From positions 856,501 through 920,500 of the forward strand of contig JAXBDG010000012.1 in assembly GCA_036320915.1 (NCBI GenBank): 64,000 nt of DNA, in the 5' to 3' direction. Positions 1 to 64,000 of this stretch are shown in pieces (position 1 is the stretch's first letter; each line of letters opens with the position of its first letter). Under the pieces are notes generated by a model. It did no database searches. It had not been told where the DNA came from and saw only the letters and a list, made by a program, of their open reading frames with translations. The translations under genes were made by a program, and so were the position numbers. This DNA is from Linnemannia elongata (lineage: Eukaryota > Mortierellomycota > Mortierellomycetes > Mortierellales > Mortierellaceae).

Positions 1-345
1 CCCTTTGTACACTTATTTACATACAGGTCGTCATGCGTCGGCTTTGTTTGCATGATAAAATTCATGGGTCATCTTGCGGTACATTTGTTTACGGACAGGT
101 CGTCATGCATTAGCCTTTGTTGCATGCAAAAGACAGAAAAAAAAGAATTGTGGGTCACCCTGCGGTACACTTGTTTACGGTCAGGTCGTCATGCATCGAC
201 TTTGTTTGCATGATAAAATTCATGGGTCATACTGTGGTACACTTGTTTACTGAGAGGTCGTCATGCATCAGCCTTTGTTTGCATGCAAAAAAAAGAATAA
301 AAAAGAATTGTGGGTCACCCTGCGGTACACTTGTTTACTGCCATC
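1..345. repeat. Tandem satellite, ~70-85 bp units
   Basis: About five imperfect head-to-tail units. Each carries the blocks GGTACACTTGTTTAC, AGGTCGTCATGCAT, a CTTTGTTTGCATG block, an A-rich stretch and a GGGTCA(C/T)(C/A)(C/T)TG block. Open frames across it are repeat artefacts. The array runs off the left edge of the window. From 345 to about 575 I see only AT-rich intergenic DNA. Confidence 0.85.
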
Positions 346-578
346 TCATTCATGCATTGTTGTTTACTTGCATACATATTGAATCATCCGTAACCTGTCA
401 TTACAATTGTTCAGACGTTAGTTCGTGCCTTCATTCGCTCAGGAACCTTGAAGAAGAAAAAAAAATATCTTCGCCAATGTTACTACCTATTAACACCCAT
501 ACACTTCTTTCATTCATATACACCTTTGTCGTTCAATGACAATTGCACTGCTTCTATTTTGACGTTGATATTTACCAC

Positions 579-586
579 TATAAATA
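579..586 (+). promoter_or_regulatory. TATA box of the 645 gene
   Basis: TATAAATA lies 59 bp upstream of the ATG at 645. This matches the strong TATA elements in front of most genes in the first 14 kb. Confidence 0.6.
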
Positions 587-644
587 AGCCCAAATTGCGT
601 ACCTACTTCTCAACAAACCCAGTCCTTGAATCGTTGAACCAACC

Positions 645-1015
645 ATGTCTTCACCTTCTGCCCCTATTGGTCGTGAAACGTTGAAGATGAAAGTCTTAGA
701 CGCCACTTGCACCCTCCCTGACTGCTTTCTGGAGGTGGATTACGACAATACTGTTGCGGGTCTCAAAGACCTACTCATTGACTTATTCCTTGAGGAGGAT
801 ACGCTTGACCCACGCAGAGTCCGTCTAGTGCTCAAATCAAGCTATTTTCATGGTTCAACCTTGCCTCATGGACGGGCATTTCCGAATGGTCTTATGTTGA
901 TCCATGATGATGTGCTACTTGGAGAACTCTTTGAGCATAAGGATGAGTATGTTGACAATGGTGTGAACGCCATTGTCATAGTCCAGATCCTTCCTGATAG
1001 AAAGGTAAGACCTTG

Positions 1016-1050
<35 letters not shown>

Positions 1051-1116
1051 TTTTCCCACTCGTAATTGAATTGTACTAACTATTTAAAGTTGTTTTTTCT
1101 ATAGAATATCCCTTGA
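645..1116 (+). CDS. Short Crinkler-like N-terminal domain protein (two exons)
   Basis: Exon 1 (645-1004, 120 codons) ends at an AAG|GTAAGA donor. The intron (1005-1104) contains a poly-T run and ends CTATAG. Exon 2 adds three residues and a stop, giving 123 aa. The fold pattern resembles a ubiquitin-like Crinkler N-domain: an early beta strand, a TVAGLKDLLID helix near residues 46-57, and a final strand IVIVQILP matching the HVIVQRPP motif closing the N-domain of the Crinklers at 28 and 38 kb. No effector C-domain follows. Unlike the full-length copies it has no detectable LFCLV motif. It could be a stand-alone CRN N-domain or an unrelated ubiquitin-like protein; the gene model is firmer than the family call. 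Confidence 0.55.
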
Positions 1117-1413
1117 GGCGTTGCTTTAAATGTCTGAATTCTAGCGACGACGTTTAAAATAAACTTTATTCTGTTTGTCCATGCCACTTGTTTATACTCT
1201 TTTTGCATTTTAACTCTCCGAACAGTTACAGATTGAATACTCCTCTCTTTCATAGCCCTCAATATACTCCTATTTTGTTTACTTATTTGCCATCCTTCAC
1301 ACACAACTATAAAACCCCAGTGTCTCCCATCCTGCCTCTCCTCTCCTCTTTATTCGTCGCTCCATTAAGCCCTTTTCTCAATTAACCACCTCCCACGCCT
1401 CTACCCTTTCATC

Positions 1414-2703
1414 ATGTCGTCTGATATCCGCAACAAAAGAAAGCGTGAACCAGATCACCTCGTATCTTCATCAGGAGGAATTTCCACTCATACACCACCT
1501 CTCCAGGATCAACGCCGACCCAATTCGCTCGACAAACACAGCACTTGCGAAACGAACTTTGTAATGGACGACAATACAGACACCGGGTTCAACAAAGAAA
1601 ACATCCCCCCTGAGAATACCCCGAAAGATCCGACAAGCCGTGCTTCTAAACGTCTCAAGAATCGCCCCCCACTGCAGGATTTGCAAACTGCGCCGTCCAC
1701 TCTCTCTGTCCGTTCGACGTCCATCTCGTCTGAGAACGAATACTTCTGCTACAAACCCTTCAACCCTACTGTGTCTCCCGGTGTACCCAAAGAAGAATCT
1801 CGGTCTATTACTCCCGTTGATTTCCAGCCCAATATCTCCAGACCTGTTAACGCCCCTCACTTGGATACCCCTACACCCCATTTCAGCCCATCTGTTCTTG
1901 TGCAACCTCCTACTTCTTGGTCCTCTGTTTCATATACAGCTGATCTGCGCCTGTCTGCACCCTTCGACACTTCCAAATACGACCATCGGGCTGCCCATAC
2001 TGTTGGAGACGATAACCAAGCTGCCGAGGACAACCTTCAAGCTACTCACGCCGTCTGTGACGACAACCAAGCTGCTCACACCGTCTGTGACGACAACCAA
2101 GCTGCCCACGCTGTCGAGGACAACCTTCAAGCTACTCACACCGTCTGTGACGACAACCAAGCAGCTCCCACCGTCTGTGACGACAACCAATCTATCCACA
2201 TGGTCGATGGTGGTAGCCAAGCTGCTCACACTGTCGGGAACAACGATCAAGCTACCCGTGCTATCAGATATGGCCACCAACATCCCCACGATTCCGATTA
2301 CAACCGTCGAGCTATTCACGACACCGCTGGTAGCCACCAAGCCATTTCAGCCCCTTCTAGTGTTGCACAATGCATTGAGCCTGCACCTCCTCTTTCGGAA
2401 CGGCCAACTGTCCTCACTTCTTCTGTTGTCGAATCATATAACCGTCCGCCGGTCATTAGATGTGATCAATCGCAGGATAACTTATTCCCTGGCGAAGCTG
2501 GAAAAGTTCTGCGGATCCTACGACGTCAAATGGGGTCGTTGGGAAGGATGTTGGACCGTGCTGAGAACCGGTTGAATAGTGCAAACCAACAAGACGAACG
2601 TTATTATTTCAGTGCACTCCTTGACCTCCAGAGTGAACTCAGATATAGTGCTAATACGTACATGTATGCCTATAGAAAGTATAGCAAGAGATTTAAGAAA
2701 TAA
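1414..2703 (+). CDS. Repeat-containing low-complexity protein
   Basis: Uninterrupted 429-aa frame; a TATAAAA box sits at 1308-1314, about 100 bp before the ATG. The N-terminal half is polar and Pro/Ser-rich with basic clusters (NKRKREP, SKRLKNR) suggesting nuclear localisation. Residues about 190-310 hold ten or more degenerate 10-12-residue repeats of the type AAHTVCDDNQ, in DNA as a tandem array from about 1990 to 2340. The last 65 residues (from GKVLRILRRQMGSL) look like a conserved amphipathic helical domain. No known family is recognised. The intact frame through the repeats and the promoter make it a likely real gene; repeat number probably varies between strains. Confidence 0.7.
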   Translation: MSSDIRNKRKREPDHLVSSSGGISTHTPPLQDQRRPNSLDKHSTCETNFVMDDNTDTGFNKENIPPENTPKDPTSRASKRLKNRPPLQDLQTAPSTLSVRSTSISSENEYFCYKPFNPTVSPGVPKEESRSITPVDFQPNISRPVNAPHLDTPTPHFSPSVLVQPPTSWSSVSYTADLRLSAPFDTSKYDHRAAHTVGDDNQAAEDNLQATHAVCDDNQAAHTVCDDNQAAHAVEDNLQATHTVCDDNQAAPTVCDDNQSIHMVDGGSQAAHTVGNNDQATRAIRYGHQHPHDSDYNRRAIHDTAGSHQAISAPSSVAQCIEPAPPLSERPTVLTSSVVESYNRPPVIRCDQSQDNLFPGEAGKVLRILRRQMGSLGRMLDRAENRLNSANQQDERYYFSALLDLQSELRYSANTYMYAYRKYSKRFKK

Positions 2704-2970
2704 ATACATACTATTCGGATTGTTTTAGTAAACATTGTCTTGTTTCGTGTTCTTATTTGATCTATGGCTATATGCTTGTGGGATAGTGAATGGGTGAAGG
2801 AATACTCTTGTCATTAATCGATCAAATCTTCCTTCTCTCCATCTTCGTGGCATTCTCGCTGATAGATTGAAGAATAGGATGTTGCATCTTTACGGCAACA
2901 TTCTTTGTCCTCTCTCCTCCCTGTGAATATTTTTTATTTTTTGATACGACCTTTTTCCACGTTGTGTGTT

Positions 2971-3690
2971 TTACAACATGCATCTTCTGGTCCAAGCTTC
3001 TGCCTTAATGGTATCTGCCTCTGTTAGTGGTCCATACACTACTTTGCCGTTGATATACTTGTAACATCCTCTCACTTCAATCCTGTTCGAAGCTTCATGG
3101 TATCGAGTGGTATCTGTTGTGACTGTTTCCTTTCGTTTGATTGGTCCGTATGCTACCATCACAAGGCTCTTTTGGACTTCTCTGTGATGACCGATGTATG
3201 CAAAAGCATTTTCAATATCCTGTTGTACCTTGCCTTGAGGGTATTTGTTGATCTTCCAACCTTGTTCCATTTTCCATAACGCTTCTTCGGTTGCATCAAA
3301 AAGCGCTTCCAATTCCTCCTGTTCTGTGATTGAACTTTTCGTAATATTGAGTTCGTGTTCAATGGGATTCTCAGACTCTCGAATATTGTTTCCTAGCAAT
3401 ATGCCATTCGCTTTCAGTTCTAGCGCCTGGCATTTCATAACCCCTTCTAACTCTAGCAAGCGGCAGTGATACACGACTTTGTCAGGACTATTCATTCGAA
3501 GACCGCATAGACAGACGTAATTCCTCTCTCCACCTGACTCTCTTTTGAACGTAAATTCGAGTCCAAGCACGCTAACTTTTATATCTTGGTCTGAATGATA
3601 GTATTCGACGTGGGACGGCGTACCCTTGACTGGTTCATCTCTGTGGCAGTTGTGGAAAGAACATGCAGTGGGGTAAAGTGTGGGGTGCAT
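2971..3690 (-). CDS. Cys/His zinc-binding-like protein, paralogue A
   Basis: 239 aa on the minus strand, with a TTTTATA complement at 3772-3778, 82 bp upstream. The N-terminus has CSFHNC, then H-x-E-YYH, then YVCLCG and KVVYHC, suggesting a C2H2-like or treble-clef zinc site. The spacing recurs in the proteins at 5108-5794 and 6222-6848: a CxxxC-type pair, an H/CH pair, a G-hydrophobic-x-FxR strand, then a C-x-C(G/D) pair followed by a distal His. The C-terminal half is helical, then ends in a small beta-like tail (GCYKYINGKVVYGP). Function unknown; a nucleic-acid-binding or adaptor role is only a guess. Confidence 0.65.
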   Translation of the reverse strand: MHPTLYPTACSFHNCHRDEPVKGTPSHVEYYHSDQDIKVSVLGLEFTFKRESGGERNYVCLCGLRMNSPDKVVYHCRLLELEGVMKCQALELKANGILLGNNIRESENPIEHELNITKSSITEQEELEALFDATEEALWKMEQGWKINKYPQGKVQQDIENAFAYIGHHREVQKSLVMVAYGPIKRKETVTTDTTRYHEASNRIEVRGCYKYINGKVVYGPLTEADTIKAEAWTRRCML

Positions 3691-3852
3691 ACAACTGATT
3701 ATTTTCTTTGTTTGATTTGATGGTGATATTGCTGTTAGTGTTAAGTGGTCAAACGACCTGTTAATCCCTTCTTTTATATCAATTTTTTTAAGTTATCATT
3801 TGAACTGTTTATTTAATTGATGAAACTTTGTGACTAAATTTGGTATAGTCTT

Positions 3853-4092
3853 TTATTGTTTCTCAAGACCTTCCTCTAACCGTATCAAATCAAAAATATG
3901 CTTTTCATTCGAAAGCTCTATCATACCTCGAAATACTCTGAAGAGGCTTCTTCTCTTGCACTCTGTTGCGATTTTAAATAATCTGTACATTGATTTCTCT
4001 GCATCTGCCAACAGTTTGGCATCGGGTACGTTCTTGAATTGGATTTTTGTAGGGACCGATCGGTGGTTTCTGCTTTGAGGTTTGCGGGTCAT
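3853..4092 (-). CDS. Small hypothetical protein
   Basis: A 79-aa frame starting MTRKPQSRNH. It is basic at the N-terminus and helical towards the C-terminus (FKIATECKRRSLFRVFRGMIEL). Upstream on the minus strand is a plausible intron (donor AACAG|GTAAGT near 4198, acceptor TGAATAG near 4127), so a 5' leader intron is possible, and the frame extends a little 5' of the chosen ATG. No family recognised. It could be a C-terminal relic of a neighbouring paralogue. Confidence 0.4.
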   Translation of the reverse strand: MTRKPQSRNHRSVPTKIQFKNVPDAKLLADAEKSMYRLFKIATECKRRSLFRVFRGMIELSNEKHIFDLIRLEEGLEKQ

Positions 4093-4411
4093 TGATAAGA
4101 TACTGGAAACACTGGTTCTATTCAAAATAAAATATTATTAGTTGATATTTCGATCTTATATTATTTTGTGCTCGGTATCATTTATCCTCCACTTACCTGT
4201 TTCTTTCACATACATATCTTTATACAATCTGTTATTTGGTCATACGTCTGGTTGAACATTCCGTGACTTTTATATATATATAACAATTTGACTAACGAAC
4301 TCTAATCTTTATAAGGTTTTCATCCTTTTACCGTGTACATTGTACTTAGTCAGACATAAAACTTGGACTTGAGCACCCAATAAACATCACCATTTTGCTG
4401 TTCTCGTTAAA

Positions 4412-5062
4412 ATGCGCCCTTACTTTTCCCCGTCGTCTTTTTCTATCACCTTCATGGGTTCCTCTCAGGTTGGGAAAACTTCCATCCTGTTGCAACAGTG
4501 CAGGTCTCGTTTCTCGGATGACTACATTCCTACCATGGAAGACTACTATCTCACAAAGGTTCTTGTAGATGATATCACCGTATCTTTGCGAATACTCGAT
4601 ACCTCTGGAGATACTTGTTGTGCCGTTCTTCATGAGCAGTGGATACGGAATGCCGATGCCATCATTCTTGTCTACTCTGTCACGGATATTGCGTCTTGGT
4701 GTACTTCGCGCGATCTTTACAAACGCATCTGTCGTGTTCGTTCTGATAACCCTATTGTTATACTGGTGGCAAACAAAATTGATTTATTACATCTGCGCCA
4801 GGTTCCAGTCCATTTAGGAATGGAACTCGCTAGTACCATGGAATGCTCTTTCCTAGAGTTATCTGTGAAGTATAACACTCATGTCACTGATCTTTTTATT
4901 CTGGCTGTCAGAAAAATACATTACTTTCGATCCTCTGGGTATGCTACGTATGAATCCTCTCTGCGTACCTTTTATTCTTCTGCCTCCTTTTCTTCTGTCG
5001 ATCTTCTCACAGACACTGCCGATGGTTCAATCGAAAATTCGACGAATTGTTCTATTTTATAA
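4412..5062 (+). CDS. Ras-like small GTPase with CaaX tail
   Basis: 216 aa, intronless. G1 is GSSQVGKT (residues 16-23), a threonine in YIPTMEDYY is the likely G2, G3 is DTSGD where Ras has DTAGQ, G4 is NKID, and G5 is ELSVK where Ras has ETSAK. It ends CSIL, a CaaX prenylation motif, so it is likely membrane-anchored. The region after G5 is short and Ser-rich, as in Ras/Rho hypervariable tails. The missing switch-II glutamine (Q61 equivalent) predicts poor intrinsic GTP hydrolysis. A T/A-rich TATATA run lies near 4270. It is divergent compared with ordinary fungal Ras, Rsr1 or Rheb and sits among orphan genes. Confidence 0.85.
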   Translation: MRPYFSPSSFSITFMGSSQVGKTSILLQQCRSRFSDDYIPTMEDYYLTKVLVDDITVSLRILDTSGDTCCAVLHEQWIRNADAIILVYSVTDIASWCTSRDLYKRICRVRSDNPIVILVANKIDLLHLRQVPVHLGMELASTMECSFLELSVKYNTHVTDLFILAVRKIHYFRSSGYATYESSLRTFYSSASFSSVDLLTDTADGSIENSTNCSIL

Positions 5063-5107
5063 ATATTCAATAAAAAATAGACTGTGACTATAATCTAACT
5101 ACATTCT

Positions 5108-5794
5108 TTAGTTGGTGTTTTTCATCGCAATCTCGATATGGGCCAATTTGTAAATCATCCCTAACTCTTTCTGGCATGTGCTTATTCTTCGGTGGATGTC
5201 ATGGTAAGCGTCGTCAATCTGATCAAGTATCTGTTCGAGGCGATCGCCTCTGGTTAAGCTTCCTTGTATTGCTTCGAACCGCATTTGAAGCCATATGAGT
5301 GCGTCGTTCAAATCTTCACAAGCTGCCTCGGAAGATTCAGAGATTGCTCTCATTCTACTTGAGTATCTCCTTAGTGTAACTCCGAACCAGTTATTGTTTG
5401 TCCTCTCCGTCGTTTCATCATCCATATCGATTATGAACATGACTATCGCTTCTTCGAGTACCCTACAGTCCAGCCCTCTGACTGCGCGTTTGTACGTGAC
5501 ATGTTTATATAGCTCTGAGTGATATGCAAACTTCTTTCCACATATACACCGTAGATCCTGTTGCCCTCCATTATCTCGAATGAATTTTACCAACACTCCG
5601 TGAAGAACAAAATTTACACTTCGTTCGTGGCACTCTGTTTGATGATCTGGAAATGTGAAGTCTTCGTCATCCTCCTTTTTTGAGCATTTGTCGACTGTGC
5701 ATCCGAACGACACATCGATTGTTCCGTTTGGCAATGTAACTATTCTTGCTTCCTTCGTTATGGACTTCTGTAAATTCCGTTCTCTTCGCGACAT
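5108..5794 (-). CDS. Cys/His zinc-binding-like protein, paralogue B
   Basis: 228 aa; a TATAAAAGG box (complement at 5849-5855) lies 55 bp upstream. It has CTVDKC, H-QTECH, an HGVLVKFIRD strand, and LRCICGKKF followed by a distal His (LYKHV), the same order as the proteins at 2971 and 6222. The rest is a long helical region (residues 110-225) with coiled-coil character, including RLEQILDQIDDAYHDIHRRI. It converges with the GTPase at 4412, the two stop codons being 46 bp apart. The family is not recognised. Confidence 0.65.
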   Translation of the reverse strand: MSRRERNLQKSITKEARIVTLPNGTIDVSFGCTVDKCSKKEDDEDFTFPDHQTECHERSVNFVLHGVLVKFIRDNGGQQDLRCICGKKFAYHSELYKHVTYKRAVRGLDCRVLEEAIVMFIIDMDDETTERTNNNWFGVTLRRYSSRMRAISESSEAACEDLNDALIWLQMRFEAIQGSLTRGDRLEQILDQIDDAYHDIHRRISTCQKELGMIYKLAHIEIAMKNTN

Positions 5795-5898
5795 CGCTAG
5801 ATTTCAGTCGGATGATTGATAAATTTTAGTACTAGATAACCGGTCTCCTTTTATACTTCGTAATGAGTTCATAGTATAATATTCTCTTTTTCTTTCTC

Positions 5899-5899
<1 letters not shown>

Positions 5900-5933
<34 letters not shown>

Positions 5934-6110
5934 ATGATAAACCTTTTATGATGATAACCTTTTTTTGATCATAAATCTTTTTTGATGATGAACTTTCTTT
6001 GGTACTAAACTTTTTTTGGTGATAAAACGGTAAACATTTTTTTGGTGTTGATATTTTTGCGATGATTAACTTTTTAGGTTTTATGATGATGAACTTTTTG
6101 GGTGTGGTGA
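5900..6110. repeat. Poly-T tract followed by degenerate GATGAT(A/G)AACTTTTTT repeats
   Basis: About 33 T residues at 5900-5932 are followed by seven to nine imperfect 17-25 bp units of the form GATGATRAACTTTTTTT. It lies between two minus-strand paralogues, upstream of the 5794 gene. Confidence 0.75.
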
Positions 6111-6221
6111 AACCTTGTTTTTGCCCAGTCGGCTGGGTCGTTAATCTTGTGCTTTGTGGGACTACACTATAGGTGTGAGTGTTCTAGTGTAAGTTTTAAG
6201 TGGATAGGGGCTTGGCTCTAT

Positions 6222-6848
6222 TTACTGACTACTCTTTTGCATCACTAGCTCCAACTCTTCCAGGTAGCTATCGATCATGGATTGGCAGTCTTTAAGTATG
6301 TCGACGCTCTTTTTAGCAGTTTCTAATGTGGCGAGAGTGTTGTTCTCGTATAATCCGTATCGGTTTCTGTTATGGGAATGGGCTCGTCTGGATTTGGCGG
6401 TCTTGTTCTCCATGCGTGATTTTGCGATGGTGTCGTGTGTGGTTTTGTATTGTCGCATAGACTCTTGGTACTCGTTTGGTGGTGGTGGAGTATGGTTTCT
6501 TTGGGTCGTTTCGGGTCTGAATGGGATATTGATAATTGACGTTTTTTTCTCCTTTGGCGGGATTGCATCTGCTGCTTTTCTTATATCTGCACAACCTCCA
6601 AGTTTTCCTCTGTGTCCCAGAACATGTTCGGTTAGGAATTCGATCCCTAATATTGTCCTGTCGCAAAGACATTGATACATACGGTCTAAATCGTCTTGTC
6701 TTGTGAATTTGAACACAACGCCGTTTACAATAATGTCGCAACTGTCTTCCTCGTGATACACGTCGATATGCTTTCTCTCATCAAAGGTTAACGTGTGCAG
6801 GTCCACTCTAAGCAGGTTTCTGTGGCAGTGATTCTTGGTACAAGACAT
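6222..6848 (-). CDS. Cys/His zinc-binding-like protein, paralogue C
   Basis: 208 aa; a TATAAAG box (complement 6901-6907) lies 53 bp upstream. It starts MSCTKNHCH, then H-x3-YH, an NGVVFKFTRQ strand, YQCLCD and a distal HVLGH, matching the Cys/His order of the proteins at 2971 and 5108. The middle is basic and Asn/Arg-rich; the end is a helix (LETAKKSVDILKDCQSMIDS) that may be a coiled coil. Two other frames are open across the middle but lack the shared motifs, so I take this frame. Confidence 0.65.
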   Translation of the reverse strand: MSCTKNHCHRNLLRVDLHTLTFDERKHIDVYHEEDSCDIIVNGVVFKFTRQDDLDRMYQCLCDRTILGIEFLTEHVLGHRGKLGGCADIRKAADAIPPKEKKTSIINIPFRPETTQRNHTPPPPNEYQESMRQYKTTHDTIAKSRMENKTAKSRRAHSHNRNRYGLYENNTLATLETAKKSVDILKDCQSMIDSYLEELELVMQKSSQ

Positions 6849-7012
6849 TCTTTTGGGTGTTATGGGGTAATGTACCGACTATAGGTGGGACCTTTCTATG
6901 CTTTATACTTTTTGTACTGATTGTTTGTTGTCCTTTTTTAATCCTTTGAGTCTATATATATCTCTTATTGGGCATTATTGACAACTGCCTAAACCTAAAA
7001 TATCATCTTTTA

Positions 7013-7885
7013 CTATTCGAAAAATAGGTGTATGTTTGGTGTTTCTTTGTCTGCGCTGGAAGTACCAGGGAGCATTTCGGCGTCGCTTTCCTCATCTGTT
7101 TGGATGCTAGTGTTGCTCTCTGTTCTCTCGAGGCTATTAGATCCGCTGCTCTGTGTCAAATCGATTGCGTGCCTTCGCCTTTTGTTGCGGTTTAACGCCT
7201 GCTCATTGTCGCTGTCATCGTCATCGCTCTTGCTCTGAGTGTTCGATTTCTGCTTGCCTTTGTTTAAGGCTTTTTTTCTTTTTTCCTCCTCCAATTCTTT
7301 TTTCCTTTTCGCAATCTTTTCCTTGGCTGCCATTTCTGCCATCAATTCCGCTCTGGCTTGTTTGTTCTCTTCTTCGGTGAAGTTGTAATTCTCGTTTTGC
7401 TTAGAGGGCGCTTGGAACTCTCCGCCTGATCTTAACCTGAGTCCGTCTACGGGCGCGAAATCGCTCTCGTTGTGCTGTAGAAGTCTTAGTTTGGTGAGCT
7501 CGAATTTCATCCTCAATTTGGGAGTGGCTGGTGTTCCGGCAGGTGATCCTTTGGTGACCGACATAACAAACGAGAGTGTCAACTGTCCGTCTATTAATAG
7601 AGTTCGCTTGGACCTTGGGATTTGTTCGAAATACCCTGTCAACTGAGATAGGGGTCGCTTATCGGGATTATATAGATCATCTAAGACTTGAAGGACACTG
7701 TTTGATTGTTTGTCGAGTTTTATCTTGGCGTCTTTGGAATGGTCCCATTTAAGAGTTAAAAAATCGGTGTCTGACATGGTCTTGAGGAAACTTCGTCCTT
7801 CTTCGTCGTCGTTACGCTTAGGAGCGTCAGTGGCTACGACCTTGTAGTTTGTCACCTCTATGGTTTTTGAGATTGCTGTGGCCAT
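7013..7885 (-). CDS. Nuclear-type protein with beta-rich module and charged helix
   Basis: 290 aa. The first half ends in IDGQLTLSFV then PKLRMKFELTKLRLL, the same G-x-hydrophobic / P-x-hydrophobic strand pair seen in the proteins at 9978, 10753 and 11492, so it may be a distant paralogue. Residues about 170-215 form a very charged helix (EEEN through KKALNKGKQ), followed by an acidic run DDDDSD and a basic NKRRRH cluster resembling a nuclear localisation signal, then a Ser/Thr/acidic tail. A TTTTATA complement is at 8033-8039. No known family; an OB-fold nucleic-acid-binding role is inference only. Confidence 0.65.
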   Translation of the reverse strand: MATAISKTIEVTNYKVVATDAPKRNDDEEGRSFLKTMSDTDFLTLKWDHSKDAKIKLDKQSNSVLQVLDDLYNPDKRPLSQLTGYFEQIPRSKRTLLIDGQLTLSFVMSVTKGSPAGTPATPKLRMKFELTKLRLLQHNESDFAPVDGLRLRSGGEFQAPSKQNENYNFTEEENKQARAELMAEMAAKEKIAKRKKELEEEKRKKALNKGKQKSNTQSKSDDDDSDNEQALNRNKRRRHAIDLTQSSGSNSLERTESNTSIQTDEESDAEMLPGTSSADKETPNIHLFFE

Positions 7886-8055
7886 GACTACACAACAACT
7901 AAGAATTGTGGTGAGTATGGGGTTTTTTGTGTGCTAGTAATGATTTTCATTTGTGTATATGTGGTATACATACTTGGTTGTATTTTGTGGTTGGTACTGG
8001 TATAATATGTTTTTTATGGTGTTATGCTTGGCTTTTATATGTTTTCAGTGACGGG

Positions 8056-8364
8056 CTACAGGAACATAAGTAATATAAAAAAGCACGCTACGTAAGCAAT
8101 GACAATATACTCTAAATGTTTTTCTTGTTCCCGTTCTGTTCTTTGTAGTTGCTCTTCTCGGTATCTGATTTGTTTTTTCTGTCGTACTGCATCGTCGTCG
8201 TATTTTTTTTGCTGTCCTGTTTGGTACTTGTATTGCTCGAGTAACTCTTCTGTTTGACTGTTGTCGGATGTTTCTGGTAATTCTATGATGGTATTCATGT
8301 TGTTATTTTCTCCTCTTATCGCTGTATATGCTCTATTTATATTTACTCTCTTTTTATTCATCAT
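8056..8364 (-). CDS. Small tail-anchored membrane protein
   Basis: 102 aa. A polar, strongly charged middle (YDDDAVRQKKQIRYREEQ) of probable coiled coil is followed by a single C-terminal hydrophobic segment (YIVIAYVACFFILLMFL) ending at the stop codon. That is the architecture of a tail-anchored protein facing the cytosol. It diverges from the membrane protein at 8532. The start could be the second or third Met. Function unknown. Confidence 0.6.
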   Translation of the reverse strand: MMNKKRVNINRAYTAIRGENNNMNTIIELPETSDNSQTEELLEQYKYQTGQQKKYDDDAVRQKKQIRYREEQLQRTEREQEKHLEYIVIAYVACFFILLMFL

Positions 8365-8531
8365 ATTTTTCCTAATGTGCTCTTTTATGAAAGTTTAATA
8401 CCTGGTACCTTGACATTGATGAAACTTTTTCTCTGATAAGGTTACATCTTTTGGTCGGGGTACCTTTCTTTATTTTCTTTTATAAATATGGATATATATG
8501 GAAATACTATGTCTTCTACACTCTGTTAAAC

Positions 8532-9341
8532 ATGTCTACCATGACCTCTTTAACGTCTCGGAAGGTGACGTCTCTTACTCCCCCTCTTGTCACACCATCT
8601 CTTACTATGACTTCGTCTTTGGCTATCATTCCTACAACTACCGACATGTTCAAAACGATTACTTCGTTATCAACCTTTTCTCTTTCCTCGTCTTTTACCG
8701 AACCAACAATGGCGTCATCCACAGATACTTTTCATCCGCTTATCGGAGATGGTTCTCTGGAGGGCGCCTATACTTTCATCTTGGCTTTTTTAATTCTCCT
8801 TACTACTCTGTGGCTTCTTCTCTTTGCTACAATGTACTGGGTGTACAAGGTTCGATATGTGCAGGAACAACACGAGCGCCATTTATCTGGTTGTGTATCC
8901 ATGGCGTATAGTACCCACTCTAGCGTCAAGGAATTGCAGAAATCTGTTGACGCGTCGCGTGCTGTGACTCCTTCTCCTGACTCTGCTCTCGACACTCCAC
9001 AACACGTCCCTTCTCGTCCCAGCCGTCGGACCAATATTATCCCTTCCAATGATACGTCTCGTTTCATTCATACTACGATTAGCGATGACGAATACGAATC
9101 TTATCCCGTCATTTTGGACGGGTGTCATCGCGCTGCATCGACTTCGCATTTACTTACACATTCTTCCATGTCTCCTGACGCCTATATGCCGTCATCAAGA
9201 CGATCCCGACGAATAGTTAGCCCTGATCGTGATACTAGTTCAGATTCGGCTTCGTTTATCCGACACGTCAATCCAACTGAGCCCTACCCGGTTTTGAGAA
9301 CCAATCAAACACGTAGAACCCGATTCCGTGCAGGTTCTTAG
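8532..9341 (+). CDS. Single-pass membrane protein with Ser/Thr-rich ectodomain
   Basis: 269 aa from the ATG at 8532; TATAAATA at 8481-8488 is 44-51 bp upstream, so the longer frame from 8451 is not used. Residues 1-75 are almost entirely Ser/Thr/Pro/Leu (mucin-like, O-glycosylation-prone), residues about 78-108 are a strong transmembrane segment (FILAFLILLTTLWLLLFATM), and the rest is a polar, basic, Ser/Arg-rich cytosolic tail. The layout resembles a cell-surface sensor or mucin-like receptor, but no family is recognised and there is no clear cleavable signal peptide. Confidence 0.65.
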   Translation: MSTMTSLTSRKVTSLTPPLVTPSLTMTSSLAIIPTTTDMFKTITSLSTFSLSSSFTEPTMASSTDTFHPLIGDGSLEGAYTFILAFLILLTTLWLLLFATMYWVYKVRYVQEQHERHLSGCVSMAYSTHSSVKELQKSVDASRAVTPSPDSALDTPQHVPSRPSRRTNIIPSNDTSRFIHTTISDDEYESYPVILDGCHRAASTSHLLTHSSMSPDAYMPSSRRSRRIVSPDRDTSSDSASFIRHVNPTEPYPVLRTNQTRRTRFRAGS

Positions 9342-9411
9342 TTCGAACATTAAAATGAATTTTTAATACAAATGGTTTATTATAGATGGTACTGTTTATT
9401 CTCAATACGCA

Positions 9412-9846
9412 CTATTCGTTGTGTATTAATCTTATGTTATTGCATATATGTGATTGTTGTGAATGTAATAGGTTTATAGCCACCTGTATTTCCCTGCTTC
9501 TTTGTTCTGTAGTATCTGGCTTTACGATTTCTCTGGCCATTTCCACCAGTAATTCGCATACTGTCTCTAGTTGGTTTGTTAATGCGCTTTCAATTCTTGT
9601 CTGAACAGTCTGTTCTTTGTGTTGATGTGATTGAACATTAGGCTTTGTTTCTGTTGTTGGTTGGTAATCTTGGTCTTGTCTTGTTTGAAACAACAACGAT
9701 GTCGGAGGAGAGACTTTATAGCGGATTATTTTTACTCTGGTCTTGTCAGTCTGATATGCTTTATAGTGATACTGTTCTTGATTTGATTTTTTCTGGTTGT
9801 GTATGATGGGTTTGGTCCTTTGTCTCTGTTCTGTGGTTGTTTTCAT
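9412..9846 (-). CDS. Hypothetical Gln-rich protein
   Basis: 144 aa; TATAAAAGG (complement at 9900-9906) lies 54 bp upstream. The N-terminal two-thirds is Gln/Lys/Thr-rich and probably disordered; the last 55 residues (from RIESALTNQLETVCELLVEM) look alpha-helical. No family recognised. The TATA spacing, identical to that of the 5794 and 6848 genes, is the best evidence that it is real. Confidence 0.55.
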   Translation of the reverse strand: MKTTTEQRQRTKPIIHNQKKSNQEQYHYKAYQTDKTRVKIIRYKVSPPTSLLFQTRQDQDYQPTTETKPNVQSHQHKEQTVQTRIESALTNQLETVCELLVEMAREIVKPDTTEQRSREIQVAINLLHSQQSHICNNIRLIHNE

Positions 9847-9977
9847 GATTTAATGGTTGGATCTGTTGACCTCTCACAGAGTACTTTCCACGGAACACCT
9901 TTTATAGTCTGACGTTTATCTTTTGGTTTATGTCTCGATTAAACTCTACTTATTAAAGTTTCATTTTTCCGTTATTA

Positions 9978-10454
9978 CTATGGCGAAAGCGAGTTCCCAT
10001 CAATGTCCGTGAAATTGGATAGTTCGTGTACTTTCAGCACAAAAACCAAGGGAACTCCTATCTTTGTATCGTATACACAGTCCAATATTCCCGTTGCAGT
10101 TACTTCACATCCGTATTTCATGGGCCCCGTAAATCGTTGTAGTATCAAGTTCTCCACTAGGGTCCGCTCGAATGATACTGAAACTAGTGTATCCTCATAT
10201 TCACCCTTTGTTACTTTGGCCTTTGCCTGATACAGGTAGTACGGTGTCGTATTTGACGTGACAAAGTCTCCAACAAAATTGCTTATTAGAGACAATCTCA
10301 TATTTTTGACATTGATGGGAAACGCTTTCTTCTTGGCGTTTCTCCTTGCGTCCAGTGATTTCATCCATATAGTCTTCTCTGGGGGCCTGTCCTTGATGTA
10401 TGGATGCTCTTTGAATGGGATTGCCTTCTGTGGTTCGTCGGTGTCGTCTTGCAT
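9978..10454 (-). CDS. Beta-module paralogue 1 (possible OB-fold)
   Basis: 158 aa. Its C-terminal half (LQRFTGPMKYGCEV, TATGILDCVY, GVPLVFVLKVHEL) aligns by eye with the proteins at 10753 and 11492. All share an R-F pair, a strand, a T-G-x-hydrophobic strand, a G-x-P turn, a hydrophobic strand and an acidic/Ile end. This is reminiscent of a small OB-type barrel, but no hallmark motif proves it. A TATA complement at 10698-10704 lies well upstream, leaving a 5' leader of roughly 200 nt. Confidence 0.6.
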   Translation of the reverse strand: MQDDTDEPQKAIPFKEHPYIKDRPPEKTIWMKSLDARRNAKKKAFPINVKNMRLSLISNFVGDFVTSNTTPYYLYQAKAKVTKGEYEDTLVSVSFERTLVENLILQRFTGPMKYGCEVTATGILDCVYDTKIGVPLVFVLKVHELSNFTDIDGNSLSP

Positions 10455-10752
10455 TTTGCAATGCCTGACTTTGTTTGTTTGAGACGTGTTTTGTTAGATG
10501 ATTGACTGCGCAATTTCGATCGTAACAGATTATTTATGCTATCGTTAACTTGTATATCCTTACGTGGTCTTTGTTCGGATATAGTGATTTGTGATGTATA
10601 ACTTTTTGTTGTTGTGGTGGTGGTGTGGAGGGGATGGGATAGAAGGGGAGAGGCAAAGGGGATTTGTTCAAACAAAATGGTGGGAATGTGCATTCCTTTT
10701 ATACCTTTTTAGGAAGAATAATTTTTGCTATTCTATTTTATCTACAAGTGAC

Positions 10753-11298
10753 TTATATATTGAATGGTCCGTCTGTGTCGATACGACTTTCATAACTCCA
10801 TCCTTTCGATTTGCAGAACGCCTCGTATGCTTTTCTTTCTTGCTGTTTTTCGTCTGATCTCGTAATTTTACTTGTTTTCATGTAAAATACCGCAGGGACC
10901 TTTCCACAACCTTTTAATACATGGAAATCCATCTTTCCTGTCACTTTCATCGTCATGCCGTACTCTATCAAAGCCCCGCCTAGCGGATTTTTTATGGGGT
11001 TCCTTGTACCAAATCGTCTTGACAAAACGACTTCTGTGTGGGCGCAAAATCCGCCTAGCAATTGTGTGTACAGATCGATTTGAACCACTCGCCGTTTGCG
11101 TTTGGGGAGCTTCCAATCGCCACGCATATAAGTAAACACTGGCTGGCCAATGGCGACTACCAATTGCTCTTCCATATGCATCGGGAAATGGGGCCTGGCC
11201 GTTTCCGTGGTCGATAATAACTTTTGCAATAACGTCTCGGATGGATGCTGCGAAGGATGTCCACCCTGTAAAGACAGCTTTTCTAAGGACGTTTCCAC
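10753..11298 (-). CDS. Beta-module paralogue 2 (possible OB-fold)
   Basis: 181 aa with the TATA complement at 11450-11456. The core runs VVQIDLYTQLLGGF, RRFGTRNPIKNP, IEYGMTMKVTGKMDF and KVPAVFYMKTSKI, matching the module at 9978-10454 and both halves of the 11492-12417 gene. A basic patch KLPKRKRR precedes the module and could be a nuclear localisation signal. The N-terminal 50 residues are polar. Function unknown. Confidence 0.6.
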   Translation of the reverse strand: METSLEKLSLQGGHPSQHPSETLLQKLLSTTETARPHFPMHMEEQLVVAIGQPVFTYMRGDWKLPKRKRRVVQIDLYTQLLGGFCAHTEVVLSRRFGTRNPIKNPLGGALIEYGMTMKVTGKMDFHVLKGCGKVPAVFYMKTSKITRSDEKQQERKAYEAFCKSKGWSYESRIDTDGPFNI

Positions 11299-11491
11299 GT
11301 TGTCACTGTATCGGATAGGTGGTGTTAACTCTTATTGTTTGATATCCTTTGCATATATTGGCATTATCTTTGATTGTTAATATCGTTATCCTTACGTGTC
11401 TTTCTCCATTGCATTGTTTTTGGGTCTCTACTTACGTTGTGTGATGCCCTTTTATACCTCGCCGATTTATTTATAAATTAAACTTTCATCA

Positions 11492-12417
11492 CTAAAACAC
11501 AAACTTCCCACTCCTTTCTTTACCAAATTTGGTCGCTTCATTATCATCTTCTGTGTTTCTTATCTCACTGGCCATTAATTGATAGTACAATAATGGCAAT
11601 CGAGTGCCTTCCCTTACTATTGTCATCAGCTTCCCTGATACGATGCACTTTGTGTCTTTGGAAAATTTAACTCCGTTGGTCGGATTCTTGTACTTTTTGG
11701 AAAACGCCCTTTTAACTACAATATCTGTCCCGTTAAGGCATTCTAGCCCTGTTATGACTGCTCTGAACATCACGGCTGAGCATTCGTGGAATCTTGGATC
11801 TCTTCCGTTTGGCTCTGTGAACTTGAACGATGCTTTTGACAGTAACTGGACTTCGACTGATTCTACTTCGCATTCTTCCGGTGGTCCTGAGAGGCTTGAT
11901 TCGGTCATTCTTTTCTCTTGGGCGTTACTAAAGACTCCTTTTGTCTTTCTAGATGTCCATTCTTTCTCTATGGCGGCACAGTTACTATGCGGTCTTGAAA
12001 CATAAAAAAATGGTTAATTTTGATGTAAGGTCTGTCTTACTTTGACCTCCCCCCTTTTTTTGCTTTTTTATGTCCTTTCTTTGATACTTACAATATCTTC
12101 TCTGACTCTACATTGAGTTCGTAAAAACATACGCCCATTTCATCTGCATCGACAAATGCATTGATTTGACCGGACATACATCTAACTGACCCTGCTGTGA
12201 GTGGGTACACTCTCTCGTACTCTGTCTTGTTGTGTATGATGATATCTAGGCCGTTTAGTTCCCCCAGAATCATGCCCTCGGTATGTTGGCATAACTGCTT
12301 GATGTTGTATCTCCTTCCTTGTACCTCGATCCATTTATCTCCGACATAGAACCCAACATCTTTTTTCAAAATAACCAATACGTCTTTGACTGTTAGATTT
12401 CTGGGCTCGATCCACAT
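11492..12417 (-). CDS. Two-module paralogue of the beta-module family (two exons)
   Basis: Two adjacent open frames join into one gene. Exon 1 (12417-12092) ends ATT|GTAAGTAT, the 98-nt intron (11994-12091) ends TTTCAAG, and exon 2 (11993-11492) is in phase, giving 275 aa with an open bridge (PHSNCAAIEKEWTSRKTK). Each exon carries one copy of the module: VRCMSGQINAFV/GVCFYELNVESEKI, then TKCIVSGKLMTIV/RLPLLYYQLMASEI. It is thus an internally duplicated version of the neighbours at 9978 and 10753. A TATA box complement at 12612-12618 places the start downstream of the short frame at 12423-12608, which is probably leader. Confidence 0.65.
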
Positions 12418-12820
12418 CTTCTCTACTGTTGTTGATATAGACTGTCGGATAACTCCTGGGATGTTGGTCTCTTTCTCATGTTTTTGGTCTTCCTCCCAAT
12501 GCTCATAGCTCTCTCTCTGGTAGCTTCATCCATGCTTGTTTCTGTATATGGCTTGAGCGTCTGTGGGTCTTGGGTATTATTGATGTTCTCCGAGGAACTT
12601 TCGCTCATTCCTTTTATAATTGTCTATCTAGTATTACCTTGACATATGACTGACTCGTGTTCGCTTCTTGTGTTTAGCCTTTCATTCTTCCATTCTTGGG
12701 TATCCATTCGCATCTCTTATGATGTACAATTCCTACTTTAAACTTTCATCCTTATCAGACGCGGTAGTTAATGGGTGTATCATACCAGACTTAGCTTGTG
12801 TCCACTACGCTCTTTTCACT

Positions 12821-12880
12821 CTTGGAAGCGTTAACATCATCTTGGAGGCGTCAATATCCCTTTGGAGGCGTCAACATCCT
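12821..12880 (+). promoter_or_regulatory. Three 20-bp tandem units with GGAGGCGTCAACA core
   Basis: Units start at 12821, 12841 and 12861, each of the form YTTGGARGCGTYAAYATCMY. They lie 124-183 bp upstream of the HTH gene at 13004. The core recurs in inverse orientation at 15111-15170. A tandem binding site for a regulatory protein is the simplest reading. Confidence 0.55.
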
Positions 12881-13003
12881 CTATCACATTCACTCTGAAA
12901 GGAAAAAAAAAATACTTAAACCCTCTGGATTTATCGTCTTATTCTTCATCTACTTCGCCTCCACTTGTCTATCTGTATCGCCTTCCGGTCCTCCTTGAAA
13001 AAC

Positions 13004-13561
13004 ATGTCTGCTATTTCCACTTCGGTGACTTGCCAATCCGTTTCGCCTGGTCCCCCCAAGTCCAGGCGCCGTCGTCGCCCCAAGGCTACTCAGGTTGTTA
13101 CTCGTTACCAGGGCCAGTCCAATCCTTCCAAAAAACGACTACAACTACAACGCCAATACGAGGCCTTCCGTCATCAACAACATTTCGATCGACTGGACGC
13201 CATCTATATCCTTTACCGAAGTGGATTATCTACTGTTGCTATTTCTCAGATCACTCGAGTCAAAAAGTCGGTTGTTACAACAACTATCCATAGATATGAG
13301 TCTGCTGAAATTGTCCTTGCTGATCGATCTCCACCGACGCATCCTTATTGGTCCATGGACACTACTGCCAAAGCTTCTGTGCTTTGTTCTATTTATGATA
13401 CCCTTCCTCCGTACAATCAAGACGGTTCCTCGGCTTTAGTAGACACGTTTCGTTTTGACGAGCATGTTCAATATTATCCATCTCCTTGTAATTCGGACCC
13501 TTTATTGGAGCATACCTACTCTACCTACTCTCCTCAACCGCTTTGTAGCATCTCTTTTTAA
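13004..13561 (+). CDS. Helix-turn-helix protein
   Basis: 185 aa from ATG 13004. A basic N-terminus (KSRRRRRPK) is followed at residues about 60-100 by a homeodomain-like HTH (IYILYRSGLSTVAISQIT then TTTIHRYE), the pattern of HTH_23/HTH_38-type DNA-binding domains found in transposases and regulators. The C-terminal 70 residues are Tyr/Pro/Ser-rich without a catalytic domain, so it is either a small regulator or a domesticated transposase N-domain. The 20-bp repeat array sits just upstream, which would fit autoregulation (inference). Confidence 0.6.
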   Translation: MSAISTSVTCQSVSPGPPKSRRRRRPKATQVVTRYQGQSNPSKKRLQLQRQYEAFRHQQHFDRLDAIYILYRSGLSTVAISQITRVKKSVVTTTIHRYESAEIVLADRSPPTHPYWSMDTTAKASVLCSIYDTLPPYNQDGSSALVDTFRFDEHVQYYPSPCNSDPLLEHTYSTYSPQPLCSISF

Positions 13562-13606
13562 TAAACTGTATTTGACTACTGGCACTTTCCATGTGCAAAA
13601 TCTATC

Positions 13607-13996
13607 TTACTTGCAGCCGCTTGTCATTTTTCTCTGGCAACATAGAATTTGAATGTTGTCTTTAGCTCCTTGGTATCTCTGCTTGATACATCCCGCGAGG
13701 ATTCGGTTGAATATTGGTGCGTGGGGTTTGTAAGCCTCGTTCGCACACACAACTCCACTTGGTTTATTTGTGTTTCCATCTTGAGATCGAACTCTGAATT
13801 GCAAGAGCGACATATCTTGACAGAATGAGTACAGGCATTCTTTGTACATACTAAGGTCCTGCACTCGATTTTCGGCCGTATCGCAATTGGAGTCATAGTG
13901 CATTGACTTTGGATCGCCGCAGTCTTCCTTCTCTTCCCAGCAGTGCAGCGCAGTTGCGATCTTGATGGCAACAGTCAGATAGACAAACCACTTCAT
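13607..13996 (-). CDS. Cysteine-rich small secreted protein
   Basis: 129 aa. A signal peptide (MKWFVYLTVAIKIATALH) is followed by a mature part with ten cysteines, including a CC pair near the C-terminus (ILCCQRK), the composition of fungal small secreted effector-like proteins. It converges with the HTH gene at 13004; the two stop codons are 45 bp apart. A TATA-like ATATAAATAT lies about 45-55 bp upstream. No homologue recognised. Confidence 0.65.
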   Translation of the reverse strand: MKWFVYLTVAIKIATALHCWEEKEDCGDPKSMHYDSNCDTAENRVQDLSMYKECLYSFCQDMSLLQFRVRSQDGNTNKPSGVVCANEAYKPHAPIFNRILAGCIKQRYQGAKDNIQILCCQRKMTSGCK

Positions 13997-13999
13997 TTC

Positions 14000-15390
14000 G
14001 TCCTTTGTTGATTCTACATCTTTGTTGACACAGACCTCTCATATTTATATTTCTCTTTATGTGTTGTCGTTGGCACCCACGAATGCCACTGTAATTAGTC
14101 CCCTCACCAGTACTTCTTTTATTGTTTTTGGTCACGTTTTATTCTACTTTCTTAGGTCAAATCCCTATTATCAACCATGGGTTACTAGATAATATACGTT
14201 TTTCTTTGATTGAGGGTGATAATACGAAAACGCAAGAGGTTAAACCTTATTGTTTCCTCACCTGTTTTCTCACATTGTACAGACAATTGGCTTCAGCTTC
14301 ACGACTAGTGATCTACATTTGTGAGTGTACCCCGGTTATTTTTTGATCACCGATATGTTTCTCGCTTGTGCACTGAACTTTCCCGTGCTCTTTTTCTCCC
14401 GTCAGAGCCCGAATTAAGTTTATAGTTTCACTGTCCTTCTTTTTGGTACCCGCTATCTATCCCCTTTGTGCCCGGTTTCCCAAATGACCCATTTAAGGTT
14501 TCATTGTTGCGCCCATCAAGATACCCTTCCTGTTAACATTTAAGGTTACATCATAGCGCTAGTCAAGACAGTGTTTCACTCTCTGGTCTACAGAATGATT
14601 AAAGTTCGTCACAACTCCGCATAAACACTTTCCCGCTCTTCTTTCTTGTCCAATCACTTGTACCAAATTGCGCCTTACCAACCCCGTTTGTGTTTTATTC
14701 ACATGCGAGTATTCTTGTGACCATCTGTTGTACCAACCTATTGGTACTTTTTTTTTTTTTTTTTTTTTTTTATGGTATCACCTTTTCCCCCCCACAAACT
14801 TTCATTGGTCCTTGTATTTTTGTGTCGCTCTTTGATTTCAGTGATTTTGATAATGGGATCGTATGATTCCTACATGTGTATGCAAGGGTGGTGTGCTTGG
14901 CTGCAAAAATCTTTTGGCACATTAGCATAGCTGTCTCTCTATGTACATTTTAATGCCGCACTTGCCCGCCTTTTGAAGAGCTACATGGCCCACCCGTGGC
15001 CGTTTTGCAGTATACCTTCCCTTGGTACTCCTTTTTCTCTTCCGTTTTTCCTTGGTCCTTGGTAGGTATTTCCCTTGACCAACAATTGCGCCATTCGTTA
15101 CCCGGCTTTTTGTTGCGCCTACAGTTTCGTTGTTGCGCCTCCTGTTTCTTTGTTGCGCCTCCAAGTTCCTGTGGGAAACATTCTCTCTTCTACTTCCATT
15201 TCTCACGGTGAGTACTGAAAACAGTACATGTCTGTGTACATAGTATAGGTATGTCCGTTTTGGGGAATCTTTAGAAAAACAACTTTCATTATCACTACTA
15301 GTCCTAAATGGGTTGTCTATAAACTCTAGCTATTTCTTGGTCCTAGTACTCAGATCGGGGTCACTTTAGGGGTATCTATCTGGTGGCTTG
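14000..15390. other. AT-rich intergenic region without a convincing gene
   Basis: It holds several AAACTTTCAT-like boxes (near 14804 and 15283), a poly-T run at about 14749-14770 and the 20-bp repeat array at 15111-15170. The minus-strand frame at 14922-15206 crosses those repeats and lacks any family feature, so I do not call it. Confidence 0.5.
15111..15170. promoter_or_regulatory. Three 20-bp tandem units with TGTTGCGCCT core
   Basis: TGTTGCGCCT starts at 15111, 15131 and 15151, exactly 20 bp apart. The reverse complement reads GGAGGCGCAACA, nearly the core of the array at 12821-12880 (GGAGGCGTCAACA). A single related site lies near 14503. Confidence 0.5.
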
Positions 15391-15391
15391 A

Positions 15392-15952
15392 TCATTCTTC
15401 CGACACATACACTCCCTTCAGCCCCCCCTTTATAATATCTGTAAAGAAATAGCTATCGAACAAAACCTCCATGAACCCTTGGGTTGAGACCAATGCATGT
15501 CCCAGTGGGTATTTCCATTTTCGGTAAAGATCAATCTTCTCCATGTCAGAAGAGTCTCCTACAAACACCCTCAGAAAGGATGCCTTGTTCGGGTGGTTCG
15601 GTCCTAGGGCTTCCTCCCTAACTGTGCGGGCCAGGTCTTTGAACCTCGAATCGTTGTTCCATAAGAATGTTACTGTCTTTTTGACACAGTGGCTTGTCGC
15701 TACATCCTTCACAAACACATCCACTTGGGTTTCATTTTTTGTGTCGAGTGATGTGGTCATAGCTGGGCCTTTACTTGATAGTTTGGTGTATGGTGGTTTA
15801 GACCAAAAAGCTACACTACCTGGTCTATCTTTATATTCATCACTCAAGCTTTCACAATTTCCCTTTTTAGTTTTGCGTAGAGAATTATCACTTCGTGATA
15901 TCTCTACTTGGTCTAAAAAGGAAATGATGAAAACTTTAAATCTCGAATGCAA
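15392..15952 (-). CDS. Hypothetical protein abutting a 28S segment
   Basis: 186 aa with no known domain. The middle (KKTVTFLWNNDSRFKDL, VREEALGPNHPNKASFLRVF) looks like a folded alpha/beta region. The first Met is only about 25 bp from the 28S segment that begins at 15977, so the natural 5' end may have been lost when the 28S piece arrived; no TATA box fits in the remaining space. Confidence 0.45.
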   Translation of the reverse strand: MHSRFKVFIISFLDQVEISRSDNSLRKTKKGNCESLSDEYKDRPGSVAFWSKPPYTKLSSKGPAMTTSLDTKNETQVDVFVKDVATSHCVKKTVTFLWNNDSRFKDLARTVREEALGPNHPNKASFLRVFVGDSSDMEKIDLYRKWKYPLGHALVSTQGFMEVLFDSYFFTDIIKGGLKGVYVSEE

Positions 15953-15976
15953 GAAAATATTTCCCTAAGGGTATAA

Positions 15977-16014
15977 TAACTGGCTTGTGGCAGCCAAGCG
16001 TTCATAGCGACGTT

Positions 16015-16050
<36 letters not shown>

Positions 16051-16094
16051 ACTGAAGCAGAATTCAGTAAGCGTTGGATTGTTCACCCACTAAT

Positions 16095-16149
<55 letters not shown>

Positions 16150-16564
16150 ATGAAATGTTGTTGCAATAGTAATTGAACTTAGTACGAGAGGAACCGTTCA
16201 TTCGGATAATTGGTATTTGGGCCTGCCTGAGCAGGCAATGGCCCGAAGCTATCATCCGTTGGGTTATGGCTGAACGCCTCTAAGTCAGAACCCGTGCTAG
16301 AACGCGACGATTACCGCCTTTCGATTTTTAGTTGAATACGAATAGACCTTCGGGTCCAAGATCATACTACGCGGGGTTATGTTGCAGAGCGGAAAGGCTT
16401 TGTGATGTTCCTGCTAATGTTAATTTCAAATATTGAAAGGGATAAATCCATTGCAGACGACTTTAATTGAACGGGGTATTGTAAGCAGTAGAGTAGCCTT
16501 GTTGCTACGATCTGCTGAGATTAAGCCCATTGTTCTACAGATTTGTTCGAAAGAACAACATCTC
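15977..16564 (+). rRNA. 28S rRNA 3'-end segment, copy 1 (partial)
   Basis: Begins TAACTGGCTTGTGGC and runs to the mature 28S 3' end. It contains the sarcin-ricin loop core AGTACGAGAGGAACC, CACCCACTAATAGGGAACG and the terminal GAGTAGCCTTGTTGCTACGA. Just past the 3' end is a perfect hairpin TTGTTC-GAAA-GAACAA followed by a T-rich tract, as expected of the 3' external spacer. The upstream ~80% of 28S is absent. It is not a functional rRNA gene. Upstream the 28S continues in nature as CAGGGA, absent here. Confidence 0.95.
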
Positions 16565-16599
16565 TTTTCTCTACTATTTTTTTTCAAATGATGTTTAAG

Positions 16600-17388
16600 G
16601 GCCTTGGTTTTAATCCATAATCCATAGTCCGTTAACTTGAGAAAAAACAATAATACGACGGCAGCAAAGATGACCCACCCTTTTTTGTGCAATGTATTTT
16701 TGTAATGGTGCTTTTGAAGAAAGGAATTTGATTGAAGAGTTTCTCTCTAACCACCACCTTTTTTCTTTACCTTTACTTTTTTCTTTTATGCTTCAACTCG
16801 GCACTGTGAATGGCCTCTACTATAGTGTCTAAGCGCAGGTCATGAAGTTTGCTGCAGCTTAATGGCTCTCAAAATGCCCGCACACGTCGAGTCTAAGCGC
16901 AGGTCATGAAATTTGCTGCAGCTTAATGACTTGCAAAATGTCAGCACGCGTCAAGTTGGTATGACCAGTCATATCAATGCGACATCTTGAGATGAGGGAA
17001 CAATAAGGCGCTTTCATGTCTCTTGGTATGGAGGTGTTTTATTTTATCTAGCGTTATTTGAAGTCTTTCTAGGTTAAAAATAACGTGGCGTGTTTGTTTG
17101 GATTTTCCAAACAAACACAAACACAAGGTATGTCAACTATATTGGTTCTTTTTTTTTTTTTTTTTTTTGAGTCATCATCGCTGCCGTCAAGATAGTGGAG
17201 TGTTGTTTGAGATCCCCTTAACTTCCCTTCTTCATGCGCAGATACCAGTCCATTCACTGTTCTATGGATGTGTAACAACATCTCTCTATTTTTTTCTCTC
17301 TCTTTTCCTTAAGACTCGTTAGTTAAGGGTAGTATGTCAGAGGGGCTTGTGCTTTGCTTGAGGCGGTTTTGAGTATGAGAGGCGACAA
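16600..17388. other. Spacer shared with 42.2-43.0 kb, with inverted repeat
   Basis: Nearly the same sequence follows the 28S segment at 42212. It includes two ~75-bp repeats around GTCTAAGCGCAGGTCATGAA (about 16827 and 16892) and a perfect 13-bp inverted repeat GTGTTTGTTTGGA/TCCAAACAAACAC with a 3-nt loop at 17090-17118 (second copy near 42743-42771). It may be old intergenic rDNA spacer. Confidence 0.6.
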
Positions 17389-17872
17389 GTGCACTCATGC
17401 CCCTTTACGCCCATTGGTGCCCATTGTTGCCCCTTTAGCCCACTCATGCCCACTCATGCCCACTCATGCCCACTCATGCCCACTCATGCCCACTCATACC
17501 CACTTATGCCCCACTCATGCCCCTTTATGCCCATTGTTGCCCCTTTATGCCCACTCATGCCCACTCATGCCCACTCATACCCACTTATGCCCCACTCATG
17601 CCCCTTTATGCCCATTGTTGCCCACTCATGCCCACTCATACCCACTCATACCCACTTATGCCCATTGTTGCCCCTTTATGCCTGCCCATTGTTGGCCCTT
17701 TATGCCCACTCATGCCCACCTTGCCCCTTTATGTCCATTGTGGCCCTACTCATGCCCCTTTATGCCCATTGTTGCCCCTTTATGCCTGCCCATTGTTGGC
17801 CCTTTATGCCCACTCACGCCCACCTTGCCCCTTTATGCCCACTCACGCCCACTCATGCCCCTTTATGCCCAT
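17389..17872. repeat. CCCACTCATG / CCCATTGTTG minisatellite
   Basis: Dozens of 10-12 bp units (CCCACTCATG, CCCCTTTATG, CCCATTGTTG) in tandem, in the leader region of the gene at 18015. All forward frames are open because the unit lacks stop codons, giving Pro/His/Cys-rich translations; I treat these as artefacts. The second copy at 43040-43360 has fewer units in a different order. Confidence 0.85.
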
Positions 17873-18014
17873 TGTATCCTATGTTCTTTTATACCTGTGC
17901 ATAATCACAAAACGCTTTATATCAAAAATATAAATAAAGAGGGGATCCATCTTTTTTCTCTCATATATCTTGTCATACTTCTTCAGTTACCTGTCCTTAT
18001 ACTACAACAGCACA

Positions 18015-18956
18015 ATGTCCACCAGCAAGACCAACCTTGTTATTACTATAGGAAGCAACATTGAAGCAATCTTCACTAAGCCCTATTGCTGTGTATGTGG
18101 GGTCAATCAGTCCACGAAGCGAAACTTGCGGCGACACATTCAAGGCACCGAGGATAGACACCCATGCGAAAGCATTGAGAGTATCTTGAGATTCGAGTTT
18201 CAAAGAACATCTACAATCAAAGAAAAGCATTTTTCTGCTAGGATGTTGTCTGATTCTATCATGGTAGAGTCCATGAAGAATTTTAAGGCTTAGTGTGCCG
18301 TGCCAGTGCAGTGGCATTGAAACTCTATAGATTGCTAATCATGTTTCTTTACTTTTTTAATTGTATTTTAGTCCCCAGTCATTTCAAGTCCTTTGGTTGC
18401 TTCTTCTACTTCTGCCTCCTCTACCCTTTCTGCCTCCTCTGATTCTTCTGCTACTCCTACTCCCATTACTTTTTCTGCTTCCTCTGCCTCTTCTGCACTC
18501 GCTGTCTCCTCTGATTCTTCTGCTACTCCAGCTTTATCTACACCCCCTGGCAATACACACAATCAATACCAGTCCATCATATCTCGTTTGGAGAATCTAC
18601 CTACGCAGGATCAGATGGAGGCTATTTTGTCTAGGATGAGTCGATTGGAGAATCTATCTATGCCGGATCAGATTCAATCTCTTGTATCAATGATAGGTCG
18701 TTTGGAAGAGACAGTTATGGGGTTGCGCAATGACATTTCCAGGAGTTCAGAATGGACGGAAAGAACTATTGGCATCCATGAGCGAAGACAACCTCGGCAA
18801 GCGTCTCCTTACTCATCCAATACGGTCCTCACTCCCTCACCCCAAAGAAGACAGCACCGCCTATCCGGTTCCGTCAGCCCTACGGCCAGTCAGCATAGTA
18901 TTATGAGTTTTAATGGTGTAACGACTAGTACACCAAGAGAAGAAGAACATAGATGA
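18015..18956 (+). CDS. Zinc-finger / coiled-coil protein, copy 1 (two exons)
   Basis: Exon 1 (18015-18263) encodes a C2H2-like finger (CCVCGVNQSTKRNLRRHI). The intron 18264-18371 (GTAGAG...TTTTAG, 108 nt) is phase 0, and exon 2 (18372-18956) continues in frame, giving 277 aa. After a Ser/Ala/Thr-rich linker come heptad-like repeats built on SRLENLPTQDQMEAIL and SRLENLSMPDQIQSL, i.e. a coiled coil, then a basic Pro/Ser tail. A finger plus dimerising coiled coil suggests a DNA-binding protein. Copy 2 at 43501-44442 keeps the same exon structure with only scattered substitutions, arguing that the model is real and constrained. It is flanked on both sides by 28S-derived sequence. Confidence 0.7.
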
Positions 18957-18989
18957 GCTATTAAAAAAAACTTTAAAGTTTTTGCCTTG

Positions 18990-19038
18990 CAAACAGGATT
19001 AAGAATGGACACTACGCGGTAGAATAGCCTTGTTACTA
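18990..19038 (+). pseudogene. 28S 3'-terminal fragment, interrupted (continues 19766-19812)
   Basis: GCGGTAGAATAGCCTTGTTACTA matches the last ~70 nt of 28S. The match resumes after the inserted element as CGATCTGATGAGATTAAGCCCATTGTTCTG. The uninterrupted equivalent is at 44508-44582. Both are followed by a T-rich tract, as in the longer 28S segments. Confidence 0.7.
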
Positions 19039-19765
19039 TTGCGCGTTTCAAATAAAATAATTTATTCAGACCTCTAATCTTAGTTTAAGTAGATGTGGCT
19101 TATTTTTATTTTTCGATTAGCCATCTAATCAGTCCGATTAGACACCTATTTTTTCGTGCAATCATTATGCAAGACCTAATTCACAGACATTTTGCTCCAT
19201 TGGCCCCTCGAACAAAGCGAATGACGACCTCAGAGTAGTTTATCACCTAACGTTTTGAGGTAAAACTTTTACCTCAAAACATTAAGTATTAGACTATTTG
19301 AAGATGGTAGTCTCGGCTGATCGAAGTGGCATATAACCTATTCCAACTTTTTATTCAAGTGAAACTCACATACACCTTGAGAATTCAAAAAAATCCGCAT
19401 CAGGACTTTTTCCTGAAGATCTTCGGTGAAGGGCATTTATTCCGTATAGTTTCATGACCATCGATATGGATGATGTAGTCGCTCTACTAGGCTTGTCTGC
19501 ACGCAGCATCAACCATTGGACTAGGCTCGGCAATTCGGCGCCTAAGGACACTTTTTTTTTTGAAGAATTGAATTGCTCGACATGGCGAATAGGTGAAAGG
19601 AAAGAAAGTTCCGGAGCTTTTATTATATCTCAAGCATTGGAAAAAAAAAAAGAAAAACAAACAGCCCGATTAAAAACCGAAATAGTCTAGTTAGAGAATC
19701 TGAGATTAGTGGCTATTCTCCGATTAAAATAATTTTTTTTACACTATTTTACTTGAAACGCGCAA
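19039..19765. mobile_element. Tc1/mariner-type element relic, 727 bp, TA target duplication
   Basis: Ends TTGCGCGTTTCAA and TTGAAACGCGCAA form inverted repeats (13 perfect bp, about 22 of 24 overall) and are flanked by TA on both sides. The empty site is preserved at 44.5 kb, where TTACTACGA is uninterrupted. Inside, plus-strand 19454-19690 encodes 78 aa starting MTIDMDDVVALLGLSARSIN, an HTH-like segment reminiscent of transposase DNA-binding domains. There is no DDE catalytic region, so it is non-autonomous. Confidence 0.75.
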
Positions 19766-19812
19766 TACGATCTGATGAGATTAAGCCCATTGTTCTGTAG
19801 ATTGAAATAACA

Positions 19813-20442
19813 ATATCTGTTCTCTTTTCTTTTTTCTTTTTTTTGTATGCTCCTGGTAAGGGTAGTTCAATACTGTACAGGCAGGCAGTCAAAATTAAAT
19901 GTTCCTTGTGGGATTTGAACCAGAACCATTTTTGCATGCTGTGCGCCATGGTCATAACAACCTTTTTACGCGACAAACTTTATGAAATCACGCGTTACCA
20001 CTGCTGTTCTTGCTTTTACTAACGCAATCGAGTCTGGGAAATCCAAATCTGAAGAGCAGACAAGCGTCTAACCGATATTGATCGAGATAATCCCAAAAAA
20101 CATACTTATTTGACCGCTGACGATGAGGCGGACAAGATATGCATGTCTGCTCAACGGTAACGTTTTATAAATTCCAAATGGCATCGAATCGTTGCGGTTT
20201 GAGATCGATTGAACGTAAACTGATCGATTTGCTCAATGGTCAAAGTTTGATTTTTTGATTGGCGACGAAGTAATATCATACATAATAATCTGGGGTCTAC
20301 TTGTACTCGATCGCGACGAAATCATGCAGGAAACCAGATTCCGGCATCATCCAGACAGAAAAGTAGCGGTAATTACCTCATCGAGAAATGTAAACAAACC
20401 GGTGGCTTAGCAATGTGAACTAAAAGTTCCCTCTACATATAT
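19813..20442. other. Spacer with tRNA B-box-like relic, no intact gene
   Basis: Contains, on the minus strand near 19907-19920, GGTTCAAATCCC, a tRNA T-loop/B-box sequence without a matching acceptor stem or D-arm. The remaining 400 bp has several interrupted frames and nothing recognisable. Confidence 0.4.
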
Positions 20443-20480
20443 TAACTGGCTTGTGGCAGCCAAGCGTTCATAGCGACGTT

Positions 20481-20516
<36 letters not shown>

Positions 20517-20560
20517 ACTGAAGCAGAATTCAGTAAGCGTTGGATTGTTCACCCACTAAT

Positions 20561-20615
<55 letters not shown>

Positions 20616-21032
20616 ATGAAATGTTGTTGCAATAGTAATTGAACTTAGTACGAGAGGAACCGTTCATTCGGATAATTGGTATTTGGGCCTGCCTGAGCAG
20701 GCAATGGCCCGAAGCTATCATCCGTTGGGTTATGGCTGAACGCCTCTAAGTCAGAACCCGTGCTAGAACGCGACGATTACCGCCTTTCGATTTTTAGTTG
20801 AATACGAATAGACCTTCGGGTCCAAGATCATACTACGCGGGGTTATGTTGCAGAGCGGAAAGGCTTTGTGATGTTCCTGCTAATGTTAATTTCAAATATT
20901 GAAAGGGATAAATCCATTGCAGACGACTTTAATTGAACGGGGTATTGTAAGCAGTAGAGTAGCCTTGTTGCTACGATCTGCTGAGATTAAGCCCATTGTT
21001 CTATAGATTTGTTCGAAAGAACAACATCTCTC
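20443..21032 (+). rRNA. 28S rRNA 3'-end segment, copy 2 (partial)
   Basis: Starts at the same TAACTGGCTTG nucleotide as copies 1, 3 and 4 and extends through the mature 3' end and the GAAA-loop hairpin into a TTCTTTTTT tract. The sequence left of the junction (CTCTACATATAT) is unrelated to that of the other copies. Confidence 0.95.
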
Positions 21033-21251
21033 TTTCTTCTTTTTTTTTCTTTTTTTTCTTTCAGGCGCTTAAGTTAAGGGCGGTTCAACGTATGTTCTGT
21101 ATGACCGAGTTGGTCATGACTGGCTTGATATTTATAGATGTTGTTCTCCATTCTTTTGTTTTTTCTTCCCGGCTCGGTTAACGGCTGTTTAACGAAAAGT
21201 AACTGGTAACAGACATGCTTGTAGTATAGCTCGCGATAGGAAGAAGATTTT

Positions 21252-21345
21252 TAACTGACTTGCGGCAACCAAGCGTTCATAGCGACATTGCCTTTTGATC
21301 CATCGATGTCGGCTCTTTCAATTCTTGCTTCATTAGAATTCGAGG
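21252..21345 (+). pseudogene. Short diverged 28S fragment
   Basis: TAACTGACTTGCGGCAACC through GATGTCGGCTCTT again starts at the usual edge, but carries several substitutions. It then leaves 28S for ATTCGAGGTTGCGTCGT, which resembles the continuation of the fragment at 24612. The following 600 bp to the LRR gene hold no gene I can support. Confidence 0.8.
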
Positions 21346-21956
21346 TTGCGTCGTTGAAGCTTTGTTCACTTGTCAAAATGTGTTTTAAGGGGTACTTAAG
21401 CATTGCAAAAAGATGTGAGGCAGTGGCTGTGATGCCTTTTAGGTTAGCAGTCATACTCCTTAGTAGACATAGTATTAGTAGTGCGCCGAGCCCTCCTGTC
21501 TGCTTTTTGTCCTTTTACACATCACTTTTGGACGAGCTGTATTGACAAGAGTTTTGCTGGCGCGCTGCAGAGTGTTTCGTGTTATCCTTTAGGACATTAC
21601 CACTATCCCTCCCTTTCCCCCGTGCCAATTGAGGACTTTACAGCGGTCCTATAACTCTGGCCTCCGAACCTCTCCACTGAGTAACAGCATCAAACCAAGT
21701 AGTAATTTCCGGCGAATTACCATATTGCAACTCATTCAGGGTATGTGATTTGGATTTGTGCCATGACTTTAAGGGGACTTAGTTTTAAGGCAACGTTATC
21801 AATTTACTAAAGCTCATTGTGCTAGGAAATGAAATGAGTGGATAGAAGTGTGTGGATAAGGGTCGGTGAGAAAGAAGGTGGGGAGGACGTTTACTGATAC
21901 TGCCATAAAATATGTATACTCTCCTATCTTTACCACTCTTAATAAGGCACGGACAG

Positions 21957-23468
21957 TCACTGAAGTACAACGCCCGTAATGGTCACAGCTGAGTTGGTGT
22001 TGCGTGCCTCAGACAGCGCCTGTGCTCCGTTGTCTCCGATCGAGTTGCTCCGCAAGTTCAAAGTGGTCAGAGTCGAGTTGGTATTAAGTGCTTCAGCCAG
22101 TGCCTGGGCTCCGTTTTCTCCGATCTCGTTGCACCCCAAGTCCAAAGTGGTCAGGGTTGAGTTGGTCTTGAGTGCCTCGGCCAGTGCATGAGCTCCGTTG
22201 TCTCCGATCGAGTTGTCCTCCAAGTTCAAAGTGGTCAGGGTCGAGTTGGTCTTGAGTGCCTCAGCCAGCGCAACAGCTCCGTTGTCTTCGATAATGGTAC
22301 CCTGCAAGTCCAAAGTGGTCAGAGTCGAGTTGGTTTTGAGTGCCTCAGACAGTGCCTGAGCTCCGTTGGGTCCGATCGAGTTGCACCCCAAGTTCAAAGT
22401 GGTCAGAGTCGAGTTGGTCTTGAGTGCCTCAGCCAGCGCCTGAGCTCCGTTGTCTCTGGTCGAGTTCAAGCACAAGTCCAAAGTGGTCAGAGTCGAGTTG
22501 GTTTTGAGCGCCTCAGCCAGCGCCTGAGCTCCGTTGTCTCCGATCTCGTTGAAACGCAAGTCCAAAGTGGTCAGAGTCGAGTTGGTCTTGAGTGCTTCAG
22601 CCAGTGCCTGGGCTCCGTCTTCTCCGATCCAATCGCTACCGAAGCTTAAAGTGGTCAGGGTTGAGTTGGTCTTGAGTGCCTCAGACAGCGCCTGAGCTCC
22701 GTTGTCTCCGATCTCGTTGCTCCCCAAGTTCAAAGTAGTCAGAGTCGAGTTGGTCTTGAGTGCCTCAAACAATGCATGTGCTCCATTGGATTCGATCGAG
22801 TTCCTGTTCAAGTCCAAAGTGGTCAGAGTCGAGTTGGTCTTGAGTGCTTCAGACAATGCATGTGTTCCATTGGATTCGATCGAGTTCCTGTTCAAGTCCA
22901 AAGTATTCAGAGTCGAGTTGGTCTTGAGCGCCTCAGCCAGCGCCTGTGCTCCGTTTTCTCCGATCTCGTTGCACCCCAAGTCCAAAGTGGTCAGGGTCGA
23001 GTTGATCTTCAGTGTCTCAGCCAGTGCCATAGCTCCATTGTCTCCAATTAAGTTGGCAGCCAAGTTCAAAGTGGTCACAGTCGAGTTGGTCTTCAGTGCG
23101 TCAGCAAGCTCTTGAGTTCCATTAGGTTCCACTGAGTTGCTCCGCAACCATAAAGTGGTCCAGTTCAAAGTAGCCAGAACTGAGCTGACCATGATGCTAG
23201 AAACCACTTCATCTCGCTCATATGCCGATGATAGCTGATCATAGAGAGAGCTCTGCACTATGAGGTGTAGTATAAGATGCTTGTTTCTCTCAACAGATTC
23301 CATACTAGAGCCATATTTCGACAAGACGACAGAGTTATAGAGCGGCCTTGTAAATGAGTCGTTCCAATCCCGACTCACACGCGCACAAGACGCAAGGTCT
23401 TTTAGGCCAAGGCTGCTGGCAATTCTTGAGCGAATCTCATGTAGATCGAGGGGATGTGTTTGGGACAT
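21957..23468 (-). CDS. F-box-like protein with LRR_RI repeats
   Basis: 503 aa from the Met of MSQTHPLDLHEI; an in-frame Met 24 codons upstream exists but adds a Ser/Pro leader. Residues 5-45 (LGLKDLASCARVSRDWNDSF) look like an F-box helix set, predicting a substrate receptor of an SCF ubiquitin ligase. From about residue 115 there are 14 nearly identical 28-residue leucine-rich repeats, TNSTLTTLDLGCNEIGDNGA with AQALAEALK, of the ribonuclease-inhibitor class. The 84-bp DNA repeats are so uniform that recent unit duplication or conversion is likely. No intron seen. This architecture is abundant in Mortierella-like genomes. Confidence 0.88.
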   Translation of the reverse strand: MSQTHPLDLHEIRSRIASSLGLKDLASCARVSRDWNDSFTRPLYNSVVLSKYGSSMESVERNKHLILHLIVQSSLYDQLSSAYERDEVVSSIMVSSVLATLNWTTLWLRSNSVEPNGTQELADALKTNSTVTTLNLAANLIGDNGAMALAETLKINSTLTTLDLGCNEIGENGAQALAEALKTNSTLNTLDLNRNSIESNGTHALSEALKTNSTLTTLDLNRNSIESNGAHALFEALKTNSTLTTLNLGSNEIGDNGAQALSEALKTNSTLTTLSFGSDWIGEDGAQALAEALKTNSTLTTLDLRFNEIGDNGAQALAEALKTNSTLTTLDLCLNSTRDNGAQALAEALKTNSTLTTLNLGCNSIGPNGAQALSEALKTNSTLTTLDLQGTIIEDNGAVALAEALKTNSTLTTLNLEDNSIGDNGAHALAEALKTNSTLTTLDLGCNEIGENGAQALAEALNTNSTLTTLNLRSNSIGDNGAQALSEARNTNSAVTITGVVLQ

Positions 23469-23499
23469 CTTAGAAATAAAAGGTGAAGAATGTGGCGAG

Positions 23500-24150
23500 C
23501 GTGATAGGAATGAAGGCGAAGACAGTGATGATAGAATCACAAGAAGGAGCTAATAACAAAAGAGGGATGGGGAGAACAACAACATTGGGAAGAAAGGACG
23601 AAATGAAGAGGATGAGTAAGACGACGGTGAGGTTATGAAGTAATCTGTGGCGCAAATAACGATATGAAGGATGACAGACACTAATTTTATGCATCAAGTG
23701 TTCTTGAGTGGGTAAGCATGACACTTAGTTCATGCACTTCATACGATTCAGCATCTTCGACGAAGCCCCTTTCTTCCATTTAGGGCATTCTAGTCTACGT
23801 CAATGAGCCCGACCAGAGCATTGCATAATTGTCACGAAGAAGCTACCACCCTTTCAAGACAACGGCTTACCGTGGCATACAGCTAACAAACGGAGGTGAA
23901 GGTCAGAAGAGGCAACAATGTGGGAGTATGAGGTGAAAATCAATGAATAAGGGTGAGATAAAGTTGAGGCGAAGAGAAGGAGAAAGAGAGGGTGTTGATG
24001 ACGATATGTGTAAAGATGATGAGAAGGAGTAAGAGTGGTGGCAACAGCGAGCGATATGAGCGAGAGTGGAGGCAACAATGGAGAAGGCAGCGAGAGTGTA
24101 ACAGTGGGTGATGAGAGAAAGAGTGAAAGAGACATAATCTCGACAGCTTT
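23500..24150. other. Purine-rich region without a supported gene
   Basis: GA-rich plus strand. The minus-strand frames here translate to Ser/Leu/His-rich low complexity in several frames at once and carry no domain. It is probably promoter and 5' DNA of the LRR gene. Confidence 0.4.
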
Positions 24151-24164
24151 TTGACTGAAGTCTT

Positions 24165-24585
24165 ATACTGTGTCGACGTTCTGCCACCGCTCTCAAAATT
24201 CAGAACTGCTTGCATCGCCCCCAGCATTCAGTTTACTATGAAAGCAGTGTCATTATGAGCTCCCAAAAGAAATATTAAGGTTTGCAAGCGAGAACCAATG
24301 GCGCTTCTAAACATTGACTTTCCGCCACCGCTCACAAAATTCAAAAACAGCTTGCATCGCCCCCAGCAGGAATTTACACATGAAGCCGTGTCTCTTCGAT
24401 ATCTATTACTGTATAAGAAAATCCGAGAGATTATAAAGTTTTGTAAGGGGAAATCAATGCCATTTTTATTGTGTTGATTTACGCCACCGCTCTCAATATT
24501 CAAAAACTGCTCGCATCGCCTCCAGCAGCAGCGACCATTCATCTTACTCACGAGAGCAGTGTCTCATCCGAGGCTATTTATATGA
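24165..24585. repeat. Three degenerate ~145-160 bp direct repeats
   Basis: Units centred on GCCACCGCTCTCAAAATTCA and TTGCATCGCCCCCAGCA begin near 24180, 24323 and 24482. Each ends in a GAAGCAGTGTC-like block. Confidence 0.75.
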
Positions 24586-24611
24586 GCATGTGCTCTAGGG
24601 AGTGCTCGCAC

Positions 24612-24655
24612 CAGGGATAACTGGCTTGTGGCAGCCAAGCGTTCATAGCGACGTT

Positions 24656-24692
<37 letters not shown>

Positions 24693-24708
24693 CTGAAGCA
24701 GCATTCGA
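24612..24708 (+). pseudogene. Short 28S fragment extending a few bases further 5'
   Basis: CCAGGGATAACTGGCTTGTG keeps the natural 28S bases upstream of the usual TAACTGG edge. The match then ends at about GAAGCAGCATTC. It lies about 50 bp beyond the stop codon of the minus-strand gene at 24760, so it would be antisense in that gene's 3' UTR. Confidence 0.85.
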
Positions 24709-24759
24709 GGTCGCGTTGTCAATGCATATTGACTTGCATGAGTATCGAAAAGTGTTTAT

Positions 24760-26823
24760 TTAAGGGTTATATTTTTGCATAACTTGTGTTGTGCTTGCTG
24801 TATTACGTTTCTTTTTCGGTGAGTTCATCACAATCACATCAAGATCGCGTGGCTGCAATGGTGGTGTGATCCGTTCCTGTAGCAAAAAACTTTCATCCAA
24901 TGCTTGCGTCTGCATGTCTTCAACCTCCTGCTGCATGCTGCGGAGTCGTTGCTAATTTTTTGGGTGAGACCCAAGCAGAACCATCCATAATATGAGTAAA
25001 TAATCAGAACAGGAGAGAGAACAAATCCATGTAAAACTTTTATATAAATTTACCACGTATGTGAAAAGCCATCCGAGTGACTGACCGCTCAAGAACGTCT
25101 TCAACCCTTTCTCATCAACCGGTAGTTTGATGGCCACTCGGGACAACAGACCGGAGACATGGATGTCTTCGTATCGGCGGAGATAGATAATGGCGCCAGT
25201 GTAACCGGAAACATCCAAGAAAACCAGATAGTCATCGTTCTTAAAGTCGAACTTCGCATGTCTTTGCAAATAGACCATGATCGCTTTGTTGATTCTAATG
25301 TTCCTCCGTGACTGCCTTTTGTTCTCCTCAATATCCACGCCGACCGCCTTGAACTCGCTGTTGTTTAACTCCAAGCCATCGAGATGCAAGTGGAGATCCA
25401 TCTTCCTGCCACAGACACTCTTGCTAGTTCCACTAAACTCCTGCTCTTGAAGGATCCTGATCTCTTTCGTCGCGTCAGACGTAAGCTCACCTCTAATTTC
25501 AGGGGTCAAAGGTGTCAGTTCAAAATTAGATGACCAGTAATATTGACAACAATTAACTCTGAGTACATACGTCTCAAGCTTGAGCAATCCTTCCGAGATA
25601 AAATCAAGAACGCTTTTCCACGTCGAGACAACCGCATGCTCAGTATTGCCAAAAGTTCCCGCAATGATTTTATCCGCTCTAATGAAGCAAATTCGAAGTT
25701 AGAGTCGATGACGGAAAAAACCCTGAAAATTGAACTAGACAAAAACAGACAGTGATGAAGCTTACAGGAATCTGACGACATCTAGAACAACTTTCTGCAA
25801 AGGATCCGTTTGTTCTCCACGTCGCACCTTGCCTACGCGTTCGGCATCCAGTATGCTGATCTCGTCACGAAGATAATATATGCTGCTTTTGTTGAGAATG
25901 TCGCTCAGTGATTGGAGTGTGTTGTTGATGCTGCCGTCAGGTTGTGCTTTGGGAGCTGATGCCTCGATGTCATTAATCAAACGCATGCCGAACATATCCT
26001 TAATGTCGGCAGCTCGAAGATTGATTACTCCTGACATTGCTACCAGGAGATCTTTCTCATGCTGGAGAACAGCTTTCCCATTCTCGAGGTGCGCACAGAT
26101 GTACTTGTATAATGCTTTGCACGTTACAGACAGGTTGACACCGGGGGGAATCGGCGTGTCTGATTGGCCATACAGCACTATGTCATGCATAACCTTCATG
26201 AGTGAGCTCCAAGGCTCAGAGAAGAACGACGAAGCCTCCGGCGCCTCAGCTCGAATCCGCTTCCGAACAAACTCCTTTTCCTGCAAGTCGGTGATAAGCG
26301 GCTGGCGCTTTGTAATGCCTTTAACTAGCTCATCTTCGGCATGAATGATGAGAGCAGCGGCACTTGCAAAGGAATTCTCACGCACTTTTTCCTTCAAGAA
26401 TAAAAAATAAATACATATCAGATACTGCACATAACAAATTATATCAAAATACGCCATTCTTATTAATCTGATTCTACCTTTGTATGCTCAGCAACGCGTA
26501 TGGCAGCCTGCTTTTTCATCGAATGAGATTCTACTTGAAAGTCTGGCAGCTGCGCAGATCATAGACTGATTAGTCATTGCATCAAAATAAAGCATATGTA
26601 TGAATTAACAACGCCGACGACATACCGTTATTGTGTTGAGGAGCTCAAGAGCGGTTGTCCTCTCTATGTCTCCAGCCTCCGATGCATCGCAAATCAATTG
26701 TAAAAATCCTCGAAAGGCCTTATAGTGCGCTTTGGCATCGTTCTTCGGACGTTTACTCATAAAATTGTTAATATCCTTCCATCGAGAAGGGTCTTGCCGG
26801 AAGTGTGCTGGAAGGTGGTCCAT
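24760..26823 (-). CDS. PD-(D/E)XK-like nuclease-domain protein (five exons)
   Basis: Five exons join in phase: 26823-26626, 26549-26478, 26391-25766, 25678-25054 and 24951-24760, giving 570 aa. Introns have good GTATG/GTAGA/GTAAG donors and AG acceptors. The N-terminus (MDHLPAHFRQDPSRWKDIN) and central helices form a domain frequent in lineage-specific fungal families. Around residues 390-410, GRKMDLHL followed by NSEFKAVG fits the D...ExK core of a PD-(D/E)XK nuclease, with a downstream QSRRNIRINKAI helix. The C-terminus has PKKKRN, a nuclear localisation signal. Nuclease activity is inferred from motif geometry only. Confidence 0.75.
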
Positions 26824-26971
26824 GCTGAGCTCTGAGAAGGATAGAACGATAAAAAAGTATTTGAGAGAAGGTTGTTGAAAAAGACTGTAGACTAAATCAA
26901 ATATCGCCCAAACAGACCTTCCCCAAAAAAAACAATCTTCACAAAGGAATAACCTCAGATTCAAGAAGTGT

Positions 26972-27592
26972 TCGACTTTCGGTGTTTTTAAGCTGCTGTG
27001 TTGCAATCCATCAGCAGGTTAAGTCACTTGACCGCCACATCGCTGCAGCGTCAAAGACGCCAGTTCCTATCTAAAGGTTCCAGCTTTTCACCGATCTCAC
27101 TGCCCAAGCAGAGAAAGTGTTTTATCAGGATCGCGCCTCAGGCTATACAAAACCTTGTAGGTGTCCCTAGTCCTCATCCACACTGTTTCAAGAGACAAGC
27201 GTGCCAAGAACACCAGTTCCCATCTAAGGGTTCCAGCCGATTCACTTTCCCCATGCGCCGGGTGGCAACGTGAACAACACTTCAGCATCAATGTAGTCGA
27301 CTTTCGGTGTTTTTAAGCTGCTGTGTTGCAATCCATCAGCAGGTTAAGTCACTTGACCGCCACATCGCTGCAGCGTCAAAGACGCCAGTTCCTATCTAAA
27401 GGTTCCAGCTTTTCACCGATCTCACTGCCCAAGCAGAGAAAGTGTTTTATCAGGATCGCGCCTCAGGCTATACAAAACCTTGTAGGTGTCCCTAGTCCTC
27501 ATCCACACTGTTTCAAGAGACAAGCGTGCCAAGAACACTAGTTCCCATCTAAGGGTTCCAGCCGATTCACTTTCCCCATGCGCCAGGCGGTA
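26972..27592. repeat. ~295-bp direct duplication (period 325 bp)
   Basis: The block from CGACTTTCGGTGTTTTTAAG through TTTCCCCATGCGCC occurs at about 26972-27262 and again at 27297-27587, almost identical. It lies upstream of the five-exon gene and encodes nothing convincing. Confidence 0.85.
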
Positions 27593-27636
27593 GCGTCCAT
27601 CAAACTCTCCTTACCTTTTTTGGCCTCGGTGGCCTC

Positions 27637-27758
<122 letters not shown>

Positions 27759-27824
27759 GTGCGAGTGTGTGTGTATGTAGGTAAGAAGAAGAGAAAAGGA
27801 TGAAGCGATAAACACGCAAACTAG

Positions 27825-27832
27825 TGACGTCA
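27825..27832. promoter_or_regulatory. TGACGTCA palindrome (CRE-type) upstream of Crinkler copy 1
   Basis: The perfect 8-bp bZIP/ATF-CREB site TGACGTCA lies about 500 bp before the ATG. It is in a block (GTGACGTCACCATA, then CGTATAGGAAATA-like) also found before the second Crinkler at 37977. Confidence 0.6.
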
Positions 27833-28325
27833 CCATATTTTACTTCCTTGCAGTATAGGAAATAACTGATTATTTGCCACAGCTCTCACGCGCTTTTACT
27901 TGTCTTTCTTTGTTTCTAACTACTTTCTTTATCACCTCTCCTTTTTGCCACCATTCCCACACCTTCATCGCCCTTACCAACTCCATTTACCCACCACCCT
28001 CCGCGCCTCTTCCTTTCTCTGTTTCTCCCACGCGCACTCTTCCCACATTTCTTTGCTGTGCCACCCTCCCCACTCTTTTCTTCCATTGCCTTTGCCATCG
28101 CTCCCACGCTCTCTTTTCGACTTGTTTTCCGTTTGTTTCTCACTGCCCCTTCTTTTTGCCACCATTTCCACATCATCGTCTTGCCACGTTCTCACGCCTT
28201 TTCATCCCTTCTTAATTTTCCTTTTAACCCCGGAACTTTTCCCCATTCTCTTTTCCTTTTCTTGCATCCCCAGTCTTCTCCATAACCCTCACTCCTCACT
28301 CTTTCCCTTCCCTTTCTTTTCACTG

Positions 28326-31282
28326 ATGCTTCGCAACACCATGACCAACAACCCTTTGACCCTGTTCTGTCTCGTTGATGGTGAATCAACCCCATTCCCT
28401 GTCGAGATTGACTCTACCAAGACAATCGGTGGCCTCAAGAATCTCATCGTCAATGGGGACCAAGCTCCCGCATTCAGGGACGTCGCTGCCAAAGACCTCA
28501 TTCTCTGGCGCGTCTCAGTCCCCGTTGCGCCCAAGAAGGAGCGCAAGGAAATCTCACTAGCTGACATCCCATCAAAGGAGGAGCTCGATGAGACAGACGA
28601 CATCTCTGATGTCTTTGAAGAAACACCACCCAAGAAGACAATCCACGTCATCGTCCAACGTCCTCCTCAAGGTAATGCCACACGCGTTTATTGCTTTTTG
28701 TGACTGGCTGTTTGCATCGTCGACCCTTGCATGCACTAACCGAAAGCACTCATCCATTTGCACCAACATAGTCCATCCACCTGCCCCTTCTCGAGTCTTC
28801 ACTTCTCCGTCGGATAATATTCGTCCTGGCTCGCCCGTCTCAGGTAACCGATTTATACATCGCCATTTGTCTGTATTCTACTAAAAGTAAATTCAAGTTT
28901 CTCATACTCTGCTCTTTTTGTCAACGTTATCCGCCCAAAGGCATTATGGACGTCATCAAGCAAATAAAGGGTACCTTCCACCCTCGCAGCCCAGGATCGG
29001 ATTCTGCCCGACAGCTATCCAGCATCATGCCTTGGCAGGAGCGTCCAATGGACGCAGCGATCGATAGAGTCGTGGAAAATGTCGGAACTTGCTTGTCTTG
29101 GCAAAACGACCGACGGCCTGCAAAGGCAGAGAGCTCATTCCTTGTGTGCAGTGGAACAGCCGGCATTGGTAAGGATACTGTCATTTCCTTGGAACCACCT
29201 TACAATCTTCGCTGGCAATGTGTTAACGACTCAACATTACATCCATTAGGGAAAACGCGCTACGGAAGAGAGCTTTACGATACCTTACGACGTCGACTCT
29301 CAGAGAAAGCCAAGGCAAAAGGCGTTGATTACTCGCCTCACTACCACTACATGCTGCTTGATTTCGGCATCGACGCTAAGTTGGGACCGATCGACACTCA
29401 TCTCGATGCCGACACCATTCTTGGTCTGCGTTTGGCTTACACTCACTTCTTCCAAGACAGATACGATGAGGGATTTTCGGATTTCTGCTACAGAGCCGTC
29501 GACTACCGTGGACTCTTTACGATCCCCAACGTCATCATCGCCATTCGCCAAGATTTAAAGCATCCGGCACACCAACCATTCTTCCTTTTCCTTCACATCG
29601 ACGAATTCCAAAGGATCTTTGACCATCGCTGGGAGGGAACTCCTAAAGGCCACAAGCTTGCATCGTTACCTAGCACCGGATTTCGCCTGGCTGGGGACAC
29701 AACAGAGCGTCACACAAACGAAGGACTCCGCCTGTTCCAGGATATGATGCGCAGCCTAGGACCTTTCATGAGCGGCGCGATGAGGCCCCATATGATCCAG
29801 ACCTTCCTCTCTGGAACGGCTCGACAGGACGTGACTCTGGCAGCAGAACCGACCTCTTACTCCTTCAAGTTCCTCAGCTGTCCAACATTATCCACAGGAG
29901 CCTGCTACGACATCATGGGCCATTTCACGGGGCTCGCCAAAGTCCCTCACCGTCAATGGATGCCGAAGATGGCGTTTCTTCACTTGCTATCGGCCACCGG
30001 CGGTCTTCCACGAGCACTGCAACTCTTGCTAGAAGAGTTTTTTGGACGTCGACTGGAGAAATGCAATACTTTTGCGGATACAGTGGACGACATCAACATG
30101 AACGCGGATCGTATTTTCAACAAAGTCGCAAGCAACCTCGACAACTATTACTCTATCACAGCCTTCGTCGAGACGCACAGGGAGCTTGTTCGTGCACTTG
30201 TCCGACTATGCATTCTTCAGCAACCATCGCCGCGCACACTCGCCCCGTCTGATCAGTTCCCAGCACTCACCTTGGACGTTTTAGAGCGCGATACTCACAC
30301 GATTCTGGAAGACGGCGATGAAACCCCTGGAAAAGTGTTGGTCCGAATCCCCTTCTTTTTCCTACACCTTTACAACACAGCTATCGACGAGGTCCGGAAT
30401 CGTCTTGGATCGGCATTCTTGCACGACTGGGTGGAGGACCGTGAATGGGGATTCTTCGAACGCATGATCGCCGAGTACGAGGCGCTCCGCACGAACCTTC
30501 TTATCGGTGATGGCCGCGAAGCAGCGACTCTTGGGGAAATCTACCAAGGAGCCATTGGACGAGCAGAGACTTTGGGCCGTATTGTCAAGCTCAAGAAATT
30601 ATCGGTTGTCACGGCAGCGCACAGATTCCCAGAGTCGGGAGGACTGACGGTTGGCGAACGAGAACAGGATTGGAGGTCTGGCGTTGTGATCAAGAATGCA
30701 GATGGTGCGCAGTTTGGAGACATTTGCGTTTATCGTGAGAAGGCAGACAGCAACAACGACAACATCCTTTGCGCGCTACAGGCAAAGAAAATAGGGAGTC
30801 TTCTGTCAGCCCCGACCATCCAGGACGAGCACGACAAAAACAAAACGACGATCGAGAAGTTGCCCGATGGATCGATTTTGGAGCAGGAGGGAATCAAACG
30901 AGCGCGCACCATCACTGTCCTTATCACCACCGCGGATATATCGGATGATGCATTTCAACAGCTCAACAGGTCGTTTCCCGACGACTGTCTCTTGATCTAC
31001 CGAGGAAATTTCACCAAATTCTTCGGCGACGCTTTCAGCATATCTGCCGCCCTCGCAGCTTCAAAGGATCTCAATTGGAATTTCGCGACTCGGGAGACTC
31101 TGAAAAAGAAGCACAAGCTTGCAGACAAAGAGGTGGACCAAATCCTCGAGAACATGCCCTACCGCTCGTATGACGACCTTATTCAAAAGGTACCTGCAAT
31201 GAGCACCAAAAACCTTGATAAGGAGATGGGATTCTTGCCGTATCAAGATTTCCAGCCTGAAAAAAGGCGCCGAGTAGAATAA
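28326..31282 (+). CDS. Crinkler effector: N-domain, P-loop NTPase, PD-(D/E)XK nuclease; copy 1
   Basis: Four exons: 28326-28671, 28772-28843, 28941-29168 and 29250-31282 (introns 100, 97 and 81 nt), giving 892 aa. Residues 1-115 are a ubiquitin-like Crinkler header (LFCLVDGE..., KTIGGLKNLI, W-R-V) closing with IHVIVQRPP. Exon 2 is a short Pro/Ser linker. The third intron is in frame and stop-free; removing it restores Walker A as GTAGIGKT (about residues 211-218). FLFLHIDEF near 332 is Walker B. Near residues 706-729, FGDICVY followed by LQAKK fits a D...(Q)xK restriction-like nuclease core. The C-terminus ends KRRR, a nuclear signal. Crinklers are host-cell-acting effectors in oomycetes and some fungi; target and activity here are inferred. 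The part from 28679 on appears identical to copy 2. Confidence 0.88.
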
Positions 31283-31589
31283 ACTTTGCCATGCTAAAAT
31301 TGCATTTTTTCTATCACATTCTGACTTTGCTACATTGATGACACCGTGCATCGCAACATAATACCAACACATTGTTAATCAAGCTGCGAAAAAAAAGATA
31401 TGTCAGCAATGTAGCACAATTGTTGTAAACGAACCGGTGCGTGAGGTCCTTTTGTGGGCAATTGATGGGGTCCTTTTTGTGATCGGGTCTTTTTTGTGGG
31501 TATTGTTAGGTTTTGGGGTCTTTTTGTAGGCGCTATCTTCTCTTTTTTTTTGCTTTTTTTTGTTTTAACTTTTTTTGTGACAATTGTTG

Positions 31590-31640
31590 GTCATTGTGGG
31601 ATTTGAACCCAGGACCTTTTTGATTACCCTTTCTTAACAC
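31590..31640 (-). other. tRNA 3'-half relic between Crinkler and 28S segment
   Basis: On the minus strand GGTCCTGGGTTCAAATCCCA reads as a tRNA T-arm with B-box. I find no 5' half that pairs to the acceptor side, so it is a fragment or a SINE remnant. The same sequence is at 41504-41554. Confidence 0.4.
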
Positions 31641-31707
31641 GCTGAAAAATTGGAAAAGTCACGTGAATTTCTCCAAATGCTTTAGATAAATTTAAAATAG
31701 GGTAGAA

Positions 31708-31745
31708 TAACTGGCTTGTGGCAGCCAAGCGTTCATAGCGACGTT

Positions 31746-31781
<36 letters not shown>

Positions 31782-31825
31782 ACTGAAGCAGAATTCAGTA
31801 AGCGTTGGATTGTTCACCCACTAAT

Positions 31826-31880
<55 letters not shown>

Positions 31881-32296
31881 ATGAAATGTTGTTGCAATAG
31901 TAATTGAACTTAGTACGAGAGGAACCGTTCATTCGGATAATTGGTATTTGGGCCTGCCTGAGCAGGCAATGGCCCGAAGCTATCATCCGTTGGGTTATGG
32001 CTGAACGCCTCTAAGTCAGAACCCGTGCTAGAACGCGACGATTACCGCCTTTCGATTTTTAGTTGAATACGAATAGACCTTCGGGTCCAAGATCATACTA
32101 CGTGGGGTTATGTTGCAGAGCGGAAAGGCTTTGTGATGTTCCTGCTAATGTTAATTTCAAATATTGAAAGGGATAAATCCATTGCAGACGACTTTAATTG
32201 AACGGGGTATTGTAAGCAGTAGAGTAGCCTTGTTGCTACGATCTGCTGAGATTAAGCCCATTGTTCTATAGATTTGTTCGAAAGAACAACATCTCT
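31708..32296 (+). rRNA. 28S rRNA 3'-end segment, copy 3 (partial)
   Basis: Same 5' edge and 3' end as copies 1 and 2. It lies 425 bp downstream of the Crinkler stop codon on the same strand. It is followed by a TTTCTTC/T-rich spacer and TTAGTTAAGGGC, resembling the spacer after copy 2. Confidence 0.95.
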
Positions 32297-32339
32297 CTCT
32301 CTTTCTTCTTTTTTTTTTTCTTTTTTTTTTCTTTCAGGC

Positions 32340-32890
32340 GGTTTAGTTAAGGGCATCTTAACATATGTCCTGGTGGCCGGGTTGTGTGTGCGCGGATAGC
32401 CGCTTGAATAGGCCGCTCTTACGGTTGCCCCCCCCTCCCCCAGCCTGAAGAAAAGAAAAGAAGAAAAAAGAGTGAGGTGCAAACGCAGATCATGCTCTAC
32501 AGCGCCCCCAGGGGCACTTGTTTGATAGTACGCCATTTTTTACACGGGCTGGTACACGTGGAAATGAAACTTGGCACCTTTTGTGTGTAGCATCTGACAT
32601 ACAGTAAGTAGCTAGCATTACCTATAGAAACCCCTCAGTTCCCTTCCCGCTCTCACTCATAAACATATCTATTTCCCCATATACTTTCTCTCCTTGTTCT
32701 TGATGTCCATTTTCCGCTGGACATTCATCCATCTAGCCCTTATCTTCTCTCTCTACCTTCTGGAGCTCTCTACCTTAGGGCTTTCTCCTTCTTCCCCTTC
32801 ATCTCTCTCTGGTTATCCCTTTGTCTGTCCGCCCCTTGAAAAAAAAAATTCGACCAGAAATTCTGGTCCAATTTTTTAATTCAATCACAT
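32340..32890. other. Pyrimidine-rich spacer
   Basis: No gene seen. A short palindrome GACCAGAAATTCTGGTC near 32851 and a related TTTCTGGTCGAAA near 33317 flank the piggyBac remnant, and may be old element ends. Confidence 0.35.
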
Positions 32891-32891
32891 A

Positions 32892-33473
32892 TTAAGAGGA
32901 AAGGGCATGATATTGGCGGAAGCATTTGGATGTGGGTTTAAAACAAAGGGAAACATCGCACTTCACACAAACAACGTTGGTTCGTCTACGCCTGGAAGGC
33001 ACGCCTTGCTTTTTATCTTGGATGGCACACCAGACACAGTGGCGCTCCTTTTCAGTGTCTGCCGGGAAAGTCAATGTCAGAGTGTTGCATGGGTGAAATA
33101 AGGTTCAAGAGTGATAATCGGCAGGTGGGATGCCTTTTTTTGAGGATGATGCCATGATGAACTTCAACTTTCCTAGAGAAGGTGTGGCGGGTTGTGTAGA
33201 GGGAAACCCAACGGTCATTTCCTACTATGGAATAGGGGACTAGTGGCATAACAGTATTTGTCGTAATTGCATCTTTAACAAAAAAACCAGCCAAAATGCC
33301 AAAAATTTCGAACAGGATTTCTGGTCGAAAGATTTTGAGTTGGGTTTGCTGCCCTCGGTACCTGAACTCGAGAGTTTAAAACAAATACGAAGCGAAATTC
33401 GAGGTCTTGTCCTTTTTTGGAAGAGATATTTCTTGTCTGCTCTTGAGACCACATACGCACCACCCAGGACCAA
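32892..33473 (-). pseudogene. piggyBac-type transposase C-terminal remnant
   Basis: The last 60 codons (33074-32892) have the Cys-rich domain typical of piggyBac transposases: HCVWC, then VVCVKC, SLC, and KCFRQYH. Overlapping frames at 33294-33052 (KVEVHHGIILKKRHPTC) and 33473-33240 look like the preceding part, broken by frameshifts. The catalytic DDD core is missing, so the element is dead. Orientation is minus strand. Confidence 0.7.
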
Positions 33474-33479
33474 CTGCGT

Positions 33480-34960
33480 GGCTTAAAGGCGGACTACGGC
33501 CGGCACCAAAAAAAATCACCACAGAGTCGCTTATTTTCTCGTCCTTCGTCTTACAACATACTATATGAAAATCTGTCTCTCCTTTCTCCTTTCCGTTTGC
33601 CCCAACACACCACTTGTGCCTGTCTTGCCTTGCGCGAACCTGACAAGGAGGATGAAATCTCGATTACACTTGCAATGCTATACAAAAATCGATCAATGAC
33701 TCACAATCTCCAAGAAGAGTCGAAAAAAAACTAGGTTCGCGTAGTCAGAGACCATGCACAACAAGCAGGCTCACTATGCATGTATCGAAAAACCCCTCAA
33801 GACTTTAGGGCACAACGTAGTCTATGTGTTTGCAACCATTAGTCTGTAAATCAAAGACAAGAGTAGTGAGGAAGTAAGATCAGGAGGTTCAGGCAATTAG
33901 GTCTACAGTCCAACACTTCACTGTATGGTGGCGAGGAAATGATGCAACTTCGCCAGAAAACGATCTGGTCGAATTGGCTGTTGGGTGAATATGACCTTCC
34001 AAGCCGCCTGTGCATGCGGCCTTATCTGGGCTCTCCTCCGTTTGGGACAATTAGAGTAGATGTGATGTCTCGTACACACGAGATGACCATCTGGGACCGT
34101 AAGATATATGATAAACAATGGCAGCATATGTCCATTGAAAAAAAAAACCCAATCGGAGCAGGAATGAGACCAACAACACAATACGCACCCAAAGGTACTT
34201 CTTGTGTTCTCTAAGGACCGTCTCAGTCCTAGTTGCTTGCTGACACCTCCCTCTTCGAAGACTGAATGCAAGTATCATTGAAATACCTTTATTCGTCCAT
34301 CTTGTCATGTGTATGGGACAGCTCCGGAGGCAGGACGTTGATAGTATTGAGTAGCAGTGGATTATTGATATGCTTTTTGTACAAATGACGATGATGGTCA
34401 ATTTGAAATGATAGCAGGTAGCGAATTTGCGGTGGTGAAAGCGGCCTTAATCGACTTGCATGGCGAACTCGAAAACCTAGAGAAGGCGAATCGTCCTTTT
34501 CATATGTGTACTTGAGCTATTTTGGGGCAACCAAATCGGCGAAAATGATATGGCGAACACAGTGGATGTGACTGCAGTTGGATGTGCAGCTCAGGTACAA
34601 AGTAGAGTACCGACAACCAACAACCACTAAGGAGGATTGAAACAAAGTCAAAAACAGTGGCAAATGGGCCCAGGTATGAAAAAGAGAAGAGTACCTACAA
34701 AAGAGTACTAACTATCCACAATTTTCCCAGAGAACAGCGAAAAAGTGTGGCAAATAGGCTCAGTTACACAATGTAAATTCAACCAGGCATTGAACAAACG
34801 GCTCATTCCTAGGTGTGCATGGGCGTGGCGTTGCCTCTCTCACAAGAGTTATGGGAAAACAAGAGATCATGTACCTTGGTACCAGTCATACGAAAAAGAG
34901 TTGGGCTGTTGGGCAAATGAAAGGCATTCGTTACTGTCTCTGCATTCAAGGCCATCTAGA
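33480..34960. other. Decayed DNA without an intact gene
   Basis: Only short interrupted frames. A minus-strand stretch at 33918-34401 stays open over 100 codons in two frames but shows no domain. It may be further transposon debris. Confidence 0.35.
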
Positions 34961-35100
34961 CTATCCCTTCGACTGTCAAGGATTCTGGAACTTTTTTGTT
35001 CCACAAATTTTTGGGCATAAATCACGTGTAGCACAAAACGTTAACAACGTGAAAAGGAGGGTAGCTTTAAGAGGGCACCAGGAACCAAGTACCGGTGCAA
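34961..35100. repeat. Solo end of the 63-kb piggyBac-like element
   Basis: CTATCCCTTCGACTGTCAAGG through GGCACCAGGAACCA matches 63062-63200 closely, including the inner palindrome TGGAAC(T)nGTTCCA and TTTTTGGGCATAAATCACGT. Only this one end is present here. Confidence 0.75.
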
Positions 35101-35160
35101 CAGTTGGAACCCCGACTAGAGTAACTTAGATAAATAGACAACCAATACCAAAATACATAA

Positions 35161-37179
35161 TCATCTCTTCCTTCCACTCCTTACAAAGTTGCACTCCATC
35201 CTGGATCCAAAATGCGCCTTGCTCAACGGAACCAGCATTCTCCCCACTTGCCTCAATCGGTACGTGCCTGCAAAGTCCATAGCGTAGAACTTGGTTTCAT
35301 CACCGAATGATGTGGATCCAAAAACGCTCAACCCGGTAGGAGGCATTGCTTCCCGGGCAATGGACCGGATCTGCGAATTCCACGAATCCCTCATACAGCG
35401 TGCCATCTTGAACTTTGTAATAAAAAATGAATCATTAAAAAACGCACGAAGGATAAGCATCAATGACAGATCGCAACATGCAGTTACTCGAGACCCAGTT
35501 GGAACACATGACACTCCAGATATCCACAGACATCAAGACCAACCTTGTCCTTAACTTGCTTGTCCAGCTTTGGCTCATAGATAAGTGATGCTTCTGCCAA
35601 GTAGATCTGATGATCTCCAAAAAGAGCGACACCATCCGCCTATCGACGCCTGCTCCTCGGTCTCCACAAAAAGATCGAGTCCATGGTTCTTTCTCTCCTT
35701 CGTGCCGATTACTGGTATTTCGAAGCATCGCGTCGGAATGTTGAGTAGTGACAACGCTCCTTGAATGAAGGGCCAGGTAATGAACCCAAATCCTTCTCGC
35801 TCATTGATAGCCCTAGGGATTTCATTACATGTCCTAAAATAATGGGAACTAATAGAAATAAACATGTATGGATCAGTAATGCACCAGCAAATGCACATGC
35901 AACCTTTATCAAAAAATATACTTACTAGCTGTACGAGATACCTCGAATGTACTCAACAAGCTCATCGTCGTTGTCCTCTTTCTTTAATAATGTCATGAAG
36001 TCTTCATACGAACAACTTGGAGATCCACCACAAACGCGTTCCATGATTCCTTTCAGATTCGGCCATCTCTCATCAATGAGGCTTGGTGGCACTGTTACTG
36101 CCAATTTTCGTTCTTCTGATGACAGAAACATACAAAATCTCGATCCTTGTGAGACATCCGCGATTTCATCCAAAGACAAAGAAAACCGCCGCATATCGGA
36201 TTGGTCCTTGAATTGATCGAATTTCGACAACAAGTCCACGTCTCCGATTATCCATTTGTCGTCTTGGTTGAGATACGACATAGCTTCTCCTAGATGCATA
36301 TTACATTCGAGGAAACATAAGTTAGGTTCTACTTGATCGTTAACGCATATATTGTGACTTTTCGACATTTTCCTTACCTCTAGAGTTCGTTAAAATCTCT
36401 TCTTTGTATGCCGCATCAAAGACATTGATCGGAGACGTCTGATTAACGGTAGGACTTCCAGGAGACCTCGCTTGATCTTGATCAGTGAAAACACCTGCTT
36501 CATCATTGATGTAGGCTGGTGGAGTTGCACAGTCTATAAAGAAAACATCTCTAGTTAGTCAAGAGTCCTAGTAATGACCTCAACCAGTCCATGTCCTTCG
36601 CTCACTTTCTGTGTCCCCAGACAATGCTTCCAACTGGTGCCACTTTCGCTTAACACTCTCATCTTGAACATCTAGAAGTAAGGAACCAAATTAACATAAA
36701 CACCTTAGTCCCATATGACTTGTTGCATTGTAGCCGTTCCTGATTAAGGAGCAGGAGAAAGTAATTAAACTCCTATATGAATAAGATCCTCCTGTTTCTC
36801 TCTTATCAATTCTGGTACATTAGATTTTTTATGATTTTACCTACGACTTACCATCGTTGGCTGGTCGATATGAATCGCCCTCGTTTGCAACGTGGTATAT
36901 TTTTTTTTCCAAAAGCGCAACCCCTTCCTTCTCAAGAAGCTCTCTGCGACGACGACCATCATCATCCACCATATAGAATATCCACAATTGGTTACAAAAT
37001 CCCCGAATTCGGTTGTTGAAAGGCGACCTAGCCTTCCTCAATATATCAAGCGTTTCAATGAAAGGTATCAAACTTCCTCCTACACGTTCAAGGAATATCT
37101 CGGGCAGCCAGTGTTGAGGTGGATAATCTTGAAAGAACTTGAAACGCGTATCTGTTAAAAGCGCCTTGGGAAGCGACAC
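35161..37179 (-). pseudogene. Lineage-specific fungal multi-exon gene, probably frameshifted
   Basis: Several minus-strand pieces in order appear to be one protein. They are an N-terminal exon (37179-36841, FKFFQDYPPQHWLPEIFL), a Ser/Pro linker near 36600, a domain at 36368-35925 (DDKWIIGDVDLLSKF, SLSLDEIADVSQG), then ALFGDHQIYLAEASLIYE near 35650-35570, and a well-conserved-looking end RDSWNSQIRSIAREAMPPTG, SFGDETKFYAMDF, RLRQVGRMLVPL. The reading frame changes around 35635-35660 (VETEEQAS to ADGVALFG) with no obvious intron, suggesting a frameshift. It belongs to a family I associate with Mortierella-like genomes; function unknown. Confidence 0.5.
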
Positions 37180-37344
37180 TCTTGTGGGCTCCCGAGGCGC
37201 ATGAAGATATTCGGGTGTGCTTGTAAATTTTTCCTAAATTGTTTCGCATCAGCATCACAAAAAGAATTAGTTTTTCAAAGACGTGCACTTAGGAGGTATA
37301 AAATACTTCCTTGGGGTATTTTTGTGATCCATTCGTTCCATTCA

Positions 37345-37455
37345 ATTGCTGGAGTGAGCTCCTGTCGCAGGGATCGTTCAACTGTCGGAGTGAGCTCCTG
37401 TCACAGGGATCATGGTGATCCATTCAACTGCCGGAGTGAGCTCCTGTCGCAGTTC
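37345..37455. repeat. Three repeats of GGAGTGAGCTCCTGTCRCAG
   Basis: Units near 37350, 37386 and 37433 with CAACTG(C/T)C spacers. Each unit contains the palindrome GGAGTGAGCTCC. It lies in the 5' region of the minus-strand gene. Confidence 0.8.
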
Positions 37456-37976
37456 CTTCTGGGTCGACCATTACCATTGTTTGAAGGACAAGAAAAGCTA
37501 TGAATCGCACAATAACGTACTAACATGGATTATTACGGTGAAGTGAGATTACAGGCAATTGTAAGAAAGTGCTGGTGAGAAACAATGAGGTAAAGAGGAA
37601 GACTAGTGACAGTGCTAACATACCCAATTGATAGAAAGTGCGTGCGTGCGTGTGTGTGAAAGAGAGAGAGGGAGAGAGAGAGAGAATAGAGGTGTGCGAA
37701 TGTGTGAAAGTAAGAAGTAAGAAGAGGGAAGGATGAAGCGATAAACAAAGAGAAAGAGAGGTGATGGAGAGAGTAAGGGACAGCAAAGGGGAAGAGAATG
37801 ATAAGAAAGGGGAGGAGAATGATAAGAAAGGGAAAGAGAAGGACGACGATAAGTGTGGTGGGTGACGAAAAGAGGGTGGGGTAGATGTAGTGATGAAACA
37901 GGTGTGGGAGTGAGGATGAGGTTGCTGTGGAAGAAGAGGAGTGGTTGCAAGCAGCAGCGCAAAAAGGGCGAATAGG

Positions 37977-37984
37977 TGACGTCA
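37977..37984. promoter_or_regulatory. TGACGTCA palindrome (CRE-type) upstream of Crinkler copy 2
   Basis: Perfect TGACGTCA, 245 bp before the ATG at 38230. It is followed by CCATAATATATTTCCTTGCC and GTATAGGAAAT, conserved with the block at 27825. A shared TTTGTTTCTAACTACTTTC block follows in both promoters. Confidence 0.6.
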
Positions 37985-38229
37985 CCATAATATATTTCCT
38001 TGCCGTATAGGAAATACATATTATTTTGCCACCGCTCCACGCTCTCTCTTTGTTTCTAACTACTTTCTTTATCACCTCTCCTTTTTGACACCATTCCCAC
38101 ATCTTCATCGCCCTTATCAAAACCCACACCCTCCATCCTTTTCTCTTTTTGTTTCTTTCACTTCTTGCCTTCTCTACACCCCAAACCTCCCACACTTTCA
38201 CTTTCTTCCCTGCACTTTCTTTTCGTTTG

Positions 38230-41196
38230 ATGCTTCGCAACACCATGACCGACAATCGCCTGAATCTGTTCTGTCTCGTTAATGGAGAGGCTACCTCCAA
38301 CGCGTTCCCTGTCGAGATTGAGTCAACCAAGACAATCGGCGACCTCAAGGAGCTCATCAAGACCAAGAAGACCAACGACTTTCAGGATGTTGATGCCGAC
38401 AAGCTCACTCTTTGGCGCGTCTCCATTCCAGACGACGACGATAATGACGAGATCCCCATTGTGCTTGACAACGTCAACAACAAGGACAAGAAGAAACTTA
38501 GAGCGACGCGTGGCTTGTTAGAAGTCTTTCCAGACAAGCCGCCCAAAAACACCATTCATGTCATCGTTCAGCGCCCTCCTCCAGGTACTGCACACACGCG
38601 TTTATTGCTTTTTGTGACTGGCTGTTTGCATCGTCGACCCTTGCATGCACTAACCGAAAGCACTCATCCATTTGCACCAACATAGTCCATCCACCTGCCC
38701 CTTCTCGAGTCTTCACTTCTCCGTCGGATAATATTCGTCCTGGCTCGCCCGTCTCAGGTAACCGATTTATACATCGCCATTTGTCTGTATTCTACTAAAA
38801 GTAAATTCAAGTTTCTCATACTCTGCTCTTTTTGTCAACGTTATCCGCCCAAAGGCATTATGGACGTCATCAAGCAAATAAAGGGTACCTTCCACCCTCG
38901 CAGCCCAGGATCGGATTCTGCCCGACAGCTATCCAGCATCATGCCTTGGCAGGAGCGTCCAATGGACGCAGCGATCGATAGAGTCGTGGAAAATGTCGGA
39001 ACTTGCTTGTCTTGGCAAAACGACCGACGGCCTGCAAAGGCAGAGAGCTCATTCCTTGTGTGCAGTGGAACAGCCGGCATTGGTAAGGATACTGTCATTT
39101 CCTTGGAACCACCTTACAATCTTCGCTGGCAATGTGTTAACGACTCAACATTACATCCATTAGGGAAAACGCGCTACGGAAGAGAGCTTTACGATACCTT
39201 ACGACGTCGACTCTCAGAGAAAGCCAAGGCAAAAGGCGTTGATTACTCGCCTCACTACCACTACATGCTGCTTGATTTCGGCATCGACGCTAAGTTGGGA
39301 CCGATCGACACTCATCTCGATGCCGACACCATTCTTGGTCTGCGTTTGGCTTACACTCACTTCTTCCAAGACAGATACGATGAGGGATTTTCGGATTTCT
39401 GCTACAGAGCCGTCGACTACCGTGGACTCTTTACGATCCCCAACGTCATCATCGCCATTCGCCAAGATTTAAAGCATCCGGCACACCAACCATTCTTCCT
39501 TTTCCTTCACATCGACGAATTCCAAAGGATCTTTGACCATCGCTGGGAGGGAACTCCTAAAGGCCACAAGCTTGCATCGTTACCTAGCACCGGATTTCGC
39601 CTGGCTGGGGACACAACAGAGCGTCACACAAACGAAGGACTCCGCCTGTTCCAGGATATGATGCGCAGCCTAGGACCTTTCATGAGCGGCGCGATGAGGC
39701 CCCATATGATCCAGACCTTCCTCTCTGGAACGGCTCGACAGGACGTGACTCTGGCAGCAGAACCGACCTCTTACTCCTTCAAGTTCCTCAGCTGTCCAAC
39801 ATTATCCACAGGAGCCTGCTACGACATCATGGGCCATTTCACGGGGCTCGCCAAAGTCCCTCACCGTCAATGGATGCCGAAGATGGCGTTTCTTCACTTG
39901 CTATCGGCCACCGGCGGTCTTCCACGAGCACTGCAACTCTTGCTAGAAGAGTTTTTTGGACGTCGACTGGAGAAATGCAATACTTTTGCGGATACAGTGG
40001 ACGACATCAACATGAACGCGGATCGTATTTTCAACAAAGTCGCAAGCAACCTCGACAACTATTACTCTATCACAGCCTTCGTCGAGACGCACAGGGAGCT
40101 TGTTCGTGCACTTGTCCGACTATGCATTCTTCAGCAACCATCGCCGCGCACACTCGCCCCGTCTGATCAGTTCCCAGCACTCACCTTGGACGTTTTAGAG
40201 CGCGATACTCACACGATTCTGGAAGACGGCGATGAAACCCCTGGAAAAGTGTTGGTCCGAATCCCCTTCTTTTTCCTACACCTTTACAACACAGCTATCG
40301 ACGAGGTCCGGAATCGTCTTGGATCGGCATTCTTGCACGACTGGGTGGAGGACCGTGAATGGGGATTCTTCGAACGCATGATCGCCGAGTACGAGGCGCT
40401 CCGCACGAACCTTCTTATCGGTGATGGCCGCGAAGCAGCGACTCTTGGGGAAATCTACCAAGGAGCCATTGGACGAGCAGAGACTTTGGGCCGTATTGTC
40501 AAGCTCAAGAAATTATCGGTTGTCACGGCAGCGCACAGATTCCCAGAGTCGGGAGGACTGACGGTTGGCGAACGAGAACAGGATTGGAGGTCTGGCGTTG
40601 TGATCAAGAATGCAGATGGTGCGCAGTTTGGAGACATTTGCGTTTATCGTGAGAAGGCAGACAGCAACAACGACAACATCCTTTGCGCGCTACAGGCAAA
40701 GAAAATAGGGAGTCTTCTGTCAGCCCCGACCATCCAGGACGAGCACGACAAAAACAAAACGACGATCGAGAAGTTGCCCGATGGATCGATTTTGGAGCAG
40801 GAGGGAATCAAACGAGCGCGCACCATCACTGTCCTTATCACCACCGCGGATATATCGGATGATGCATTTCAACAGCTCAACAGGTCGTTTCCCGACGACT
40901 GTCTCTTGATCTACCGAGGAAATTTCACCAAATTCTTCGGCGACGCTTTCAGCATATCTGCCGCCCTCGCAGCTTCAAAGGATCTCAATTGGAATTTCGC
41001 GACTCGGGAGACTCTGAAAAAGAAGCACAAGCTTGCAGACAAAGAGGTGGACCAAATCCTCGAGAACATGCCCTACCGCTCGTATGACGACCTTATTCAA
41101 AAGGTACCTGCAATGAGCACCAAAAACCTTGATAAGGAGATGGGATTCTTGCCGTATCAAGATTTCCAGCCTGAAAAAAGGCGCCGAGTAGAATAA
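38230..41196 (+). CDS. Crinkler effector, copy 2: different N-domain, same NTPase-nuclease
   Basis: Exons 38230-38584, 38686-38757, 38855-39082 and 39164-41196, giving 895 aa. Exon 1 encodes a Crinkler header related to but clearly different from copy 1 (LFCLVNGEATSN, KTIGDLKELIKTKK, LWRVSIP, ending IHVIVQRPP). From 38593, eight bases inside intron 1, the sequence appears identical to copy 1 through the stop codon, including the in-frame 81-nt intron (39083-39163) that splits Walker A. Promoter DNA is homologous but diverged. A tRNA-like relic and a 28S segment follow as in copy 1. Confidence 0.88.
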
Positions 41197-41621
41197 ACTT
41201 TGCCATGCTAAAATTGCATTTTTTCTATCACATTCTGACTTTGCTACATTGATGACACCGTGCATCGCAACATAATACCAACACATTGTTAATCAAGCTG
41301 CGAAAAAAAAGATATGTCAGCAATGTAGCACAATTGTTGTAAACGAACCGGTGCGTGAGGTCCTTTTGTGGGCAATTGATGGGGTCCTTTTTGTGATCGG
41401 GTCTTTTTTGTGGGTATTGTTAGGTTTTGGGGTCTTTTTGTAGGCGCTATCTTCTCTTTTTTTTTGCTTTTTTTTGTTTTAACTTTTTTTGTGACAATTG
41501 TTGGTCATTGTGGGATTTGAACCCAGGACCTTTTTGATTACCCTTTCTTAACACGCTGAAAAATTGGAAAAGTCACGTGAATTTCTCCAAATGCTTTAGA
41601 TAAATTTAAAATAGGGTAGAA

Positions 41622-41659
41622 TAACTGGCTTGTGGCAGCCAAGCGTTCATAGCGACGTT

Positions 41660-41695
<36 letters not shown>

Positions 41696-41739
41696 ACTGA
41701 AGCAGAATTCAGTAAGCGTTGGATTGTTCACCCACTAAT

Positions 41740-41794
<55 letters not shown>

Positions 41795-42212
41795 ATGAAA
41801 TGTTGTTGCAATAGTAATTGAACTTAGTACGAGAGGAACCGTTCATTCGGATAATTGGTATTTGGGCCTGCCTGAGCAGGCAATGGCCCGAAGCTATCAT
41901 CCGTTGGGTTATGGCTGAACGCCTCTAAGTCAGAACCCGTGCTAGAACGCGACGATTACCGCCTTTTCCGATTTTTAGTTGAATACGAATAGATCTTCGG
42001 ATCCTGAATCATACTACGTGGGGTTATCTTGCAGAGCGGAAAGGCTTTGTGAGGTTCCTGCTAATGTTAATTTCAAATATTGGAAGAGATAAATCCATTG
42101 CAGACGACTTTAATTGAACGGGGTATTGTAAGCAGTAGAGTAGCCTTGTTGCTACGATCTGCTGAGATTAAGCCCATTGTTCTATAGATTTGTTCGAAAG
42201 AACAACATCTCT
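41622..42212 (+). rRNA. 28S rRNA 3'-end segment, copy 4 (partial, mosaic)
   Basis: The first ~345 nt (to 41966) are identical to copy 3. From CCTTTTCCGATTTTTAG on it differs (GATCTTCGGATCCTGAATC instead of GACCTTCGGGTCCAAGATC). The following spacer matches that after copy 1, not copy 3, so this copy looks recombinant. Confidence 0.95.
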
Positions 42213-43039
42213 TTTCTTTTCTCTACTATCTTTTTTTCAAATGATGTTTAAGGGCCTTGGTTTTAATCCATAATCCATAGTCCGTTAACTTGAGAAAAAA
42301 CAATAATACGACGGCAGCAAAGATGACCCACCCTTTTTTGTGCAATGTATTTTTGTAATGGCGCTTTTGAAGATAGGAATTTGATTGAAGAGTTTCTCTC
42401 TAACCACCGCCTTTTTTCTTTGCCTTTACTTTTTTCTTTTATGCTTCAACTCGGCACTGTGAATGGCCTCTACTATGGAGTCTAAGCGCAGGTCATGAAA
42501 TTTGCTGCAGCTTAATGGCTCTCAAAATGCCCGCACACGTCGAGTCTAAGCGCAGGTCATGAAATTTGCTGCTGCTTAATGACTCGCAAAATGTCCGCAC
42601 GCGTCAAGTTGGTATGACAAGTCATATCAATGCGACATCATGAGATGAGGGAACAATAAGGCGCTTTCATGTCTCTTGGTATGGAGGTGTTTTATTTTAT
42701 CTAGCGTTATTTGAAGTCTTTCTAGGTTAAAAATAACGTGGCGTGTTTGTTTGGATTTTCCAAACAAACACAAACACAAGGTATGTCAACTATATTGGTT
42801 CTTTTTTTTTTTTTTTTTTTTGAGTCATCATCGCTGCCGTCAAGATAGTGGAGTGTTGTTTGAGATCCCCTTAACTTCCCTTCTTCATGCGCAGATACCA
42901 GTCCATTCACTGTTCTATGGATGTGTAACAACATCTCTCTATTTTTTTCTCTCTCTTTTCCTTAAGACTCGTTAGTTAAGGGTAGTATGTCAGAGGGGCT
43001 TGTGCTTTGCTTGAGGCGGTTTTGAGTATGAGAGGCGAC

Positions 43040-43362
43040 AAGTGCACTCATGCCCCTTTACGCCCATTGTTGCCCATTGTTGCCCCTTTAGCCCACTCAT
43101 ACCCACTTATGCCCCACTCATGCCCCTTTATGCCCACTCATGCCCACTCATACCCACTCATACCCACTTATGCCCCTTTATGCCCATTGTTGCCCCTTTA
43201 CGCCCATTGTTGCCCATTGTTGCCCCTTTAGCCCACTCATACCCACTTATGCCCCACTCATGCCCCTTTATGCCCACTCACGCCCACTCATGCCCACTCA
43301 TGCCCACTCATACCCACTCATACCCACTTATGCCCCACTCATGCCCCTTTATGCCCATTGTA
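43040..43362. repeat. CCCACTCATG / CCCATTGTTG minisatellite, copy 2
   Basis: Same unit types as 17389-17872 but about 160 bp shorter and rearranged. It sits in the same position relative to the zinc-finger gene. Confidence 0.85.
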
Positions 43363-43500
43363 TCCTATGTCATTTCATACCTGCGCATAATCACAAAACG
43401 CTTTATATCAAAAATATAAATAAAGAAGGGATCTATCTTTTTTCTCTCATATATCTTGTCATACTTCTTCAGTTACCTGTCCTTATACTACAACAGCACA

Positions 43501-44442
43501 ATGTCCACCAGCAAGACCAACCTTGTTATTACTATAGGAAGCAACATTGAAGCAATCTTCACTAAGCCCTATTGCTGTGTATGTGGGGTCAATCAGTCCA
43601 CGAAGCGAAACTTGCGGCGACACATTCAAGGCACCGAGGATAGACACCCATGCGAAAGCATTGAGAGTATCTTGAGATTCGAGTTTCAAAGAACATCTAC
43701 AATCAAAGAAAAGCATTTTTCTGCTAGGATGTTGTCTGATTCTATCACGGTAGAGTCCATGAAGAATTTTAAGGCTTAGTGTGCCGTGCCAGTGCAGTGG
43801 CATTGAAACTCTATAGATTGCTAATCATATTTCTTTACTTTTTCAATTGTATTTTAGTCCCCAGTCATTTCAAGTCCTTTGGTTGCTTCTTCTACTTCTG
43901 CCTCCTCTACCCTTTCTGCCTCCTCTGATTCTTCTGCTACTCCTACTCCCATTACTTTTTCTGCTTCCTCTGCCTCTTCTGCACTCGCTGTCTCCTCTGA
44001 TTCTTCTGCTACTCCAGCTTTATCTACACCCCCTGGCAATACACACAATCAATGCCAATCCATCATATCTCGTTTGGAGAATCTACCTACGCAGGATCAG
44101 ATGGAAGCTATTTTGTCTAGGATGAGTCGATTGGAGAATCTATCTATGCCGGATCAGATTCAATCTCTTGTATCAATGATAGGTCGTTTGGAGGATACAG
44201 TTATGGGGTTGCGCGATGTCATTTCCAGGAATTCAGAATGGACGGGAAGAACTATTGGCATTCATAAGCGAAGACAACCTCGGCAAGCGTCTCCTTACTC
44301 ATCCAATACGGCCCTCACTCCCTCACCCCAAAGAAGACAGCACCGCCTATCCGGTTCCGTCAGCCCTACGGCCAGTCAGCATAGTAATATGAGTTTTAAC
44401 GGTGTAATGACTAGTACACCAAGAGAAGAAGAACATAGATGA
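43501..44442 (+). CDS. Zinc-finger / coiled-coil protein, copy 2 (two exons)
   Basis: Exons 43501-43749 and 43858-44442 with a 108-nt intron; 277 aa. Sequence and splice sites follow copy 1 at 18015, offset 25,486 bp. The finger (CCVCGVNQSTKRNLRRHI) and both SRLEN heptad blocks are conserved. Differences cluster in the tail (for example SEWTGRTIGIHK here, SEWTERTIGIHE in copy 1). It is flanked by 28S copy 4 upstream and a 28S 3'-terminal fragment downstream. Confidence 0.7.
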
Positions 44443-44507
44443 GCTATTAAAAAAAAAGACTTTAAAGTTTTTGCCTTGCAAACAGGATTAAGAATGGACA
44501 CTACGCG

Positions 44508-44582
44508 GTAGAGTAGCCTTGTTACTACGATTTGGTGAGATTAAGCCCATTGTTCTGTAAATTGAAAGAACAATATCTCTTC
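44508..44582 (+). pseudogene. 28S 3'-terminal fragment (~70 nt)
   Basis: GGTAGAGTAGCCTTGTTACT through AAGCCCATTGTTCTGTA and AAAGAACAATATCTC matches the 3' end of 28S and its trailing hairpin with substitutions. It is the empty-site version of the element-interrupted copy at 18990-19812. Confidence 0.75.
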
Positions 44583-44599
44583 TCTTTTCTTTTTTCTTT

Positions 44600-46160
44600 T
44601 TTTTTGAATGCTCCTGGTAAGGGTAGTTCAATACTGTACAGGCAGGCTGTAATAGGAGCAGAAGCCAGGTGGTAGAGAGGGTCAGAAGGCAGAAACGGAT
44701 GGTGTTTATTGTACAGATAACTAGGGTATTTATATGGATAGGTCATTAGGAGTTAGGGGATTAGGAATGTCATTATAATAGAATAGGGAATAAAGGGTCA
44801 AGGAATGCACAGTATTAGTGAGCCTAGGATACTGTGACACCTATCTGCAGCTGGCGATAATAAATAAAACCAGCCGTCCCAACCCCCTCCATTCAGCAAC
44901 AAATTGCATGATTGGACATAACCATCACCCTCTCCAGTTGTCGACAAAAAAAGGTTGTGCCATCTCAATCCACTCCCTCAGCTAAAGATTAGAAATGGGA
45001 GCGGGTACAGTGGTACAGAAAAGAGAAGGACGAAGAAAGAACAAAATGAGAGAAAACACAAAGAGGGTTAAGAGTAGTGTTTTCACACTTTCGATAAATC
45101 ACCTGCCCTGACAACAAGGAGAGGAGAAGGGTTGGTTGACAGCCTGGAAGTGGATAGGGAGGAGGATGGGATGGGATAATGAGCGTAACGCTGTTTTTTG
45201 CACTTTGATCGTTCGTTGGCTCGAGTGCACTCTCTACCTTATTGTGAAAATTCGGTGTAGTGCAGACAGTCTAAAGGACCGTCCGCTCCATATACACCCA
45301 ACGGCGCGACTCAACGCGTGATATTTTGTCGTTAAAGAGTTTTTACTAACTCTGCAAAGAGAAAGAGAGAGAGGAGGGCGAAAAGAGAGAGTGAGAGAGA
45401 GGGGGGGTTCGAGAGCATGCATCCCGACAGCCCAACTATGCACAGGATAATTTGTCAGTATAGGGTTTAACCAACCCAGAAGCAAGAGAGAGAGAGAGAG
45501 AGAGATAGAGAGAGAATCCCCGGGTTTGAGGCATGCCAACAGCCCAACTCTTGTGCGCAAATATTTTTATCGATTTTCCACTCAACTCGACTTTGTTTTC
45601 GGGATGATTTCCAAAATAAGAAGAGGGCCAAGGGGTAAAATGAGCGGAGGAAGGATGGACGAACGGCGGCATGTACCGACCTATCCATGCAGACAAGACA
45701 AACAGCGCCATGGATAACAAGACCTTCAACAGCAACATCTACTCCTTCATCTCTCCACTTCATTCACAAGCTTTACTCGCATGCTTCTTTTTTTTTAATT
45801 CTCTCATGCACACATACACACAAACACACAGACACATGCTAATGTACTGTACATATCATGGCTTTGTTGGAAGGACAAAGAAAGGAGGAGGGATTTGTTG
45901 AGGGAAAAAAACGGACGGGGAAGGGTGGAAGTTTAGATTATGCTACAGACAAATAGGAAGACATAGAAGGGGACGACATATTTGACAATGTCCCAAAAGT
46001 CCCGGACAATCCGCTTCCAGAACAGACCCGCAACACAACGGCCACCGTCTCATCTTATTCTTCTCCTCGGTTCTAGTAGAGGTTTCGAGCAAGAGGAGTC
46101 CAACAGGCGGCTCATCATCATAGTATAGCTCCCACCCCATTTCCTGCTGGTAATATTGGT
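44600..46160. other. GA-rich intergenic DNA with duplicated blocks
   Basis: No gene supported. CCGACAGCCCAACTATG (about 45422) and CCAACAGCCCAACTCTTG (about 45536), each preceded by a GA run, mark a ~115-bp imperfect tandem duplication. Plus-strand frames around 45136-45900 carry no domain. Confidence 0.5.
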
Positions 46161-46167
46161 CATCGGT

Positions 46168-47569
46168 TTAGGTGGTGTCATCCAATTGCTGGTCCGCTCT
46201 ACTGCTGCTACTACCCACACTGTCGTCGATCCTTTTACTGGGAATGTCGAGGGTATCAATGTCGTTCCTGTTGTTGATGCGCCAGCGTCCCATGATCGAC
46301 AAAGATATGTCTCGCTGTCTCGAGACAACCATCCACCGGAAGTGCCGGATGAAAATCCAAGTCAACGAGACCATGAGCAGAGCTCCATAGAGCATATAGA
46401 TCATCATCTGCCAAGGGGGCATACACTCGTCATACATAAAGGTAGTGTCTCCTGAAGGTTTCTTCACACTTCCTGTCGCAAACTCGTCGGATACTGGCAA
46501 CCCTGCGTCGAGGGGCACCACTGGGAAAACATTCTTGGATTTGAGATCCGGGTTGAAGAAGGTCATCATCACAAAGGAGGGTCGTTGGATCCCCTGTGCA
46601 AAACTGAACGTCCGCAATGTCAACTCAGGGGACAAGCTACCTCCGCTGGTGGGGTGTGCAATCTCGCACCAGTCATGATCGTCGCCACTGAAGACCATGT
46701 CCGGTTGGACGGACTCGAGGATCTCGCGTGAGAGTGAGATATTGACCATGTTTTGGAACTGTTCGCCTCCTCTGTCCATGATTAGGTGGGAAGTCTCGCG
46801 GGCATTTCCGCAGAATGTCGTCTCGGGGCGGTGCAAAGGTACATGTGTGAACAGGATTCTTGGAAGTGAGGGTTGTTCTATTTTGGAGATGTGATATGAT
46901 GCTCGTTGAGGATTAGCATGAAAATAAAAGGAACATAAGTGGGCTCCAGATTGAAATTTCTTAGAGCTCGGGAAGGATTCTTCCTTGGTCGCCATTTTAT
47001 CAAGCCACATGTCACCATGTAACTTCCTATGGCTTGTGCCTATGAAGGTTCATATCTTTGTCTCATTATGTTCCACTCCTAACTCAAACCCACAGCTCTC
47101 TCCCTTTCACCCTTCGCATACTGGAATAAGATCTTCCATATTCACTCACAAAAAATACGCTCATGTTTTCTTGTTGTTAAGCAATACACCCTGATCCTAG
47201 AGAATTATATCTCTCAAACGTACCTAGCTTGATATGATTCAGTAGCTTCTGTGATTCGTCCCGGATAGAAGGGACCCTTGAACTCAGAGCTAGAGTTTTA
47301 AGCACAACCAAACTATGGTTTCCCACATTGACCTCATAGTTAACAGATCCAAACACCCGCTTGTACCGCACCATCGATGGCCGGATCAATGTATCGCCAA
47401 ATCCTACATCGTGATTACCCGCCACATACAGTCTCAAACTCCTCCCTGAATCACGAATCGTTTGACGCTCCGTTGCCTGCAGGGGGATCTCGACTCGTTG
47501 GACATAGTGGCCTGTAATGTTTACATTCACTGCTTTCTCTTCCTGCGTCAGCTCCTGTCGCTTCTTCAT
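46168..47569 (-). pseudogene. Cdc1/Ted1-type metallophosphoesterase, 5'-truncated
   Basis: Two exon-like pieces. 47569-47230 contains LYVAGNHDVGFG, the GNHD metal-binding motif; it ends at a CTAG|GTACGT donor. 47010-46168 contains ILFTHVPLHRPETTFCG and VFSGDDHDWCEI, the later metal-binding histidines, followed by a transmembrane segment (MMIYMLYGALLMVSLTWIF) and a cytosolic tail. Cdc1/Ted1/PGAP5 proteins act on GPI anchors in the ER. The N-terminal third, with the DxH and GDxxD motifs, is absent: the frame runs into the foldback element at 47581, and nothing like it is found on the other side. It is probably a pseudogene or 3' fragment. Confidence 0.75.
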
Positions 47570-47580
47570 GGAGCTGCTAA

Positions 47581-48440
47581 AGCGCTTAGTAAAAGTGGTC
47601 GCATAAATGCAACTTTTGGGTCATTCTCTTTCTTTTCCCAAACGATCCGATTGATATGCCACCTCATTGTATCAAACATTATCCCTAGCCGTTGCTGTAT
47701 CATCACTGCTAAGGAGCTGTTCAGAATGCATATGTTTGTGTATCTCCATTGCTGGTTTATCAATACAAGGTCCATATGACCACTTTTGATAAACTTAACG
47801 CTGGCGAACAATCTCCATGTAAAATTTTACATGGGTTTAGCACGAAACGACCTGTCTTTTTAAATACCACAAGCTCAATGCACTTTCTACAGGCAAACTG
47901 AAAGCAGTTCCTTACAAAGGACACTAAGTGGGATTTAAAGCTTTTTGATGCGTGAAATCAGCCATTCTCAATAGAGTGTAATATCACGATAAGGTGTGAA
48001 ATCGTGCTAGATCCACGTAACAAAACATATTTTAACGATATCTTCAATAAATGATATGAAAGTTCCATACATTTCTTATTTCTAGATCACACCTGATGTT
48101 CTTTGTACGGAACTGCTTTCAGTTTGCCTGTAGAAAGTGCATTGAGCTTGTGGTATTTAAAAAGACAGGTCGTTTCGTGCTAAACCCATGTAAAATTTTA
48201 CATGGAGATTGTTCGCCAGCGTTAAGTTTATCAAAAGTGGTCATATGGACCTTGTATTGATAAACCAGCAATGGAGATACACAAACATATGCATTCTGAA
48301 CAGCTCCTTAGCAGTGATGATACAGCAACGGCTAGGGATAATGTTTGATACAATGAGGTGGCATATCAATCGGATCGTTTGGGAAAAGAAAGAGAATGAC
48401 CCAAAAGTTGCATTTATGCGACCACTTTTACTAAGCGCTT
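47581..48440. mobile_element. Foldback element with ~340-bp inverted repeats, TA-flanked
   Basis: Arms 47581-47920 and 48101-48440 are nearly perfect inverted copies around a ~180-bp centre. Ends AAGCGCTTAGTAAAAGTGG are flanked by TA on each side, as for Tc1/mariner-type insertions. The two arms encode the same apparent frame on opposite strands (MFASVKFIKSGHMDLVLINQ), which is not evidence of a gene. No transposase inside, so it is a large MITE or foldback element. Confidence 0.85.
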
Positions 48441-48712
48441 TAGTAACTCGAATACACTTTGTCAACATCCTACCTCTCTCTCTTTCTCGTAACCCTCTTC
48501 CCCTCACACACTTCACCTCCAGTCTCTGCCTGAGAAAGGTCAACCTCGCCTAGGTTATTGTCTAGTTCGCGACACTTCTCTTTTGTGACAGTAATTATTT
48601 TGATTTAGCTTTTGCCTTCATGCCTATGTTTCTCTGACTAAAGTTGTATTGTACACGGCTGTTAAATGTCTAGATCAAGACATCATGATATGCCGCTTCT
48701 TTCTTTATTTAG

Positions 48713-49626
48713 CTAAACAACTTGCATAAGTATAATAGATGACAAGAAGGCAAGGAGAACCAGTATATGTCCTCTAGGAGACTCAGTAACGTTTGCCTGA
48801 TTACTCAATCCGGGGCAGTTTTCATCACTGAGAGTAATTGTGGTATAAGGGTAGAGATCCGTCCAGATCTGACCATAGCTATGTTTTTAGTGAATTATAA
48901 GGGGGAAAGAAATTTTCGGTTAAATATCAATGGACAGCCAAAATCTCTACTCCTCCTTCTCCTTCTCCTTCTGGCATGAATGAGATCATCATGGATACGC
49001 AATAACCAAAGACGTTTTTTTTTTATAATTTTTTCTCCACAATTCCCTGTTGTTATGTTTGAAACCTTAAAACTAAACTTACAGGTTATCAGAGTAGGAA
49101 GGCGCGTTGTTATCACCCAAGGCTTTGGCAAGGTTGCTCAGAGCAGTATGCTCCCAGCAGATCAAAATGTTACCAGAGCCTTTGTAATTACTAACAGCGT
49201 TCTTGACACAGGACGAATCATCTCTAGCACAGCTGTGGTCGATAGTAAGTCCAAGATCAGCAGCTAATGGTTGCACAGTCAAATAGGGACGGTCTTGATT
49301 TCCAGCTAAAATATTTGGGAATGCTTTTGTTAAAACAATGGATCGTCGGTAGAAAGTTGAACTCTTCAAAATTTATTGTCAATCTTACCAGAATCGTATT
49401 GTTGGGCCATAACATAACTAATGTTATATTGGGAGGAGTTGCCGAAAACAGTCCGGAGGCATTGAGAACGCTGAACACCAGTAGCGCTGAGACCCACGCT
49501 GCCATCTGAAGGCTTTTCACCGTGACGAATAAGGTAAACGGTAGGCATGGTAGTGTTAGTCGGGGTAGCGGCGACAAGAGCGCCAAAAGCAGCAGCAGTG
49601 AGAGTATACAAGGCAGTGAACTTCAT
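48713..49626 (-). CDS. Secreted histidine phosphatase (phosphoglycerate mutase-like), three exons
   Basis: Exons 49626-49389, 49305-49083 and 48878-48713 join in phase (introns 83 and 204 nt), giving 208 aa. A signal peptide (MKFTALYTLTAAAFGALVAA) is followed by the catalytic YLIRHGEKP motif of the histidine phosphatase superfamily and GLSATGVQRSQCLR. Exon 2 has RPYLTVQPLAADLGL and ILICWEHTAL, the second catalytic histidine. Exon 3 has IWTDLYPYTT and ENCPGL. The C-terminus is hydrophobic (ILVLLAFLSSIILMQVV), suggesting a GPI-anchor signal or membrane tail. Substrate unknown. Confidence 0.85.
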
Positions 49627-49759
49627 TCTTGCTAAAAAAAAAAAAAAAAAATGTGTGTGGAGGTGGCCAACTAAGTAAAATATTGCGGAAATGAATCGAG
49701 TTTTTTATATGTATCCAGGTCAAACTGTCCATTATGATGGTGGCATTTGTCTTCTGATT

Positions 49760-50130
49760 CATTCATCCTAATTGAATGCCTTGTCCAATGTCCAAATATG
49801 GCAGTGTCCATGTGACAATCTTTAACAGAGCGGAGTTGTGTAACAGTTGGGCAGCTGGAACTAATTGACGTACAGCTAGTTCAAGGAAATGATGGCATGT
49901 GATGTGATTATTGGCCGGCGTGTCAAAGTGAACAATGGTGAGATCAAGTATGAATGTAAGTGTGAGTTTGATTGATGGGAAGTGAGAAGTGAGATGAGCA
50001 ACAATAAGAATACTGATCGACTCCACTTTACGAGGCCATGATTCAGGGACAAAAAATAGCTTTTGCGAGTCTTAAATCTTATACGTCACATTTCACTTAA
50101 AGGAAGCGCCACCAAGTTTGTTTCCCAGTA
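49760..50130. other. Intergenic DNA, no gene supported
   Basis: A minus-strand frame of 87 codons (50026-49763) shows no domain. Poly-A at 49633-49650 lies just upstream of the phosphatase ATG. Confidence 0.4.
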
Positions 50131-50133
50131 ACA

Positions 50134-51822
50134 TCATTTATTGAACGAGTTTTGTAGTTGATCCACCAAGGTCTTGGAGGAGGCCACTGCAGCTTGTAGG
50201 TCCTCCAAACTGCATATCTTTGACTTTTTTTTTATGAGCTCAACAATCATGCGCCCATTGTTAAAAAGTTCTTTTTCTACATCCTCAAAGTCTCTCTTCC
50301 TCTGCTTCTTCCGCCGATGCCTTTCTTCTTTCACCCTCCTGGCCCTCTCGTATTCGAGTTGGGTGTAAACTTGTGGGCTGAGCAATGCTAGCTGGTCTCT
50401 GAGAGAGTCTTGCTCGAAGATATCGGTGTTGCTGTCCATGTTGTTGTTGGTGTCGTCGTTGGCGTTGTCGCTGTCGTTGAGACCATCGTTGTGGTCGTCT
50501 GTCCGGGCCTCGATGGCATCGGCCGACACAGACGGGCGAATAAAGCGGCTGAGCCATAGGTCATGAATAACACGTTCGGCAAGAAAAAGGTGCTTGCAAG
50601 GAAGAGGTCTGCGTCTGGTGAAGTCGGGGCATGAACATGAGAGAAGCTGCCTGGATCTAGCGACGACAGCAAGAGTATAATACGTATCTGAAGTATCGGG
50701 GTCTAATGACTGCATGGAGATCTACTCGAGAAATGGAGGATAAATAAATCCCATTGTGAGTGACATTTGGCCAAAGCAGGCGAACTCAGAACGGTACTCG
50801 ACCGCATCATGGGTGAACAAGCCATACCCGCAAGCGTCCATCATGGCAGGGTTGGTCTTTGTTGTAGTTAATCTTGCGCTGTGCCTCATCGAACGAAACC
50901 TTGTCTGCCTTCTGTTTCCCCTCATCATCCCCTTTCCTCCAGGGTATGGGCTGGAAGCCTCTCTTAGTCTTGAGATATGCGAATTGAAATTCTCTGTCTA
51001 CTCGGTCTTGCAGTATATAAACAAGCCGATCGATACGGAGATTCCGATCGCCATCAAGATGATCGTCTGTAGAGCGCTTGTCGAACATGATTGGTGTTGA
51101 TGGAATAGATTGCCAGACACAGCTCCTTTGGAACAACAATGGGGCGCCTCCTCCATCTACATGGTATGAATAAAGGCATCGGATTTAGAAGTTAACAAAA
51201 GAAATAAGCTGTTTAAACCGTGTCCGGAAACAGGATAAAAGTCAACACTCCTACCGCTTGCAGGGTCTGTTCATCGGGTATGACCCTACTCGACAGGGAG
51301 CACCAATCATGACCCTGATCCACCATACGCCGAACCCACTCGCGCTCGTTCCGAGCAAGCAGCAACTGTGCGCGTTCGTCATCATGATTGTGCTTCCACA
51401 TGTACCGGACCACTACCTTGTCCTCCTCCCCAACGGGTTGTGCCATGAAAATCCGTGCCTTGCAGCAATGACCCACTGACTCGCGTGGGAGAGAAACAAC
51501 TTTTTCTTTGCGGTGGCGACGGTAGGCAACACGAGTCTCCAGGAGTACATGGCCCTTGTGCCTGCGACCTGCTCCCATGTTTTGAATGAAGAGGGGTATC
51601 CGGATCGTCTTTCTGGCTGTAGAAGGTGGAGTACTGATTGGGCCTATGCACCCACAAGCCAGTTTGCCGCTATCTCGCCCACCATGTGCGAACCTCGTCG
51701 CATGTAAAAGTGAATTCCTTGGTGTCGGGATCGTTGATTGAGAATTGTTGAGGTTTGATGTTATTCCTGGGGTCGTAATTGCGGTCGACAATCAGTACGT
51801 CCTTCAAGTCGAGAGCAGACAT
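50134..51822 (-). pseudogene. MULE (Mutator-like) transposase remnant lacking its DDE core
   Basis: From ATG 51822 (MSALDLKDVLIVDRNYD) the N-terminal part holds a WRKY-GCM1/FAR1-type zinc domain (VGHCCKARIFM then RYMWKHNHDD), split over at least two frames. A central piece near 51080-50930 (DRLVYILQDRVDREFQFAYLK) matches the stretch after the catalytic core. The C-terminal frame (50715-50134) has a SWIM zinc finger, CSCPDFTRRRPLPCKH, then a Lys/Arg-rich helix. The region between the HNHD motif and DRLVYIL, where the DDE domain should be, is missing, so it cannot transpose itself. It sits directly upstream of the SINE and the Fanzor fusion. Confidence 0.7.
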
Positions 51823-51837
51823 TAGATAGAGTATTTG

Positions 51838-51853
51838 ACAGATGGGATGAGAT
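51838..51853. repeat. 16-bp target-site duplication, left
   Basis: ACAGATGGGATGAGAT, repeated exactly at 52269-52284; it flanks the SINE. Confidence 0.9.
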
Positions 51854-52268
51854 TTTTTTTTTTTGTTTGTAAATTATTTATTTGGTCGTGGGTGTGCGTC
51901 GCATAAACAATTGCTTGACTACTCTACAAGCCTCCACCAATCCTTGGCTCATACTATTATTCGAATCGCCTTGCTTTAAGAAGACAATAATAAGGGGTTA
52001 GTACAAAGAGAATATACCGTCTCGTGACTCGGTTCGCCGGGTGAGCCTTCTACCCCGCTGCTTTTCCGCAAGAACACGCGGCCCCGCTACGGAGGGAGTT
52101 TCATTTTCGGTCGGTCCGCTGGGGGAAACTGTCAAAAACCTCGAGGCCCGGTGTCTTTGCTTCAACCCCGAATTTGCACCCGAAGGGGATTGAACCCGGG
52201 AGCCCCTAGGACACCACAGGGGGAAGCTTCGCCGCTCCTTCCACAAAGCTAAGCAGGCTTACCAGCCT
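51854..52268 (-). mobile_element. tRNA-headed SINE, 415 bp
   Basis: On the minus strand it begins next to the right-hand duplication with a tRNA-like head: A-box-like TTAGCTTTGTGG (52241-52252) and B-box GGGTTCAATCC (52187-52197), i.e. an internal pol III promoter. A ~250-bp GC-rich body follows, with a poly-A tail (plus-strand T run at 51852-51864). Exact 16-bp duplications border both ends, the mark of LINE-driven integration. Confidence 0.88.
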
Positions 52269-52284
52269 ACAGATGGGATGAGAT
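52269..52284. repeat. 16-bp target-site duplication, right
   Basis: ACAGATGGGATGAGAT, the partner of 51838-51853. It lies 119 bp before the ATG of the XPG-Fanzor gene. Confidence 0.9.
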
Positions 52285-52402
52285 AGAGCTGTGCTTGTGG
52301 CCATTGAGCACGTGACCAGGAGAATAGGTCGCAAAGCTATATTTTTTCCGTGAGTACAACGATGCTCGTTTCTTTGTTCCACATCACCATCTACATGACT
52401 CC

Positions 52403-55400
52403 TTGAACACAATGGGCTTCAAGTACGCGTGGCAACTACTGCGCGATAAAAAGCTTGTCCCCGATTCCCAAGACAAGGTCTCACTCCTTTCGACCGTCTC
52501 CAAGATCCGCGTTGACGTCTGTTCCACTCATAACACTCCCATTCGATACTATTACGGCAATCCCACCGACCTGTATGCGGCACATGGCAAGCTGGAGCAG
52601 TGGCTCCTCAAAATTGGCGACAAAGAGAAGGTACGCTTCTACATTGACGGCTTGCCAGCAGCGGAGAAGGTTAAAACGCACACCAACCGTCACCAAAGCC
52701 GCCAGAAGGCCCTGGTCAAGGCCTCTACCGCTATCTCCAGCCTCGAATCGCGCCTTGCCGAAGGAAAGCGCATTCGTAAACTCCACATCACCGGCGCCCA
52801 CAACCCCTTGCGGCAGGCATTCCATTGGTCGCTCGAGGACCGCATGTCGTTTGTCGAGTACATGGCCAACAAAGGATACGACATCATACTTTGCCCGACC
52901 GAGTCAGATGTTCTCATTGCCGCGGAGCGCCATCCTGACGACGCAGTCATTTCGTGCGACAGCGACCTTTTATTTTACAAGACCGTGCCCGTCGTTTGGC
53001 GTCCTGTAGGCTCCTATAAGGCTTGACGGTTTGTTCCATTCGAGAAAAATGCCGTTCTTGGAGTCCTCAGTCTGTCATCAACGCAGCTGACTGCCCTTGC
53101 CATTGTCAGTGGTAATGACTATGTCTCCAATATACCCCACCTCGCCATCGCCTCCAATCGCGGGACTCTCAACAACTTGGATGGAGGTAAGTAAAAACAA
53201 ATTTTTTACTGATATCTCTTTCTTGCCATCAATTGTGATTTTTGTACTCAGATCCTTTTTTTTCTTTCTTCTCTGTCTCTGTAGATGAGATGTCTGTCAT
53301 ACGACAATATCTTGCTCACCCGCATGTCAAACGACGGACAGATCAGGAAGGCGACAAGTGGTCCGAGAAGTCCTATGCTGATGCGATCAAAGTCTTTGTC
53401 AGGATGCAGCAGAGTATCTCGTCTGATTCCTCGCCAGCATCCTCGGCAGCATCGAACGATTCTGTCGCCCCGGAGGACCCAACCAAGGTCACCTCGGAGG
53501 ACTCGGCCCAAGACGCCTCTTTGTCCTACTCGTTCCTGCGTGAGCGTATGGATCGCTTCATGAATGCCTTCGATGTCTTCAAGACAAACGCGTACGAGGC
53601 CCGGGTCGCCAAAAGGTATTAAACTTCCCACCCCTTTTAACAGGCCGCGATTGCAATTGACAGGAGATAATGAATGAATGAATGAATTTCTTTAAGCACC
53701 ATGCTCATCTACTTTGTTCCCTTTTCCTCAATAGGGTTGCAAGTGATGCTCAATCGGAACCAGAAGCAGAGACCAAGATAATGAATCCGTTCGCCACTAT
53801 CGACAAACAGAATCCTGCCAATGCCCACCAGTATCGACCCCGCTTCAGCCCCAAAGTCCGATTTGAGCCGTCCAAGGAACAGTCTGCACCACCAATCTCA
53901 ATGCCGTACATACTCAAGCCTTGGAAGGAGCCACCAAAGAAGCCAAGCCTGTCAGAACCTTCAAAGAAGAAGCCTGCTGCGGCCATCAAGAATGAGATCA
54001 GTGAGGACAACCGCTTTGGACGCAAGGAGATGATGAATGCTCTATGCTTCGAGCACCCAATAGTCACTCTGGACCTGGATCGCCTATCCAGCAATGTCCA
54101 TGCCGCCGTCGAGAACGACCCACTCTCCAAAGTGATCCTCGAGTGCATTCGTGGTGCAGTCCGGGTGGCTTGCGACTCCAAGCGACATTGTCAGATGCTC
54201 ATTGGTCTGTATCTGGAGGACCTCTTCTATCCTCCACCTACACCTGGAGCTCCTCGACCTGCAGTACCTGTGGCCGTAATCAGCCAGCAAGAACAAGCTA
54301 TTCTCGATAATCTGTGCCCTCGGCTCTCGTCCAGTGAAATGAACGACGACAATAGCAATGTCAGCTCTGCAGGGGACGGACAAGATGATGGATCCAACGC
54401 GCGCTTCATCCACTCATTCCTCACCTTCCTGTACTCGGGCAACTTGCCTAGCAAGGGTAAAGTCGAGTCAACTGTCAACACCTTCATTGGTCGTCTACAA
54501 GAGATGGGGCACCTGGAGAAGTTACAGGTGGCCAAAGCGGATATGGTCAAGAGTGTCAAGGAGTACACGCCGAGTTTTGTGGTTCGATCGGTCGCATCGC
54601 AGCTGTCGGCTGAGTTGAAGAGGCACTACAAACACGGAGCCAAAGTGGTATCGGAAAAGGTAACGCGCCGTCTTTGTCCTTTATTATTTTTCGTTCTTGT
54701 CATCCTATGGACGACAAATTTTAACTCGATCGCTCGTTTTCCATGTATTGTCATAGGTTCAAACGATGATTAAGAAGAAACAGTTGACTGCCGACAAAGC
54801 TGTTGATTTGACAGTAAAGACGCCAGCGATCCAGCTTTTTGTGCGAGCAAATGCCACAGCCGGCCGGCCTTGGGGTCTTTCGCCCCTGTCATCCGTGGAG
54901 AATGGATACATGACATTCAGCGAGATCGAAATGGCGGCGTTTTTGCACAAGCGGGCCGAGCTGCACCCCACCCTCAAGAAGCTCATCGGCTGCAAGGACG
55001 AGCGGCGACTGTCGCAGGCGGACGTGATCCAGGACTGGCTACCGTTTCAAACACCAGGTGTGCTGATCCAGCGCCTCATTGCCCCCGTCGACCCAAGGAC
55101 CCCTGATGGCGATCGCCTGCGTGGGCGACAGAAGAAGGAGGCCGGTATCGCGGCAGCCGTCAGGATTGTCGAGCCTGAGGAGTTACGTACCCATATAAAC
55201 ACCCTTCGCGGCGACGGTTTCGATCCCCGGACCTACCAGGAAAAGGGTTATTTCCTGTACGGATCCATAAAGACGGATGGACATCAGCTGCAGCTCCTTG
55301 CATACTAAGTTCGAGAGTTGAACTCGGTCAAGTTCAAGCGCTACAGGAACGATGTACTGCCATATCGTCTGCTTACCATCACCGCTGGCACGAGCGACTT

Positions 55401-56781
55401 CTTGACGGAAGTACGCAACGTGTTCAAGACCACGGCCGATGTCGAGCGCCTCCTTGGCTGCACCCGCGACGAAACTGATAAGGTGTCGTACCTGTGCATA
55501 GACCTTGGCCAGACTTTCGTCGCCGGCGCATATGCACTCCTTCCACAGGACAAGACCCCCAAGATCGGAAAGCGACGGCGTCACCGGAAGCAAAAGAAGC
55601 GTGGCAGCCGTGGCCGTCGTAATAGAGGCAGCGGTAAAGGCAAGAAGGAGAACGTCTGTCGAGTCCAAGGCGAGCGACACATTAACTTGGCTGCCAAGCA
55701 GAAAGCTGTTGCGCGACCCACTCTCCGACACAGATCTTGGATGGATAAGCACAAGATGGCCGACCTGAAGATGACTTCCAGCCCGTCGACCACCAACACC
55801 GAGTCAGCAGCACCACCAACGATCAGCCAGCCCTCAACCAGCAGCACGGAAGCAGCGACATCTGAGTCCCTCTCCATCCGCACGATCGAGTCGTCCCTCC
55901 CACCTCTTCGCGGTGCCAACGCCAGTTTCGTGGACCACATAGCGTGCCGCAAGGCAAACAAGTCCCATCTGGACACGTTTTACAACGGCAAAAAGTTCAG
56001 GCATAAGAAGTACAAGTGGATGGCAAAGAAGGCTCGGCAGCGCGAGTTTGAACGCCTGGCGGACTCGTTGCTGCGAATGGTCGGCGGCTCCATTGGCGAG
56101 AAGAAGAAGGATGACGCTAAGGTCGCTATAGGGATCGGCATGGGCCGCTTCACCTCTACATCTGGACTGTCAAGCTTGCATGGGACGTTCGAATCTTACT
56201 TTATCCAGAAGGTAACCATTCGTTTGTCTATTGTTTGTAGATAGTAGCGTCCCAATCTAACTACTGCTGTTAACTGACATGTCCCTCTTGCTCCTTGTTT
56301 TTTCATTGCGCAGGCCCGGTCGCTTGGGTACTTGGTCGTCGGAGTTAACAAATTTTACACGTCCAAAAAGTGTCCCACGTGCGAAAACTTTGTCGGCCAG
56401 GCAGGGAGCATCCGGCGCCTGTACTGCTACCATTGCAAGAAGTACATACACCGAGACGTGATGGCAGGTCATAACATGGTCAACATCGTCCGGAGCCATG
56501 TCGAGCAGCAGCAGCGGCCATTCTATCTGCATCCGGTCAACAAGGACGGCCACTACCCCTGGCTGGAGCATGGATGCGAGCCAGCGGCCCAACCCAAGGA
56601 TGCCCCAAGTTCGTTGGAACAAGCAAGCAGCATTGGTGGTCGTGCTGGTCGTGCTGGTCGCAAACGGCGGGCAGAGGAGGATGACAATACCGAAAAGGAG
56701 AGGGGTAGCAAGTGCACCAAGACAACCATGGCTAAGGGCAAGGCGACGACCACGAAGGGCAAGGCGGCGACGGCCAGGTAA
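52403..56781 (+). pseudogene. XPG/FEN1-like PIN nuclease fused to Fanzor (TnpB-like) nuclease; two nonsense codons
   Basis: Five exons (52403-53186, 53285-53615, 53735-54659, 54757-56211, 56314-56781; introns 98, 119, 97 and 102 nt) keep one frame over about 1,320 codons. Exon 1 is XPG-like: an MG start, FYIDGLPAAEK, the acidic CPTESD and SCDSDLLFY (XPG-I), and ALAIVSGNDYVSNI (H3TH). Exons 2-3 are linker and helices. Exons 4-5 are Fanzor: RuvC-I CIDLG (Asp codon 55501), a basic insert, a CPTC...CYHC zinc ribbon and RuvC-III HRDVMAGHN (Asp codon 56455), then RPFYLHP and PW. In-frame TGA at 53024-53026 (codon 208) and TAA at 55306-55308 (codon 864) break it. VGVNKFYTSKKC has Lys (56350-56352) where Fanzors usually have Glu. 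It is most likely a recently inactivated copy. Two separate genes remain possible but the phase-keeping introns argue against it. Confidence 0.85.
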
Positions 56782-56859
56782 ATAGCGACGAAACCCAAGA
56801 GCAAGGCAAATGCCATGCAGCTCAATAGCTAGATAGCTTTTTTCTTTCCATTCCTTTAT

Positions 56860-56965
56860 TTTGAGGTGTTCGCAAGCACCCTTGTCTACCTTCGGGTGGA
56901 TTTAGATAGCTGCGCAGGCCGAGCGGTTGCCCACTTCGGTGACCTCATCGTAGTCCGATGCGCGG
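56860..56965 (+). ncRNA. Candidate guide-RNA scaffold (omega-type RNA) 3' of Fanzor
   Basis: Within 100-160 nt of the Fanzor stop are three hairpins in a row: GGTGTT-CGCA-AGCACC (56865-56880), CTACC-TTCG-GGTGG (56886-56899) and CAC-TTCG-GTG (56932-56941). Two have UUCG tetraloops, and a fourth GC-rich stretch follows. Fanzor and TnpB guide RNAs typically derive from the 3' end/UTR of the nuclease gene. The structure is visible; the role is inferred. Confidence 0.45.
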
Positions 56966-57164
56966 ATGTCTTCGCTTATGGGTGGAGGACAATGGACGCC
57001 ATAATTCTCTTATTGGCCAAAGGATAGCACTTGTCTTTTAAATAAAAAAATTCGGCTCGCTTTTTGCTCAATCCTTTCCTTCTGCCAGTACTTTCATACA
57101 CACTCCAAGTTCCCTTGTCAACACACACTCTACACCAAGCCTTTTCAGCACATGTAATCTCAAA

Positions 57165-57968
57165 ATGGGGTGCCGATCACTTTGGAAATTTTTTGCAAAC
57201 AAAAAACACCAACCATCAATACGGTATCATCGACACTTGGCGAAAGGTCTACAGGAATGCCGCGTCAGGCACGCGTCGACAAACACGAATAACAAGGTCA
57301 GGGTGGACGTCATGGGCAGCATCTTCTCTACCATCCAATACGCGTACACGCATTGCTCTCGGGAGGCAGCCCATGCCCTGATCCACAAGCGACTGAAGAA
57401 GCTGGCTAATCCCCTCATCTCGGTACTCTACTTCGACGGCGACCCAACAACGGAAAAGGAATCCACTCATGACGAACGGGCAAAAGTCCGGCGTAAGGCT
57501 GAGGTGTTGGCTGACCAGAAGATCAACGAGTTTGAGGTGCGAATCAACAACGGGTAGAGAATACGGAAACAGCATTTTGTTGGGATCCAGAAGCAGCTCA
57601 GCAGGGCATTTCAGTGGAACAGCGAGGATCGTCTCTCCCTTATCGACTACCTGCGCGACCATCAGTGGATCGTCCAGCTATCGCCTTACGAGGCGGATGT
57701 CCACATCGCTGATGATTGCGCGCCGGGCGATATTGTCATCTCAGGCGACTCCGACCTCATAATCCACCCAACAGTGACTACAATCTGGCGGCCTATTTCG
57801 GGTAGTCGATTTCTGGAGTATATCGTGGACGAGGTCTTGGCAGTACTCGGTATTGGTCGGCCTCAATTGGTGACCCTAGGAGTCGTCTCTCACAACGATT
57901 ACAACAAGAATATCTATGGACTCGGATGTGCTACAAATTACAAGATCGTCAAGGACCTCCCCAAGTAA
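57165..57968 (+). pseudogene. XPG/FEN1-like PIN nuclease, first exon only
   Basis: MGCRSLWKFFANKK is the canonical XPG N-terminus. Then come YFDGDPTTEKE, SPYEADVHIA, ISGDSDLIIHPTV (XPG-I with the standard EAD) and LGVVSHNDYNKNI (H3TH). An in-frame TAG lies at 57555-57557; the frame otherwise stays open to 57968, ending LPK at an AA|GTAAGA donor-like site. That is where the homologous exon 1 at 52403 ends. Beyond it only satellite DNA is found. It is therefore a 5' piece of a second, quite diverged XPG or XPG-Fanzor gene. Confidence 0.8.
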
Positions 57969-57974
57969 GACTCC

Positions 57975-58720
57975 TAATCGAATCGAATAATTCGAGTTCG
58001 ATTCAATTCGAATGAATTTGAATCGAATTTGAGATAGGGTGGATTCGATTCGATTTGAATACTCCCCTACTCGATTCGATCCGAATGGTTCGAATGGTTC
58101 GAATGATTCGAGAGGTGCCCTTAATTCTGGTCAATCGAATTGTATTCCAACCATTTGATCAATTGATTCGAATGATTCGATTCGAATGCGGTTCGAATGG
58201 TTCGAGTGATTCGAGTGATTCGATTTGATTAGAGATCGATTTGATCTCAACAAGTTGGATTGAATGGTGTATGGTTTGAAATATATATTGTAGAAAAGAA
58301 AAAGTAAACTCTATAAGTTTAAGGAAACTCTTTGAACCAAGAGTTCAAAATAACCAGCTGTCGACGTGGCATTAATAATGATTCGAATGGTCCGAATGCT
58401 TCGATCACTTCGATTGAAACGAATGCTTCGATTGAAACGAATGCTTCGATTGAAACGAATGCTTCGATTGAAACGAATGCTTCGATTGAAACGAATGCTT
58501 CGATTGAAACGAATGCTTCGATTGTAACGAATGCTTCGATTGATACGAATGCTTCGATTACTTCGAATGCTTCAAATGATTCGAATGCTTCGATTGATTC
58601 GAATCGGATTCGAACCTGCAACTTCGATTGATTCGAACCTTCAGCTTCAATCGAATTCGAATCGGATTCAAGTTTACTTCATTCGAATCGAAATCGAAAT
58701 AGGCTAAATTTGATTCGATC
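57975..58720. repeat. ATTCGAATC-type satellite with an 18-bp core array
   Basis: Dense GATTCGAAT/TTCGAATGG motifs. At about 58405-58565, GAAACGAATGCTTCGATT repeats about seven to nine times. The unit is near-palindromic and has no stop codon in two frames, so both strands appear to encode repeat peptides (SIETNA / FVSIEA). The array truncates the XPG-like exon. Confidence 0.9.
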
Positions 58721-58738
58721 AATTCGATTAGGAGCACT

Positions 58739-59070
58739 ATTCTTGACATTGTCATCCTTTGTCTAATAGCGCGTAAGTAGACATCCACTTGCTCGAATGC
58801 TGACCATGATGGCACAAAGTGAAGTGTTGGTGCTGGGACTAACGTGATTTTGCGCCTGTTTCTTGACATTGTCATCCTTTGTTTAATAGCGAGTAAGTAG
58901 TTATCCACTTGTTCGAATGCTGACCATGATGGAACACAGTGAAGTGTTGATGCAGGGTCTAACGTGATTTTGCCCTTGCTTCTTGACATTGTCATCCTTC
59001 GTCTCATAGATAGTAAGTAGATATCCATTTGCTCAAATGTTGACCATGATGTCTCGAAGTAAGGTGCTGA
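58739..59070. repeat. Three 120-bp tandem repeats
   Basis: TTCTTGACATTGTCATCCTT starts at 58740, 58860 and 58980, exactly 120 bp apart. Each unit also carries TGCTGACCATGATGG and AACGTGATTTTGC. The minus-strand frame reads as 40-residue repeats, probably non-coding. Confidence 0.9.
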
Positions 59071-59074
59071 TACA

Positions 59075-59500
59075 TTGTGTGATGGATTGGAGTTTGAATA
59101 TTTGAATGACTAACCCATAATCTCATTTATAACGCATAAGTTAGAAGGGCCCTGGCGCAAGACACGCCTTTCTCTAAAATCCAGTCAAGGAATGGTCTCT
59201 CATTTCAAGGACTTTCACGGATTGTGTGCCAATGTCATTCAGGAAGCTGGAATTATGACTATCCTAAGGAAATATATTTTATTTGTGCACAGTAAAGAAA
59301 AAAAAGTTTTAACCTTTTCTGAAAAGGCTTTCCTGCGCTGGAACCATGTAATAACTGAATTTAGAGTAAGCCAACTTTTGGTCGTCCCTGCCCAAATCGG
59401 TATTGTTTTTTTCTTGGCAATATTAAAAGAGCAGCCGGGCAGTGTGGGGTCCTGAGTTTCACGGTGCGCAGGCCCTCTGAGCGAATAACAACCATAAATA
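59075..59500. other. Intergenic DNA, no supported gene
   Basis: A plus-strand frame (59192-59455, 87 codons) shows no domain, promoter or relative nearby. Confidence 0.4.
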
Positions 59501-59508
59501 GCTGTCTT

Positions 59509-60090
59509 TTACCCTTCTGATGATAAGTTGCTTGTCCCTACCCTTGTCAGAGTAGTTCTTGTAGTTAAGATTAGTGATGATGTTAGAAAGGAACTGAAGC
59601 TAGGTGGGATCCTTTGTAGGTTGACTTCAGACAAAGCAATTGTCACAGGTTGGTTCTTCTCGCTAGAGACAGCATGATTCTTGGCGGGCCAGAGTTCTCC
59701 GTCGGGCTTTGAAACAGTCCGGATACCTGTCTTACGATCGCGCTTGTCCTTGCCAATGTAGGCAGCAGATATTGGATTTCCCATAGTCTCATCTGCGCCA
59801 GGTTCTTCACCCTGCTTACTGTCAGAGCAAGCCAGAGATTGATTGGGATCGGGATTTTTGTGCGACTGGTGAGAGTGGCGATTAGGATCATCTGGATCGA
59901 GGTTAGCAAAAGGCTTGGCTTTTAAAGAAAACGGCGGGCGTAGCCAAAGCAAGCACCGTTCTTGTCAGACCAGGAGGGAATCTTGGGGTCCTTGAAGCGC
60001 CAATCAATACAATCAGCGTAAGAGTGTGCTTTCGCAGGAATGACTGGATGAAGGAAAACGGTTGCCGCCGATAAGAAATTAGGAACAATA
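59509..60090 (-). pseudogene. Secreted LPMO-like protein relic, frameshifted
   Basis: A signal-like stretch FLSAATVFLHPVIPAKA is followed by HSYADCIDWRF, PSWSDKNGACFGYARRF, so the mature protein would begin with His, the mark of copper-dependent lytic polysaccharide monooxygenases. The frame is lost at about 59932 (RRF then stop) and resumes +1 as LKAKPFANLDPDDPNRH, ACSDSKQGEEPGADET, GNPISAAY, and LWPAKNHAV before decaying. No in-frame ATG precedes the signal stretch, and a G-run at 60096-60107 suggests further slippage. Family assignment rests on the N-terminal His and Cys pattern only. Confidence 0.5.
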
Positions 60091-60099
60091 CAAAGGGGG

Positions 60100-61830
60100 G
60101 GGGGGAGATGAATGTAGGAAGGGAGCAAGGATGAGGAAGTTAAAATAAAGTAAATGGAAATGAACAAGAAATGTCAATAAGTGAAGAGCGATGGCGAGAT
60201 GTGTGAATGAGAAACTTGGTCTGCTCTTATTTCCTGTACTTTCCCTCTCTTCTGGTCTTCTCTATTCTTTCCTCTCGTTGCTTTTTCTGCGTATTGTTCA
60301 TGTCCACTACCCCTTTCGTAGAAAACGTCTCTCCGTTTCCCTTTTAGTGCATTCACACCCTCGGCGTAGGCAAATCTCGAGCAGTGGATACAATGCTACG
60401 TCTATTTCATGCGGTACAGGGTCCTCTCAGATATCGGTGGTGCTATTCCACTGAGAAACGCAAAAGCCGATTGACGATACGGTTTATGATTAGAAGTTTT
60501 TAAAGAAAGGGTGCATGTAAGAGCACAGGAGTAAATGGAGTAACGAAGTGAATCAGAGTGCAAACAAACGGTCAAGAGCGTGGGCAAGGGACAAGGCAAG
60601 AGAAAATGATACAAGACGAGAAGTCAGAACAAATGATATACATAATACACGAGTGAGATATAAACCAGCTTACAGGTGGCGTAGAAGTGAAGGGTAAGCA
60701 AGTGGGGTGGAGACTTAGTGAACAGACGCATTTGCGGGTGTGGTGAGGCTGTCAACTGAAGAGTTGAGAGGCTGTTGTGTTAGTCCTAGGAAAGAGAGAG
60801 CGCAACAAGCAAGAGAGCGGTGCCCTTGGTCAACATTCATCCTCTCGATTCAAATTCCCTACCCCTGTCAAACTGCCTGGGCGGATGTAATGGACAATAC
60901 ATAACCCACTGCGAATAGGTGCAGTTCTTATTCTTTGGCCTGATGTAATGGACAATACATAACCCACTGCGAGAAGGTGCAGTTCTTATTCTTTGGCCTC
61001 AAGTGTTCCTTGTAACTGTTCTGATTGGTTGTAGTAGCTGGACAGAGGTGAGCAATATTCCTTTTCTTTCTCAAACCTACCTTCAACTTTTCCTCCCATG
61101 ACCCAAGCCCCGCTCTCTCATCTGAGTCTACCCGAATCACAAATGCCTCGACGCATAATGCGTATACAAATCAAAATGGATGAGACTGCGTGCATGGGGT
61201 TGGAGAGGGTACTGTACGGTCATTGAACGGTCATACATTCCGTTGCAGAGTTTGATCATGCGCGATCTGTGAAGCGTCGTGTACATATGAAAAATTACTC
61301 TCTGTTTATTTTGAGCGCTGGTACATCGGATCAGACAGATCTGGCAATGATTTATGGATTTATAACATATCTTACCTGTACGCCCACCTTGCCATCCGTA
61401 TATTCGCATGTATGAATTTCTTTGTACCCTACTGCCGGACCTTTCCTGTGTGAATTATCCACTACAACCTATTGGTCCGATCATAGCATGGTGCATGATC
61501 ACCACACATACCTTTCTCGATGTGCCTCATGAACCTAGAAAGAATATCGTCGTCTTAATAGCTCACTCACATGAATCGCGTTCTCTTCCACGAACTCGAG
61601 CCGCGCTCAGACACACTTGATGTCGAATCTCAAATGAGATGTTCCAGGCCCTCTAGCCACGCTTGGTGGATACATCTATGTCGCTGCAATATTCGATCGT
61701 TCGGTAATGCCAAAATGGTTCAGATTTCGCTTCCAAATGCGGGAGAAAATGGAGTCAGCGAGAGAAAAGAATCGCGGTCATCCTCTAATATCGTACATGA
61801 AGGCGCTGGGGTTTATTTTCTGTTAAGATC
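60100..61830. other. Intergenic DNA with a 57-bp tandem pair
   Basis: GATGTAATGGACAATACATA with CCCACTGCGA and TTCTTATTCTTTGGCCT occurs twice, at about 60885-60941 and 60942-60998. No gene is supported in the rest. Confidence 0.55.
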
Positions 61831-61833
61831 ACG

Positions 61834-61841
61834 TATAAATA
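61834..61841 (+). promoter_or_regulatory. TATA box of the 61901 gene
   Basis: TATAAATA 60-67 bp upstream of the ATG at 61901. It rules out the longer frame from 61571 as the coding start. Confidence 0.65.
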
Positions 61842-61900
61842 GAGACTTGGCCGCTTTCACCCTTTCAACCACACTTGTTACTGTAACTCATCCAACTAAT

Positions 61901-62149
61901 ATGCTCAGCATTCGCGCTCTCGTCGTTATCGCCGTTGCCACTGTTGCTGCCACCGTCAGCGGTTCTCCCATTCCCGACTCCGTCAACGCTCCTATCTGGG
62001 AAGGCCCCAACCCCCCTCCACCAGGCTCAACTTATGTGGGTGTCTTTGGTGGCTCTAAGGGTTTCTTGCAGTGCTACGAAGCGTGCGGCAAGGTCATACC
62101 TTACTGGTGGCACAAAGTAAATGGACAGTGCTGGTGCCCTCCTAAATAA
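61901..62149 (+). CDS. Small secreted protein
   Basis: 82 aa. Signal peptide MLSIRALVVIAVATVAATVSG, a Pro-rich stretch (GPNPPPPGS), then a compact C-terminus with four cysteines (LQCYEACGK...GQCWCPP) likely forming two disulfides. It is typical of small fungal secreted or effector-like proteins; no family recognised. A well-placed TATA box supports it. Confidence 0.7.
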   Translation: MLSIRALVVIAVATVAATVSGSPIPDSVNAPIWEGPNPPPPGSTYVGVFGGSKGFLQCYEACGKVIPYWWHKVNGQCWCPPK

Positions 62150-63060
62150 ATCGCACCAGATGCGTGAATTTGCCCCAACTTGCGATTTCGATTCACCATC
62201 ATATATAGGTTTAGTGAGCCTAATTCAAATCTTAGCGTATGTCTGGATTGTGTCGTTGCTGATGAGAATCGAAAAGATAGGTAGCCAGTAATGAAGACCA
62301 TCGTGTCCGGGTGATGCGATCTTCCTTCCTTTTCCTCCAATCGCCCTCCACCCTCCACCCTCCATCTTTTTTGTTTGGATACGACTTTTTGTAGGTCTCT
62401 GTGCCTGTAAATTTAAATTTCCAGTCCGGCTATGCCTGTATGCATGTTTTGCAGTCCCCAGTCGTCCCGTACAGTCCCCCCCTTCTACACCGTGTAGATG
62501 CTATTTTTACTTGTACTTTCATAACTATGGCATGATGGTACTGCGGTACTAGTGAGGCATGTCTATGTCTAACTCATTTTCCAGAAGCATCAAAGTTGGT
62601 CCAAAGCTATGAACAATTATCTATATCCAGTTTGATTGTTCTTAGCGGTCAGTTGCTTACCCATGCTGTCCATTTTGTCTTTTTTACCTGAATAATTTAT
62701 TTCCCTTGTGCAAATCAAGCTACTTCCAGTCTCCGATACTTTCACCAACTGGAGTGGCGCCAACATCACGCTTCATCTGGCATTTGATATGCACAATCGT
62801 ACTCTTTCTGTGTAATGACTGTTGGTACACTTGCAATTGTAAATGTTGATAAGTCATTAACATACTAAGAGGAGGTATTAAATAAATGGATCTCTCTTCC
62901 CTTACTTGTTCTTTTTTTTTTTTTTTACTAGCAAGCAATTCATCTATCCTCAGCTCTCTTCCTTCACATCAGCTCACTCACACCAATCTTTCCGTGCATA
63001 CAACGTATACACGCACATTCATCGGCCTTATCCCTTTTTTTTTGGCAGTGATATTCTATT
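62150..63060. other. Intergenic DNA, no gene seen
   Basis: Only short frames in this stretch. A poly-T run lies at 62911-62926, and a TTAAATAAATGG stretch near 62878 could be promoter-like. Confidence 0.4.
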
Positions 63061-63063
63061 TCC

Positions 63064-63930
63064 TATCCCTTCGACCGTCAAGGATTCTGGAACGTTTTTG
63101 TTCCACAAATTTTTGGGCATAAATCACGTGTAGGACCACACGTTAACAATGCGAAAAAGAGAGTTACTTTAAGAGGGTACCAGGAACCAGGCACCGGGTT
63201 TGCATTTATTTTATTTTTTTACTTTTGATGTTCATAAGTATTGTAACTTGCATTTTGGTTAGAAGAGGGTATAAGGTATGTGGGTTTTGTGTGGTGCACG
63301 TTTAAAAACCATGGTATTCTTTGTAACAGTTACGGGTCTTAGTAAGGCACAGGGGTACCTTGCAGAACCCACAGATCCAGGTCGTGGGGGTCTTGACGTC
63401 GCAAGTCTTGTCTCCCAACACAGTGGCCTTGTGGCGGCAAAGGATGCAGTTGGGGCGGGCGCCGACATCAGGTATCACCTCTGCATCTCCTCCGTCCTCA
63501 TTGTCTTCATCATCAACAGGAAACAACTCATCCAGACGTGTGGCTGGTCGACGAGTGATGGAGAAGTCCATCTCCTCCTCATCCGCGACGTCGTTGGTGT
63601 CAACCTCGTCCTCCTCTACCTCAGAAACCTCTTCAACAATAACACGACGATTGCGGGGCATGGACCAACAACTGGGCGAAGTGAAATGGGGAATGTTGGG
63701 AAAGGAATGAATTAGAGAAGAGAAAGAGGGATTCAATGGAATCGCTTTTGCAAAAGAAAAACATACAACGGTTGACCAGCTGTCAATCGATCCTGACGTT
63801 GTTTTGTGCGAGGAATCCATTTCTCGTATTGTTTAAGGGGGTCTCATTAGCCATTGTCGAGAGAACTTCATTTGACTGAAAATTTCAAAAAATCTGGAAC
63901 TTTTTTGTTCCAGAATCAATCGAAGGGATA
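63064..63930 (-). mobile_element. Internally deleted piggyBac-like element, 867 bp
   Basis: Ends TATCCCTTCGA and TCGAAGGGATA are inverted repeats, each followed inward by an ATTCTGGAAC/GTTCC palindrome. A TTAA duplication is not visible. A related single end is at 34961. The element encloses the minus-strand frame at 63302-63820. Confidence 0.7.
63302..63820 (-). CDS. Acidic N-terminus joined to piggyBac Cys-rich C-terminus
   Basis: 172 aa (or 119 aa from MPRNRRVIVEEV at 63661). A very acidic region (VEEVSEVEEDEVD, PVDDEDNEDGG) typical of piggyBac transposase N-termini is directly followed by the C-terminal Cys-rich domain: NCILCRHK, TWICGFCKVPLC, NCYKEYHG. The entire catalytic core is missing, yet the frame is intact. 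Such a protein could bind the element ends without cutting. It may be an accidental deletion product or a selected repressor. Confidence 0.6.
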   Translation of the reverse strand: MDSSHKTTSGSIDSWSTVVCFSFAKAIPLNPSFSSLIHSFPNIPHFTSPSCWSMPRNRRVIVEEVSEVEEDEVDTNDVADEEEMDFSITRRPATRLDELFPVDDEDNEDGGDAEVIPDVGARPNCILCRHKATVLGDKTCDVKTPTTWICGFCKVPLCLTKTRNCYKEYHGF

Positions 63931-64000
63931 CTATGTTTTCTCTTATCCTCTTCATTTTGTCCTCCTTTCTTGTTCTCTTTGTTCTCTTTTCCCTCTCTTC

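Follow-up and report, generated by a model that had tools for sequence, protein, structure and literature searches.

A predicted fusion of a FEN1/XPG-like nuclease with a Fanzor, carried by transposons of Linnemannia elongata

The Fanzor1 proteins SpuFz1, GtFz1 and PpFz1 (about 600-730 residues) and the FEN1/EXO1/XPG (Rad2) nucleases are the closest described relatives of the protein analysed here. The extra part of PpFz1 is, in the accessible portion of the article (PMC11423790), a RuvC insertion that binds cyclophilin. MuDR-like elements carrying Fanzor1 genes in Rhizopus, Phycomyces and Mucor have terminal repeats, 9-bp target duplications and mostly no transposase gene, and no nuclease fusion is described in the available sections of that paper (PMC3627910).

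The fused proteins (about 1,200-1,360 aa) share with SpuFz1, GtFz1 and PpFz1 the predicted fold over residues 445-1122 of the model, the RuvC Asp, the Glu six residues before CxxC, the C4 ribbon, the RD motif and a setting in terminal-repeat transposons, but they are longer and begin with a FEN-type nuclease of about 300 residues, which the known Fanzor1 structures lack. This N-terminal part resembles FEN1, EXO1 and XPG in its predicted fold (residues 2-297), seven carboxylates, gateway Lys/Arg and H3TH region; unlike those enzymes it is fused to a Fanzor and transposon-borne, and its identity to solved members is about 15%. The Mortierellaceae elements resemble the MuDR-like ones in their terminal repeats, short duplications and, mostly, the lack of a transposase gene, whereas their duplications are 8 bp long and one group (group A) keeps the remains of a transposase gene.

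Literature searches, outside which most subscription journals lay, returned no description of Fanzor with XPG, of Fanzor in Mortierella or of TNB with XPG. Articles on Fanzor with flap endonuclease or on TnpB with FEN1, and Fanzor papers searched for fusion terms, described no fusion of this kind in their accessible text. An earlier reading of the sequence alone knew of no characterised two-nuclease design. One paper mentions 'Fanzor flap endonuclease homologs' in virus contigs, without saying in the excerpt available whether these are fused; a survey of viral contigs gave 18 pattern matches, none of them confirmed.

The window, i.e. the whole 64,000-nucleotide stretch of L. elongata DNA that was analysed (C4:856501-920500), carries on its forward strand (52412-56781) a gene of five exons that contains two in-frame stops; its four introns are GT-AG, in phases 1, 2, 0 and 0. 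The sequence-only reading had placed this gene at 52403..56781: its end and layout were right, but the ATG lies at 52412, and the interval is too narrow because the gene belongs to a transposon that spans about 50100-56970 and includes the transposase-gene remains. The features are as follows:

50092..50099, no strand: left target-site duplication TTCACTTA, after ACGTCAC plus 2 nt; 7/8 identical to 56971-56978, by eye
50100..56970, plus strand: degraded group A element, aligned with C2:447984-455911; its left terminus is missing and is present in the C2 copy
50137..51873, minus strand: decayed MULE-like transposase gene, of which a SWIM piece (50137-50721) and N-terminal pieces (51216-51791, 51673-51873) are left
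52412-53186, plus strand: exon 1, XPG/FEN-like nuclease; in-frame TGA at 53024-53026
53285-53615, plus strand: exon 2, end of the XPG-like half and beginning of the linker
53735-54659, plus strand: exon 3, linker, then start of the Fanzor half
54757-56211, plus strand: exon 4, Fanzor with RuvC-I (CIDLG); in-frame TAA at 55306-55308
56314-56781, plus strand: exon 5, zinc ribbon, RuvC-III and C-terminal tail; Lys at 56350-56352 replaces the RuvC Glu
56860..56970, plus strand: element right end, expected site of the omegaRNA scaffold; shared CACTTCGGTGAC core, no match to covariance model R1
56971..56978, no strand: right target-site duplication TTCGCTTA
56980..57968, plus strand: truncated second element, L030 type (left terminal repeat 56980-57000, XPG exon 1 from 57165)

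On re-reading, the motifs named earlier were confirmed: XPG-I (CPTESD, SCDSDLL) and H3TH (VSGNDYVSNI) in exon 1, RuvC-I in exon 4, and the zinc ribbon and RuvC-III in exon 5; the four introns do preserve phase. The claim of one gene joining an XPG/FEN1-like nuclease to a Fanzor held for the architecture, which recurs in other copies and in homologues, but the window copy itself is broken. Its stops fall at codons 205 (TGA) and 861 (TAA), and codon 1175 encodes Lys where the copy on contig C2 has Glu and relatives carry the RuvC Glu; because of these three changes the window copy was classed as a pseudogene. Pfam matched its TNB half at E 2.3e-10 and its XPG_I_2 region at E 0.079, under the cut-off of that family. 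The dN/dS ratios between the window and C2 copies (XPG 0.61, linker 0.24, middle 0.20, Fanzor 0.65, C-terminus 1.16) may fit a decaying copy.

For assessment of whether the halves form one gene, the L. elongata genome (51.1 Mb, 32 contigs) was searched by profile for the Fanzor TNB domain and with three queries for XPG-like exons. When all 54 TNB sites were paired against the 40 pooled XPG places, 35 had an XPG exon at most 7 kb away on the 5' side and in the same orientation. One pair was dropped (C32:2408823, 6.9 kb) because its XPG exon was already paired to a nearer TNB, and 34/54 sites were retained, with the XPG/FEN-like exon 2.9-4.3 kb 5'. Control pairing (other strand or downstream, within 7 kb) yielded 5 pairs, which were read as neighbouring or nested copies. 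As both halves recur together at 34/54 TNB sites, their pairing exceeds chance. From the 19 TNB sites without an XPG partner, L037, L038, L039 and the neighbour of L026 were inspected: L038 is a 3' fragment, and L039 keeps the linker and Fanzor exons with no upstream XPG exon of 60 aa or more.

Spliced models were built by hand for L009 and the window copy and by script for the remaining copies; L029-L032 were read as open frames only. An uninterrupted spliced frame with four introns (1,317-1,361 aa) was obtained for 12 of 21 copies (L009-L028 plus the window), the conservation of the introns being partly by construction, since the script imposed the phases and penalised stops. An unconstrained splice model, run on five copies, gave phases 1, 2, 0 and 0 for L010 only; one intron differed in L009, L017 and L025, and L021 gave no model. 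The copies were distributed as follows:

Open frame: L009-L014, L017, L019, L023, L024, L026 and L027
Broken: L015, L021, L022 and L025 (one stop each), the window copy (two) and L018 (three)
Otherwise not open: L020 and L028 (frame lost in the model) and L016 (no identifiable start)

The group D copy L027 was compared with L021, a group E copy with one stop: dN/dS was 0.13 for the XPG part, 0.27 for the linker, 0.28 for the middle, 0.17 for the Fanzor part and 0.18 for the C-terminus. As estimated from this pair, these ratios show purifying selection over the whole fused frame, linker included.

Two protein searches gave 36 distinct homologues among the matches listed, all from genera of the Mortierellaceae; since such searches detect only relatives with short words in common, the fusion may be spread beyond this family. 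Both halves were sought in one predicted protein, as had been proposed from the sequence, and were present in 17 of the 36 matches listed (profile plus strict motif), from 14 named taxa in eight genera. The fused architecture is visible in databases, as P0018 is annotated with both Pfam domains. The other matches listed, many of them marked partial, had XPG only (10), the TNB motif only (7) or neither (2). For the intact C2 copy the deposited model is P0001, which differs from the fused frame: its start in exon 1 is out of frame, intron 1 is read through and the model terminates within intron 4.

That the halves are two adjacent genes, joined only by annotation, would be compatible with P0001 and with these single-half proteins, but it is very improbable. 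Homologues do not always end or start between exons 1 and 4, as separate genes would: the 17 fused predictions come from 14 taxa, frames run open through all introns in 12/21 copies, and the linker is conserved (dN/dS 0.27). The fusion protein is almost certainly real.

The sequence-only reading had proposed structure prediction for an intact homologue. An AlphaFold model was consulted for one relative, and both families were matched: residues 2-297 by EXO1/FEN1, with EXO1 as the best match, and residues 445-1122 by Fanzor. Pfam (E <= 0.1) found XPG_I in 11/14 relatives and TNB in 14/14. In seven exon-1 sequences (36-41% identical to the first one), all seven carboxylates and both gateway basic residues were invariant; active-site residues were assigned by FEN1 numbering. 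The gateway Lys and Arg, at D+7 and D+14, were present in 20/20 models including the window. The RuvC Asp, the Glu six residues before CxxC, the C4 ribbon and RD did not vary among 14 aligned relatives; in L027 the RuvC-I Asp is retained within a motif that reads LDLD. The N-terminal half is probably an active FEN-type nuclease, and the Fanzor half probably performs RNA-guided cutting. XPG-like proteins without nuclease activity exist, and the H3TH motif reads NDQ instead of NDY in groups D and E, which would suit a DNA-binding or structural role for the N-terminal half; with its catalytic and gateway residues invariant, a non-catalytic half is nevertheless improbable.

The fused genes lie in elements with defined ends. 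The C2 element of group A (7,928 bp, C2:447984-455911) has ATCGGACTACGAT inverted near its ends and is flanked on both sides by AATTGCGA, an exact 8-bp duplication; here too the upstream flank reads ACGTCAC plus 2 nt. The window copy has lost the left terminus and the transposase core and lies between the octamers TTCACTTA and TTCGCTTA. Group B elements (about 4.7 kb) are almost filled by the single gene and have 21-bp terminal repeats (5' GGGTGCAGGACAATGGACGCC, 3' GGCGCCAATTGTCCTGCAGCC). Some copies are nearly identical (L010/L011 and L013/L014, 99.9%). Target duplications in MULEs are 8-11 bp long. The elements share terminal inverted repeats and a duplication of such length with MULEs: exact 8-bp duplications were found in 10 of 16 two-ended copies (L010-L014, L017, L024, L026, L027 and L028), besides the C2 element; in the others the duplication was 9 bp (L021), matched at 7/8 (L030) or was not clear (L018, L020, L022 and L025).

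Upstream of the elements, TGACGTCAC was found at >=7/9 in 10/17 left flanks, all exactly 2 bp from the presumed duplication, and at >=6/9 in 14/17, 12 of these at 2 bp; 0.9% of random window 18-mers matched at >=7/9. The resulting tail of 6e-17 overstates the case, because the motif was derived from the same flanks and the copies are related; the fixed 2-bp spacing is the stronger point. The flanks of L033, L034 and the C2 element, outside the 17 counted, also show the motif.

The transposase core missing from the window is in part kept in the C2 copy, where the strand opposite the fused gene encodes IDSTHK, FMVDCAEAE with CDFHV, and NNWIESWH, which we take to be MULE-type motifs, and a SWIM finger; no open spliced frame was obtained by script for this gene. 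Pfam matches of the group A gene were all below cut-off (SWIM E 0.0015; MULE E 0.036 to 0.0088), and in the 724-aa homologue P0039 SWIM passed its cut-off while MULE (3.8e-4) fell below. In the genome, the SWIM piece was found solely beside the two group A copies. A genome search with the MULE profile PF10551 gave 24 matches, none at fused copies by coordinates, and it missed the group A gene, probably because this is split and diverged; a KDZ profile matched nothing, including the control sequences. No transposase was found in groups B-E, whose terminal repeats differ from those of group A; from the duplication length and the shared target motif, a MULE-like transposase may also move these groups.

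The right ends are candidate omegaRNA sources. In 11 right ends, from groups B-E and L029-L032, a long hairpin is predicted for the terminal 80-100 nt; its apex is YYCG-like, and its base or a closing stem mostly includes the terminal repeat (folding z against mononucleotide shuffles, -1.7 to -5.8). Because MAFFT visibly misaligned the helices of 150-base ends, pairs were counted on nine aligned pieces of 30-34 bases: 90% of cells pair, and the sole two-sided change is G-C to U-A, in four sequences. The covariation score was reached by 13/500 shuffles, and the number of pairs changed on both sides by 490/500. Covariance model R1, built from L010, L012, L017, L018 and L029, recovered L029 and each of the 11 copies in groups B and C; the only other copies hit were L030 (E 0.001) and, over a part, L021 (E 0.48). 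It did not match group A, L022-L028, L031 or L032, the window and L009 being among the copies missed, and there were also weak matches to this palindromic stretch on the opposite strand. Rfam gave nothing at gathering score over window positions 52000-58500. Published Fanzor1 right-end RNAs include the terminal repeat and the duplication, according to the accessible part of PMC10711439. Since the published duplication thus sits in the RNA scaffold, the flank motif is not favoured as guide-adjacent; with the duplication as scaffold, the upstream TGACGTCAC would be merely a transposase site.

The best explanation (probability about 0.6) is that a 5' nuclease of the FEN1/EXO1/XPG kind was added to the N-terminus of a Fanzor1-type RNA-guided nuclease, which spreads in Mortierellaceae DNA transposons. 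As far as sequence and predicted fold go, there is one spliced gene with both catalytic sets conserved, in mobile elements with a folded right end; we infer guided cutting, 5' nuclease activity and cooperation of the halves. Insertion, usually 2 bp downstream of TGACGTCAC, would be the work of a MULE-like transposase (encoded by group A; from elsewhere for B-E). The right end would give an omegaRNA, the scaffold of which takes in the terminal repeat, with the flanking DNA as guide. The Fanzor half would cut the matching empty site, on either the excised donor or a homologue that lacks the element. The FEN/EXO1-like half tethered to it would degrade or trim 5' ends or the displaced strand, and repair would then copy the element in from an occupied site.

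For TnpB, element retention through templated repair is established. Resection for such repair is favoured as the role of the FEN-type half because EXO1 is the best fold match and element retention relies on templated repair; it is a tentative assignment, somewhat short of an even chance. Its fullest form, a single-protein machine that steers guided breaks to homologous repair, by which the transposon is copied again to its old site or to the empty allele, and for which TGACGTCAC-NN is both transposase target and guide-adjacent motif, is on balance doubtful. The FEN-type half could instead serve transposition, trimming transposase-made flaps or ends at excision or during gap filling beside the 8-bp duplication and leaving copy retention to the Fanzor half: wherever ends were found, the fused gene lies inside elements with target duplications, and a MULE-like transposase gene adjoins it in group A. 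A joint task is nevertheless suggested by the physical fusion and the conserved linker, and non-fused Fanzor elements transpose without a FEN-type domain (PMC3627910, available sections), which makes this division of labour unlikely.

XPG and FEN1 cut junctions of single- and double-stranded DNA, and both are among the fold matches of the model, so that the FEN-type half might cut the displaced strand or bubble of the R-loop and the two nucleases jointly make the double-strand break. Both-strand cutting by characterised Fanzors uses the RuvC site alone. These enzymes do cut both strands (PMC10432273, accessible text), and joint cleavage is accordingly rather unlikely. Cleavage of the R-loop and the trimming of flaps during transposition both compete closely with cutting followed by resection.

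Transposon RNA-guided nucleases depend on the host repairing their cuts from a template, and the sequences suggest a repair-type nuclease joined to an RNA-guided cutter in eight genera, with both active sites conserved. The fusion offers a testable model for Fanzors that favour their own copying. Engineered Cas-exonuclease fusions exist, and the fused protein would be their natural counterpart. Experiments can draw on an element family with numerous near-identical copies, well-marked ends and a distinct target motif.

The truncated L030-type element next to the window copy has one stop and no Fanzor half paired to its XPG exon. Left ends without a fused gene (L033, L034 and L035) were set aside: they contain a hAT-like gene, a DDE gene and retroelement pieces and look like other insertions. 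Right-end 'ghost' copies were likewise discarded, as 12/12 matches in a genome-wide search with a group B right end were fused copies.

Deeply diverged XPG exons (~24-33% identical) were present in the Linnemannia elongata genome (G000) at C12:1106824, C12:1853636, C11:34808 and locus L036 (C9:871500-877500), in each case 3.1-4.3 kb 5' of a Fanzor TNB site; at L036, RuvC-I reads DPG. The XPG-Fanzor fusion appears to exist as several old lineages inside this single genome.

Six Fanzor TNB sites, all oriented inward, lie 6-12 kb from contig ends (C2:8289, C32:6152, C6:6338, C3:12111, C9:1447301 and C27:2931583), and may represent a subtelomeric Fanzor family. No XPG partner was detected for these six when the TNB sites of the genome were paired with XPG exons, and the zinc-ribbon exon is the sole recognisable part of the C6 locus (L037).

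The left end of the fused-gene elements was also found, at the usual target motif, ahead of transposase genes at two loci, which are apparently nested or chimeric elements:

C9:202400-207900 (L033), family left end, then a hAT-like transposase gene
C1:4500400-4505900 (L034), family left end, then a DDE transposase gene

On C31, the left flank of the L026 element (before 1848) resembles the right end of an older element copy. The target motif is similar to a stretch in the element's right end, and L026 looks to have inserted in the older copy's right end, at that copy's own TGACGTAA stretch.

In the window, 487 bp (51875-52361) lie between the fused gene and the relics of the transposase gene. 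The C2 copy has 118 bp at the corresponding place, with which this stretch did not align; it is probably a small insertion. Past the truncated second element, tandem arrays were found:

58377-58661, array with 10.6 copies of an 18-bp unit at 58408-58597
58740-59051, array with 2.6 copies of a 120-bp unit
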